Source of the DNA: a virus
DNA: 45,969 bases
Virus record (IMG/VR): IMGVR_UViG_3300028666_000048
Coordinates: 1-45,969 of that record
Direction: 5' to 3' (one strand)
Positions 1 through 45,969 of this stretch are shown here, piece after piece; position 1 is the stretch's first letter; each line of letters begins with the position of its first letter. Position numbers and translations under genes: made by a program. The notes beneath the pieces are model-generated. The model worked only from the letters and a program-made list of their open reading frames with translations, did no database searches and was not told where the DNA came from.

Positions 1-154
1 GGCATCACGATTGCTGGTGGTGTTATTACTGCGGCCACGGCGGCTACAGGTAACATTACCACCGTGGTTGGTACGCAGTACGCCATTAAACTGGCTACTG
101 ATCCCTCCACCATGTTCCGTTTGAATCATTTGATCCAAACGGTGCAGCAAGACG
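1..154. repeat. Terminal redundancy of the assembly, left copy
   Basis: These 154 bases recur at 45816-45969 with a single difference: position 107 is C here and A at 45922. The reading frame of the capsid gene passes through the repeat unbroken, so this is the overlap left by cutting a circular assembly, not a genuine duplicated gene. The true unit is about 45,815 bp. The sequence cannot tell whether the virion DNA is circularly permuted (headful) or has fixed terminal repeats. Confidence 0.93.
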
Positions 155-1152
155 CCTCTGGTAACAACTGGACTGTGGTTGGGCAGGTTAACGCAATTAA
201 CAATGCGTCGGCCAGCATCGCCAACGTTGTGGGCTTTACGGCCCTCGTCGCCACGGGACCGTTCTCCTATAACCTGGCCGCAAATATCGGCATCAACGTT
301 GTCGTCGTCGGCAACGCGAACGCTGAAGGTCAGGTTGGCACCACGGACAACGTCTACACCGTCCCGCTGGACGTCAACAACCTTACGCAAATCTTCCGCA
401 CGTCCTATCAGATCACTGGCACGGCGCTCAAGACCAGCGCGAAGTTTGATGATCGCGGCGTGTTTCCAGACGAGGCCAAGGAGGCCATGCTCAACCACGC
501 GACCGAAATGGAGAAGAACTTCATTTGGGGCGTGCAGACGATCACGAATACTGTTGTCGGGTCCAGCACGCAGACCGTGCGGACCACGGGTGGTATCATG
601 TGGTTCCTGCAACAGTGGGGTCTTGGAACGACCTATGGTAACGCGGCTGCCTCTGTTGACACTGATGATACCCAGCGTATTATCGTCAACAGCACCGGCA
701 TCCTCGCATACCGCACGTTCCTCGGCTACGGCGAGCGAGTGTATCGCATGACGAACAATAAGACGGCTGAAAAGCTGGCCTTTGTTGGCTCCGGGGCTAT
801 GAACATCCTCACGCAGATGTTCGCCTCGAAAATCGTGCAGATGCAGAAGCCGCCGGCTGGCGAGACCTATGGCCTCGAACTCACGCAGGTGATTATTCCG
901 TTCGGCACCCTGTGGCTTAAAACCCACCCGCTGTTCTCGGAAAACTCTATCTGGCGTAACGCTATGCTGATCCTGGACGTTCCCAACCTCCGCTACCGCT
1001 TCCTGGCGGGACGGGATACGGAACTGCTCCGCGACCGGCAGCCGCGCAATGCGGACTATGTGGAAAATGAGTACCTGACCGAGAGCGGTTTGGAAGTCAA
1101 CTTCCCCGAGTCCCACATGTATATCCAAAACATCCTGGACTTCGCTCCCTAA
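1..1152 (+). CDS. Major capsid protein, C-terminal part (continues from 45579)
   Basis: This is the larger part of the major capsid protein. Position 1 is codon 80 of the gene that starts at 45579, so the whole protein is 462 residues. An internal GTG at 64 is not the true start. The N-terminal part encoded at the right edge carries a DPEFHWEEK stretch, recalling the SU10-type (DUF5309) capsid family of HK97-fold proteins. The position fits: portal and scaffold lie just upstream and a connector-like protein downstream. Residue 115 is Ser here (TCC, codon 106-108) but Tyr (TAC) in the copy at 45921-45923. Capsid role is confident; the family name is from memory of motifs. Confidence 0.85.
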   Translation, partial: GITIAGGVITAATAATGNITTVVGTQYAIKLATDPSTMFRLNHLIQTVQQDASGNNWTVVGQVNAINNASASIANVVGFTALVATGPFSYNLAANIGINVVVVGNANAEGQVGTTDNVYTVPLDVNNLTQIFRTSYQITGTALKTSAKFDDRGVFPDEAKEAMLNHATEMEKNFIWGVQTITNTVVGSSTQTVRTTGGIMWFLQQWGLGTTYGNAAASVDTDDTQRIIVNSTGILAYRTFLGYGERVYRMTNNKTAEKLAFVGSGAMNILTQMFASKIVQMQKPPAGETYGLELTQVIIPFGTLWLKTHPLFSENSIWRNAMLILDVPNLRYRFLAGRDTELLRDRQPRNADYVENEYLTESGLEVNFPESHMYIQNILDFAP

Positions 1153-1155
1153 AAC

Positions 1156-1527
1156 ATGGCTGCAATCACATCAGCGAACGTTGTTTGGTCTCAGGTGCGT
1201 ACTGTGTTAGACTCCAGTGGTGCGCAAATTGAGCAAATGATGGACGTTGCTATCACGCTTTCGTCTCAGGGCGGAACTGCGGGGGATATTCCCGCTTCCG
1301 TCTTTGGCCTAAAGCGAATCCGCATGGTGTTGGGTGGGATGCTTAACGCAAGTGGCACCTATTCCTTCGTCCCTGGAGGGACTGATAGCTACACCTACAC
1401 GCCGACAACTAGCGTTTCTTCGGGCTACTACGGTGGTTCGGAGGTTATCCCGTTCCCAATTGCCTCGTCCGGCACTCGTGCTAATACCACAGGTATCTGG
1501 TACGTGCGCATTTATGGTATCATCTAA
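1156..1527 (+). CDS. Small virion-associated protein, hypothetical
   Basis: A 123-residue protein begins three bases after the capsid stop codon. It is rich in Ser, Thr, Gly and Tyr and looks mostly beta-stranded, with no transmembrane segment and no motif I recognise. Its place directly after the major capsid gene suggests a capsid decoration or accessory head protein made with the capsid; that is inference from position only. A head-closure protein is the main alternative. Confidence 0.7.
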   Translation: MAAITSANVVWSQVRTVLDSSGAQIEQMMDVAITLSSQGGTAGDIPASVFGLKRIRMVLGGMLNASGTYSFVPGGTDSYTYTPTTSVSSGYYGGSEVIPFPIASSGTRANTTGIWYVRIYGII

Positions 1528-1544
1528 CACAGGAGAAATCAACA

Positions 1545-1742
1545 ATGGCATTGAAACTTGGTAAGGACTTCGCTGGCCTCCGCGACGCAGAGCCGACTTC
1601 GAATAGCGGCAAGTGCGTTGAGGATACGGAACAGCTCAGTGGTGAGGCGAAGGATAGCCTCTCCGGTAAGAACAGCACGGTTCAGTACGAAACCTCTAAC
1701 CCTGGCTTCGGTAAGAAGGGTGCAAAGGTCGAGAACAACTAA
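1545..1742 (+). CDS. Small hydrophilic protein, hypothetical
   Basis: A 65-residue, charged, Gly/Ser/Asn-rich protein. A clear ribosome binding site (AGGAGA, 1531-1536) lies about eight bases before the ATG, one of the best in the window. It has no hydrophobic segment and looks disordered. It sits between the capsid-proximal gene and a strong hairpin, so it is probably the last gene of the highly expressed capsid segment. Function unknown. Confidence 0.65.
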   Translation: MALKLGKDFAGLRDAEPTSNSGKCVEDTEQLSGEAKDSLSGKNSTVQYETSNPGFGKKGAKVENN

Positions 1743-1755
1743 CCGCGATTAAAGT

Positions 1756-1798
1756 CCTGATGGTGCTGTAATCGACACCATCAGGCAAATCACTTTTT
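1756..1798 (+). terminator. Hairpin after the capsid segment, terminator-like
   Basis: CCTGATGGTG (1756-1765) and CACCATCAGG (1776-1785) form a perfect 10-bp stem with a 10-base loop. A run of five T follows at 1794-1798, eight bases after the stem and right before the next ATG at 1799. The spacing is longer than in a textbook intrinsic terminator, so it may be a partial terminator or RNA-processing structure that lowers expression downstream of the capsid gene. Confidence 0.55.
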
Positions 1799-2527
1799 AT
1801 GGCCACTAGCACACTTCAGACCAACATGCAGAGCCGACTGGCTGCGTATATTGATCGCACCGTCGCAGAGCTTACCGTTAATGCGTTAACGCTTGGCCTG
1901 GATGCTATGAACATGGCTAAGTTAGATGGACAGAGACGGCATAACTTCAAAATGAACCGGTCCCCTGGATGGATTACGACACAACTCACGGGAGCGCAAA
2001 TGTCGACCATCACGAGTGACCAAGCAGGAACCACGCCGTTGGCAACGAAGTATATCGAAGCCATGTGGACTTGGGCCAGTAACGGCACTACAGTCTACCG
2101 CTGGAATCGTGTTCCAGCTATGACTCTTGGCGATCAAAAGTTGCTCTATAGCACCACAACGACACAAGACTACCTCTACCCAGTTGCGCTGCCGCCAAAT
2201 ACCGTTAACTACCTTTCTCAAGACCTCCGGTGGTTTCAGCAGGGGACGCTTGTTTGTGTAAATGGTGTCTTTCAACCACAGCAGTTTTGGGTCGATGTAA
2301 TTCAGTTCCTTCCGGCTTATGATGGCACCACGGCGACAGATGATTTCTTCCTCACGTATTACTGGGATTGGCTATTTATGGCATCCCTAGACTACCTAAA
2401 CCTTTTCCTCAAGGAGGACCAGAGAATTCCAATTTCGGCCACCAAGATGGAAAGGTTGTTTAACACTGTTTGTGCAAACGACGAACAGTTCTCGGAAGGC
2501 GCCTTTGACATTGACGAGAATAACTAA
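1799..2527 (+). CDS. Head-to-tail connector (adaptor) protein, probable
   Basis: A 242-residue protein with a helical N-terminal part and a Trp- and Tyr-rich C-terminal half (YYWDWLFMASLDYLNLFLKED, about residues 190-210). It follows the capsid genes and precedes the beta-rich tail protein, the usual place of the adaptor that docks under the portal in podoviruses. No ribosome binding site is obvious; the start sits just after the hairpin and T-run at 1756-1798. The stop overlaps the next start (TAATG). The role is inferred from order and size; a tail-completion protein is possible. Confidence 0.55.
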   Translation: MATSTLQTNMQSRLAAYIDRTVAELTVNALTLGLDAMNMAKLDGQRRHNFKMNRSPGWITTQLTGAQMSTITSDQAGTTPLATKYIEAMWTWASNGTTVYRWNRVPAMTLGDQKLLYSTTTTQDYLYPVALPPNTVNYLSQDLRWFQQGTLVCVNGVFQPQQFWVDVIQFLPAYDGTTATDDFFLTYYWDWLFMASLDYLNLFLKEDQRIPISATKMERLFNTVCANDEQFSEGAFDIDENN

Positions 2528-4452
2528 TGTCCTCTACCGCCACATTTACTAGCCGCATCCCTAATGGGGGTTTCAATCGTGCTGCCCTTCCACAAGCAGC
2601 GGGGGAAGGGAACTGGTTCGATCTTCTCAACCTCAGGCCGCTTGTGGGAGGGCTTGTTGAAACGGCGCCCTTCGTAAATAAGTATAGTCTAAACCTTCTC
2701 GCTGGTGAAAGTAGTGCCACGAGGATACATTATATGGATATTGTCCAGGCCCCTGGCCCGACAATGGAATATCTTGTAGTAAACGAGTCTAATGCCCGCT
2801 ACGTTTTGCCGTCTAACCTTACCGGTTCACAGACGAAGTTGCCGTGTGTTCTACAAACCGCGGTACCTAATAACACAACCGTTAACGGCTACGCAGTTCT
2901 TTCCGGTATCAATGCGACAGACTTCTCCTCTGACGGAGATTACTTTACCATCAAAATCACGGGGACGAGTTCCTTTAACTGGTCCAAAAATGGCGGTGGC
3001 ACGACGGGAGTGACTATCACGGCCCCGAACATGGCAATTGGAGCAAATGGCTTGGTGATTAGCTTCTTCACCACGTCCGGCTTCACGACTAATGACACCT
3101 GGGTCTGGACGCGGCAGGCATTACTACCCTACAGCGCTGGTATTACTTCCACGGCAAACTTTGCCTATAATCCCGCTGTCTTCCAAACTGATCTTTACCT
3201 TGGTGGCATTGGCCGTAATGTCATGCGCGTGCGTTCTGGGTTTATTACCTCTGTCGGTTATAATCGTATTTATGGCAAGTATTGCAACGTCTTTGCTAAC
3301 CATCTTGTAGTTGGTCATTTCGCACAGGGCGCTTATAACGCCATCAGTGGTGTCGTTGATACTTACAGTGCCAGCACGACGCCTTATACTGTTGGCTGGA
3401 GTGACCTAAATAACCCTGACGACTTTGTCATTGCCGAGCCGAATATCAACAGTGAGGCGGATACGTACCAATTACCGTATAGTACCTACCCCGACGCCGT
3501 GGCGTATGGTATTACAGGCATGGCACAGCTCTACAATTCTCTCTATATCTACCTCCCCGATGCAATCTATCAAATGCAGTATGTCGGGCTGCCGGCAGTT
3601 ATGCAAACACTCCCCCGTTTTCAGGGAACCGGGTGCTATTACCATAACTCACTCGTGCTTGCCAAGCGGGGACATTACTTTTTGGGTCGGGATAATGTAT
3701 ACTTCTTCAACGGACTTATCCCAACACCAATCGGAGAACCAGTACGCACTAAGTTGTACACTGAGCTTCCTCTCATGGGAGACACAACGTTTGACATGAT
3801 TTATGGCTACTATAACGCGGATGAGCAGGAGGTCGTTTGGCATTATTGGACGCCTATCGGTGGTGGGCTGTATCAGGCGCGGGAATGTGTGTATATGGAA
3901 AAATACAGTCGTTTCTACTTTCGTAATGCTCCCAGCGTTGGAAGTGGGGCTACTGATATCATGTGCACTTGTCGGGTTTTCCAAAGCGGCGTGATGCCAA
4001 GACAGCTACAGTACGGCGGAAATGGCCTAGTGTACTTCGACTATAATAGTGGCGAAACTTATGCCAACATTGTCAAAGACGTAGCTGGCGGTTCTCCAAG
4101 TTATACACTACCCTACGCTGAAACAAACGACCTTTTTTATGGCAATTTGTTGTATAAAAAGGACGGCACTAGCGTTTTTGCCGATTCCTCTTGGACCAAC
4201 GGCACTTCTCTAGTCGTATCTGGTTCTAGTCGTAATTCGTTGTCATCTTCGGTGGCCTACACAGTCTTGGCAACTTACAATAGCGGAAACCCAGAGCAGG
4301 GCGTTGTCCCAGTTCGTGGCTCCGGTGTTACTGGTGGTCGTATTATGCGCTATAACTTCCAGTGGCAGGGTAGTGGCTCATCTATCACGGGAGCGATCCT
4401 TAATGCCTGGAGTGACGGTTATTATGGCATGAACAAGCAAATCCTACGTTAA
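2527..4452 (+). CDS. Large beta-rich tail protein, possibly tail nozzle/hub
   Basis: A 641-residue protein made of short repeated beta-type segments rich in Gly, Tyr, Asn and Thr. The middle carries a pattern I associate with phage tail beta-propellers: WSDLNNPDDF (about 291-300), then a hydrophobic strand series around YIYLPDAIYQMQYVG, then FLGRDNVYFFNG near residue 393. T7-like and related podoviruses have a beta-propeller nozzle at this point in gene order. It starts by TAATG coupling to the connector and ends by TAATG coupling to the next tail gene. Fold and role are inferences. Confidence 0.5.
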   Translation: MSSTATFTSRIPNGGFNRAALPQAAGEGNWFDLLNLRPLVGGLVETAPFVNKYSLNLLAGESSATRIHYMDIVQAPGPTMEYLVVNESNARYVLPSNLTGSQTKLPCVLQTAVPNNTTVNGYAVLSGINATDFSSDGDYFTIKITGTSSFNWSKNGGGTTGVTITAPNMAIGANGLVISFFTTSGFTTNDTWVWTRQALLPYSAGITSTANFAYNPAVFQTDLYLGGIGRNVMRVRSGFITSVGYNRIYGKYCNVFANHLVVGHFAQGAYNAISGVVDTYSASTTPYTVGWSDLNNPDDFVIAEPNINSEADTYQLPYSTYPDAVAYGITGMAQLYNSLYIYLPDAIYQMQYVGLPAVMQTLPRFQGTGCYYHNSLVLAKRGHYFLGRDNVYFFNGLIPTPIGEPVRTKLYTELPLMGDTTFDMIYGYYNADEQEVVWHYWTPIGGGLYQARECVYMEKYSRFYFRNAPSVGSGATDIMCTCRVFQSGVMPRQLQYGGNGLVYFDYNSGETYANIVKDVAGGSPSYTLPYAETNDLFYGNLLYKKDGTSVFADSSWTNGTSLVVSGSSRNSLSSSVAYTVLATYNSGNPEQGVVPVRGSGVTGGRIMRYNFQWQGSGSSITGAILNAWSDGYYGMNKQILR

Positions 4453-5798
4453 TGCCAATCACAATCGACAGCATTCCTCCGACAATTGACGACGTACCGG
4501 ATTTGGTCATCGCGTTGAATCAAAGTATTGCCGAAATCAACACGGCACTTCAGGGACTCTCCAGCTCGTCGAACATGCAAGTTCCGCAACCGACGACGAG
4601 TGGTGGAATGCTCTCGACCTTCGAGGGGAATGCGTATTCGTATACTAACCCTGACACCAATGTTTATGATTTCCTCGATCCGTTATATGAAAGCCTTCGT
4701 GTAGCACAAGTGTTGGTTTCACAGGCGCAAGTGCAAGCAAATGCTATAGGGACGGCACAAATACAATTGGGCGCTGTGACGGCTAAGAGCATTGCCGCCT
4801 TAACAATCACTGGCGCTAACATTGCCGGCGATACTATTACAGCAGACAAAATGAACGTCAACACGTTGTCTGCTATCGTCGCGAACCTCGGTGCGATTAC
4901 TGCTGGTAATATTACCTTGGACTCCTCTGGCTTCATCCGTGGTGGGCAGACGGCCTACAACACCGGATCGGGCTTTTGGATGGGCTATAACAGCGCAGCT
5001 TATAAGTTCTCCATCGGTTCCAGTACAAACTACATGACCTGGGACGGGACAAATTTAACCGTCAATGGTGGCTCTGCACCGAATCAATTTTTCCTTAACA
5101 CGAATGGTATCACAGTAGGTATTAACGGTGGCCTTAGTGTTGTCCTTGGGACGTATAGTGGAAATCCGGCTTCGTTAAACTTCTACAACTCTGGTGGTAC
5201 GGATTTGATGGGTATTTATCTGAATAGCGGAACCACACCAACGATTCAGCAGTTGGTTGGAGTAAGTTACCAAAGCTTGATGTCAACGTCTTCGAGCAAT
5301 GCAAGCTCAACCTATTCTGGGCCTTCATCCACCAGCGTTGAAGTTGGTGTTGTTGCCGGATTTCCGGTGGTCACAGTCACAAACGCATCCACCAATACCC
5401 AGATAAGCCCGGCCGGAATCCAGCTTGGGGGAGTCGCCACCCTAACCTACCCAAGTTCAAATCTTGTTGCTTGCTCAACTGGGTTCACTGTTGGTAATGG
5501 GGCAACAACAAACATCAGCAACACGACCTACGGGATGAGCGTTGTGGATGCATCAAACAATGTTGCGTTTGCAGTTGGTGCCTCAACGGCCAACAGCGTG
5601 GGACTCTTGTGGCTTAACACAGGTTCGGCAATCCTTTATACTTTCGGTTCCGCTTTTCCTATCTCTTACCAAGCCACAAACCACGCCTTTCAAGGTGGAA
5701 TGCAGTTTGGAACCTACACTGCCGGCGCCGTTGCCACTGGCGGAACCATTGCGATTAAGGATGCAGGCGGTACCGTTCGACAACTCCTTTGTGCATGA
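4452..5798 (+). CDS. Tail fibre or tail tip protein, probable
   Basis: A 448-residue protein. Residues about 95-160 contain a helical and beta-repeat section (AVTAKSIAALTITGANIAGD, then ADKMNVNTLSAIVANLG) typical of the stalk in J-like tip proteins and central fibres, where an ITADKI-type motif is followed by NL and TAG repeats. The rest is Gly/Ser/Thr/Asn-rich beta structure with many short repeats. It probably forms a trimeric fibre or tip attached to the preceding tail protein. No chaperone or enzymatic domain is visible. Confidence 0.6.
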   Translation: MPITIDSIPPTIDDVPDLVIALNQSIAEINTALQGLSSSSNMQVPQPTTSGGMLSTFEGNAYSYTNPDTNVYDFLDPLYESLRVAQVLVSQAQVQANAIGTAQIQLGAVTAKSIAALTITGANIAGDTITADKMNVNTLSAIVANLGAITAGNITLDSSGFIRGGQTAYNTGSGFWMGYNSAAYKFSIGSSTNYMTWDGTNLTVNGGSAPNQFFLNTNGITVGINGGLSVVLGTYSGNPASLNFYNSGGTDLMGIYLNSGTTPTIQQLVGVSYQSLMSTSSSNASSTYSGPSSTSVEVGVVAGFPVVTVTNASTNTQISPAGIQLGGVATLTYPSSNLVACSTGFTVGNGATTNISNTTYGMSVVDASNNVAFAVGASTANSVGLLWLNTGSAILYTFGSAFPISYQATNHAFQGGMQFGTYTAGAVATGGTIAIKDAGGTVRQLLCA

Positions 5799-6253
5799 CC
5801 GTTGAGCGCCTAACTCGTTCCTCTGAAGTCCTTGCCCTGTGGCCCCTTTTCCACGAGGGACTTTCCGAGCTTGAGCAACTTGTCCGCCTGCACTATAACG
5901 AAACGCAGGCACAAAAAATGCTCTGCCTTCTTGCTGCAGACCCATCGCATGGCTATATTAGCGTAGCCTACGACGACGATGGCACGGAACTTGGTTTTGC
6001 CATTGCTCGTGATGACACGCTCCCCTTCTCCACTTTTAGAACTTTTTGTGCTCACGCAGTCTATTACAAGCAAGGTCACTCTGCTGTTGTTCTACAACTT
6101 ATGGGTGCCTTTGAGGACTGGTGTAGAGCCAGCGGCATACGCCGTTATTATGTATTAACACGCAGAGCCACGACGGCGGCAAAACGCTGCTTTCAACATG
6201 AAAAGTATGGCTTTCGGCGTATGAGCTTTGTATTTGAAAAAGACATTCTATGA
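5795..6253 (+). CDS. GNAT-like acetyltransferase fold protein
   Basis: A 152-residue protein starting at the ATG that overlaps the upstream stop as ATGA; a TTG at 5789 is possible but less likely. The pattern resembles GNAT N-acetyltransferases: a beta strand pair with ELGFAIARDD (about 64-73), a helix, and a C-terminal section in which TAAKRCFQHEKYGF matches the usual helix-4 and beta-7 ending. The typical Q/RxxGxG/A acetyl-CoA loop is not clear; the region near GHSAVVLQLMGAFEDW may replace it. Small GNAT-like proteins do occur in podovirus tail clusters. Substrate unknown. Confidence 0.55.
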   Translation: MTVERLTRSSEVLALWPLFHEGLSELEQLVRLHYNETQAQKMLCLLAADPSHGYISVAYDDDGTELGFAIARDDTLPFSTFRTFCAHAVYYKQGHSAVVLQLMGAFEDWCRASGIRRYYVLTRRATTAAKRCFQHEKYGFRRMSFVFEKDIL

Positions 6254-7560
6254 ATCCTGATCTTGGAGCACTTTTGCAACAGCTTCTTGGAGCCTCGTCA
6301 CAGAGTGGAACTGATCCAACGACTTCACTAAGTTCGCCGGATATGTCTACGCTTTTGGCCTCAAACCCACAGCTTTCGACACTTTTAAATAATGTCACTG
6401 GTAATCTTGGAAATGACCAGATTATTGGTGGTAATCAAAATGTTGAAAGTCTAACAGGCCAAACTGGTGCGTATAGCACTCTTGAAAACCAACTACTCTC
6501 ACAGCTTGGGTTGTCGACTAGTGCAGGAACGAATCAATCAAATAGTCTAGCCAACACAACGGGCGCTACCACGACAAATGGTGTCACTAGCGGAACCACC
6601 AGCGGCACTTCAACCACCACGCCGACGGATACTCTCGGCATGGGCCAAATGTTGCAGAGTTTAATTCCCAGTGCCACAAATGCCACAGCGGCCTCCAACG
6701 ACTTTCTGACGAACGCCATGAAGCAGGGTAATCCTGCATTGCAGGCACAAATTGGACAGGCTACAAGTGCAGCCACTAGTGGCCCTGGAATGTTGGGCAC
6801 TGGGAACGGGGCTATGAGTCGTGCCGCTGGTGACGCTGCCTCGCAAGTCGGTATTAACGACTTTGGGCAACAAATCTCCGCTGCACAGGTTCTTGGCGGA
6901 CCAAATGCCGCAACGGTGCTTTCTGGTGCCGCGAACCCGTTTATTGGTTCAACTGGTACGACGTCTGGAGCGAACACTGGCACAAACAACTCCAATACCT
7001 ACAACACGGGCTCTACGGCTACCGACACCTCTGGTTCCACAAGCAATGTTGGAGCGAACTTGTCCAACACTGTAGGTCAAACTGGCACAAGTGGTGTTGC
7101 TACTGGCTCGTCGGGAAGTATTTCACAGGGTGAAACGCCAACTTCCAGTGCCTCTAGTGGTGGCTGTTACGTCTGCTCCGTGCTGGCTTCGATGGGTCTT
7201 ATAACCCCACGAGCCATTCGGCGGGCTGTGGAATTTAAAGCCCTCAAACGCTTTGATTATCCCCTTATGGTAGCATACGCGCTTTTTGGCCCGTGGCTAG
7301 CGCGCATGATGCTTCGTTCTAATCTTGTGTGCCGTCTGATGACGCCTGTAGGTCGGTCGATTCTGTACGAGGAGTTGAGGCTCGCACGTGGAGGTCGATT
7401 GAACCTCGGCGCTTGGGCGGCACACTTTATCTTTCACAACTTCGCAACAACTGTGGGTCGCCTCGCCTTGTGGCGCTTTGGGCCAAATATGCGAGACAGA
7501 ACTGGTGAAGTAAAAGCCTTGTTGGAGCAAGAAGGACTCCTCTTTACGGTTTATGAATAA
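6250..7560 (+). CDS. Two-part virion protein: low-complexity arm plus conserved-looking C-terminal domain
   Basis: A 436-residue protein. Residues 1-300 are Ser/Thr/Gly/Asn-rich low complexity. The last 130 residues are different: a Cys-Tyr-Val-Cys start at about residue 306, then a basic, hydrophobic, mainly helical domain (AIRRAVEFKALKRFDYPL, then GPWLARMMLRSN). This looks like a divergent CFI-box type C-terminal domain (Cys-aromatic-Ile...LRxFRD...). The ATG overlaps the previous stop (ATGA) and the stop overlaps the next start. It opens the putative internal-virion-protein block. Function unknown. Confidence 0.6.
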   Translation: MNPDLGALLQQLLGASSQSGTDPTTSLSSPDMSTLLASNPQLSTLLNNVTGNLGNDQIIGGNQNVESLTGQTGAYSTLENQLLSQLGLSTSAGTNQSNSLANTTGATTTNGVTSGTTSGTSTTTPTDTLGMGQMLQSLIPSATNATAASNDFLTNAMKQGNPALQAQIGQATSAATSGPGMLGTGNGAMSRAAGDAASQVGINDFGQQISAAQVLGGPNAATVLSGAANPFIGSTGTTSGANTGTNNSNTYNTGSTATDTSGSTSNVGANLSNTVGQTGTSGVATGSSGSISQGETPTSSASSGGCYVCSVLASMGLITPRAIRRAVEFKALKRFDYPLMVAYALFGPWLARMMLRSNLVCRLMTPVGRSILYEELRLARGGRLNLGAWAAHFIFHNFATTVGRLALWRFGPNMRDRTGEVKALLEQEGLLFTVYE

Positions 7561-8026
7561 CACAATCAAAGACGCCGGCCTTGGAATTGGTGGCCTCTTG
7601 TTAGCGCTTTCGGGTGCGGGGCTTGCTGGTATCGGGCCATTAGCCTCGGCCCTAGGTGCAGGGGGTGGTGAAACTGCCGGTCTCGCGGCCTCAACGCCAT
7701 TAGCCACGGGAGCAACTGCTGGAGGCTCCACGGCGGGTAGTGCCGCTGCCGGTGGTATGGACGCCACGGGTGCCGCCGCTGGTGGTTCTGGCGCAGCTGC
7801 CGGCGCTGGTGCAAATGCTGGAGCTAATGGTCTTGGTGCCGCTCTTGGAAAGCCCATGATCGCTACAGGACTTGGACAATCCATGGGCGCTGTGACAAAT
7901 CCACCTACAACCACGACACTTCCACAGCAACCACAACCCGCTGCTCCTGGTGCAAACTTTGCACAACTAATGTCCATGTTCCCCACAGCCATGGGTGGTT
8001 CACCGCAGATGGGTCCATTTGCCTAA
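7553..8026 (+). CDS. Gly/Ala-rich putative internal virion protein
   Basis: A 157-residue protein that is strongly Gly/Ala-rich. Residues 7-40 form a hydrophobic segment (GLGIGGLLLALSGAGLAGIG) that could span a membrane. The C-terminus is Pro/Gln/Met-rich. Small, Gly/Ala-rich, membrane-active proteins next to a very large protein are typical of the DNA ejection proteins of podoviruses, which are packed in the head and form a channel in the cell envelope. That role is inferred from composition and position. Confidence 0.6.
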   Translation: MNNTIKDAGLGIGGLLLALSGAGLAGIGPLASALGAGGGETAGLAASTPLATGATAGGSTAGSAAAGGMDATGAAAGGSGAAAGAGANAGANGLGAALGKPMIATGLGQSMGAVTNPPTTTTLPQQPQPAAPGANFAQLMSMFPTAMGGSPQMGPFA

Positions 8027-8027
8027 C

Positions 8028-8735
8028 ATGGCTCTTTCCCCACAAATCATACAGGCGCTTATGCAGCGCGTGGCACAGGCAAAAGGTGCGATGGGTGGCG
8101 GAGCGCCTTTGAGCTTTGCCAACAGCGGCGGGGCTAGTCCCCCTGGCGGTACTTCCGGCGGTGCTGGAGCTGGTCTAGGTGCTCAAAACATGACGGGCGC
8201 TGGGGTTGGTGTTGGTGGCGGTGGCCCAGCTAGCTTTAGCATTCCAGGGTCTTCCACGGCTGGACAAAACATCGGTGTTGGCGCCGTGCCTAATAGCAAC
8301 TTTGCCAGCCTCGGCGCGGAGGGGTCTTCAAATGCAGGACAGTCTGCAAACCCGGCAAACGTAAATACTGCCGTTTCTACTCTCACAGATTTAACCAGCG
8401 GGGTTGGCCCTCCTTTGGGGACGAGTTATGGGACGCCAACGCAGGGAAACGTGGGCAACCCCGCTGGCCCTATTGGTGCTGGAGCTAATGCCGAAAACGG
8501 AGCTTTCGAAGTTGGTGGTGGCATGTCTCCGCCTACGACAACCTCAGGTCTTGGTCCTGGAAGTGCCTCCATGGGTCAAAACATTGCAAACCTTATTCAA
8601 CCTGGTGATAAGTCAAATATGGGCCGCACAATTCCAAAACAAATTGTCCAAAGACGGCCTGCTTCCAATAGCCTTAACTTAAACTCTATTTTTCCACAAA
8701 CAGGCCAAGAGCCCTATCGAGGCGTTCTAGGCTAA
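8028..8735 (+). CDS. Gly-rich putative internal virion protein
   Basis: A 235-residue protein. The chosen ATG (MALSPQ) follows the previous stop by one base; an in-frame ATG at 7995 would lie inside the previous gene and give an unlikely N-terminus. After a short helix the chain is Gly/Ser/Asn/Pro-rich with loose repeats of a GSS-AGQ type: SSTAGQNIG at about 84-92 and GSSNAGQSAN at about 101-110, suggesting internal duplication. No catalytic motif is visible. Part of the internal-protein block; exact role unknown. Confidence 0.6.
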   Translation: MALSPQIIQALMQRVAQAKGAMGGGAPLSFANSGGASPPGGTSGGAGAGLGAQNMTGAGVGVGGGGPASFSIPGSSTAGQNIGVGAVPNSNFASLGAEGSSNAGQSANPANVNTAVSTLTDLTSGVGPPLGTSYGTPTQGNVGNPAGPIGAGANAENGAFEVGGGMSPPTTTSGLGPGSASMGQNIANLIQPGDKSNMGRTIPKQIVQRRPASNSLNLNSIFPQTGQEPYRGVLG

Positions 8736-8742
8736 AGGACTT

Positions 8743-9756
8743 ATGTCTGCACCTCCTCCGCAACTCCCCTACGCACAAACACCGTATTTGGGTAACTATA
8801 TTCCCAAGTCTCCGAGACAACCACATCTTTGGCAGTCTTTGTTGGGCAATTTCCTTGGCGGCCTTGGTGGTGACTTTGCCTCCAACAAGCTCGCCGGCGC
8901 TATGAATCCTGGTGTGACGACGGACGCTACAGGAAACATGACAATTAACGACCCACAACATTTTTGGCAAAGTAAAGCCAGTTTGGGTCAGCAAACCGCC
9001 CTTGGCAACGCGAATGCGACAAATGCCGAAGCCCGTGCAAGGGCAGCAGAAGCGGCTGCGTTAGCGCATCAAACTGGTGAACTTACCCCTGCTATGCGTG
9101 ATGAGATTCTGTCTCGTATGGGTCTAAACCAGGCACAAGCGGAAAATATCACAACGCTTACACCGCATGAAGTTCAAAAGATGGACGCGGAACAACAGGA
9201 GAGCCTAAAGCGTGCTGCAAACCTAGGCTTTGAGGGACAAGAGATACATCCAAACGCGGTTGCAACGCGTGCTTTGCAGGGTGCGGAGACTGGCGAGGCT
9301 GGCGCTCGTGGACAAGTGGCTACCGCAGAAGCGGGCCACTTAAATGCCATGACTCCAATCGACGTGCGTGCTGGAGAGGCCAACATCGCAAACACAAATG
9401 CGAATACAGCAAATCTGGGTTTTGGTGGTGTAGGGCTTAACTTGGAAAATATTATCAAAGCCAACTCACCGATCCTGGACGCCGCCAAGATGGGTATGCA
9501 AACGCCTAATTCAATTATCCGGTCTCAAAGCCCTGGTGGTGGCAGTACACCGCAAATGTCTATTGACCCAAGCCAAGACGCAGCAATGCACGCCCTGATT
9601 AGCGGTGCCGTGCCGCAGATGCCTGGCACCCCACAAGCCGCCCCACAAGCCGCCGCAATACCACCGGCTAGTCTCCGCGCCCTACTAAACGCCTTCCAAG
9701 GCGCGCAGGGTAATATGTTTACGGCTGGTGCCGGTGCACCGCCCGCCTCGTTATGA
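8743..9756 (+). CDS. Putative internal virion protein with Ala-rich helical core
   Basis: A 337-residue protein. It starts Pro-rich, has a Gly/Leu segment (LLGNFLGGLGGDF, about 33-45), then a long Ala-rich, charged helical section (about residues 85-225; ANATNAEARARAAEAAALAH and similar), and a Pro/Ala/Gln-rich tail. The helical core could be a coiled coil. In T7- and P22-like phages the mid-size ejection protein has this helical character. Its stop overlaps the next start (ATGA). Confidence 0.6.
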   Translation: MSAPPPQLPYAQTPYLGNYIPKSPRQPHLWQSLLGNFLGGLGGDFASNKLAGAMNPGVTTDATGNMTINDPQHFWQSKASLGQQTALGNANATNAEARARAAEAAALAHQTGELTPAMRDEILSRMGLNQAQAENITTLTPHEVQKMDAEQQESLKRAANLGFEGQEIHPNAVATRALQGAETGEAGARGQVATAEAGHLNAMTPIDVRAGEANIANTNANTANLGFGGVGLNLENIIKANSPILDAAKMGMQTPNSIIRSQSPGGGSTPQMSIDPSQDAAMHALISGAVPQMPGTPQAAPQAAAIPPASLRALLNAFQGAQGNMFTAGAGAPPASL

Positions 9757-10070
9757 TCACGTCAACCTCCGCACAAGGTGGCAATGACTTTAACTTTCCG
9801 ACACAATCTCCCTCGTCTATTGCAAGAGTAAAATCTAAAGGACATATGGCAAACAAACTCACTCCCCCACTTGGCGGCGGCGCTAAGCCCAGCAAGCACA
9901 TTGGTCTTTCTCTCATGGGCCTGTTTCCCTCAAAGAAACCTCAAAACGACATGAAGCACGAGAATCCCATTAACTCGCATAATATCCCCAAGTCCAAATT
10001 AACCATGCAAAGCGACCAAAAGGGTCGTACACGGCCTCCCGGTAGCTGGAAGCAAGGTCGGCCGGCTTAA
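9753..10070 (+). CDS. Small basic hypothetical protein
   Basis: A 105-residue, Lys/Pro/Ser-rich protein that looks disordered. The ATG at 9753 overlaps the previous stop. A second ATG at 9846 (MANKLTPPLGG) has AAAGGA a few bases ahead and may be used, giving a 74-residue product. No homologous family is recognised. It lies between ejection-protein candidates and may be a virion component or a small cargo protein. Confidence 0.5.
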   Translation: MITSTSAQGGNDFNFPTQSPSSIARVKSKGHMANKLTPPLGGGAKPSKHIGLSLMGLFPSKKPQNDMKHENPINSHNIPKSKLTMQSDQKGRTRPPGSWKQGRPA

Positions 10071-10073
10071 ACC

Positions 10074-13000
10074 ATGGACCCCACAACGCTTGCGCCGGGA
10101 GTGGCTCCAGCAACGCCACCAGACCCGGATTTGTTGCAGCGAATTAACCGCTTCATGCAGGGCGCTTCGCAGACTATTGCGAGGACGCCTTTCTCGTCGC
10201 TTAATTTGCCTATCCCCGGCGTGCCACAGCCTTTTGGGGAAAATAGACCAACACCGGCACAGGCTACATCCCCCGTCGCCACGAGTGGCTTTGCGGGCGC
10301 TGTTAGGTCCGCCGTACCTACCCGCTTCGCCAACACGGCACAAGGTATTGCCGAAGGTCTGCCACGGATGGTGGGTGATGTCGGTGCCAGTATGGTCGCG
10401 CCACCCCTTATGCTTGCTGACATGGGGCTTAGTGGTTACGGCGGCGCCAAAGATGCTGGTGCAGGTACTGGAAAAGCCCTCCTAGCCGGAGGTCTGCAAG
10501 CGGGCCTCGGCGCGGCCTTTGGTCCCGTAAGTAAATTCATGGGCAACGCGCCAGCCAATCTTATCGGCTCACGTGCAGCCAGTGCAGCAGCAAGTTTTTT
10601 TGATCCCGCTATTGGTGACGTCGCTGGAAAGGCCCTAAGCAACGTTGTCGGTAAAGAGGCTGCAAGTAAATTCGCGGGTTCTACTGCTGGACAGGTTGCA
10701 AAATTCATGGGTAGTCAAGCAGGTATTGCCGGCGTCGGGGAGGCACAAAACTTTACACAAGACACCGTCGAGCACGGTATTGGTCAAGCCGCAAAAGACG
10801 CCATCACACCAGAAAACATCTTTGGCCTCGCTGCGGGACAGGCGGCGTTCTTGCCCATGACGGCAGGACATATGCTCGCCGAAAGTGGGCATAGCGCACC
10901 GCAAGATCCCCAGACACGGATACTTAATCAATTTCTAGAACAGAAATCCAATCCAACTCCTGTAGCCCCAGTCAAGACCTCCCTTGACACCAATGCTCCA
11001 GTTGCCCCCAAGTCAGAAGCCAAAGTTGCGCAATCCACTTTCGACCAAGTTGCGGGCCTTGGGTCTGCGTCAACGGTTGGCCCTCACTTTTCTTTGGTAA
11101 ATCCTTTTGGTGTTGACTTTAGTAGTCAAGCCACCATGTCGCCACCGTTGATTTTGGACCGGATTTTGGCTGGTGAGATTACACCGACGAATGCAGAGAG
11201 TAATGCCCCAAACCATGCAATTGTTAAGATTCTAAAAGACGCCTTTGTGGATCAGTCTGCACTGTCGAATGGCTATGTGGATATGAACCAAGTTGGGCAT
11301 TTGGCAAATCTTGCGGACCTACAGGCGCGTGGGTTGCCCCTCACAGCACCGCAAATGGCGGCTTGGGCAAAGTTATCACCAAAGCAGCAAACGGGTGCAC
11401 AAGTTGCGGCAAAAATCTTGAATGACCCTGTTGGGACACTTGGCGGTCCGGCGCCCGACACGGAAAATTACCAAGGCAACACCGTCGAGCATGGTGGCTT
11501 GAATCCTGGACAGTGGGAAGTACAGCCTCTTGGACCAGACATGTTTTCTAGATTTGTCACACGTAGTGCTGGGAATCTTATGACTAAGTGGAATAGACCG
11601 ATCACGTCGGTCGAAGATGCAGCTTCGCTAGTGCATGCGGTTAATGATTTCACGGGGTATGTTGGAGACTTTTTGAACCAGAATGGTTTTGGGCCAGCTT
11701 TACAGGAACAGATGGCCAAAAAAGGTCTATTTACGCCGATCACGAAGGAAAGTTTACAGGAGAAATATGACATTTTCCGAGGTGAGTATTTGAGTAATCC
11801 AGATGGCGAGTCTGCCGCTAGAACGCTTCAATGGGTTAAGAATCAGATTCTTCTTCACGCGCAATCGGCCAAAGAGGCGATGGTTAGTGTACCTGGGTTT
11901 GGCGAACAGGCCATGCAACCGAAGGCTGGTATTGCAGAGCGTGATCTGGCCGCGGAGACGGCGTTTAAGGGCGCGCTGGACAAAGTACCACCGCCGATGC
12001 AGGAGGTGTTGACGAATCAGTATTTAAGGTCAAGAAAAGAGAAGGCGCAGGCTAGTGGAAATGCTAATTGGTCGCTAACGAATTACCGTAGTCGCGTGGC
12101 AGAGGCTATAAACACGCTTCGACCGGAGGACTTGGAAAAGCTCAAGACCTTGCCTATGACTGAGCCAGGGCCCGTGACTATTACGTCGAAGGAAGAACGC
12201 CGTCCGATTTTTGACAAGAATAAATATCTTGTGGAGCAAGAAAGGCAACAAGGAACGTTGCCGGGTATAGCGCCGAAGGTTGAAAGTGGGTATAAGACTG
12301 GCCGAACGAAGGCGGTAACAATGCCCCTGTTTGAGTCGCAGGCGCCAGCAAAGGTGGATATGTCGCAGGTAAGAACTGTGTTGGATACGATTCCTGTGAA
12401 TTTAACGGATCGGGAGGGTCGCCCTATTCGAACGAATCTTGGAAAGGTTGTTTTTGAACCGTTGCAAGATACCGAGGCTAGTTGGAGCGCAAGACAGTTG
12501 AAAAACCCGGAGGTGCAGCAGAATATTCGTGACTCGTTATATCCTAACGAGACGACAGAGGAAGAGAATGTTGGTAAGAGGGAGAATAATATTATTGCAC
12601 GGAACTTTACTGGCACACTCGTTACGCCGAGTGAGACTTTGGCAGGAATGTCTCCACGAGACTTTCAGCGTGCCGTGGTGGCACAGCTTGACAATCGTGG
12701 TGGGAATATTGATCGGTCTAAGGTCTGGACGAATCGCATGGATCGCTTTGCCACCTTGAGTGGTAAGACGAGAGAACAGGTTATACAAGATGGTAGTGGC
12801 GAAGCGTGGTTGAGGAATTTTGCTCGTATCGCGTCCGAGGGCACTATGGCCGAACGCCGCCAGTGGGCGGATCAGAATGGTTTTCAAGGACAGAAATGGG
12901 GTGAAGTCACAAAGTCCATGATTTCCGCAGACGCTGGAAAACGGACACTTTGGAAGGCTAGAATGCTTGGTTTACAGCCGAAGATTGGCGTTACTGCTGA

Positions 13001-16000
13001 CACGATTAAGCAAGAACTCTCGCCGTCCGCAGAGCCCGTAAATCGCCCAGTTAAGACGGATTTTAAGGGCTTCGTGCGGGATAGTCTGCTGAATCGAGGT
13101 TACCAACCCGAGGTGGCGGAGAATATGACATCGTATGTCCAGAAAATGGCGGATCACTTCGGCTGGTTGGATAATGTTAACTTTGCCACTTTGACGGACA
13201 CTGCGGGAGTCGCGGACGCTGTGCATAAGCAACTTAAAGTTCTTGGTATGCACCTTCCCGCAGAAACTATGGTTGGCGGAAAGGCTATTCGTAATCCAAT
13301 TATTGCGGCGGCGGAACAGGATCTTGTAGGGCGTGGTGGTTATGGGCCATTGAATACATTCTTTAAGTTAACGGTCTTGCCACACGAAGCCTACCATGAT
13401 CTTTATAGCAAGATCGTTAATGATCCTAACTTCAAGCCACTAAACGAGGACATGCAGACAATCGTGGATAGTGTACATAGCATGGAGAAAAATGGCAGTA
13501 GTATGTCTCCGGACGAGCGCGCTATGTCCATGACGGCTTTTGTTGACCTGATGATCCCGAGGCAATATGCACGTGATGCAAATGGAAAGTTAATCCCCGA
13601 GGTCCAGGGCTTTATTAACGCGGCTTCGGCAGACCCAAAGGAGTGGGCGGCTTCTATGTTTCAATTTGCCACGGCGGGACTTGGCGCAAAATTAGCGGAA
13701 GGTGAGAAGGGCGGTGCAGACTTTGCGCGAGTAGCGCGTGATGGTGTAGATGCGCTTTCTTGGTTCAGTCCAGATACGATCTCTTTCCTACGCGGGCAAT
13801 ATCGTTATTCTGGTGATATTCTTGGAAGTCTACAGCAGCTTTTGGATGATCCAGATTACCGGGCGTCGAAGGGGTTACAGTATGACATTGCGAAGGAACG
13901 GCCGTATGGTCTACGTGCTGGTGATCAAAACTCTGATGTGATTAATCGCCAAACATGGACTAAAGACGGCAAGGGAGAATTATCGTCCCCTGGTCCAGTC
14001 CCCTCCCTCCCACGCCCTGCGGCTAAGGCTGGGAGTGAGGCTATTCCAATTCCGCCAACGGCCAGTGTTGGTGTAAGAACACGGTCTGCTGCGGAGGCAG
14101 CGTTAAGGATAGCGAATACACCTTGGACACCACAAAGTGGCGTTACACCACGTGTGGAAGAGCCATCCTATGTCCGGGTTTTACGACAGCTTTCCCAAGT
14201 CCACCCGGAGATTGAAAATGCCATGCAGACGGTACGGCAAATTATCTCCAACATGCAAGGGGGTAGTCTTACACAACCGGCGTCGATTGACCTATCCGAT
14301 GTGAAAGGGACCAAGAGCCTTATGTCCTCTCTTGGGGGTGAACCTGATTTTGGTGACGAGGGGGCTATGTCGGCCTTTAAGAACCCGGTAGATATTGCGC
14401 TACAGGGCACGGAGGCAGCGAAGAAAACACAGCGTGCGTGGCTTATGCGCATGTTTGCTCCAAACAGCTTGCAGGGACCAGATATGCAAAGACGCGGGTA
14501 TGGCGTTGTTGAGGATAGTAGACAGAATGGTTCTCGCCTCTGGTCCAATGCGCGAAGCTCAATGCAGTTTATGTACGATAGCATCCTCCAGCGGTCACAG
14601 AAGACTGGGTCGTTTGGACGAAAGGAATTGGACCCAAATAGTGGGTATGCGAGATTTCTACAGGCTGGACTGGATGAGGGCTTTAATGGCCCCGTGTCAC
14701 AGGCACTGCAAAAGCTAGCCCTTGTACAGCAGCGGCAGGGTGGTATAGACTTGTCGTCACAAGCACCTTCTCAGTTAGAGAATGGTTTGACTATCCAACA
14801 GGTCGTGGCAGATGCCGTTAAGGGCTTACCGAAAGAGCAGGCGGCATTCGTAGTTAGTGCAGTGAAAGATATGAACAAGGTGTCAATGGCGGGGCAGGCT
14901 AAAATCCTAGACGCCAAGACGTTGAAGTTCAATGGCGAGTTGGGGCTTTTGGCTATGAAAATGAACCCACAGACCGTCACAACGGCTAAGAGTGCAATGG
15001 AGCATGGGCAACTTGTTATGGCTGCGGCGCGCGGAGATGCACAAGCAATGGATACGCTCAAGATGCGCATGGCAGCTAAGGAGCTTTCTCCCGAGTTTCT
15101 ACAAGCGGCGCTGCCGTATGCACAACATAATATTGCTACCCTAAAGGCGTTGACAGCGACGTTTAAGCAACAAGGGCAATTCCTTTCGGAGCGTCGGTTT
15201 GGGCAACATGTTATCTCTTGGACGCCTAATGATTGGAACCCTGGTGATCCCAAGGGTGGGCAGGGGTTTAAGACGGCACAAGAAGCCAAAGACTTTGTGG
15301 AGGAACTCATCGCTACGGGTATTGCACCAGAGACGATTAAATATCTTGACAAAAATAAAGAAGATATCGACACCTTTGGCATGAGTGATATTGAAGGTGT
15401 TGAAGGCTGGAAGAAAGTTGCGTTGGCCAATGAACAAGCTAAGATGGACGCAATTTTAAAGGCCGATCCAGTGAATGGGCCAAAGTTGGTTGCAGAGTTA
15501 TCAGAGCAGTTTGGTTTGCAAAAGAGTTTCAACAACTACGCTACGACTAATGGCCTTCAAAAGTTAACGAACTTTAAGCGTAAGTTTGCCCCTGGTCGGG
15601 AGTATATTAATCCCGTCGCGACGATGAATGAGTATGCCGCCTCTGTGGCACGAGGGACTTCTATTTCCAATGGGAAGGTGAATCATGCGCTGTATCAACA
15701 GGAAATGAAGATGGCTGGCTTGAACGATATCGCGGCAGATCAAGATGCCATGTTTAAGTCAAATCTCACCCCGACGCCGGAAACTGCAAAGGCCGTGGTG
15801 GCTGGCGGGACGGCGTACTTTATCGCCTTGGATCTTGCACGGTCTTTAATTGATTCTACCACACCTGGGACTATTGGGTTGCCCCTTCTACACCGGGAAA
15901 CGGGGAGCCTTCCCAAGTCCCTAAAGCTGCTTAAAGATGGCATGACGGAGACGGCTAGGAACATCATGGACACGAAAGCGTTTAATGCCTCTGCGGACAG

Positions 16001-17654
16001 GGGAAAGTTCATGACCGAAAGTTCCCTTGCACAGGCGCAGAAGGGTTCGGTGCAAGATCGTCGAGATGTGATTAATCACTTTCTGCGGAAGGCCAATGAC
16101 GATGGTGTTACGACGAGCTTTATGCTCCAGGACACACTTGGGACAGATACAACGCATATGAACCTGGGGACTATGGGCCGCGAAGGTGTGTTTAGTGGAA
16201 CTAAGGCGGGAGACATCGCGTCGTCGCCGTTTTATAATGTGTCGAAAATGCTACTCAAGACGCATAGCTTTTTGCCTACTTTGGCAAACCGATTTTCCCT
16301 GCATGCTGCCCTTGGTGCAGCTTATGACCAGGGACTTCGCGGTGATGCGATGTATAATCGAGCTATGACACTGTATGACCAAATGTCTATCGCGCCTGGG
16401 AAGATGAATAAGTCACCGATCTTGGCACACTTTGGTGGTAGTGAGCCCGGTCTTGGTGGAGACATGCGCCGCTCGGCAGTTGCACAGGTGTCAATGATGC
16501 AGCAGTTTGGTTTAACTAGCACTTTCTCAATGCTCCACATGATGCGAGATGCAGCGATGCAGACGCCAGGGTTGACACAGCAACAACGAGTGAATGCAGG
16601 AAAGGCGGCTGTAACGAGTGTGCTGACGAATGTCTCGTTAGCGGGCGCGCTCGGCCTTCCAGGTCTGGGAATTGCCTATAAGCTCTACAACGGTCTCTTT
16701 CACAAGGATGCCGAGGCGGCTACGAGAGAAGCACTCCAGGGCGGCTTTAACAGCTTATTTGGCACCGATGAGGAGAGTGGCCACTTGTTTGCCGATACTG
16801 TTATGAATGGTTTAGCGAATAGACTCACGGGCCTTGACTTTGCTGGCCGCTCTGGTGTGTCCAGTCTTTTCGGCATTGGACCTAGTAATGACGCAAGTAT
16901 GTGGGACGTGGCGGGTGGTGGTGTTTCTATTATTCCCACGTTGTATCAAGGACTTAGCGACGTGACGGCCGGGAAGCCGTGGCTGGGTATGAAAGAGATC
17001 GCACCACACAGTCTCAAGCCATTCGTCGAAATGTCAGGTAATTATAAGCAATTTGGCGACATGCGGTTGATGGACCAGAACAACAATCTCTTGATGAAGC
17101 CTAACGCTGCACAGGCTATTGGTTACGCCCTTGGGTGGCAGCCGGCCAGAGTGCGCGAGGTAAAGCAGGAACAGCGATTACAGACCACAAGCCAAGACAA
17201 CTATGAAATTGGTCGGGAGGCACAAATTGCCCAACACGCTAGGAATGTAATTCATGGTCAACCACAGAGCGTTTTGCAAGAGGCGTATAGTCGGCAATTC
17301 CAACCTGGTTTTGATCCTAAGTCTTTTATCGACAGTGTGTTGGAGCGCGCTGCCGACATGCAGACGCAAAAAGACCCAATGTCCGAGGGCACGGCATTAA
17401 ACGCGCCGTCCCAAGAGGCCATTGGGTCTACCTTTGACAATCCTCGACAATCCGAAGTTGCCCGTGTGCTTCTAAAAGCAAAACTTGGAGCTACTTTAGG
17501 GGGTGCGTTTGGCGCGGGACTTCCGAACCAACAGGAGTTTCTGGAGGCTGCGCTTGTTGACCAACTTCGGCAACAGCGCGGGATGTCTCGACCGGATGCA
17601 CAGGCTTGGGCGGCACGGCTGATGGGACATTTCCCTGGTCAGGTGGCGCGCTAA
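10074..17654 (+). CDS. Giant internal virion (ejection) protein with a metalloprotease-like motif
   Basis: At 2,526 residues this is the largest gene, one sixth of the genome. It begins four bases after the previous stop. The N-terminal 260 residues are Gly/Ala-rich with membrane-type segments. Residues 1104-1108 read HEAYH in the context LPHEAYHDLY, matching the HExxH zinc-metalloprotease signature; PKEWAASMF about 100 residues later could supply a third, Glu, ligand. Hydrophobic segments recur near residues 1906-1925 and 2178-2210. The last 500 residues resemble large polyvalent-protein-associated domains of phage-injected proteins. It ends the rightward unit; a weak hairpin (AAGGC/GCCTT, 17653-17670) overlaps its stop. 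Injection into the host is inferred. Confidence 0.75.
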   Translation: MDPTTLAPGVAPATPPDPDLLQRINRFMQGASQTIARTPFSSLNLPIPGVPQPFGENRPTPAQATSPVATSGFAGAVRSAVPTRFANTAQGIAEGLPRMVGDVGASMVAPPLMLADMGLSGYGGAKDAGAGTGKALLAGGLQAGLGAAFGPVSKFMGNAPANLIGSRAASAAASFFDPAIGDVAGKALSNVVGKEAASKFAGSTAGQVAKFMGSQAGIAGVGEAQNFTQDTVEHGIGQAAKDAITPENIFGLAAGQAAFLPMTAGHMLAESGHSAPQDPQTRILNQFLEQKSNPTPVAPVKTSLDTNAPVAPKSEAKVAQSTFDQVAGLGSASTVGPHFSLVNPFGVDFSSQATMSPPLILDRILAGEITPTNAESNAPNHAIVKILKDAFVDQSALSNGYVDMNQVGHLANLADLQARGLPLTAPQMAAWAKLSPKQQTGAQVAAKILNDPVGTLGGPAPDTENYQGNTVEHGGLNPGQWEVQPLGPDMFSRFVTRSAGNLMTKWNRPITSVEDAASLVHAVNDFTGYVGDFLNQNGFGPALQEQMAKKGLFTPITKESLQEKYDIFRGEYLSNPDGESAARTLQWVKNQILLHAQSAKEAMVSVPGFGEQAMQPKAGIAERDLAAETAFKGALDKVPPPMQEVLTNQYLRSRKEKAQASGNANWSLTNYRSRVAEAINTLRPEDLEKLKTLPMTEPGPVTITSKEERRPIFDKNKYLVEQERQQGTLPGIAPKVESGYKTGRTKAVTMPLFESQAPAKVDMSQVRTVLDTIPVNLTDREGRPIRTNLGKVVFEPLQDTEASWSARQLKNPEVQQNIRDSLYPNETTEEENVGKRENNIIARNFTGTLVTPSETLAGMSPRDFQRAVVAQLDNRGGNIDRSKVWTNRMDRFATLSGKTREQVIQDGSGEAWLRNFARIASEGTMAERRQWADQNGFQGQKWGEVTKSMISADAGKRTLWKARMLGLQPKIGVTADTIKQELSPSAEPVNRPVKTDFKGFVRDSLLNRGYQPEVAENMTSYVQKMADHFGWLDNVNFATLTDTAGVADAVHKQLKVLGMHLPAETMVGGKAIRNPIIAAAEQDLVGRGGYGPLNTFFKLTVLPHEAYHDLYSKIVNDPNFKPLNEDMQTIVDSVHSMEKNGSSMSPDERAMSMTAFVDLMIPRQYARDANGKLIPEVQGFINAASADPKEWAASMFQFATAGLGAKLAEGEKGGADFARVARDGVDALSWFSPDTISFLRGQYRYSGDILGSLQQLLDDPDYRASKGLQYDIAKERPYGLRAGDQNSDVINRQTWTKDGKGELSSPGPVPSLPRPAAKAGSEAIPIPPTASVGVRTRSAAEAALRIANTPWTPQSGVTPRVEEPSYVRVLRQLSQVHPEIENAMQTVRQIISNMQGGSLTQPASIDLSDVKGTKSLMSSLGGEPDFGDEGAMSAFKNPVDIALQGTEAAKKTQRAWLMRMFAPNSLQGPDMQRRGYGVVEDSRQNGSRLWSNARSSMQFMYDSILQRSQKTGSFGRKELDPNSGYARFLQAGLDEGFNGPVSQALQKLALVQQRQGGIDLSSQAPSQLENGLTIQQVVADAVKGLPKEQAAFVVSAVKDMNKVSMAGQAKILDAKTLKFNGELGLLAMKMNPQTVTTAKSAMEHGQLVMAAARGDAQAMDTLKMRMAAKELSPEFLQAALPYAQHNIATLKALTATFKQQGQFLSERRFGQHVISWTPNDWNPGDPKGGQGFKTAQEAKDFVEELIATGIAPETIKYLDKNKEDIDTFGMSDIEGVEGWKKVALANEQAKMDAILKADPVNGPKLVAELSEQFGLQKSFNNYATTNGLQKLTNFKRKFAPGREYINPVATMNEYAASVARGTSISNGKVNHALYQQEMKMAGLNDIAADQDAMFKSNLTPTPETAKAVVAGGTAYFIALDLARSLIDSTTPGTIGLPLLHRETGSLPKSLKLLKDGMTETARNIMDTKAFNASADRGKFMTESSLAQAQKGSVQDRRDVINHFLRKANDDGVTTSFMLQDTLGTDTTHMNLGTMGREGVFSGTKAGDIASSPFYNVSKMLLKTHSFLPTLANRFSLHAALGAAYDQGLRGDAMYNRAMTLYDQMSIAPGKMNKSPILAHFGGSEPGLGGDMRRSAVAQVSMMQQFGLTSTFSMLHMMRDAAMQTPGLTQQQRVNAGKAAVTSVLTNVSLAGALGLPGLGIAYKLYNGLFHKDAEAATREALQGGFNSLFGTDEESGHLFADTVMNGLANRLTGLDFAGRSGVSSLFGIGPSNDASMWDVAGGGVSIIPTLYQGLSDVTAGKPWLGMKEIAPHSLKPFVEMSGNYKQFGDMRLMDQNNNLLMKPNAAQAIGYALGWQPARVREVKQEQRLQTTSQDNYEIGREAQIAQHARNVIHGQPQSVLQEAYSRQFQPGFDPKSFIDSVLERAADMQTQKDPMSEGTALNAPSQEAIGSTFDNPRQSEVARVLLKAKLGATLGGAFGAGLPNQQEFLEAALVDQLRQQRGMSRPDAQAWAARLMGHFPGQVAR

Positions 17655-17901
17655 GGCGAATAATAGCCTTCGTGTTGTTCTGCTGTAGGTAACGCAGAAA
17701 ACCGCCAAGCGGCAATTTTGTCACGTAGACAAGGGGCAGTCGTGTCGCGTTGTGAGGCGCGCTACCGTAGACAAAAATAGTATCCCTTTCATCTATGTAC
17801 CAATGCGTTGCCCACTCGGCCTCCATTTTACGCGAGATAAAGTGGAGGTAGGGGATGAAGCGATGTGTAATGTGTGATTCTATTTCTGGTGTGATGGGCA
17901 T
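17491..17901 (-). CDS. Hypothetical protein whose end overlaps the giant gene antisense
   Basis: A 136-residue leftward gene just after the ligase. Residues 1-85 look like a folded protein (ITHRFIPYLHFISRKM and EWATHWYIDERDTIFVYGS). From about residue 85 the chain is Pro-rich and is encoded opposite the last 164 bases of the giant protein gene. No stop occurs before 17491 in this frame, so a convergent overlap is required unless a frameshift ends it earlier. It is the last gene of the leftward unit. Function unknown. Confidence 0.6.
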   Translation of the reverse strand: MPITPEIESHITHRFIPYLHFISRKMEAEWATHWYIDERDTIFVYGSAPHNATRLPLVYVTKLPLGGFLRYLQQNNTKAIIRLSAPPDQGNVPSAVPPKPVHPVETSRAVAEVGQQAQPPETPVGSEVPRQTHPLK

Positions 17902-17914
17902 ATTTTATTAATTG

Positions 17915-18661
17915 TTAAAGCCAACGAACGAAGTTAGGGTGTCGAAGAAGGCCGGTTTCTACAAAGCGTTTCTTTCCTTCGACTTCAAACTGACGGCCAC
18001 GATATTTCTCTTTATTGTTCCAAATGTCTGCGCGCTCCTCGTTGTCCCAGCCACCACCTACACGCGCGCCACTTTGGCAAACAACGGTGCCGAGGGTGTT
18101 CTCAAACTTCCCCTGTCCCTCCTCGAATTCACAGGCCGTCTCTACACCGACGACGACATTCTTTTGTCTATAGAGAGGTGTGTCTACAATTCCGCGACTA
18201 AAGCGAAAGACAACACCCTCGTAGTCTCCATTTTCCACAAAGCGATTCCAGATACTTGGGAAGTCGAAAATAGGAAAGTTGTCGACGAGGATAAAACTTG
18301 GTGGTAGGCGTTTAAGGATTGCCCGCATCATGGCATACCGCTCCTTATACGGGCGCTCCGTGAAATCAACGCCCTCTGCACTCCAAAGATCAAAAGCAAA
18401 GGTCTTGTTGGTAATTTTTGGGTCTTGTGCCCAGCTTGTGCCGAACATAAGTTCGCCAATGATGGTAGCGTTAACCCCCTGTTGTGCCTTAAAGGCGAAC
18501 TGGGAGAGTTCTCGGCCCGTTCGAGTAAAGCAAGTTGCCTGCCCGTTTTCGATTTCAAATCTTGCCCACCAGCCGTCGTACTTTAGCTGGAGCGTGTCAC
18601 AACCCGCTTCTCGCGCCGCCTGGAAGTTACTGTCGATATAATGTTGTCGTGTGGTTCTCAT
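17915..18661 (-). CDS. ATP-dependent DNA ligase, short form
   Basis: This 248-residue enzyme would seal nicks with ATP during replication. Visible motifs are the adenylated lysine in KYDG (residues 27-30), the conserved Glu in IIGELMFG (E70), motif III FAFDLW (88-93), motif IV EGVVFRF (148-154) and a Lys (K167) in the position of motif V. The remaining 70 residues could form a minimal OB fold. It is shorter than T7 ligase (359 residues) but has all nucleotidyltransferase motifs. Its ATG overlaps the helicase-like gene stop (ATGA). Confidence 0.88.
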   Translation of the reverse strand: MRTTRQHYIDSNFQAAREAGCDTLQLKYDGWWARFEIENGQATCFTRTGRELSQFAFKAQQGVNATIIGELMFGTSWAQDPKITNKTFAFDLWSAEGVDFTERPYKERYAMMRAILKRLPPSFILVDNFPIFDFPSIWNRFVENGDYEGVVFRFSRGIVDTPLYRQKNVVVGVETACEFEEGQGKFENTLGTVVCQSGARVGGGWDNEERADIWNNKEKYRGRQFEVEGKKRFVETGLLRHPNFVRWL

Positions 18662-19881
18662 ACTGGCTTCTTCAATCCAACGTATTCTTTGGTTATGCCG
18701 GCAGAATCTGTCTGACTGAATCTAAAAACTCTATCTGTTGTGACGAGATGGAGTAATACTTTGTCGAAGTTCTCCTCGTCGAGGTCTTGCCACATGATTG
18801 TGCGCAGCCTTTTAGTAACGATAAAGTTAATTTTGGTAGCGACACCGTGCAGTTTGACTTCTGTAGTGGGCGAGGCCCGCAAAATGTCAAGCAATTTGGT
18901 TGACGCAGCATTAAGTTGATTTTTCCCCATGCTTTGAAATACACGGGATAGGTTTTGTTCAACAAGGGTAAGTATCGCGAGCGCGCCGGTAAAGTCGTCA
19001 GGCCGCAGTACGAGGTCCGTCCGTTGGGATAGCGCAACCAACATAGCAATTTTAAGGGCCTGGATGTGTTTTGTTTCATAATAACCCTTTGTGTTTGGGT
19101 CTTTTGGGATATCTAGTTTTGTATACCAGTCTGCATAAAAATCTCGTGTCTCAGGAAGCCATGTAAATGGTCCCCGAACATTTTGCAATGCGCGTCCATA
19201 AAGCACGGCGCGCTCCCAACACTGTTGCATGTCAGGGGTAATTTTAGGAAAAGGTATGCGACCAGCTTTTTCACTTTCATAGACAAAGATCGCACGCCTC
19301 GAAAACCCGCCGGAGATAATATCCGCCTTTAGGTAGTTGGTGATCCATTCTGGTGTCGTGCAGGCGATAAGATTCAAGAAGGGACCACGGATGATACTAC
19401 AACCTTTATTTTTGGTTTTGTGCTCGTAGTCCGTTTGCTTATCGTAAACATCAGTCAAAAACCCAATCATTCCTGCTCCGCTGATTTGTAGGAATTCGCT
19501 AAGCTCGGAGGCGCAAACAATGAGAGGGCTATATATCCGTTGTCGGGCATAAGACTCTGGAAGTCCTTCCATAGCTCTTTCTTGGTCAACCATGTCAAGA
19601 ATAAGTTGCTCTTTAGACACGCACTCCGCAGAGAGTGGGACGTTTCCAATTTCCAACAACAACCTTTCTGCGCTGTGCATTGCAGAAGTTTTACGATTTC
19701 CCGCATCTCCGACGAGAACAATGTAGAGATTGGGATAAATCGTGAAATACTCCATGTTGATCCAGACGCGTCGCGAAACCACACTTGAAAGTGCGAGGAG
19801 TCCGCAAAAAGCATGGTAAGTGGGGTGCGCTTCGTTTCCGCTAGTAAAGGTTCGGTAGTCCTGGAGGAAGTTGTTTGGCAC
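18658..19881 (-). CDS. P-loop ATPase, DUF3987-like, probable replicative helicase
   Basis: A 407-residue protein with a Walker A-like loop GDAGNRKTS (58-66), where Arg replaces the usual Gly before the Lys. Strands FLNLIACTTPEW and a GGFSRRAIFVYE element follow (about 165-215), the pattern of DUF3987 helicase-like proteins seen in phage replication blocks. The C-terminal third looks like a winged helix (from about residue 330). It lies between polymerase and ligase, so it is the best candidate for the replicative helicase. No primase (TOPRIM or archaeal type) is recognisable here or elsewhere in the window. Confidence 0.75.
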   Translation of the reverse strand: MPNNFLQDYRTFTSGNEAHPTYHAFCGLLALSSVVSRRVWINMEYFTIYPNLYIVLVGDAGNRKTSAMHSAERLLLEIGNVPLSAECVSKEQLILDMVDQERAMEGLPESYARQRIYSPLIVCASELSEFLQISGAGMIGFLTDVYDKQTDYEHKTKNKGCSIIRGPFLNLIACTTPEWITNYLKADIISGGFSRRAIFVYESEKAGRIPFPKITPDMQQCWERAVLYGRALQNVRGPFTWLPETRDFYADWYTKLDIPKDPNTKGYYETKHIQALKIAMLVALSQRTDLVLRPDDFTGALAILTLVEQNLSRVFQSMGKNQLNAASTKLLDILRASPTTEVKLHGVATKINFIVTKRLRTIMWQDLDEENFDKVLLHLVTTDRVFRFSQTDSAGITKEYVGLKKPV

Positions 19882-19887
19882 GGCGGA

Positions 19888-20226
19888 TTAGTCTGTTGCA
19901 TATTTAGGTGTGTGCAGAAGGGCTAGCGTTGTGTTGTCATGGTCCTTTTGGAGACCGTGCGCGCAGATAGCTTTGTAGACGGCGAGACGTAGGGCTGCAA
20001 TATTAGTTGCGGTGGTCTCGATGGATGGGTGCCGGTTGTGGTAGGTAACGCTCGTGATGTCGACGCGGTAGCCGAGGTTGTCTCCGTAAAGGATAAGGGC
20101 ATTACAGAGTTCTTCAAAGACAGCGTTCGCTTCCACTTCGGGGAGTTGAGCTGTGGGCTGTGAGCGGGCTTTGACAAAGGGATCTGTGTCGAGTTTGATG
20201 GATACATCTTGGACAATTATGTTCAT
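19888..20226 (-). CDS. Hypothetical replication-block protein
   Basis: A 112-residue alpha/beta protein with no motif I recognise. Its ATG overlaps the polymerase stop (ATGA) and it ends six bases before the helicase-like gene, so it is translated with both. No transmembrane segment or zinc site. Its location suggests a replication accessory factor or a small Holliday-junction-type nuclease, but there is no sequence evidence for either. Confidence 0.6.
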   Translation of the reverse strand: MNIIVQDVSIKLDTDPFVKARSQPTAQLPEVEANAVFEELCNALILYGDNLGYRVDITSVTYHNRHPSIETTATNIAALRLAVYKAICAHGLQKDHDNTTLALLHTPKYATD

Positions 20227-22694
20227 AATGCTGTTTTTGTGTCTTTCCAGTTTGGCCCTGTGCCGCCACTGAAGGGGATAGTTATTTCAATTCCGTGGAT
20301 GATGATTGGGACTTTAAACCAGCGCTTGAGTTGTTCGATAGCCCACGGGCGATAGCTTGCTCCAAACTGTCCGCAGAGAGCGTCGTGCACCTGCAAGAGT
20401 GGCTCAACAAATAGAGCGTTTCGTTTAGTTCTATTGACTGGGTCATACCACAAGTTGTGCAACGCACGGTTACAGACGTAAGTTGTATTGCACTGCGGTT
20501 CGAAAGCAAGTGCTTCACGCACCACACTTGGGTCAGGTCGTCCATAGCGAATAGCGCCAAACTTTCGCCGAAAACCAGCGGCAGTTTGTATGAATCCTTT
20601 GTCACGAAGTTCACGCTCGATCCAGGAAGTACGGAGATCGGGATTGTAGCGGAGCTTGTAGAGCCACTGGTACACAGCGGCGTCGGCTCGGGGGAGGTCG
20701 ATAAGTCCATCGGAGTCTTTGAAGATTGTTGCACTAAGTTTCTCTGCTTCCATGCCATAGTTCGTTCCGTGCTGTACACGCTTCATGCAGAGGTATTTCC
20801 AGTCACCTGGGCGACCCTCCGCATCGCGGTCGTCGGAGAATTTGATACCGTCCGTTAGCTGCTTAAGTAGCTGTCGGGACACATTGTTAATTTTTGCCGG
20901 GTCCTCCCCACGCTCTTTAGCTTCAAGCATGAGGTATAGGACTTTGGCCGGCTTGATGCCCGCTTTGTAGTCGTCAAGCATCGTGGAGGCACCGAGGGCG
21001 GCAAGGTCCGCGGCAACGGTCCAACCATCTGCACCTTCAAGGTCGATTTGCCAAAAATCCGAGCCAACGTCGGCGATAAATACGTCGCGAAGTTCTTTTG
21101 TTTGATTCTGGAGGTTAGTACCGCTGCCTTCCCACTTGAGTAACCCAGACTTTGTAAAATACGGTTCAAGTGCCTGTGATTCACTACTAGAAAGTCTACA
21201 AGTGTTCGTCCCGACCAGATTGTAAGAACAACGCAACCGCCCATCAGTGTTCGTTGTAAGTTTTCCAATGTCGCTATTGCGCGTTCGTTTAGCCACGAGT
21301 TGGATGAGTACCTGAAGCACGTGATTGTGTTCCTTCTGATAATAACGGAGGAGCACTTCTTCTTTCGTTGTCTTTCCATATTTTGCATAGGGCTTGTAGC
21401 CTAAGAAGTCGTAGAGGAGCCATTGTTTGTCGGGGGTACTTTTGGCGTTGACTTCCCGGCCGACCATGTTGTTAAGTTCAAGTTGTAGTGTTTTGATTTC
21501 CTTCTCGACCACTTCAAGGTGCGTATGAAGTCGTGCAATGTCAATGCGACAACCACGAAGCTGCATATAATTGATAGCAGGCAACAGAGAAGTATTAAAG
21601 CGATAGTGCTCAGCACTTCGCGGGATTTTCTTAAGTAACGTTTCTTGGGCTTCATCGCATTCAGCTGTAACAACACAATCTGTTGCATTATAAACAAGCT
21701 CGGCATCACCACCAATGCCGCGTTGGTCTTTGTAGTAAGGTTGATCTGTGTATAAACTAGCTTGCAAATCCAGACCCTTGTCCATTTCGGGAAAGAGTTC
21801 AAAGTGCTTGAGCATCGTGTCGCCAACGATGTTGTTGATTATTATTTTATGTTTCCAATGAAGAACGAAGAACTCGTAGAGGGCATTTTGCAACACTTTC
21901 TCCACGTTTTTATCGGCTAAAAGCCCCGCTACTTCGCGCCAGACAATGGCTTCGTCGGTCTCATTCCAGTAATGTGCTCCCCCGACCCAGAAGGGGATAA
22001 CGAATGCGCTGGTTGGTCCGGTGGCAATTCCGAGCATGGTGACTCCCACGTTATTGGCCCAACCTTCAATGTCGATATAGATTCTCCGTCGACTAGATCG
22101 GATTTCGTTGATGAGTCTACAGACATCTTCAACATTTGGTCTGGTGGTAAAATGCCTTTCTGGGAGCACCAAAGCGGGGTTAGCGGAGTGTCGTTTAGCC
22201 TTCTGTACGTCTGCCCGCAATAAGGGCAGGTCACTAAATACTCTGAGAATGTAGGCCGGATGAAAAGCGGCGAGACACTTAACAGCAAATGCTTCGCTCC
22301 AGTAAAGACTGCCCCTCCATGTACCGATGTTCGCGTCTGTCCCCCAGGGGTGGGTAATGTGTAGGGGTGTATTTCCCAATACCAAGAGAATGTTGGGTTT
22401 AAAGACTTGGAGGTCAGCTTGTAGCTTTTCCGTTCCAGCGGTGATTTCTGGTCCTGTGAATTCAAACGATGTGATGTCATTAGAGGGCGGGCGTTGTTGA
22501 CAAACATTGCCAAAGAAAAGTTGGTCTGGGACAAGGTTTATATCCTCCAGGACGCTCTTTAGGAGCTTCCCACTGTGACCAACGAAGGGCTCACCAAGTA
22601 ATTCCTCGTCTTCACCAGGCGCTTCGCCAACGACGGCAATGCGGTACTGGGAGGGTTGGTACTTGGGTTGTTTATTCGGGACTAGGATGGGCAT
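20223..22694 (-). CDS. Fusion of uracil-DNA-glycosylase-like domain and family A DNA polymerase
   Basis: An 823-residue protein. Residues 15-170 match the family 4/5 uracil-DNA glycosylase pattern: GEAPGEDEE (23-31), NVCQQRPPSN (63-72) and FHPAYILR (144-151); the N-terminal CxxC of Fe-S family 4 enzymes is absent. Residues 203-345 are a 3'-5' exonuclease: DIE (208-210), NALYE (270-274, with Glu where Asp is usual) and YNATD (335-339). The polymerase has motif A around D551 (DLEGADGW), motif B K638...Y646-G647 and motif C VHD (769-771). His642 occupies the position equal to E. coli Phe762. Similar fusions are known from phages such as SPO1 (from memory). Start overlaps the methyltransferase stop. 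Confidence 0.92.
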   Translation of the reverse strand: MPILVPNKQPKYQPSQYRIAVVGEAPGEDEELLGEPFVGHSGKLLKSVLEDINLVPDQLFFGNVCQQRPPSNDITSFEFTGPEITAGTEKLQADLQVFKPNILLVLGNTPLHITHPWGTDANIGTWRGSLYWSEAFAVKCLAAFHPAYILRVFSDLPLLRADVQKAKRHSANPALVLPERHFTTRPNVEDVCRLINEIRSSRRRIYIDIEGWANNVGVTMLGIATGPTSAFVIPFWVGGAHYWNETDEAIVWREVAGLLADKNVEKVLQNALYEFFVLHWKHKIIINNIVGDTMLKHFELFPEMDKGLDLQASLYTDQPYYKDQRGIGGDAELVYNATDCVVTAECDEAQETLLKKIPRSAEHYRFNTSLLPAINYMQLRGCRIDIARLHTHLEVVEKEIKTLQLELNNMVGREVNAKSTPDKQWLLYDFLGYKPYAKYGKTTKEEVLLRYYQKEHNHVLQVLIQLVAKRTRNSDIGKLTTNTDGRLRCSYNLVGTNTCRLSSSESQALEPYFTKSGLLKWEGSGTNLQNQTKELRDVFIADVGSDFWQIDLEGADGWTVAADLAALGASTMLDDYKAGIKPAKVLYLMLEAKERGEDPAKINNVSRQLLKQLTDGIKFSDDRDAEGRPGDWKYLCMKRVQHGTNYGMEAEKLSATIFKDSDGLIDLPRADAAVYQWLYKLRYNPDLRTSWIERELRDKGFIQTAAGFRRKFGAIRYGRPDPSVVREALAFEPQCNTTYVCNRALHNLWYDPVNRTKRNALFVEPLLQVHDALCGQFGASYRPWAIEQLKRWFKVPIIIHGIEITIPFSGGTGPNWKDTKTAL

Positions 22695-24157
22695 TAGGTA
22701 AATTGGATGTTTGGGTCCAGGCGCTTGTATGCGTTCTGTACATTTTCGACTAGCTTGTGATGGTGGCTGTCTTTGATTTCAAAGCTAATTGGCACTAGAC
22801 CTAGCGGGATAGCTGCGAGAGCTGCGCTACCAACTCCGGCGTAAGGATCAAGTACAGTCTGTCCAGGCAGCGCAATAGCTCTGTAAATCCATTGCCAGAG
22901 AAGGGCGGGTTTGGCAAAAGGGTGATCGAGTTCGTGGGTGGCGGGGCCGCTCCAAACGTTCCTTGGTTGTTGACTAAGGAGGGTGGCGTTGCCTTTTCGA
23001 AGGACCATAGCCAGTTCGCTTGTCTTGGTCCAGTTAAAGCCCGCTGCAAGGTTTCTGCAAGGGCTTGTTTTGTCCCAGATAAGTGGCCAGCGCTGAACTT
23101 TGAAGCCAACTTCTTCGGCAGCGTGACGTAACTTTTCCCAGTGATGTATGTCGCACCAGAAGATACAGAAACCGTTAGGACGCAGGATTTTGAAGGCGTG
23201 GAGGACAAATTTGGGGAAATCTGCAATATTGTCTTCGATCTGATGCTCTTGCGCGACATCTTCCGCGCCGCTGATGTAGTCCGGTTCGATGCCATAAGGT
23301 ATATCCGTTACGATGTGATCTATACTTTCCCACGGCATTGCGGCCATGAGAGTAAAACAGTCGCCATGTTGAACTAAGGTCGTGAGTGGGATTACTGTAG
23401 GATTCTGGTTGCCTTGTAAAGCCTGTCCAGGTATTTCATCCACGCTTGGTGCTGCAACACCGCCGCCGCTTCCACCTGTGGTTGTGGTGGCAAAAAAATC
23501 TTCCGCACTTTCGACGGGCGTGGTGCCACCATGCAAGAGTTCGTCAACTTCTTTCTGCACAACGGGCTTACCGGTTTGGACTTTGCTCGTGATGAAAGCG
23601 GCAAGTTTCTTTTGTCCCTCTTTCTCCCGCCGCAAGATAAGGACTTGGAGTGCGTCTCTAATCCCCGTGCACTCGTGGATTTCCTTATCCCCGCTCCGTA
23701 GGTATTTTGCAAGCGTAATGGCGTAGGTAACGCTGGCACGCGAAATGCCAAGGAGTTCCCCCGTCGCTGCTTGGGACCAGCTAGTAAGGCTTTTGTGCAA
23801 GATCGCATTACGCGCCGCCTCTGTGTTGGCCGTGTCGATTGCAAGGATACGTTCTTTCCAGTCAAAGTCCTTCCGTTGGATATTTTCTTCATACTCTAGT
23901 TGCCTAAGTTGGACGTCGTTCAGGGTTTCATAAAACACCACGGCGATTTCAGTTTCCTTCAAGATCTCGTGAGCGCGGAGACGACGACCGCCAGCGACAA
24001 GTTTCTTTGCCTGATTTACCACAATGGGTTGTAAAAGACCATGCTTCGTGATGGACTCACAGAGCCCCTGCATGTCGCCATAGTCGTTACGAATACGGCC
24101 TTCGATGTTAATTTCCCCAAGTGGGATGTAGATTCGATTAATTTGTCTGGGTATCAT
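22694..24157 (-). CDS. ParB-like domain fused to a DNA N6/N4 methyltransferase
   Basis: A 487-residue protein. Residues 8-150 are ParB/Srx-like: GLLQPIVV (40-47), LVAGGRRLRAHE (53-64), EENIQRKDFDW (90-100) and a helix-turn-helix near 125-150. Residues 258-480 are an amino-methyltransferase of the beta type by motif order: catalytic DIPY (285-288, a variant of DPPY), a Lys-Pro motif (HPFAKP, 412-417), then the AdoMet loop DPYAGVGS (437-444). A Gly/Thr-rich linker joins them. It may protect phage DNA or mark it for replication. Its neighbours are replication genes and no restriction nuclease is paired with it. Confidence 0.88.
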   Translation of the reverse strand: MIPRQINRIYIPLGEINIEGRIRNDYGDMQGLCESITKHGLLQPIVVNQAKKLVAGGRRLRAHEILKETEIAVVFYETLNDVQLRQLEYEENIQRKDFDWKERILAIDTANTEAARNAILHKSLTSWSQAATGELLGISRASVTYAITLAKYLRSGDKEIHECTGIRDALQVLILRREKEGQKKLAAFITSKVQTGKPVVQKEVDELLHGGTTPVESAEDFFATTTTGGSGGGVAAPSVDEIPGQALQGNQNPTVIPLTTLVQHGDCFTLMAAMPWESIDHIVTDIPYGIEPDYISGAEDVAQEHQIEDNIADFPKFVLHAFKILRPNGFCIFWCDIHHWEKLRHAAEEVGFKVQRWPLIWDKTSPCRNLAAGFNWTKTSELAMVLRKGNATLLSQQPRNVWSGPATHELDHPFAKPALLWQWIYRAIALPGQTVLDPYAGVGSAALAAIPLGLVPISFEIKDSHHHKLVENVQNAYKRLDPNIQFT

Positions 24158-24413
24158 TAGCTTTAGGAGTTAGTTTGATAGCTAGTTCTAGGGCTTCGAC
24201 CAGGTCTTTCAACACATCAAGACCTTCGTCCATTGTATCTGTTCGCGTGATGATATACTGCGCCAACGCCGTTTTGACTTTACCAAGGTGATTCGCCCTT
24301 TCGTCGCCGTACTTGAAACGCATGGCGACGGTTTGTTGATCCGCTAGCGCTTCCTCGGGCGTTTTGGGTGTTAGTTCTTCAAACGGGTTGCTGGGGGTCG
24401 ATGGGCTTACCAT
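24138..24413 (-). CDS. Small hypothetical protein
   Basis: A 91-residue acidic, helical protein starting at MVSPSTPSNPFEE; a longer in-frame start at 24518 would overlap the upstream gene by 140 bases. The last 20 bases overlap the ParB-methyltransferase start. There is a helix around residues 60-83 (MDEGLDVLKDLVEALELAIK). It could be a small DNA-metabolism accessory; no family recognised. Confidence 0.55.
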   Translation of the reverse strand: MVSPSTPSNPFEELTPKTPEEALADQQTVAMRFKYGDERANHLGKVKTALAQYIITRTDTMDEGLDVLKDLVEALELAIKLTPKANDTQTN

Positions 24414-24744
24414 TGCGGTGTTTTTTAAGTATTCTGTTCGTTGCCGTGAATATGTCCAAGATTTCACCTTTGAATTCTTTGGCGATTGGTTCAAGGAAAG
24501 CCCTATGTCGTGAGACAATTGGCTTTCCCGTCATGGGGTCGTGGAGGAGTTGGTTATAAAGTTTGCTGTAGACAACAAGGAGCTTACCGGACTTGACACC
24601 AAGATCATGGCTCTGCGCTAGAGACTCGACACCCTCTTTTAGATCGGTGGCGTCTTTAAATCCCATGGACGGAGGCTTGGTGGGGCTTTTAGGTGTTATC
24701 GTAAATTTTGAGGTCGAACGCGTTAATCGAGAATCGTTTTCCAT
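24379..24744 (-). CDS. Hypothetical protein
   Basis: A 121-residue protein if the start is MENDSRLTRS at 24744. The in-frame ATG at 24789 lengthens it by 15 residues, and MGFKDATD at 24666 would remove the overlap with the upstream gene. Residues from GFKDATDLKEGVESLAQ onward look folded, while the first 26 are Ser/Thr/Lys/Pro-rich. None of the three starts has a convincing ribosome binding site. Function unknown. Confidence 0.5.
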   Translation of the reverse strand: MENDSRLTRSTSKFTITPKSPTKPPSMGFKDATDLKEGVESLAQSHDLGVKSGKLLVVYSKLYNQLLHDPMTGKPIVSRHRAFLEPIAKEFKGEILDIFTATNRILKKHRNGKPIDPQQPV

Positions 24745-24967
24745 CGTCGAAGGGTTGTTGGCGGAGGATAATGTATGTGGTTTTGCCACGCCGAGTCATT
24801 TGAACGTGGGTAGGACTACTGTTCGGTTGGGTTTCCCAACCAAGCCGACTATACACCTCTACAATTGCGTTAAATCGGGCTTGTGCGAGATTTTCGAGTA
24901 GATACACAAGATAAGCCTCTTGGCTGTCGTCCTCATAGATGATAATACGATAAGTTATAAGGTCCAT
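24689..24967 (-). CDS. Small hypothetical protein
   Basis: A 92-residue alpha/beta protein starting at MDLITYRIIIYEDD. It overlaps the membrane protein upstream by 13 bases and the gene downstream by 56 bases. The alternation of strands (YRIIIYED, KTTYIILRQQP, LKIYD) with one helix suggests a compact single-domain fold such as a ferredoxin-like or KTSC-type domain, but no diagnostic motif is present. Confidence 0.5.
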   Translation of the reverse strand: MDLITYRIIIYEDDSQEAYLVYLLENLAQARFNAIVEVYSRLGWETQPNSSPTHVQMTRRGKTTYIILRQQPFDDGKRFSINAFDLKIYDNT

Positions 24968-25203
24968 AGATAGTGAAAGGCTAATACACCAAGGCCGCCA
25001 ACGGCAATGAAACATGATGCTATAATACCGGCGGCAAAGGCAACTTGAAAAGGTTTAGGCATCTCTATTCTATTAACAATGTGAACAAGGGAGCGCGCTG
25101 TATAGACGGCGAGTACAATCATCGCACAAATACCAAGCGCCATAAAGGGCTTCATAGGTGGAGGTAAACCATTGACACGGACGGGAGGGGTTGGACCTCC
25201 CAT
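24955..25203 (-). CDS. Small membrane protein with two transmembrane segments
   Basis: An 82-residue protein starting at MGGPTPPVRV. Two hydrophobic stretches (about residues 17-35, MALGICAMIVLAVYT, and 54-80, AFAAGIIASCFIAVGGLGVL) are joined by a short polar loop with Arg and Glu. It is the only clear membrane protein in the replication block. It could be a superinfection-exclusion or membrane-anchoring protein; holin function is less likely because it sits with early genes. Confidence 0.6.
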   Translation of the reverse strand: MGGPTPPVRVNGLPPPMKPFMALGICAMIVLAVYTARSLVHIVNRIEMPKPFQVAFAAGIIASCFIAVGGLGVLAFHYLWTL

Positions 25204-25219
25204 CGCGTGGCAAGGTTGG

Positions 25220-25663
25220 TTAGCCCTTCTTGATAAACCGGGAGATGACAGTCTTATTCCCGAACTGCTCACTCATCTCGGGCTTCAGGACGGCCATGAC
25301 GGTTTGACCGATGTATTGCTCCGGCGTGCCGAAGGGACCAGACTTGCTACCAGTCAGGGCCATCTTTAGACGGGCAAGGTTCTCGGCGGGGTTATACTTT
25401 TCGGTGGTCTTGAGGCTGATGGTGTGGTAGATCTTCGAGCCATAACCGCCGGGCTGAACGGTGTTTCCATTCGTGGCCTGAATGGGCGTGGTGACCGCCC
25501 AGACGAGGTTGAGGTTCTTCGCGTCCTGTGCTTTGTTATCTTCGACCTTGGCCTCGACAAGGCGCAACTCTGCAGTTGCGTTGAGGAGAGGCACTTCGAT
25601 CTGGACTTCATCGAGAGGACGGCTGAGGAGGTCGTTCAGTTCTTGGGTCTTGTCGGTGGACAT
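25220..25663 (-). CDS. Hypothetical protein, possible single-stranded DNA-binding or annealing accessory
   Basis: A 147-residue soluble alpha/beta protein with a conserved-looking middle (HTISLKTTEKYNPAENLARLKMAL) and end (VMAVLKPEMSEQFGNKTVISRFIKKG). The beta-rich C-terminus and the position one gene after the ExoX-C-like and Sak4-like genes recall the small proteins (DUF669-like and OB-fold types) that accompany phage annealases. There is no aromatic/acidic single-stranded DNA-binding tail, so the name is only a suggestion. Confidence 0.55.
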   Translation of the reverse strand: MSTDKTQELNDLLSRPLDEVQIEVPLLNATAELRLVEAKVEDNKAQDAKNLNLVWAVTTPIQATNGNTVQPGGYGSKIYHTISLKTTEKYNPAENLARLKMALTGSKSGPFGTPEQYIGQTVMAVLKPEMSEQFGNKTVISRFIKKG

Positions 25664-25697
25664 GTTTTGTTTGTTTTGTGGTTTTGTCTTGCTTTGA

Positions 25698-25710
25698 GGG
25701 CAGGATGCCC
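25698..25710 (-). other. Small hairpin between two early genes
   Basis: GGGCA (25698-25702) and TGCCC (25706-25710) form a 5-bp GC stem with a 3-base loop, directly after the stop at 25712 and 35 bases before the next start at 25663. The leader between hairpin and start is A- and C-rich with several CAAAA units. A similar GGGCA/TGCCC hairpin lies ahead of the gene at 32134. No T-run follows, so it is not a clear terminator. Confidence 0.35.
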
Positions 25711-25711
25711 G

Positions 25712-26137
25712 TCAAAATTCTTCTGTTTCTGTGCTTTGGTTGGCAACAGAGCGCTCTGTGTCGTCGAGGGTGGTGGGGGTATTTGTGTCACTTGGACCTT
25801 CAAAGGTGGTAGCACAAGCTTTCCAGGCACCAAGAGCAACGCGGAGGTAGGGGATGTAGAGGTCTCTACCTTCAAGCCGTAGACGAGTGCCGTAGGCCTT
25901 GTCCCACCAAGTTATGAAATCGGTGGGAGCGTCTTTGACTAAATCAATGGCCGCGTCGACAACTTTTGTGTCTGCGATATCTTTTGTGGTTACGGTCCCA
26001 CTAAAGAAAGCAGCAAGGTCCTTCCACTTATCCGCGAACCATTCCTGGCCCTTGAGCCAGTCTATGTAGTCCTTTGGAACGTCCTTGAGGGGAAGCCCTT
26101 TGTGCTTACCGAAGGGCATAGGATCACTGGAAGTCAT
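25712..26137 (-). CDS. ExoX C-terminal-like / DUF3820-type protein
   Basis: A 141-residue protein. Residues 6-34 read PMPFGKHKGLPLKDVPKDYI then WLKGQEWF, the short motif of the exonuclease X C-terminal domain and DUF3820 proteins (PFGKxKGxxLxxxPxxYLxWL). No exonuclease catalytic domain is attached. Free-standing copies occur near phage recombination genes and may bind DNA. The ATG overlaps the stop of the Sak4-like gene (ATGA), so the two are co-translated. Confidence 0.7.
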   Translation of the reverse strand: MTSSDPMPFGKHKGLPLKDVPKDYIDWLKGQEWFADKWKDLAAFFSGTVTTKDIADTKVVDAAIDLVKDAPTDFITWWDKAYGTRLRLEGRDLYIPYLRVALGAWKACATTFEGPSDTNTPTTLDDTERSVANQSTETEEF

Positions 26138-26904
26138 GGCTTTGGTGTGGATGTCGCGGGTTGAAGTTTAGGACCAAGGATACCCCAGATTTGGTCTGGA
26201 GTTTTGTCCGTGATGTCAATGCTGGGGTCCAGTGGAATGGAGCAGCCGAGGGAAACGTGGTAGCCTGTGGGTTTTGTACGTATCTCGAACTTGGTCTTAC
26301 CTCCGGGTTGGGGTGTGGCCGTCATAGCCCAGACGTCGGTAAAGTAACCACCAAGGTTGTCGGCCAAGTTACCGGGCATGTGGATTCGATAGCGATTGGC
26401 GCCGGTGATCTCGTCCTTGTCAACCTTTTGGTGGCTGGTCCAGACTACCATTTTACCACTTGCGCGAGTTAGGGCTACGATCCGTAAGAAGCGTGATCCC
26501 AATGTATCGTAATCCGTGAGGCGGATTTGGGGCTCAAGTACATCTTGCCGGAGTTTAGCACCGAGGCCAGCTTTTTCAAGTCCCGCGATGATGCTCTGTT
26601 TAACGCACGCCGCAAGTTGAGTAACGCCATCAATGCAGATTGTCTTAACGTCGGGACTGGCGATGGCTTCCTTGAGTTCCTTTTCGATTTTGTCATAGCG
26701 TTGTCCTTCCGGCACGTCGTCTACTTGGGCGAACCAGAATTTCTTATTTGGATTAATACTAACGGCAGAGCTAAGGTTCTTGTCAAGGTCGAGAACGAAG
26801 GGGTCAGGAAAAGCCATCATTAGACGGGTTTTACCAACTTTTGGTTCTCCAACAACAAGAACGGCAAGGTTCTTTGAGGTTTGGTAAGCTGTTGAGGATT
26901 GCAT
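26134..26904 (-). CDS. Sak4-like RecA-fold ATPase (AAA_24 type)
   Basis: A 256-residue protein. The Walker A motif is GEPKVGKT (19-26); a strand ending in Asp (TICIDGVTQL, about 83-92) is a Walker B. Further on come the sensor-like VVWTSHQ and the GxYFTDVWAM strand. This is the pattern of phage nucleotide-binding proteins (AAA_24) and of Sak4 single-strand annealing ATPases. It lies beside the Cas4/RecB-like nuclease, so the pair is likely a recombination module that processes and anneals phage DNA ends. Confidence 0.82.
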   Translation of the reverse strand: MQSSTAYQTSKNLAVLVVGEPKVGKTRLMMAFPDPFVLDLDKNLSSAVSINPNKKFWFAQVDDVPEGQRYDKIEKELKEAIASPDVKTICIDGVTQLAACVKQSIIAGLEKAGLGAKLRQDVLEPQIRLTDYDTLGSRFLRIVALTRASGKMVVWTSHQKVDKDEITGANRYRIHMPGNLADNLGGYFTDVWAMTATPQPGGKTKFEIRTKPTGYHVSLGCSIPLDPSIDITDKTPDQIWGILGPKLQPATSTPKP

Positions 26905-26907
26905 GTG

Positions 26908-27324
26908 TTAGACGGAGCAGACGACCTTGGTGACGCGTTCAGTACGTGCAGGTTGCGCGGGGTAGGTTATTTCTTCTTCGATAATGCGGCAGGTTGGGGG
27001 AAGTGCGGCGTCCTCGGCGTAGATGGTGAAGCTGTAGTCACCAATCTGGTTGCTATAGGCAATACCACGGGTAGAGGTGCATTTAGACCAAAGCCCGGGG
27101 CCGAGGCTTAGAAGTGTTTGGAGATCTTCACGATTGTGGACGTGGAACCAGGGGATTTGTCCACTAATGTTAACCTCGACGGGGCCGGTAAAAACCAGGT
27201 CCTGGCAAAGAGCTTCGAGGAAGCGGTAGTATTCTTCGGCTTTAATGGCAGTTAGGCGATGGCTAGTGATTTTGTCTAGTATTGGGTTCATTTTATCCTT
27301 GTTGTCTTTTGTTTCGCTTGGCAT
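26908..27324 (-). CDS. Hypothetical protein between nuclease and ATPase
   Basis: A 138-residue alpha/beta protein with no recognised motif. A second in-frame ATG (MNPILDKITS, residue 12) gives a 127-residue product and may be the true start. Strands such as VEVNISGQIPWFHVH and DYSFTIYAED are clear. It lies between the Cas4/RecB-like nuclease and the Sak4-like ATPase with gaps of only 3 and 4 bases, so it probably works with them. Confidence 0.6.
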   Translation of the reverse strand: MPSETKDNKDKMNPILDKITSHRLTAIKAEEYYRFLEALCQDLVFTGPVEVNISGQIPWFHVHNREDLQTLLSLGPGLWSKCTSTRGIAYSNQIGDYSFTIYAEDAALPPTCRIIEEEITYPAQPARTERVTKVVCSV

Positions 27325-27328
27325 TGTG

Positions 27329-28264
27329 TCAAGCTAAAGGGCTCCAGGTCACGGGACGAAAAGCGTTGCTGTTAAGCAAGGTCTCTCGGATTAAAGGCGG
27401 CTGGCGACAAACATCGGCATACTCGCAGACGCCGTATTTGCCGACGCACCACTTTGTATGCTTTGGCCAGTCGTCTCGGGCGTCCATATTGATGAGGTCA
27501 CTGACGATAGTTTGTGTGTCATGCTCCCACTCCCCTACTAGGGCTTGTTCAATGGGGATAATTTGACGAATGGGCTCAAAGGCTTTTCCTGTTTTTGTTG
27601 GTTTACGAAACGCCAGGGCGTTGACACAGAAGCCGTCAACGACAACACTGAGGAGCCGCTGCACAGCCCAGACGTAGCCAAAGACTTGACTCGACAGCTC
27701 GAATTCCTTGAAATAGGAAGGTCCAAGCATGGAGGTCGTCTTATGGTCCATGATGTAGAAGCGACCTTCTCTTGTGTAGATTAGATCAATTCTCCCCGTC
27801 CACATGACTTTGATGGTCCTACCCTCGACCTCGATTTCGCAAAGCGGGAGGGCAAACGGGACTTCGACCGCGGGCTGACCTGTGGGAAGCTTGTAAACAC
27901 TAAACGCCTCGATGGGATAAGTGGCGTTGTAGTTACGGATGAAGTCCAGAGCTGTTGCGTAAGTGCGATAGTCACCTTCGCCAGGAGTCCAGTCACGGAA
28001 AACGGTTTCTGCACGCTGGAGCATGAGAAGCTCTGTGCCCGTTTGGCCCAGGCCGAGTTCGCTTTGTGGGATCACGTTAGGGTGAAAACGATAGCGGGCG
28101 TCTAGGATTTCATGTATCCGCTTGCCAAATCCCAGCGCCGTCCGCTCTTCATTCCCCTCGCGCTTGTGGACGATGTAGTAGTTTGCACTCCTTGGGCACG
28201 TGGTGAAGCGCTCAAGACTGCTATTGTCGATAAAGAGCGCGTTGTCAATCAGTGGTAGTTTCAT
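27329..28264 (-). CDS. PD-(D/E)XK nuclease, Cas4/RecB-like, with Fe-S cysteines
   Basis: A 311-residue exonuclease. Visible motifs are H51 (GFGKRIHEILDARY), GRID (D160), IMDHK (D173-K175), and Q193 in the SSQVFGY helix: the complete RecB-family active site. C23 (TTCPRS) with C273, C280 and C286 (WCVGKYGVCEYADVC) fit the one-plus-three cysteine 4Fe-4S layout of Cas4 and AddB. It is somewhat longer than Cas4 and no CRISPR array is present, so a recombination or DNA end-processing role is likely. Confidence 0.87.
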   Translation of the reverse strand: MKLPLIDNALFIDNSSLERFTTCPRSANYYIVHKREGNEERTALGFGKRIHEILDARYRFHPNVIPQSELGLGQTGTELLMLQRAETVFRDWTPGEGDYRTYATALDFIRNYNATYPIEAFSVYKLPTGQPAVEVPFALPLCEIEVEGRTIKVMWTGRIDLIYTREGRFYIMDHKTTSMLGPSYFKEFELSSQVFGYVWAVQRLLSVVVDGFCVNALAFRKPTKTGKAFEPIRQIIPIEQALVGEWEHDTQTIVSDLINMDARDDWPKHTKWCVGKYGVCEYADVCRQPPLIRETLLNSNAFRPVTWSPLA

Positions 28265-28460
28265 TAGTTGTCTTTAGTGCATCTGCAAGACCGCTAAGGA
28301 ATGTCGCGGCGTTCATGCGAGCTTTTGGTTTAGATTTCTTAGGCTCATTTGGGTCAACCTCAACGTCAGGGTCGTCCCTTAACGCCTTTGTCATTGTCGG
28401 TGGGCTTGTGCGGAGAAGGCGCAGGGCGTTTACGTGGGCGGCTAGTTCTTGCTGCGTCAT
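28245..28460 (-). CDS. Small hypothetical protein overlapping its neighbours
   Basis: A 71-residue protein starting at MTQQELAAHVNALR; a longer in-frame start exists at 28535. It overlaps the upstream gene's C-terminal codons by 95 bases and the nuclease gene by 20. The N-terminus is a helix; the middle is Asp/Pro/Lys-rich (DDPDVEVDPNEPKKSKPK); the end is helical again. Because the overlap is long, either it is a real dual-coding overlap or a frameshift joins the two frames. Confidence 0.45.
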   Translation of the reverse strand: MTQQELAAHVNALRLLRTSPPTMTKALRDDPDVEVDPNEPKKSKPKARMNAATFLSGLADALKTTNETTTD

Positions 28461-28746
28461 GTTCTCCACTGACTTCTCCAACAGGCTGTGGAGTGGCAAG
28501 ATGGCGTGCGATGATGTTGTAGGCGTGGTTGGCATTTTCGATGGTGAAGTGGGTTATACCGGCCGCTTTAATTTCAGCAACGACGGTTTTGTAGAAACTG
28601 CATAGCATGTAGGTTTCTAGGCCCTTAACGGGATAGATACTATGTAAAAAGAGTCGATCAGCAGGGTCGACCCAGACTTGGACACGAGTCATGTCCTCTT
28701 GTGCAAGGTCGTATGGGTTAAGTTGTTGTTTTAGGATTTGTGGCAT
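28366..28746 (-). CDS. Hypothetical protein
   Basis: A 126-residue protein. Residues 1-90 look folded, with strands MTRVQVWVDPADRLFLHSIYPV and a helix (FTIENANHAYNIIARHL). Residues 90-126 are Arg/Pro/Lys-rich and disordered, encoded in the stretch that the next gene also uses. A 15-bp palindrome sits 16 bases ahead of its ATG. It starts a new cluster after a 36-base gap, so it may head its own transcript, leading into the recombination and replication genes. Confidence 0.6.
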   Translation of the reverse strand: MPQILKQQLNPYDLAQEDMTRVQVWVDPADRLFLHSIYPVKGLETYMLCSFYKTVVAEIKAAGITHFTIENANHAYNIIARHLATPQPVGEVSGEHDAARTSRPRKRPAPSPHKPTDNDKGVKGRP

Positions 28747-28761
28747 CTGGATTGTGGAGGG

Positions 28762-28776
28762 ACATAAAGTTTATGT
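28762..28776. promoter_or_regulatory. Candidate operator palindrome
   Basis: ACATAAA (28762-28768), one G, and TTTATGT (28770-28776) form a perfect 7-bp inverted repeat around one base. It lies 16-30 bases ahead of the start at 28746, in one of the few gaps between leftward genes, just before the nuclease-replication block. AT-rich palindromes of this size at such a place are typical repressor or activator sites. No regulator gene is recognised nearby. Confidence 0.4.
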
Positions 28777-28782
28777 TGCAAA

Positions 28783-28956
28783 TTATGTAACTGGCTGGGG
28801 GATCGCCGGATGGTTTTTGAGCCACACTGTAACCGTTCCGATTCGTTTTTCCTCGTCGGTTCGCATGCACATGAAGTCGCTGCCGGGTTCGCACCGAAAT
28901 TCTCGCGGACAGCCGCATGGGGTTTTCGCTCGCTTCGTGGTTTTGGGCTGGGTCAT
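28783..28956 (-). CDS. Small cysteine-rich protein
   Basis: A 57-residue protein starting at MTQPKTTKRAKTPC. Four cysteines in CGCPREFRC and, later, FMCM give a possible metal-binding knuckle; the second half is a beta strand (RIGTVTVWLKNHP). A longer start at 29100 would overlap the previous gene by 148 bases and adds a low-quality N-terminus, so it is rejected. Its start overlaps the stop of the neighbouring gene by four bases. Function unknown. Confidence 0.55.
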   Translation of the reverse strand: MTQPKTTKRAKTPCGCPREFRCEPGSDFMCMRTDEEKRIGTVTVWLKNHPAIPQPVT

Positions 28957-29174
28957 GGGGTGGGTGGATTGATTCTGGTGAACAGGGAATTTTCGGCGGT
29001 TCGCTGCCTCGGGTCGCGGTAACCGCAGACTTTGCAACGCTGGCCGGGTAGTAGGAGCGACGGGGTAGCCTTCGGCAGCTTCACGGTGCAGGTCGGACAA
29101 TCGACGCCGAACTTAGCCCGCAACTCCCGCTTGGCGTCCTTCAACTCGCGGCACATATCGCCGTAGTCGCTCAT
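28953..29174 (-). CDS. Small zinc-ribbon protein
   Basis: A 73-residue protein starting at MSDYGDMCRELKDA. A charged helix (CRELKDAKRELRAKFG) is followed by CPTC (about 25-28) and CKVC (47-50), a two-knuckle zinc ribbon, and a basic end (GYRDPRQR). Small proteins of this layout are common among phage accessory genes; function is not known to me. The in-frame start at 29264 lies inside the upstream gene and is unlikely. Confidence 0.65.
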   Translation of the reverse strand: MSDYGDMCRELKDAKRELRAKFGVDCPTCTVKLPKATPSLLLPGQRCKVCGYRDPRQRTAENSLFTRINPPTP

Positions 29175-29178
29175 ACAA

Positions 29179-29508
29179 TTATTTCGCCTCCGCAACGTTA
29201 ACGCCATTGGCCCGCAGGAGCGCGAGGCAGGCGGCGCGGCAGAAGGTGGGGGCCAGGGCTTCATAGCCAGAAACCTTGAACCAATAATCGCCGTCGGTGT
29301 GCTCGGCTTTCCAAATGCGAGAGGCCAGCAGCGCCAAAACCGCGCTGGCGTCGTGGAGGTAGTCGGGAATCTTTCGCTGGATGCCGTCGGCGTGCCGCCA
29401 AACGGTCACACCGTTCTCGTCTTGGTCAATGCCACCATTAGGGGCGCAATGCTTGGCCACCGCCGCATTGATTTTCGCCTCGCTTGCGTTGTCTGGGAGT
29501 GTGTTCAT
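29179..29508 (-). CDS. Phage ABA-sandwich-domain-like protein
   Basis: A 109-residue protein with an N-terminal helix (EAKINAAVAKHC), then IPDYLHDASAVLAL (about 48-61) and a C-terminal helix (APTFCRAACLALLRANG). The IPDY-(N/H)D-x5 motif and the final A-x-A-L/A-LLRAxG helix resemble the phage ABA sandwich domain family found in many phage and prophage accessory regions. Biochemical function is unknown for that family as far as I know. Confidence 0.6.
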   Translation of the reverse strand: MNTLPDNASEAKINAAVAKHCAPNGGIDQDENGVTVWRHADGIQRKIPDYLHDASAVLALLASRIWKAEHTDGDYWFKVSGYEALAPTFCRAACLALLRANGVNVAEAK

Positions 29509-30092
29509 GGCTTAGGAGATTGGCAGCGACGGGCTTCAGCAATTTGGGTGTGCTCGCGTTCGGCCACAGGGTTGGGGTGGGTGGTGGCGAGGGTAAGAGC
29601 GTCTGTTGCTTGCTGAATAATCGCCGTAAATTCCCCTTCTGCACACTTCGGTTCTGTAATCTTCTCGCGGGCGTACCCCAGTGATATACGTGCTGACTTC
29701 AGCGCCTCCCGCAGCGCCACCACGTCTAAGCGCAGGGCATCGCGGTCGGCCTTGACTGACTCGAAGCCTTCAAGGGCTACAACGGCGGCGGAAACCCGGA
29801 TGCGTTGCTCCGCCAACTCCCGCCGCAGTTCGGCAATCTCGGTGCGCGGTATCACGCAATAAGCCGCTAAGTCGGTCACTGGTGTCACTAGACCGACGAT
29901 CTTGCGGCGATACTCAGCAATCTGAAACGGGGACATTACCGGCCAGTTTAAATGGAAATCGTCGTCAACTTCGCGGTTCGCTGCCTCACACTTTGCGATC
30001 ACTTCTTTGACGATGAACTCAAGCTGTCCTATGTCCTCCCGCAAGCGAATCTCTCGCGCCGAGGGCTGGCTGGAATCGGGGGTGGGGGTCAT
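29505..30092 (-). CDS. Coiled-coil hypothetical protein
   Basis: A 195-residue protein. Residues 12-42 and about 82-140 are charged helices with heptad character (EIAELRRELAEQRIRVSAAV, then LRLDVVALREALKSAR). It overlaps the next gene's start by four bases and its own ATG overlaps the stop of the zinc-ribbon gene at 30089. The N-terminus (MTPTP) resembles those of two neighbouring genes. No enzymatic motif is visible. Confidence 0.6.
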   Translation of the reverse strand: MTPTPDSSQPSAREIRLREDIGQLEFIVKEVIAKCEAANREVDDDFHLNWPVMSPFQIAEYRRKIVGLVTPVTDLAAYCVIPRTEIAELRRELAEQRIRVSAAVVALEGFESVKADRDALRLDVVALREALKSARISLGYAREKITEPKCAEGEFTAIIQQATDALTLATTHPNPVAEREHTQIAEARRCQSPKP

Positions 30093-30244
30093 AGAAATTG
30101 GCGGTTAATTATTTTAGCGCGGTGCGATGGGCAGCTTTTGGCCACACACAACCAAACACGAGGTTTCATCGGGCGGAAATAGGTACCGCCTTTACCGATC
30201 AAGATTCTGGACGAGCCACAGGTGGGACAAATTGTGTTTCTCAT
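30089..30244 (-). CDS. 51-residue zinc-ribbon protein
   Basis: A short gene found by reading the gap between larger ones: ATG at 30242-30244, stop TGA at 30089-30091, overlapping the next start as ATGA. The product has CPTCG (6-10) and C-x4-C (33-38), that is two cysteine pairs about 23 residues apart with basic and aromatic residues between (TYFRPMKPRVW), a complete zinc ribbon. Single small ribbons may bind nucleic acid or act as subunit adaptors. Both the overlap and the cysteine pairs support it as a real gene. Confidence 0.7.
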   Translation of the reverse strand: MRNTICPTCGSSRILIGKGGTYFRPMKPRVWLCVAKSCPSHRAKIINRQFL

Positions 30245-30247
30245 AAA

Positions 30248-30691
30248 TTACGTTCCCTTCCCCGCGCCCTCGTCGGGAGAGGCAGTGCGGTCGGCTAGAG
30301 CGGTGTGCGCCAGGTTCAACGCCTCTTTGGACAGAATCGTTCCGATTGGGTCCATTAAACGGCAAGCGTGCTTTGTCCAGTCAATGTCACCCATGACTGC
30401 GCCGAGCGCCGTCCGCAACCGTGAGACTTCGGCCTCTAATCGACTGAACTCCTCGACAGCAGATTGCGCACCCGCCGCTTTTACGCGCCGTTCTTCTTCC
30501 AACTCCCGCCGCAGGTTGGCGGTGGCGGAGGTGATTGCGCGTTGGAAGTAAGGTGTCAGCCGAACTTGCCGCCCGTTACCGGTGCAAATAGCATTCAGGT
30601 CTTGAACGCATTCTTCGATGATGTTCCAGATTTCAACCGGAACTTCCTGCTCGACTGTCGCCGCGCTGGGTTGTTTGGGTGGGGTGGTCAT
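30248..30691 (-). CDS. Helical hypothetical protein
   Basis: A 147-residue, largely helical protein with a coiled-coil stretch (about residues 58-95: ATANLRRELEEERRVKAAG and EFSRLEAEVSRLRTALG). Its first codons and upstream bases nearly repeat those of the next gene upstream (MTTPP start). It overlaps the neighbouring stop as ATGA. Function unknown; its helix content and size resemble the coiled-coil protein at 29505-30092. Confidence 0.6.
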   Translation of the reverse strand: MTTPPKQPSAATVEQEVPVEIWNIIEECVQDLNAICTGNGRQVRLTPYFQRAITSATANLRRELEEERRVKAAGAQSAVEEFSRLEAEVSRLRTALGAVMGDIDWTKHACRLMDPIGTILSKEALNLAHTALADRTASPDEGAGKGT

Positions 30692-30969
30692 GACGAGGAC
30701 ACCTCCACGAGACTTACCTGGGCCACCCTCACCGGGCCCTTGATCGAGGATGCCTTGTCTGTGTGGCGACGAATCTCGGCGGCACTCTCCGAGGAAAATA
30801 GGGTGACCTGCTCTTTGTCGGTCAGGTAGTACCCGCAGTAGGTGCTATGCTGGACACTCAGCAGGGAGCCGTCAGAGGCGACGAGTACCCACAAAGGGGT
30901 TGCCTTGATGGGGCGCGGTTTGCGGACGGCCCGGCGAGGCGCGATGGGTTTTTGGGGTGGGGTGGTCAT
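30688..30969 (-). CDS. Small basic hypothetical protein
   Basis: A 93-residue protein with a Pro/Arg-rich N-terminal tail (about 20 residues) followed by a small beta-alpha domain (WVLVASDGSLLSVQHSTYCGYYLT). The MTTPPQKP start is nearly the same as MTTPPKQP of the next gene, at the DNA level too. ATGA overlaps on both ends place it in the same tight translational chain. No known family. Confidence 0.55.
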   Translation of the reverse strand: MTTPPQKPIAPRRAVRKPRPIKATPLWVLVASDGSLLSVQHSTYCGYYLTDKEQVTLFSSESAAEIRRHTDKASSIKGPVRVAQVSLVEVSSS

Positions 30970-31496
30970 GGTGTCGTCCCTTCTTCGGTTGTCGCGGTGG
31001 CGGCCAGGGCGTGCATGGAACCTTGACGAGCCAAGGCCGCGATTGGTCCAGTTGATCCGGCATTAATCTGGTTTTCCAGCGCCTCCCGCAGCACGCGAAC
31101 TTGATTCTGCGAGGCGGTGAGTTGGGCGCGGAGTTTGTGCTCTGTTTGCTCCATCTTGAAAATGTCGCATTCGTTGGTGTGGCCGTGCGGGATTTCACCT
31201 CCGCAGACGCGGCACGAGCCCCAACGGTCGAGCCAGTTGCCGTTAGGCTGGTCCGCGAGACGATTCGCCCTGATTTCCGCCAACTCCGCTTTGGCCGCGT
31301 CCAGCACGGCGAGAAGGTCGCGGAGAACTACGTCGCAGACTGCGATCATCAGCCGGCCGTTCTTTGAGGTGGGATCGAATTGCTTGGTATCGGCGCGAGT
31401 CTCGTAGCCAAACGACGGTGCAAGCCGCTCGTAGGCGTCGTGGAATTGCCTCGTCAGTTCCTCCGGCGTCAGCCTCTTGGGTTCAATATTATTCAT
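30966..31496 (-). CDS. Hypothetical protein with a zinc knuckle and coiled coil
   Basis: A 176-residue protein. The first half contains FHDAYERLAPSFGYETR and FDPTSKNGRLMIAVC (about 18-54), a motif I have seen in many short phage and prophage proteins without a known role. CRVCGG...H.NEC near residues 94-109 could bind zinc. A coiled coil follows (about 112-140). It overlaps genes on both sides by four bases. Confidence 0.6.
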   Translation of the reverse strand: MNNIEPKRLTPEELTRQFHDAYERLAPSFGYETRADTKQFDPTSKNGRLMIAVCDVVLRDLLAVLDAAKAELAEIRANRLADQPNGNWLDRWGSCRVCGGEIPHGHTNECDIFKMEQTEHKLRAQLTASQNQVRVLREALENQINAGSTGPIAALARQGSMHALAATATTEEGTTP

Positions 31497-32134
31497 AGCA
31501 AAATAGTCTCTCCTTTTTCGTTTGGTGCCATAAACGCAACGTCAAACGTTGCCTCTATGTTGTCCCTAACTTGTTCCTCCACCGGCCTTTTAAATATCAC
31601 AGGCCCGGTGATGAGTTTGTCCGAAAGCAAAACGGCAAAGGCCGTGATAATTTGCAACGTCGGCTCGACGTCAACTATAATCCCAGCAAGCCGTTTGTGG
31701 TCTACGGACTTAAATGCCAACGTCTCGCCGGGAAAAGTACCCTTACACTTTGCCGAAGGGCCAATGACGACGGTTTGATCCCCGTGCCGAACCACGAGCT
31801 TGGCTTCTTCAAGCTCTAGGGTGCTAAAGCTAGCCGGCCAATTAAAGCGCTTTTTGGCTATAATTGCATCTCTACAGCGCGCCGCAAATGTTGTAGCGCG
31901 TAGGGGCGATGGATTAATCTCAACCACATCTCTTGTCTTTATAGCCGCCGCAATAAATGGTTCGTACAACCTAAAGGTCGACTGCTTAAAGCGATGGGGT
32001 AGGTCGTTGTCGGTAGCGTGAAAAGCCCCACCCACGGGGACTGGGATAGCCTCAATTATTGGTATAGTATTTGAAAGGTCGTTTCCCGTGTCCGCTGCGT
32101 GAGTGGAGCCCGTCTCAACTGGATTGTCTTGCAT
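31493..32134 (-). CDS. Hypothetical protein
   Basis: A 213-residue alpha/beta protein if it starts at MQDNPVETG; an ATG at 32152 adds six residues but lies within a hairpin. Its second half contains beta-rich segments (AKLVVRHGDQTVVIG, LAGIIVDVEPTLQIITAFAV). No catalytic motif is seen. The sequence is neither membrane-bound nor repetitive. Compared with the genes just downstream it seems less GC-rich, so it may mark the edge of a separately acquired block. Confidence 0.6.
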   Translation of the reverse strand: MQDNPVETGSTHAADTGNDLSNTIPIIEAIPVPVGGAFHATDNDLPHRFKQSTFRLYEPFIAAAIKTRDVVEINPSPLRATTFAARCRDAIIAKKRFNWPASFSTLELEEAKLVVRHGDQTVVIGPSAKCKGTFPGETLAFKSVDHKRLAGIIVDVEPTLQIITAFAVLLSDKLITGPVIFKRPVEEQVRDNIEATFDVAFMAPNEKGETILL

Positions 32135-32146
32135 GTTGCGTTTGTA

Positions 32147-32194
32147 GGGCACGCTTGCCCGTGTTTTGTTTTAGTTGCCCTGGGCTGTCCAGGG
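32147..32194. other. Two tandem hairpins in a short gap
   Basis: The gap 32135-32200 holds two perfect stems: GGGCA-CGCT-TGCCC (32147-32160) and CCCTGG-GCTGT-CCAGGG (32178-32194). On the leftward strand they follow the stop at 32201 and precede the start at 32134; an A-rich stretch rather than T-run separates them. They may be mRNA processing or attenuation structures. The first one resembles the hairpin at 25698-25710. Confidence 0.35.
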
Positions 32195-32200
32195 AAGATG

Positions 32201-32509
32201 TTATTGTGTTAGGTCAACGAGACCGCTTTTCTCAAGCTGGTAGGTGGCGTCGTGTAGCTTTTCCATCAGGGCGTCTAGGGTGTCATTCAGCACCTGTGAT
32301 AGCCCTTCCGCCGAAGTCTCGTCAACCGCGGCGGAGGCTTGTTCAAGTGTCTGATATAACCCCGTTAAATCAGGTGTATTTGGCATAGAAATTGTGAGCA
32401 GTTCGTCGGCGTGCTCAGGCCGTTTCCCACGCTGGCCCAGGGAAATCCAGCAAACCTGTAAGGCGTAGGAAAAGTTTGTGGCCCGACTCGCACGGGCCTT
32501 GGCGTTCAC
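32201..32509 (-). CDS. Small acidic hypothetical protein
   Basis: A 102-residue protein. The first 40 residues are basic; from residue 42 (MPNTPDLTGLYQTLEQA) to the end it is acidic and fully helical (DALMEKLHDATYQLEKSGL), perhaps a two-helix bundle. The internal Met could be the true start, giving a 61-residue protein. No motif is recognised and no functional guess is justified. Confidence 0.5.
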   Translation of the reverse strand: MNAKARASRATNFSYALQVCWISLGQRGKRPEHADELLTISMPNTPDLTGLYQTLEQASAAVDETSAEGLSQVLNDTLDALMEKLHDATYQLEKSGLVDLTQ

Positions 32510-32577
32510 TGTTTTACGGGTAGTGAGTCTCCTAACATCCCCGAGTGTTTGTGGCGAGCCACGACACTAAAAGTGGT

Positions 32578-32601
32578 GCCCCTCGTTAGAGGCCGAGGGG
32601 C
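32578..32601 (-). terminator. GC hairpin after the 220-residue gene, terminator-like
   Basis: GCCCCTCG (32578-32585) pairs with CGAGGGGC (32594-32601), a perfect 8-bp stem with an 8-base loop, 20 bases after the leftward stop at 32621. On the leftward strand it is followed within five bases by CTTTTAG, a weak T-run, and by a second small stem. It lies in the 111-base gap before the next gene. A weak intrinsic terminator is the simplest reading. Confidence 0.45.
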
Positions 32602-32620
32602 GTGCCTATGTCCTAGTGCC

Positions 32621-33283
32621 TTAGGCCGTGGCCGGCGCAGTCGGCAGCGTGAACTTGGCCTTGATCTTCTTGATCTCACCAAGCTGGTACTCATGAATCG
32701 CACGCGCAAGCGCTTCGCGATCATGGTCCACGTGGCGACCAAGCAACTTGGCCAAGTCCGCAGCCGTATGCGTTGCCTTGCCCGTGGCGATCAGCTCATC
32801 CACGACGGCGTAGGTCGTCTTAGATGGCGTCTTCGGGCCAGCGGGCTTCTTCTCCTTCACGGTCGGGTCAGCGACATATCCGCTCGTCCCGTCCTCGTTC
32901 TCATGCGTCGAAGCGACGGCGTCGGCAATTTCCTGGAACGATTCAACGCTGCGTCCGGTTTGTGCGATCACACGCCGAAAATACGCGCTTTCGTTCTCAG
33001 TCCATTCCCACAACGGCTCCTTCGTCTCGTCGTCAACCTTCTGCTTGCCCGCCTTATCCAGCACGGGCTCCTTGTTGCGGCCAATTCCCGTGGCCTGCTC
33101 GACTTCCTGGCAAAACTCCTCGCGGAAATCCGCCAGCGGACCACGATACACCAGGTTATCATTCGCGTCCTCGACGACGGCATCCTCGTTCGGCCGCTTG
33201 GCTGCGCTGTTGTACTCGTCAGCGCTGCTAAACACCGAAACCGGCACCTTCAGGCCGAGGCTATTATAGGTTTTAATACGCAT
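32621..33283 (-). CDS. Hypothetical protein with C-terminal helix-turn-helix-like part
   Basis: A 220-residue charged protein. The N-terminal half is alpha/beta (IKTYNSLGLKVPVSVFSSADEYN). A Lys/Pro-rich linker (VKEKKPAGPKTPSK, about 143-156) leads to a helical end with VVDELIATGKATHTAADLAKLLGRHV (about 160-185, split here by reading), which resembles a small helix-turn-helix. No catalytic residues are evident. It has hairpins before and after it (33380-33395 and 32578-32601), so it may be a separate transcript unit. Confidence 0.6.
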   Translation of the reverse strand: MRIKTYNSLGLKVPVSVFSSADEYNSAAKRPNEDAVVEDANDNLVYRGPLADFREEFCQEVEQATGIGRNKEPVLDKAGKQKVDDETKEPLWEWTENESAYFRRVIAQTGRSVESFQEIADAVASTHENEDGTSGYVADPTVKEKKPAGPKTPSKTTYAVVDELIATGKATHTAADLAKLLGRHVDHDREALARAIHEYQLGEIKKIKAKFTLPTAPATA

Positions 33284-33379
33284 ATAACTTTTGCCACCTT
33301 GTTACGGCTGGGTGGCGAGGCCGTTTACTGCAATATTGCGTGTTGCGGTGCCACGTTTGCTTACGTCATGTAACCAAAG

Positions 33380-33395
33380 ACCCGCATGAGCGGGT
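33380..33395 (-). terminator. Small hairpin with short T-run
   Basis: ACCCGC-ATGA-GCGGGT (33380-33395) is a perfect 6-bp GC stem. On the leftward strand it is followed by CTTTGGTT. It lies in the 154-base gap between the genes at 33438-33992 and 32621-33283, 43 bases after the stop. The T-run is short, so termination would be partial at best. No other structure is seen in the gap. Confidence 0.4.
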
Positions 33396-33437
33396 TTCGC
33401 CTTCACAGGCTCGTCAGTTTGGTCTTTTTTGTCGCTG

Positions 33438-33992
33438 TCAACCGTTAGCCGCCACCTCCGGGGCGAATAGGGCTGGAATCACGCGCTGTAATATCGCATG
33501 CGCGCCGTGTAGGGTAGGCCCACTCTCGTCGTCGAAGGAGGGTGGTGTGTAGGTGCTAGAGAAGAAGTTTTCTGGCGTGCGCCCTTCCTTCTCCGCTTGC
33601 ACGATTTCCATGCGGGTAATAACCTTTTGGTCAATAGCTTGCTTTTCTAGCACGATAGCACAGCGTTGTTGGTCAATGTGCGAGTCGCCTTCCTCTAGCT
33701 CCAGGAGTAGCCACGTACGCCACAAGAGCAAGCCTTGGCCGTCGTTGAGGTCAGAGCTAACCTTCACGGCAAGTGTCAAATCGAAGAAGCCGTAGCGTGC
33801 GTTGAAATACTGGTTGGCGATGTTCATTTTGCTCAAGTACGGGAGAAGCTCGTCCTTTGCCGGTGTAACGAGCGCGATAGCGGCAAAGTTAAAGGCATCA
33901 TAGAAACGCTCGTCCTCGATGACGAGATGGCGAGCGGCACGCGTGGAGAGGCACTTTTCTGCGCGTAAGTGACGGTGGAATACGTCTTTCAT
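33438..33992 (-). CDS. Hypothetical protein
   Basis: A 184-residue protein starting at MKDVFHRHLRAEKC; the ORF continues upstream to 34169 but that part is opposite-looking low-quality sequence that overlaps the zinc-ribbon gene entirely. Segments such as FNFAAIALVTPAKDELL and YGFFDLTLAVKVSSDL show an alpha/beta fold; the end is Pro/Ser-rich. It lacks motifs that I know. It starts one base before the neighbouring stop at 33994. Confidence 0.6.
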   Translation of the reverse strand: MKDVFHRHLRAEKCLSTRAARHLVIEDERFYDAFNFAAIALVTPAKDELLPYLSKMNIANQYFNARYGFFDLTLAVKVSSDLNDGQGLLLWRTWLLLELEEGDSHIDQQRCAIVLEKQAIDQKVITRMEIVQAEKEGRTPENFFSSTYTPPSFDDESGPTLHGAHAILQRVIPALFAPEVAANG

Positions 33993-33993
33993 G

Positions 33994-34200
33994 TTAGAAA
34001 GTAATAAGGTTAAGCAATAGCGCTTCTTCAGCGCCGTAGACGGTGTTTTCCTCGCATTCCGGGCACGTATACTTATGCGCGTCTGGCTCGCAAGAGTCGT
34101 GGGTGAATTCTTGGCAATTTGTGCAGAAGCCGAGATTGCTCTCAGCCGCTTCGATGTATTCTTCTTCACTAATGCACTTGGGCATTGTAACCTTAGTCAT
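33994..34200 (-). CDS. Small zinc-ribbon protein
   Basis: A 68-residue protein starting at MTKVTMPKCISEEEY. It has CTNC (about 26-29) and CPEC (45-48), with additional Cys and His residues between (FTHDSCEPDAHKY), a zinc ribbon with acidic surroundings. It resembles short phage zinc-ribbon proteins found in early regions. The longer start at 34293 covers a hairpin and is unlikely. Confidence 0.6.
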   Translation of the reverse strand: MTKVTMPKCISEEEYIEAAESNLGFCTNCQEFTHDSCEPDAHKYTCPECEENTVYGAEEALLLNLITF

Positions 34201-34261
34201 TGTCGGATTTTTGTTTAGTTTTGCCGGTTTGACTGGAATAGCCAAGCCTGGCACGAGAGAA

Positions 34262-34287
34262 AGCCACCAAAGTTTCCCTTGGTGGCT
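34262..34287 (-). terminator. Strong hairpin, probable terminator
   Basis: AGCCACCAA (34262-34270) and TTGGTGGCT (34279-34287) form a perfect 9-bp stem with an 8-base loop. On the leftward strand TTCTCTC follows the stem. It lies in the 148-base gap after the first small gene (stop at 34349) and 62 bases before the next start at 34200, so it could terminate or attenuate leftward transcription. Confidence 0.5.
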
Positions 34288-34348
34288 GTGCAAAGCTCTG
34301 CGCTCTTATCTTATAGCTGCCGGGGGAAGGGCTGCGCGTGTAAGTGCG

Positions 34349-34705
34349 CTAATATTGCATATCCCTCAAGAGCTTTTGCAATAGCTCTATGTCGTAGATT
34401 TCCCCGTAAAAGCTAAGGTGCACATCTTTTATGCCCGTCTGCTCTAGTGTCCCATAAACGACATAATCCATCTCGTCGCCAAAGAGCGCCACGAAGTGCA
34501 CGATTCGATTGCGTAGAAAGCTCGAGTTCTTCTTATAGCCGAAGCGATAGTCAATATGATCGTCTGCCTCGTCTGGCATAACGCCCATTTCCTCTGCCGT
34601 TTGACCAAGCTCTTTACCGAGCTGCGTTGCAATAGCTCTAACCTCTGCCTTAGTCAATGGCTCAATAACCACTGGCCGCGTCATTTCCTTTTCGATATTA
34701 TTCAC
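34349..34705 (-). CDS. Hypothetical early protein
   Basis: A 118-residue acidic protein beside the divergent hub. A helix (LTKAEVRAIATQLGKELGQTAEE) precedes an alpha/beta part with many aromatics (IVHFVALFGDEMDYVVYGT, LSFYGEIYDIELL). It may start at residue 8 (MTRPVVIE) rather than at 34705. Genes at this position, next to the origin-like region, are often early host-takeover proteins, but there is no sequence evidence for that here. Confidence 0.55.
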   Translation of the reverse strand: MNNIEKEMTRPVVIEPLTKAEVRAIATQLGKELGQTAEEMGVMPDEADDHIDYRFGYKKNSSFLRNRIVHFVALFGDEMDYVVYGTLEQTGIKDVHLSFYGEIYDIELLQKLLRDMQY

Positions 34706-34912
34706 GTTACCCTTTGTTGGATTGTTTAGTAGCGAACGAAAGTGTGAAATCGCTTGAGGCTCAGGCCGCCCTGCTACTCCCTAGCCTATAGCCCCTAGGG
34801 GAAGCGCTGCTAGCGGCTGCTAGGCTATCAGAAATGCTTTTGCGATGCCTCTGGCCCTAGATTGCCGCTAGCGCTAAGCGGCCCTGAGAGCTTTTTTGGC
34901 GTGCGTGCGTGC

Positions 34913-35213
34913 GTGGATGCGTGCGCCTCTACTCCCGCCCTTCCCCGGCTAGCCAAGGGCCCTAGCGGCCTAAGGCGGGCGAGGCCATAGGGAGGGACTA
35001 TATCTATATATATATATATATATGTATATAAAGATTTTTTTTATAACTAGTCAAAGCGCGCTAGCGCTAGCTAGTTAGCTAGAATTGCCTAGCCTAGCGC
35101 CCTAGCTCTAGCGCGGCCCCGGTAAACTGCGGCATAGGGAAATAATTCTAGCGCCCTAGCTCTCCCGGCCCAGCCCTAGCGAAGAAGGGCCTATTCGCCG
35201 CGCACGCATCCAC
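34913..35213. repeat. Perfect 14-bp inverted repeat around the AT tract
   Basis: The left arm GTGGATGCGTGCGC (34913-34926) is the exact reverse complement of the right arm GCGCACGCATCCAC (35200-35213). The arms are 273 bases apart and enclose the TA/T tract and most of the CTAG cluster. The left arm adjoins a GTGC repeat and the right arm a CCATCCACCC repeat. Such an arrangement could hold binding sites for an initiator or bring the two sides together. Confidence 0.6.
34998..35049. repeat. TA/T-rich tract, candidate DNA-unwinding element
   Basis: After GGGAGGG comes an almost pure run of TA dinucleotides (35005-35023), then TGTATATAAAGA and a run of eight T (35035-35042) followed by ATAAC. 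This is by far the most AT-rich stretch in the window and it lies between GC- and CTAG-rich flanks. Such tracts melt easily and often mark origins. A TATA-type promoter core is an alternative. Confidence 0.55.
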
Positions 35214-35239
35214 CCATCCACCCACTTTGCGCAGCAACG

Positions 35240-35279
35240 AAAAAAGGGCAATAGCCTCCGGAGAGACTACTGCCCTTTT
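35240..35279 (-). terminator. Strong intrinsic terminator after the first leftward gene
   Basis: On the leftward strand AAAAGGGCA (35279-35271) and TGCCCTTTT (35250-35242) form a 9-bp stem that extends inward with TAG/CTA pairing; a run of six T ends it (35245-35240). It lies 18 bases after the stop of the gene at 35297-35638, so that gene is probably its own transcript. Read rightward it also has a T-run of four, so it may act both ways. Confidence 0.75.
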
Positions 35280-35296
35280 CGCTATTGCTTTCTAGC

Positions 35297-35638
35297 CTAC
35301 TTGACCGCCTCACTAGCCTTCTTGGCAATCATCGCCGCAAAGCTAAAGGCCGCTTGCGCGGGCTCCTCAACTTCCAGCCACTTCGCTTTCACTAGCTCTG
35401 CGCCCAACTGCGAGCTATTGCCAATTGCGCTATCTAGCGCAGCCAAAGCCTTAACGGCCTGCGCTTCGCTTTCAATAGCGCCAACTGCAATTAGCGCGCT
35501 AACCATGCAGGGCGCCCACTTCTCTCTTGGCATCTTACTAGCGCCATAGGCTAGCTTACGCCCAAAGAGCGCTTCCCATTGCGCCTTAAAGCTCTCTAGC
35601 GCAACTTCCTGCAACTTGCTGATTTCTTCTTTATTCAT
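35297..35638 (-). CDS. Small helical hypothetical protein, separately transcribed
   Basis: A 113-residue Ala-rich helical protein. It has helices such as ISKLQEVALESFKAQWEALFG and the Ala-rich C-terminus (QAAFSFAAMIAKKASEAV). It is separated from other leftward genes by a strong terminator and a long gap, and its codons share the CTAG bias of the hub (seven or more CTAG). It is the first gene leftward from the hub and so a candidate very-early gene, perhaps an initiator or host-control protein. No motif is recognised. Confidence 0.65.
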   Translation of the reverse strand: MNKEEISKLQEVALESFKAQWEALFGRKLAYGASKMPREKWAPCMVSALIAVGAIESEAQAVKALAALDSAIGNSSQLGAELVKAKWLEVEEPAQAAFSFAAMIAKKASEAVK

Positions 35639-35986
35639 ATGGATTAGAGCTATCGCTATCTAGCTAAAGGGCGAGCTGGATTGCTTCGCTTGCTCTAGCA
35701 TAGCTATATCGCTCTATCCTATAGCTGAGGGGGGAAGCGGGAAACTGAGGCACTCCGCGCTTGCGCTTACACTCTCACGCCATAGCCCTAGCCCTAGCGC
35801 GCTTGCCACTAGGGGATTCCTTTGCCTTCAGGGATCGGCTTTACCCTTATCATCTTCACGGCCGTCGTTTTGATTTTTAAAGTTCTCCCGGTCTGGGATT
35901 TGAAAATTCCCTCCCGTGCAAAAATGCTCACTTAATCTCCAAAGAGGCGCCTGGAGTTTTGGCCTCCAGGGCGCTAGGCTATTGCT
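35639..35986. promoter_or_regulatory. Divergent intergenic region between leftward and rightward units
   Basis: These 348 bases contain no convincing gene. Both units start from its ends (35638 leftward, 35987 rightward), so promoters for both are expected here, although I cannot point to consensus -35 and -10 boxes. The left half continues the CTAG/TAGC-rich pattern; the right half has an AT-rich stretch (35868-35881), GC-poor and GC-rich alternation, and a strong hairpin. Confidence 0.5.
35947..35974 (+). other. Strong hairpin in the leader of the rightward unit
   Basis: GCGCCTGGAG (35947-35956) pairs with CTCCAGGGCGC (35964-35974), a 10-bp stem with one bulged G and a 7-base loop. It ends 12 bases before the first ATG of the rightward unit at 35987. 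No T-run follows, so it is not a terminator in that direction. It may stabilise the late mRNA 5' end, act as a processing site, or hide the start codon. Confidence 0.5.
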
Positions 35987-36130
35987 ATGGGTGGAGTACC
36001 GCAGTATAAGAGGGCCATGGTGTTGCCGCGTCCGGCGATTATTCGCTCTCCGGGTTTGTGGACGCTGACACCTGAGCAACAGCGGCGTGTGGCGCATCTA
36101 CCCCTTCCTCCCGTTCCGGTCAACCGATGA
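35987..36130 (+). CDS. 47-residue leader protein ahead of the small terminase
   Basis: A short gene (MGGVPQYKRAMVLP...) that ends in TGA overlapping the terminase ATG (ATGA). It is Pro/Arg-rich with a central ITP-like stretch (SPGLWTLTPEQQRRVAHLPL). The overlap suggests real translation coupled to the terminase gene; the product itself could be a small protein or just a leader peptide. There is no good ribosome binding site; the hairpin at 35947-35974 lies directly ahead. Confidence 0.5.
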   Translation: MGGVPQYKRAMVLPRPAIIRSPGLWTLTPEQQRRVAHLPLPPVPVNR

Positions 36131-36762
36131 CCACCACAGAAAATATTACCCCACTGAATCAGGTCTTGGCGGATATCGAATTGGGTATGCGTGCGTATGA
36201 GCGTAAGGTGTCGACGGTGCATAATGCCAGCGATGGGTTACAGGCGGAAGCGGCCTCATATCAACAGGGCACGCCACTCTTTGGCGACAAGGTTCCGACC
36301 ACGCTTTACAAGACTGAAAAGCCCGAGCACGTTCTAATGTGCTATATGATGGCCGGCGGCAAGACGCAGAAAGAAATTGCAGCGGCCACAGGCTACACTC
36401 CCGCAGCGGTTAGTCAAATCACTAGACAGCCCTGGTTCCGCAAACGCTTTCTAGCCCTGGCCGCCGAAGCGGGACAGGATCAAGTCGAAGCCTTTGTCAA
36501 AGGCGAGACCATTAACTCTCTGGAAACCCTTATCCTTGTCCGCGACAATGCAACGTCTAAGGGCAGCGAGCGTATAGCCGCCGCGAACAGCATTCTCGAC
36601 CGGGCGCTTGGCAAGCCCGCCGTCTACATCAAGAGTGACAGCAATCTCAACATTGCCAATGCGGCCAACACCAAGGACGAAATCGACCGTCAACTTGCGG
36701 CCGTCCAGGAACAACTTCGTGCACGTGGAATCAATCCTACAGGACCCAACGGAGCAAACTGA
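36127..36762 (+). CDS. terS: Small terminase subunit
   Basis: A 211-residue protein that recognises phage DNA and presents it to the large terminase. Residues 79-101 (KTQKEIAAATGYTPAAVSQI, TRQ) are a clear helix-turn-helix. The central part is helical, suited to the ring-forming core, and the C-terminus is charged and Pro/Asn-ending, as in terminase small subunits that contact the ATPase. The next gene is the large terminase, whose start lies inside this gene in another frame. Confidence 0.82.
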   Translation: MTTTENITPLNQVLADIELGMRAYERKVSTVHNASDGLQAEAASYQQGTPLFGDKVPTTLYKTEKPEHVLMCYMMAGGKTQKEIAAATGYTPAAVSQITRQPWFRKRFLALAAEAGQDQVEAFVKGETINSLETLILVRDNATSKGSERIAAANSILDRALGKPAVYIKSDSNLNIANAANTKDEIDRQLAAVQEQLRARGINPTGPNGAN

Positions 36763-38230
36763 GGACCACGACAGCCTGCTTCTTAAGCAGCGCTTGTTGG
36801 CCTTAGAGAACCAACGTCTTCAATTGGTTAAATCCTTTGGCCTTGTCTACTACAAGCCCTGGTCAAAGCAAGACGCCTTTCATCGTGCTGCTGCTAAACG
36901 GAGAATGGTCCGCGCAGGAAACCGTACAGGAAAGAGCACCCTTGGCGCCGCTGAGGACTGCGCGTGGCTTCTAGGCGAGCGTGCGTGGTATCCAGTCGAC
37001 GACCTCGCACGCAAGGCGAATATCCCACAGCGCCCAGTTAAGGGTCTTATCATCACTACGGACTGGGATAAGGTCAAGGAAATTTGGACTGGCGATGAAG
37101 GTGATCGCCCGGGTAAAATTTGGAGCTTCCTTCCAAAGTCCGCAGTAAAGAAAACCATCCGAAACCATAGTGGCGCTATTGAGACCATAGTGCTCAACAA
37201 CGGCTCCGTTCTCCGCATTGATACCGTCGAGTCGTTTAAAAAGAACCCGCAAGGCTCCGAGTCTAGCGACTGGGACTTCATCCACGTAGACGAGCCCTGC
37301 CCCGAAAGCATGTGGAAAGCCACCAGCCGCGGACTTATGGATCGTGGTGGTTACGCCTGGTTCACACTTACACCCCTCTCCGAGTTCTGGATTAACGACA
37401 TGTTCTTCCCGCGTCCGGGTGCCACCACTGCCAAACTTGGCGCCACTACACGCTGGTCCATCACAGCCTCGACCTACGAAAACCCCTACCTCCTCGCTGC
37501 TGACATAGCCGAGTTCGAGGCAGGCTTAACCGAGGACGAGAAACAGTGCCGCATTAACGGCGTGCCGCTTGAACTCAGTGGCCTTGTCTACAAGCAGTTT
37601 TCCTACGATCGCCACGTGCTCAAGGAACTTCCTCGTGGTTGGAAAGACTTCAACACTCCGCCACAAGACTACATCATCTACTTCAGCGTCGACCCGCATC
37701 CACAAACCCCGCACGCTGTGTTGTTTGTCGCTGTTGCCCCCACTGGCCAGCGCTTCATCTTTGCCGAACTTTGGGTGCCCGACCGTCCAATCGCGTCATT
37801 GGCAACGCAAATTCTCCGCGTCCTGGCGGGTTATGAAGTCGGCCGTGGTGACTGTGATCCAATCGCCTGGATCGAGCACCCTGTAAGTGAACTCACGATG
37901 GCAGACGAGTTCGCACGCAATGACCTCGTCATGATGAAGGCTTCGAAGGACAAAACCTACGGTATCCTCCATATGCAGGGCGAGTTCCAGCAAAACGACA
38001 ACGTCTACGTCTCGCCCAACCTTACCCGTTTTCTCTTTGAAATTAATCGCTACTGTTATGACAAAGAAAACAAGCCCATCGACAAGGACGACCATATGAT
38101 GGAGGCTATGTATCGCATTTTCATTCAAGAGCCCCGTTGGTACGACCGCAAGATCGACCAGGGCCAGGTCGACGACGAACTTTTCACAAGCCGCAACCTT
38201 GATCTTGCAGAGGTTGACATCGAGGATTAA
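36719..38230 (+). CDS. terL: Large terminase subunit
   Basis: The packaging motor and nuclease, 503 residues if it starts at the GTG at 36719 (CCAGGA lies eight bases ahead; GTG at 36725 is the alternative; ATGs further up run through terS sequence of poor quality). The ATPase shows AGNRTGKST (about 65-73) as Walker A and FIHVDEP (about 188-194) as Walker B. The nuclease part has an Asp in YFSVDPH (about 324), a GDCDPIAW element and a late Asp in DKDDHMMEAMY (about 460). It overlaps terS by 44 bases. Confidence 0.92.
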   Translation: MHVESILQDPTEQTEDHDSLLLKQRLLALENQRLQLVKSFGLVYYKPWSKQDAFHRAAAKRRMVRAGNRTGKSTLGAAEDCAWLLGERAWYPVDDLARKANIPQRPVKGLIITTDWDKVKEIWTGDEGDRPGKIWSFLPKSAVKKTIRNHSGAIETIVLNNGSVLRIDTVESFKKNPQGSESSDWDFIHVDEPCPESMWKATSRGLMDRGGYAWFTLTPLSEFWINDMFFPRPGATTAKLGATTRWSITASTYENPYLLAADIAEFEAGLTEDEKQCRINGVPLELSGLVYKQFSYDRHVLKELPRGWKDFNTPPQDYIIYFSVDPHPQTPHAVLFVAVAPTGQRFIFAELWVPDRPIASLATQILRVLAGYEVGRGDCDPIAWIEHPVSELTMADEFARNDLVMMKASKDKTYGILHMQGEFQQNDNVYVSPNLTRFLFEINRYCYDKENKPIDKDDHMMEAMYRIFIQEPRWYDRKIDQGQVDDELFTSRNLDLAEVDIED

Positions 38231-38232
38231 AC

Positions 38233-38622
38233 ATGGTTACCACGAATCTACTTAGCACCGTCTCCACACAGAATGCCTCTGGCGCCGTCACGAACGCGAC
38301 CAAGACTTCTTTCAACGCCACCACAAGCGCCTTTGCCGTCGAGGCCCAGGTTCAAAACTCTGCTGGTCCCAACAGCGCGCAGCAAACCTTCCGCGTTTGG
38401 TTCCAGCCCTCCAGCTTTAGCCTTTCCGCAGCGGCCTTTCCTCCCACCGCCCTCTCCCCTGGCTGCCTCGACGTCATCTGCAAGCCGGGAAACAACGGCC
38501 TCACGACCATCTGCACTCCCGCACTTGCGGCCATGGGTACTTATCTTTATTGTTGGGTAGAAATGCCTTCTATCACAACTGCTGGCGGAACTATCTCCGT
38601 CAACCTTATCGAACTGAACTAA
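38233..38622 (+). CDS. Putative virion protein, small beta domain
   Basis: A 129-residue Ser/Thr/Ala-rich protein starting three bases after the terminase stop. Most of it reads as beta strands (FAVEAQVQNSAGP, QQTFRVWFQPSSFSL), with a Trp/Cys-containing end. It could be a head decoration, a fibre head or a small jelly-roll. Its place between terminase and fibre-like genes suggests a structural role; nothing specific is recognised. Confidence 0.6.
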   Translation: MVTTNLLSTVSTQNASGAVTNATKTSFNATTSAFAVEAQVQNSAGPNSAQQTFRVWFQPSSFSLSAAAFPPTALSPGCLDVICKPGNNGLTTICTPALAAMGTYLYCWVEMPSITTAGGTISVNLIELN

Positions 38623-38643
38623 GTTAGTTAAACAAGCCAAAAC

Positions 38644-39255
38644 ATGCCTTCTCCCTTCGTTACAACCGCTAACACTCCCAACGAGAACGCGGTCACGCAA
38701 ATCGGCGCCGGTGGCCTTCTCTATCCCTACGCCCCGATTATTTCCACCGTTGGCGGTACGCCGTACTTCATCGACACCTCTGGTGGTCGCCTTGGAAACT
38801 CCACGGGCCTTACGCTTACCGGCACAAGTGCCGCCATGGCCAACACCGCGACCATTAGTGGTCAAGGTGCCACTGTTACGCTTACCGCAGCACAAAGCGG
38901 TAGTGTTTGCTACTTTGATCGTGCCGCCGGTATCGTCTACACACTCCCGGCGCCCGTTATCGGTCTCTCCTTCGTGTTCCTAAACATCGTCACGATCACC
39001 TCTAACAACGCCTCCGTTACAACCGCAAATTCTGGCACCCAGTTTATTCTCGGCTCCATCCAACTCACGAAGTCCGCCGCCTCTCCGTCGTCCTTCCTAG
39101 CCAACGGCACCTCGAACTATCTAATCGCCCAAAACGGTACGACCACTGGTGGCATTCTTGGTGGCTGGATGGAATACTACGCTGTTAGTTCCACCCAATG
39201 GCTTGTCACCGCTAGCCTTATTGGCTCCGGCACCCTGGCTACCCCGATCACCTAA
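38644..39255 (+). CDS. Putative virion or fibre protein with TANTPNE anchor motif
   Basis: A 203-residue beta-rich Ser/Thr/Gly protein. Its N-terminus, MPSPFVTTANTPNENAVTQI, shares TANTPNExAV with the fibre-like protein at 39894. The central part repeats a T-x-S-G/T-x-x-A-T type strand pattern, suggesting a small trimeric beta fold. The shared N-terminus may be a docking peptide to the same virion site. No ribosome binding site stands out. Confidence 0.6.
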   Translation: MPSPFVTTANTPNENAVTQIGAGGLLYPYAPIISTVGGTPYFIDTSGGRLGNSTGLTLTGTSAAMANTATISGQGATVTLTAAQSGSVCYFDRAAGIVYTLPAPVIGLSFVFLNIVTITSNNASVTTANSGTQFILGSIQLTKSAASPSSFLANGTSNYLIAQNGTTTGGILGGWMEYYAVSSTQWLVTASLIGSGTLATPIT

Positions 39256-39256
39256 C

Positions 39257-39418
39257 ATGTCCACCGCGGGGATAAAGCAAACCGTTATACGTCTCAAGGT
39301 CCAGACAAAGAAGTCTTTGTTTGTCCCTTATGGTCGTGTCTTTATCCCCGTTGGTCGTCCACGCTCTCTAACCGAGACCCTCCAGGGCACGCAACATGGC
39401 CGTTCTTTCCAACACTGA
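39257..39418 (+). CDS. 53-residue hypothetical protein
   Basis: A short basic gene starting one base after the previous stop and overlapping the next start by 23 bases. The product is Lys/Arg/Gln/Val-rich with strands (TVIRLKVQTKKSLFVPYGRV), which looks like a small beta hairpin rather than noise. Translational spacing fits its neighbours. It is unsupported by any family recognition. Confidence 0.45.
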   Translation: MSTAGIKQTVIRLKVQTKKSLFVPYGRVFIPVGRPRSLTETLQGTQHGRSFQH

Positions 39419-39836
39419 GTTGCGTAGCTCTTTTCCCGGTATTACACCAGGTTTCGTCTACACTAGCGCCCTGGTTTACGGAATCCCCACCCTTGAGTAT
39501 CTTCAAGGCCCCTTCTACGACTATTGGATTCACACCCTTGGCGGTCTTAATCTTTGGACCTCAAAGTGGGAATGTTGGGACTTTACATCCTCCTACCTTG
39601 TCGAGCTTGCAAAAGCAAATGCCTTGACGCCTGCGACTCCCACTGGCGAAACCACGCTTTCTGTTGGTCGCTGGGACTTTCACCCTGACGCTGAAAGACT
39701 CGCCGGTAACCCCACAGGTCACAGTATTATCGCTGCCATCACTGACCAGGGCCTGCGTTACCTAGATCCGCAAAATAACACTTTATGGTCTCCTTCTTCA
39801 AACGAGCTTGCCTCTACGCGGCTTTTGCTCTTTTAA
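39396..39836 (+). CDS. Cysteine-peptidase-like protein, possible lysis enzyme
   Basis: A 146-residue protein with a possible Cys-His-Asp triad in papain order: C60 in WECWDFTSSYL, H109 in TGHSIIAAITD, and D124 in YLDPQNN. The GHxIxxAIT...GLRYLDPQ pattern resembles the phage papain-like/agglutinin C-terminal peptidase group. Placed in the lysis and fibre segment, it may be a wall-degrading or processing enzyme, and no other endolysin is recognisable in the window. It might instead lack activity and bind cell-wall material. Confidence 0.5.
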   Translation: MAVLSNTELRSSFPGITPGFVYTSALVYGIPTLEYLQGPFYDYWIHTLGGLNLWTSKWECWDFTSSYLVELAKANALTPATPTGETTLSVGRWDFHPDAERLAGNPTGHSIIAAITDQGLRYLDPQNNTLWSPSSNELASTRLLLF

Positions 39837-39889
39837 TCTCCGGTTGCCAAACGCCATCGGCGCCACCTCCGGTACAATTCGCAAACTAA
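39785..39889 (+). CDS. 34-residue lipoprotein, Rz1/o-spanin-like
   Basis: A gene in a different frame overlapping the end of the peptidase-like gene by 52 bases (ATG 39785-39787, TAA 39887-39889). The product is MVSFFKRACLYAAFALLISG then Cys 21 and a Pro-rich tail (QTPSAPPPVQFAN). LISGC is a lipobox, and a short Pro-rich lipoprotein in an alternative frame is the classic form of the outer-membrane spanin Rz1. Its inner-membrane partner is not obvious. This supports a Gram-negative host. Confidence 0.7.
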   Translation: MVSFFKRACLYAAFALLISGCQTPSAPPPVQFAN

Positions 39890-39893
39890 TATC

Positions 39894-41126
39894 ATGCCTA
39901 CGCCTGAAACAACTGCAATGATGGGAACAGCTAACACGCCAAATGAAATGGCTGTGTTGGGAGCACAAAACTGGGACGTTCTTGGTGTTGTTGACAATGC
40001 CACGCAGAATGCGATTAATACCACCGTCGCTACCGCTGTCACTATAGCACTTCCTCCAAGTGGGCGCAATCGTATTATCAACGGCGATATGCGGGTGGAC
40101 CAGAGGAATGAAGGTGCGGCTGTGACCGTTAACGCCACCTCATCGTTTAGATCGGTTGATAAGTGGAACGGTGTCGGGACTGCCGCTGCCGGAGTTTATA
40201 CGTTGCAGCGCAACGCGGCATCACCGCCGGCGGGATTTACTAACTATGTCACCGCCACCACGACCACGGCAGACGCGTCTCCCGCCGCTGCGTCGCGTTA
40301 TACTCTGGATACGCGTATCGAAGGCTTTCTGTGTCAAGATATGGGATTCGGGACTGCACTCCCGAAAAACATTTCAATTTCTTTTTGGGCACGCTCCAGC
40401 AAGACCGGAAATTTTTCGGTTGGTGTTGTGAACTCGGCACAAAACAGGTCATATGTTTTTGTGTTCTCAATTGGCGCGGCAGCTACATGGACCCCAGTAA
40501 AAGTCACGCTGCCCGCAGACAACACTGGCACTTGGCTTGTAAATAACGGAATTGGCGTATGGCTCAAATTCGATTTGGGTTCCGGATCAAATTTTCAGGC
40601 GACCGCTCTTAACACCTGGCAAGCAGGAAACGTATTTGAAACGCCTACTTCTCCAGCATCTATAGTGGCGACTAACGGCGCTACGTTTGATATTACGGGC
40701 GCGCAATTGGAAGTAGCTAACGGCGCTACGTCTTTTGACTACCTGCTGTATGGGGCGCAGCTTTTGCTGTGTCAGAGGTACTATCAAAAATCGTTTGCGC
40801 AGGGAACGGCACCTGCGCAGAACATAGGTAATTTTACTGGCGAACAGTGTTTCCCTGCTACCTTTGCCGGAACTAATGCCTGCTTTTATCCTGTATCGTT
40901 ACAAGTGCCTCTTAGAGCTATCGTTTCTGCGGGTACTCTGACTACGTATAACCCTGCGGCAGCTAACGCACAAGCAAGGAATCAAACGCGTGCCGCCGAT
41001 TGCTCTGCTACTGGCCCGCAAAATGTCGGGGGTAATTCATACTACTGCCTAACCATTACGGGTAGTGCTGCTACTGCAGTTGGTGATTTAATAGGATTCC
41101 ACTGGACGGTAGATGCCGACTTGTGA
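39894..41126 (+). CDS. Tail fibre / receptor-binding protein, probable
   Basis: A 410-residue beta-rich protein. The N-terminus shares TANTPNExAV with the protein at 38644, probably a virion-docking peptide. Residues 58-75 (RNRIINGDMRVDQRN and GAAVTVN) match the common phage fibre motif NxIxNGxMxVxQR, which starts carbohydrate-binding fibre domains. The rest resembles a galactose-binding or CBM-like jelly-roll (SRYTLDTRIEGF, ISISFWARSS) and a C-terminal small beta domain. It is the best candidate for the host-binding protein. Confidence 0.7.
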   Translation: MPTPETTAMMGTANTPNEMAVLGAQNWDVLGVVDNATQNAINTTVATAVTIALPPSGRNRIINGDMRVDQRNEGAAVTVNATSSFRSVDKWNGVGTAAAGVYTLQRNAASPPAGFTNYVTATTTTADASPAAASRYTLDTRIEGFLCQDMGFGTALPKNISISFWARSSKTGNFSVGVVNSAQNRSYVFVFSIGAAATWTPVKVTLPADNTGTWLVNNGIGVWLKFDLGSGSNFQATALNTWQAGNVFETPTSPASIVATNGATFDITGAQLEVANGATSFDYLLYGAQLLLCQRYYQKSFAQGTAPAQNIGNFTGEQCFPATFAGTNACFYPVSLQVPLRAIVSAGTLTTYNPAAANAQARNQTRAADCSATGPQNVGGNSYYCLTITGSAATAVGDLIGFHWTVDADL

Positions 41127-41147
41127 ACCTCGTCACCACAATTCCTC

Positions 41148-41363
41148 ATGAACCAAAACCAAATTATGTCCCTCCTCCGTTCCGTCCTGCTCGCCGCAGG
41201 TGCGGGACTTGTGGCTTCTGGTAAAATCTCCGACGGCTCGCTTCAAGAGATTATCGGTGGTATCCTTGCCCTGGCCTCCGTCGTTTGGAGTCAATACCAC
41301 CACGCGACCTACGCTTCTCCTGCTGCCACCGCTCCTGTTCCGACTCCCCCTCCCGCACCATGA
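41148..41363 (+). CDS. Holin-like small membrane protein
   Basis: A 71-residue protein with two hydrophobic segments (LLRSVLLAAGAGLVASG, 9-25, and LQEIIGGILALASVVWSQY, 32-50) joined by a short turn (KISDGS), then a Pro/Ala-rich tail. This matches small class II-type phage holins. The stop overlaps the next start (ATGA). It lies in the lysis segment with two lipoproteins and a membrane-anchored coiled coil, which supports the assignment. Confidence 0.72.
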   Translation: MNQNQIMSLLRSVLLAAGAGLVASGKISDGSLQEIIGGILALASVVWSQYHHATYASPAATAPVPTPPPAP

Positions 41364-41710
41364 AATTCTCCAAACTCGTTCTCCTTGCCGGTCTCGCCCT
41401 CGCCACGCCTTTGGCCTACCAAGGCTGCGCAACGGCACCAGACCAACGTGTCCAAGCCGTTCAAACCCTTGGCACAGTCGGCGCAAGTGCGAAGGCTGCA
41501 ATGGACACCGCTACACAACTCCTCAAAGTCAATCAAATCACCGTCGCCCAGTGGCAGTCTATCGCTAACTTCTACGACACTAAATTCCAGCCTTCCTACA
41601 ACCTGGCTGTCGCTGCCGTGCAGGCAAACCTTAGTAGCATCGCCTCCCCCGACGTTATCAACCTCTCTGCCCAATTCCTCGCACTCGTTGCTCAACTAAC
41701 CGGAAAGTAA
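41360..41710 (+). CDS. Putative lipoprotein
   Basis: A 116-residue protein starting at the ATG that overlaps the holin stop. A signal sequence (MKFSKLVLLAGLALATPLAY, then QGCATAP) ends in a Gly-Cys-Ala lipobox-like site at about residue 23; the -3 residue is less than ideal (Tyr-Gln-Gly-Cys). The remainder is amphipathic helix rich in Ala/Gln (GASAKAAMDTATQLLKV). It may be an outer-membrane lysis or superinfection-related lipoprotein. It follows the holin closely. Confidence 0.6.
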   Translation: MKFSKLVLLAGLALATPLAYQGCATAPDQRVQAVQTLGTVGASAKAAMDTATQLLKVNQITVAQWQSIANFYDTKFQPSYNLAVAAVQANLSSIASPDVINLSAQFLALVAQLTGK

Positions 41711-41711
41711 C

Positions 41712-41915
41712 ATGCCAATCGCCACCGTTATCGCCCTTATTGGCCAAGTTGGCCTACCGCTTGCCCAACAACTCATCGCTATGTGGGAAAGCGGTAAAAC
41801 GACCGTCTCCGCCGCTGACTTGCAAGTTCTAATCGACTACGGCAAGAACACCTCACAGGCTTCTTTGGCCGCTGCGGGTATTAAGATTGTCGATGGCAAA
41901 GTCGTCCCTGCCTAA
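41712..41915 (+). CDS. Small hypothetical protein of the lysis segment
   Basis: A 67-residue protein, moderately hydrophobic at the start (IATVIALIGQVGLPLAQQLIAMW) and amphipathic later. The first 23 residues could insert into a membrane. It starts two bases after the lipoprotein stop. It may be a second small lysis protein or antiholin; no clear family. Confidence 0.55.
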   Translation: MPIATVIALIGQVGLPLAQQLIAMWESGKTTVSAADLQVLIDYGKNTSQASLAAAGIKIVDGKVVPA

Positions 41916-41926
41916 CAATCGCAGCC

Positions 41927-42202
41927 ATGCCACTTCCTGATCGTATTCAAAGCGACGTGGACGCCGCCTTGGTTAGTTCATCTTTGGCACGGCTAGAGAC
42001 TAAAATGGACGGTGTTGAAACTAAAGTCGACACCGTCCACCGCATCCTTCAGGGTGAACCTGAGTTTAAGCGCCCTGGACTTGTAGAAACTGTAGACGAA
42101 CACGACAAGTTAGTTAAACTCATCAAAGGCCGTATCGGGCTTATGATCTTCTTTGTCTACGTTGGCTGGGAGGTAACTAAGGCCGTTTGGCTTCACGTCT
42201 AA
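41927..42202 (+). CDS. Membrane-anchored coiled-coil protein, XhlA-like
   Basis: A 91-residue protein with an N-terminal heptad-type helix (SSLARLETKMDGVETKVDTV, about 17-36), a polar middle and a single C-terminal membrane helix (GLMIFFVYVGWEVTKAVWL, about 71-89). That order matches the XhlA haemolysin-like lysis proteins. It could also be the partner of the o-spanin-like lipoprotein, though i-spanins carry the membrane helix at the N-terminus. It overlaps the next start by one base (TAATG). Confidence 0.5.
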   Translation: MPLPDRIQSDVDAALVSSSLARLETKMDGVETKVDTVHRILQGEPEFKRPGLVETVDEHDKLVKLIKGRIGLMIFFVYVGWEVTKAVWLHV

Positions 42203-42579
42203 TGCAACTTTCCTACAGAGCACTTGATTATCTTCGTCAATGTCTTAGCTCCGTCGGCTGGAACAAAAGCGACAGTACAGACATTAAGCACCAGCGTTTT
42301 TATATCAGCGCCAAGATGCTTGTAGAGACACTACCTGAAACCCCGCCCGCACCCCTGATGCCCTCCGAGCAAGTCTTACGCACGGACCCAGTCCTCGCTC
42401 GTGAAAAACTACGTGCCGTTGAAGAATTCTACAAGGGTGTTTCCTCCGAATTTACGTTGTCTGATAAAGAATTCGAAACCACGCAGGCTTGCTTACACCA
42501 CTTCGTTAACGAGGACGGAATGCCCAAGGGCCGTGCTGCCATCGAGCTTTACGAAACCTTTAAACTCGCCCCTAAATGA
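42202..42579 (+). CDS. Hypothetical protein upstream of the portal gene
   Basis: A 125-residue soluble helical protein starting at MQLSYRALDYL, coupled to the preceding stop (TAATG) and to the portal start (ATGA). Helical stretches are clear (AREKLRAVEEFYKGVSSEF, then LSDKEFETTQACLHHFV). It could be a small head-assembly or regulatory protein made in step with the portal. No motif identified. Confidence 0.6.
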   Translation: MQLSYRALDYLRQCLSSVGWNKSDSTDIKHQRFYISAKMLVETLPETPPAPLMPSEQVLRTDPVLAREKLRAVEEFYKGVSSEFTLSDKEFETTQACLHHFVNEDGMPKGRAAIELYETFKLAPK

Positions 42580-44606
42580 ACGAATGGGTCCAAAAGGCAC
42601 TCTCACAAGAATCGCATCCGATGGATATAGTCCAACTCTTGACTCGCATCAAGACGCTTGTGCAGATCAGCCGTGATGAGATGTCCCGTTACTACGACGA
42701 TTGGGATATCAACGACCGTGTCTACCGGGGCCATAAAGAAATCGACGAGTCGGATAAAATGGCGGCAAAGCGGAAGGAACCGGCAAAGTTTATCCTTCCC
42801 ATCACCTACACGCAAGTTAACACCTTCGTGGCCTTTGCGCTTTCTGTCCTTAACCAAAAACCCTACTTCTATGAGCTTTCCGGCACGGGCGTTGAGGACG
42901 AGAGAGCGGCAAAGGTAGCACAGGGACTTCTAGAGCAGAACCTAGAATACAACAACTTTCGCCACCAGAAACTTAAGCAATTCCTCACAGATCTCGCCAA
43001 ATACGGTCTCGGTGTAATTAAGCATTCCTGGCGCCGTGATACGGTCTCTGTTGAAGAAACCGTCATGCAACCAGTCACGGGTGAAGCCATTCCTGGTCTT
43101 GAACCTGTTCTTGTCCCCACCAAAACACGCAAAGACGCGACAAAATACCTAGGCAACTATCTCGTCTGCGTCACACCTTTTCGTTTTCTCCCTGACCCCA
43201 GACTTCCCCTCACGCGCTTTCAAGAAGGTGAGTTCTGCGCATCCGAGGACGAATATAGCCGCTCTCAATTTATCGAGTTCGAAAAGCAGGGTATTTGCAC
43301 CGGTGTCGAGTGGATTCCCGACCTCGCACAAGACCAAATGGTCGACCGCCGCCACTTTGGGATTTTGAATGACGTCAAGCCGTCACCGATCATGAGTCGG
43401 CAAAAGATGTATATTATCAACACCGAAGTCCAGGTCTGGCTAAACCCAGCCAAAACGACTGTTGGTGGTGAGCCTATCGACCCCACGCGAGATGAGTTAG
43501 TCCTCTACGTTATCTGGTACGCGAACGACGCCCGTATTACTCGTATCGAGGAACTCGACTACCCGCATCACCAATTCACCTTTGCCGTCGCACAATACGA
43601 AGAAGATCTCATTAACTTCATCAACGAAGGCATGGCGGACAAACTAGGGCCCATGCAGGACGTTGTCGACTGGCTTATCAACAGCCGTATCACTAACGTC
43701 CGCAAAGTTATCTCGAACCAACTCCTCGTTGACCCCTCCGGTATTGAAATCCAAGACCTTCGTGACCGGAAACCGATCATCAAGCTCAAGCCTAAAGTTC
43801 AAGGAACTGGCAATCTAGACCGCTGGGTAAAGCAGTTGCCAATTGTGGACGTTACGACGGGCCACCTAAACGACATAAACTTTATCAAGGACTTTAGTCA
43901 ACAGACCACCGGCATCACCGACAACCTTCTCGGTCAAGTCGCCTCAGGTCGTCGTAGTGCACAAGAGGTTAAGAGCGTGAATAACAACGCTGCCTCACGC
44001 ATTATGAGTATCATCAACGCCGTTTGGAACAGTGCCCTGCTGCCAAACGGTCGCATGATGCTTGACAACCTGCGCGCTGGCGTTGACGAGCCCACCGTAA
44101 TTCGCGTTATTGGCCAGATCAACGCCCTTAACCTTCTCCCTGACGCCGTTCAGCATTTCATGCGTGTCTCTCCCGAGGACATCGTAGGTGATTACGACTT
44201 CCTTCTGTTTGATGGCACCCTCCCTTCTCAACGTGACGCTCAAGCTGCTATCCTCCAACAGCTCCTAGAAGTCATCACCGCTAACCCACAGGCGGGCATA
44301 GTTTACGGTTACGATCCTCAACTCTTAATCCAGGCCATACTTGAACTCCGTGGAATCAGAAACGCAGACCAGTATAAACTCACTCCGCAACGACTTCAGC
44401 AAATTGCTGGCTTGGTCCAAGCAGGACGACAGCTTATGGGTGCTGGACCAGCTCAACCAGGAAATCAGCCGCCGAACCACCGAGGCAATCAACCTGGAAC
44501 CGACCACACTAGAGTCAATCCTCCACTTGCTCAGTCTATTGGCGGAATGTCGGGGGCTGGCCCAAATGGCGGCGCTGGTGCCAAACAAGCTGGACTCCCT
44601 CGCTGA
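42576..44606 (+). CDS. Portal protein
   Basis: A 676-residue protein, the expected size for a podovirus portal ring. The N-terminal part has the SRDEMSRYYDDWDINDRVYRG segment (about residues 32-52, shown in parts), a portal-type beginning, then a KFILPITYTQVNTFVAFALS strand-helix. A long helical core near 440-500 (NINFIKDFSQQTTGITDNLL type) fits the wing and tunnel helices. The C-terminus is Gly/Pro/Asn-rich and low in complexity. Scaffold and capsid follow. No Walker or nuclease motif is present. Confidence 0.82.
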   Translation: MNEWVQKALSQESHPMDIVQLLTRIKTLVQISRDEMSRYYDDWDINDRVYRGHKEIDESDKMAAKRKEPAKFILPITYTQVNTFVAFALSVLNQKPYFYELSGTGVEDERAAKVAQGLLEQNLEYNNFRHQKLKQFLTDLAKYGLGVIKHSWRRDTVSVEETVMQPVTGEAIPGLEPVLVPTKTRKDATKYLGNYLVCVTPFRFLPDPRLPLTRFQEGEFCASEDEYSRSQFIEFEKQGICTGVEWIPDLAQDQMVDRRHFGILNDVKPSPIMSRQKMYIINTEVQVWLNPAKTTVGGEPIDPTRDELVLYVIWYANDARITRIEELDYPHHQFTFAVAQYEEDLINFINEGMADKLGPMQDVVDWLINSRITNVRKVISNQLLVDPSGIEIQDLRDRKPIIKLKPKVQGTGNLDRWVKQLPIVDVTTGHLNDINFIKDFSQQTTGITDNLLGQVASGRRSAQEVKSVNNNAASRIMSIINAVWNSALLPNGRMMLDNLRAGVDEPTVIRVIGQINALNLLPDAVQHFMRVSPEDIVGDYDFLLFDGTLPSQRDAQAAILQQLLEVITANPQAGIVYGYDPQLLIQAILELRGIRNADQYKLTPQRLQQIAGLVQAGRQLMGAGPAQPGNQPPNHRGNQPGTDHTRVNPPLAQSIGGMSGAGPNGGAGAKQAGLPR

Positions 44607-44673
44607 ACAGATCAAAGATTTAGACCCGGAAACAAATGAATCATCTAGAAATGAACAAACTGGGGCTTCTTAG
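44440..44673 (+). CDS. Candidate overlapping gene at the portal-scaffold junction
   Basis: In the +1 frame relative to the portal gene, codons from a GTG at 44440 run to TAG at 44671-44673, 77 residues, opening VLDQLNQEISRRTTEAINLE. The product is an orderly Leu/Glu-rich helical protein (LESILHLLSLLAECRGL, then ALVPNKLDSLAEQIKDL), in contrast to the low-complexity Gly/Pro/Asn-rich portal C-terminus that uses the same bases. It also overlaps the scaffold start at 44636 by 38 bases. Support is protein-like composition only. The ATG at 44341 would lengthen it. Confidence 0.4.
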   Translation: MLDQLNQEISRRTTEAINLEPTTLESILHLLSLLAECRGLAQMAALVPNKLDSLAEQIKDLDPETNESSRNEQTGAS

Positions 44674-45538
44674 CCCTGAAGGCGACACAGGTGCCTCTGG
44701 CTCTGTGGCCTCCGACGCGCAGGCGATTTTCGCTCCTGCAGAAACCAACGGTGCCGACAGCGGCGAAAGTGGTGGCGGTGAACAACAGACCACCCAAGGC
44801 GAACAGGGCCAAGAGTCGGCGTCAACGGTTGGCACGGACAAAACAGTTGCCCAGCCCGGTAATGTTACGATGACCAATGAGCAGCTCACACAGCTTGCTG
44901 CACAAATGGTCAAAGGTATGCCGCAGATGCAAGCACCGACCGCGGTGCAACAGCAGCCGCAACAGATCACGCCTGAACAGCAAGCGGAGTTTGATCGCCA
45001 ATTCAACGTGGTGCGCGTCACCCCAGAGCGTTTCCAGGCCATTATGGGCTTTGCGCCTGCGTCGCCGGAGCAGATGAAGGCGCTAGAAACTATCTTGCAT
45101 GATGTAGCTCGCATGTCTAATGCCATGACGAACTACCAGGTGCAACAGACAATCCAACAGCGGGAGCAAGCGGCCATGGGCCGTATTGCCCCGATTGAAA
45201 CCTATTTCCGTCAACAACAGGCTGCTGCCATAGAGAGTGAGTTTTACAAGGGCAACCCTGACTTGAAGGACTTTGGCGACCTTTGTGGGGAAGTCGCTGC
45301 GAGCATGAATGCCCGTGGAGAGCGATTCCCTGACCAAGCCACCGCCATTAAAACACTTGCGACCAGAGTTCGGGACTTACTCACTAAAGCCCGCGGCGGA
45401 ACACCTCCACCGAAGGGACAGGGTGCTGTCGCACGCAAGGCCATGCCCACCACTTCAATGGGAGGGCGGACGGGTACTGGTGGTTCGCAAACACCCGTGT
45501 CTGGCCCGCAGGCTGTATTTGGAGACATGGACTCCTAA
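44636..45538 (+). CDS. Scaffolding / capsid assembly protein
   Basis: A 300-residue acidic protein with a disordered N-terminal 90 residues (Gly/Ser/Gln/Glu-rich), a Gln-rich helical middle (PEQQAEFDRQFNVV; YQVQQTIQQREQAAMG) and a helical C-terminal domain ending in a Gly/Ser tail. This layout, and the position between portal and capsid, are typical of internal scaffolds of HK97-fold capsids. No protease motif is visible, so scaffold removal, if any, needs another enzyme. A second ATG at 44651 could be the start. Confidence 0.75.
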   Translation: MNHLEMNKLGLLSPEGDTGASGSVASDAQAIFAPAETNGADSGESGGGEQQTTQGEQGQESASTVGTDKTVAQPGNVTMTNEQLTQLAAQMVKGMPQMQAPTAVQQQPQQITPEQQAEFDRQFNVVRVTPERFQAIMGFAPASPEQMKALETILHDVARMSNAMTNYQVQQTIQQREQAAMGRIAPIETYFRQQQAAAIESEFYKGNPDLKDFGDLCGEVAASMNARGERFPDQATAIKTLATRVRDLLTKARGGTPPPKGQGAVARKAMPTTSMGGRTGTGGSQTPVSGPQAVFGDMDS

Positions 45539-45578
45539 TCGCCTGTCGTGCAATAGCAAATGATAGGAAACCAACAAA

Positions 45579-45969
45579 ATGGCTAACTACCTAGGATTAA
45601 TCGGAGCGGAGGCGTTTGCAGCTAATCGCTTCAAGAACTACCGGCGCACGGTGTTCTATTACTACCCACAGGGCGCTGCGCCCTTGACTGGCATCCTTTC
45701 GCTTATGCGTGAGGAAGTCACTAACGATCCCGAGTTTCACTGGGAGGAAAAACGGAAGTCAACGCAAGTCTGTACGTCCGCCGCGATCTCCAGTAACATC
45801 TCGTGGTACACGACGGGCATCACGATTGCTGGTGGTGTTATTACTGCGGCCACGGCGGCTACAGGTAACATTACCACCGTGGTTGGTACGCAGTACGCCA
45901 TTAAACTGGCTACTGATCCCTACACCATGTTCCGTTTGAATCATTTGATCCAAACGGTGCAGCAAGACG
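45579..45969 (+). CDS. Major capsid protein, N-terminal part (continues at 1)
   Basis: The first 130 codons of the capsid gene; it runs off the right edge and continues in frame at position 1. The protein begins MANYLGLIGAEAFAANRF and has the motif RRTVFYYYPQGAAPLTGILS (27-46) followed by DPEFHWEEKRK (54-64). This N-terminal DPEFxWxE pattern is what suggests the SU10/DUF5309 capsid family. The ATG lies 40 bases after the scaffold stop. The codon at 45921-45923 is TAC (Tyr) where the left-edge copy has TCC (Ser). Confidence 0.85.
   Translation, partial: MANYLGLIGAEAFAANRFKNYRRTVFYYYPQGAAPLTGILSLMREEVTNDPEFHWEEKRKSTQVCTSAAISSNISWYTTGITIAGGVITAATAATGNITTVVGTQYAIKLATDPYTMFRLNHLIQTVQQD
45816..45969. 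repeat. Terminal redundancy of the assembly, right copy
   Basis: It matches 1-154 with one mismatch (A at 45922 against C at 107). It shows that the record is a circular unit cut inside the capsid gene. The mismatch lies in the middle of the repeat, not at an end, so it may be a real variant in the sampled phage population rather than a sequencing edge error. Confidence 0.93.

Follow-up and report, generated by a model that had tools for sequence, protein, structure and literature searches.

Position 762 of family A DNA polymerases (PolA; E. coli Pol I numbering) is read as an indicator of how a phage lives and how fast its enzyme works, with three recognised states. One PolA survey retained only sequences with Phe, Tyr or Leu at this position (PMC9069017), another uses three 762 groups (PMC6302109), and a 2026 preprint still gives three states (PMC13228545). 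Together, E710 and F762 form a steric gate against ribonucleotides (PMC9324360); the tyrosine found at 762 in the T7 enzyme contacts the beta-phosphate (PMC13228545). No report of His or Trp at PolA 762 was found in the open-access literature. Fusions of a uracil-DNA glycosylase (UDG) domain to a PolA are already known, and His762 or Trp762 combined with Asp710 is absent from published surveys as far as we found. Among the glycosylases themselves, the uracil pocket of the Thermus UDGa is lined by E41, G42, E47, F54, N80 and H155, and a part in catalysis has been ascribed to N89 (PMC5387724). UdgX is defined by a GEQPG motif A and a KRRIH R-loop (PMC10359453).

Architecture and genomic setting of the fusion

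The whole stretch of DNA analysed here (the window) comprises 45,969 bases of an IMG/VR virus record. It encodes an 823-residue polymerase, P0001, whose parts are as follows (the basis of each assignment is given in parentheses).

20223..22694, minus strand: UDG-exonuclease-family A DNA polymerase fusion, P0001 (translation, Pfam, PHROG_17, AlphaFold, Foldseek)
22230..22664, minus strand: family-4 UDG-like domain, residues 11-155 (Pfam UDG, phmmer to TM0511 and TthUDGa, residue mapping, domain model, Foldseek)
21585..22088, minus strand: 3'-5' exonuclease domain with DEDDy motifs, about residues 203-370, limits approximate (alignment)
20226..21557, minus strand: polymerase thumb-palm-fingers domain, residues 380-823 (Pfam, profile search to Klenow, Foldseek)

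A sequence-only reading of the window had proposed such a three-part fusion, with the strand unstated, and the proposal was borne out by Pfam, PHROG_17, AlphaFold and Foldseek. The Pfam matches were UDG (E = 2.9e-19, residues 11-155) and DNA_pol_A (E = 3.4e-14), with the exonuclease family (exo1) at just E = 0.16. PHROG_17 (DNA polymerase) spans residues 12-821 (E = 6.6e-50), and a profile search of the PDB matched Klenow at E = 1e-57. An AlphaFold model, made with 36 relatives and without DNA, dNTP or metals, had a pLDDT of 94.0 and a pTM of 0.91. Its top Foldseek match in the PDB was E. coli Pol I (8oo6, E = 1.1e-25, TM 0.82 by target length). By sequence and predicted fold, P0001 is a family-4 UDG-like domain followed by a 3'-5' exonuclease and a family A polymerase.

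The surrounding genes include the following.

27329..28264, minus strand: PD-(D/E)XK exonuclease (Pfam, PHROG)
26134..26904, minus strand: Sak4-like RecA-fold annealing ATPase (Pfam, PHROG)
22694..24157, minus strand: ParB_N-N6/N4 DNA methyltransferase fusion, directly upstream of the polymerase (Pfam, PHROG)
19888..20226, minus strand: 112-residue protein of no known family; its gene and the stop-codon end of the polymerase gene share 4 bases (Pfam, PHROG scans)
18658..19881, minus strand: DUF3987 / PHROG_14296 primase-helicase-type protein (Pfam, PHROG)
17915..18661, minus strand: ATP-dependent DNA ligase with a KYDG motif, last gene ahead of the strand switch (Pfam, PHROG)

These genes make up an early minus-strand block in the order listed, with the polymerase between the ParB-methyltransferase fusion and the 112-residue protein. 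The methyltransferase fusion and polymerase genes overlap, start with stop, and the presence of such overlaps on both sides of the polymerase suggests translational coupling. Several relatives, too, have DNA methylase or ParB genes directly ahead of their polymerase gene. Elsewhere in the window, an ORF of 2526 residues (10074-17654, plus strand) lies within the virion gene block, and one of 146 residues (39396-39836, plus strand) has a weak match, below the cut-off (E = 0.006), to a papain-fold glutamine deamidase domain.

Active-site residues and their distribution among relatives

Residues of P0001 were mapped by MAFFT alignment with E. coli Pol I and T7 gp5. The codons that bear on the argument are listed here.

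21873..21875, minus strand: codon 274, Glu at the exonuclease metal-ligand position D424 (alignment)
21027..21029, minus strand: codon 556, Asp at the steric-gate position E710, in motif A DLEGADGW (alignment)
20793..20795, minus strand: codon 634, Tyr at R754, a triphosphate contact in Klenow (alignment)
20769..20771, minus strand: codon 642, His at F762, in motif B KRVQHGTNYG (alignment; DNA located by pattern)

The equivalences of Glu274, Asp556 and His642 with D424, E710 and F762, previously drawn by eye, agree with this alignment; Y634 at R754 and A772 at E883 had been missed. The change at E883 was rejected as notable because Ser or Ala is usual there in phage PolAs. Chance or misalignment was rejected as the source of the key residues, since motif spacing and every flanking invariant residue agree. 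In the exonuclease, four of the five DEDDy residues are canonical (D208, E210, Y335 and D339, equivalent to D355, E357, Y497 and D501), and the fifth, D424, is replaced by Glu274. The polymerase residues D551, K638, Y646, R500, Q734, H770 and D771 match D705, K758, Y766, R668, Q849, H881 and D882, and P0001 has both this family A residue set and a Klenow-like fold. The canonical PolA steric gate (Glu710 with Phe or Tyr at 762) is absent, Asp556 and His642 standing in its place. His642 also puts P0001 outside the published viral PolA groups, which have Phe, Tyr or Leu at 762 (PMC6302109, PMC9069017, PMC13228545).

Relatives were collected by two IMG/VR scans whose patterns left out positions 762 and 710. 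The scans returned 328 and at least 544 relatives, and the idea of a gene unique to this phage was rejected on those numbers. From each scan 80 relatives were fetched and then deduplicated by C-terminal sequence; the counts given here are of readable rows among them. Within the clade, position 762 is His in 123 of 127 rows (Trp in three, Phe in one) and position 710 is Asp in 104 of 125 (Glu in 20, Gln in one). Position 424 is Asp in 131 rows and Glu in three of 134, namely P0001 and the two sequences closest to it, L018 and L020. Position 754 is Arg in 76 rows and Tyr in 50, counts that are partly alignment-dependent as the position adjoins gaps; Tyr754 is found in all eight sequences of the inner subclade that holds P0001. 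The residues essential to polymerisation are conserved, namely D705 (125 Asp, one Glu), K758 (126/126) and D882 (123/123). Among representatives clustered at 50% identity, 30 of 33 have His762 and 18 of 33 have Asp710.

In a control scan of Phe762-type phage polymerases, all 66 readable rows combine Phe762 with Glu710, and Asp710 was seen, in the rows examined, solely alongside His762 or Trp762. A UDG domain is present in 54 of these 66 controls. Fusion to a UDG domain therefore does not entail His762 and was rejected as its cause; the same 54 controls, with SPO1, bear out the earlier statement that UDG-polymerase fusions occur in other phages. The further suggestion that the residue set might be new stood in part. 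No published description of it was found, but His762/Asp710 is common in a large clade and Glu424 alone is rare (3/134). To judge from these sequences, His762/Asp710 is the state of one large clade of environmental phages and is not peculiar to P0001. The three-state scheme for position 762 is thus incomplete, since His (and Trp) occupies it in a widespread clade whose members mostly have a steric-gate Asp as well.

A near-DNA search of INPHARED gave no match. In a search of a genome collection, 79 of the 80 matches listed align over little more than the UDG part, the pattern expected of free-standing family-4 UDGs. The His762/Asp710 fusion is also carried by a contig binned as Planctomycetota (L183); a host drawn from the genome collection was rejected, because this contig rests on a bin, from which a host cannot be concluded.

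A tree of the polymerase domain was computed without columns 762, 710 and 754. All His762 and Trp762 rows fell into one clade (SH-aLRT 96), which also holds one Phe762 row (L056). Four changes are needed on the tree at position 762 and three at 710. A single origin of Asp710 was rejected by an AU test (p = 0.023; post hoc, chosen once the tree was known), and Asp710 arose at least twice. Glu424 has one origin on the tree (P0001, L018, L020), as does Trp762 (L028, L032; the near-copy L029 was left out of the tree). As His762 arose essentially once, its links to other traits do not count as many independent events. The Trp762 polymerases carry the motif B IWGxCY and belong to the inner subclade of P0001 (L028, 3441-6179; L029, 2119-4857; L032, 3339-6179). 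Isolates in or beside the His762 clade are Microcystis phage Mel-JY34, Vibrio phage VS-ABTNL-3, Caulobacter phage Kuura, Polaromonas phage Tiera and Desulfofustis phage LS06-2018-MD01.

The UDG-like domain and nucleotide selection

The UDG domain was modelled alone with a pLDDT of 96.2, and Foldseek matched the model to family-4 UDGs of Thermus and Thermotoga (E ~1e-14, TM 0.73-0.79; 1l9g at E = 5.5e-15, 1vk2 at TM 0.79). The sequence-only reading had hinged in part on whether this domain has a UDG pocket. The family-4 fold was matched and all seven pocket positions are accounted for, E24, A25, E30, F37, N63, N72 and H145 corresponding to E41, G42, E47, F54, N80, N89 and H155 of Tth UDGa. The family-4 Fe-S cysteines are absent; there is no CxxC ahead of the domain, and the NxxxCRPP motif has Gln67 where its Cys would be. 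Covalent trapping of the UdgX type was rejected, since P0001 has GEAPG and no KRRIH in its translation.

Uracil excision by P0001 is plausible on these residues. One alternative goes further and takes the domain to be an active, coupled uracil repair enzyme in which excision is selected, the fused polymerase and the operon's ligase filling and sealing the gap. The complete pocket in P0001 and in 64 of 133 clade rows, the top Foldseek matches to active family-4 UDGs and the ATP-dependent ligase in the same operon all favour it. Set against this are the 44 of 133 relatives that share the architecture and keep four or fewer pocket residues, the seven changes of pocket state needed on the tree, the missing Fe-S cysteines and the lack of a recognised AP endonuclease within the window. 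Pocket decay extends to the nearest relative, the sister L018 (DCEFN-H), which weakens any claim of strong selection for excision in P0001, and we regard this alternative as a serious contender that falls short of being probable. The opposite view, to which we would give similar and still tentative credence, is that the domain does no more than bind DNA or aid processivity, or else senses uracil and stalls the polymerase, with the intact pocket a neutral retention. It accords with the repeated loss of the pocket while the fold is kept; decayed L117 (pocket 2/7) still matches Pfam UDG at 1.3e-16, and R127, S129 and D162 are at 100% in pocket-decayed copies. The UDG domain of SPO1 gp31 is likewise degenerate in motif A. 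However, a full pocket in half of a deep clade exceeds what neutrality would leave. Because the pocket decays repeatedly while the fold stays, the domain appears to owe its retention to a role different from, or additional to, excision, and uracil excision is apparently not what keeps it fused. The same decay shows that uracil proofreading, which the sequence-only reading had raised, is unnecessary for maintaining the fusion. Repeated loss of the pocket with the fold kept offers a clean test of uracil repair versus simply holding DNA. We favour a reading in which the UDG-like domain would act as a DNA-binding module ahead of the polymerase. In P0001 it could still bind, and probably excise, uracil, and with the operon's polymerase and ligase this would provide uracil repair in phage DNA; for many relatives the prediction is a catalytically dead domain with a binding or architectural role only.

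For nucleotide selection, the mapping suggests that His642 would assume the role of Phe762 (Tyr526 in T7) in the closed complex, where it would pack against the sugar of the dNTP being selected. A histidine at 762 should be able both to stack and to hydrogen-bond, and His642 may hydrogen-bond the 3'-OH or the beta-phosphate of the dNTP. Asp556 would preserve the carboxylate of Glu710 on a side chain one methylene shorter, opening space. The His platform, which marks the clade, would have come first and tolerated Asp710, which came later on two or more occasions. The change of R754 to Tyr suggests that the triphosphate grip is rearranged too. Taken together, the His platform, the Asp carboxylate and the loss of R754 would imply a sugar gate that was rebuilt rather than broken. 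Overall, we consider it likely that an uncultured tailed phage uses P0001, a product of its early replication operon, as its replicative family A DNA polymerase, and that the enzyme combines a rebuilt sugar gate with a UDG-like DNA-binding module still able to bind uracil. In the His762/Asp710 clade two residues of a well-understood enzyme have been changed by nature, which provides a ready-made experiment on how nucleotides are selected.

An altered gate could instead mean that the polymerase is adapted to a non-canonical nucleotide, as in modified phage DNA, or that it tolerates ribonucleotides. Both steric-gate residues are changed, R754 as well, and the specificity of DpoZ gives a precedent in a phage PolA (PMC8599892). 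This explanation is nonetheless improbable. Modified phage DNA had been hinted at before, but among those window ORFs that the Pfam and PHROG scans covered, many of which have no family, no base-modification biosynthesis genes were found (thymidylate synthase, hydroxymethylase, dUTPase, dCMP deaminase, PurZ or DatZ); the sole DNA-modification gene seen in the window is the ParB-DNA methyltransferase fusion. The clade is also spread over many different phages, and Asp keeps a carboxylate at 710. A broader proposal, that the His762/Asp710 clade consists of functionally distinct phage replicative polymerases whose sugar and triphosphate recognition is unlike that of enzymes with Phe, Tyr or Leu (they might, for instance, admit ddNTPs, tolerate rNTPs in part or favour an unusual dNTP), strikes us as rather unlikely when taken as a whole; on that proposal the group would have gone unnoticed in surveys that acknowledged, or kept, just F, L or Y at 762. 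In the exonuclease, D424 coordinates a catalytic metal, Tt72 polymerase with the corresponding change, D78A, retains 4% of exonuclease activity (PMC9324360), and Asn420 is also lost in L018. By contrast, Glu is still a carboxylate, and the equivalents of D355, E357, D501 and Y497 are intact. D424E probably lowers proofreading, as judged by the residues; for the inner subclade, impaired or absent proofreading is possible, and we would not lean towards it.

Relation to known polymerases and glycosylases

SPO1 gp31, from a Bacillus phage, has the same UDG-exonuclease-polymerase order in one gene as P0001 (Pfam UDG at 3.4e-22 in SPO1 exon 1), and the UDG domain is likewise shared with the 54 fused Phe762 controls. 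Unlike P0001, SPO1 has Phe762 and Glu710, as does every one of the 66 controls, and motif A of the SPO1 UDG is degenerate where that of P0001 is not. The N-terminus of the phiLo family A DNA polymerase (PDB 9qhs, released 2026-03-25) matches the P0001 UDG in sequence (6.5e-5) and in fold (4.1e-7), although this polymerase has 1142 residues; no paper describing the entry was found. E. coli Pol I Klenow shares the exonuclease and polymerase fold and the catalytic residues of the polymerase motifs. It has no UDG domain, and its F762, E710, R754 and D424 stand against H642, D556, Y634 and E274 in P0001. The family-4 UDGs (Thermus thermophilus UDGa, Thermotoga TM0511) share the fold and the seven pocket residues, whereas the P0001 domain lacks the Fe-S cluster cysteines and is fused to a polymerase.

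Several genes of the group are interrupted or rearranged. In an uncultured phage (L050/L001) the polymerase gene is split just ahead of motif A by an ORF-bearing insert (between 4674 and 4994 of L001), and an ORF-bearing insert lies likewise just ahead of motif A in Vibrio phage VS-ABTNL-3 (L178, 3159-3713). The intron of SPO1 gp31 lies at a similar place. A polymerase ORF of 1126 residues in L094 (3474-6851) has an intein-like insertion (start CITGDHEVLTPEGW, end VTGNTNY) between the codons for His762 and Tyr766 in motif B. The polymerase of Polaromonas phage Tiera (L179, 1390-3684) has His762 and no recognisable UDG, and keeps an N-terminal WRGS motif. In Kuura (L008; 3977-5086 and 5699-7381), two small genes lie between the UDG-exonuclease and polymerase genes.

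Since isolates exist, the questions of nucleotide selection and of the UDG domain are both testable. The polymerases of Mel-JY34, Kuura and VS-ABTNL-3 resemble P0001 in belonging to the His762 clade, in having UDG, exonuclease and polymerase parts and in a similar replication gene order, and those of Mel-JY34 and VS-ABTNL-3 share Asp710 with it. Unlike P0001, Kuura and VS-ABTNL-3 carry the UDG-exonuclease and the polymerase on separate genes. The three polymerases are about 25-30% identical to P0001 and, where readable, keep Asp424 and Arg754.
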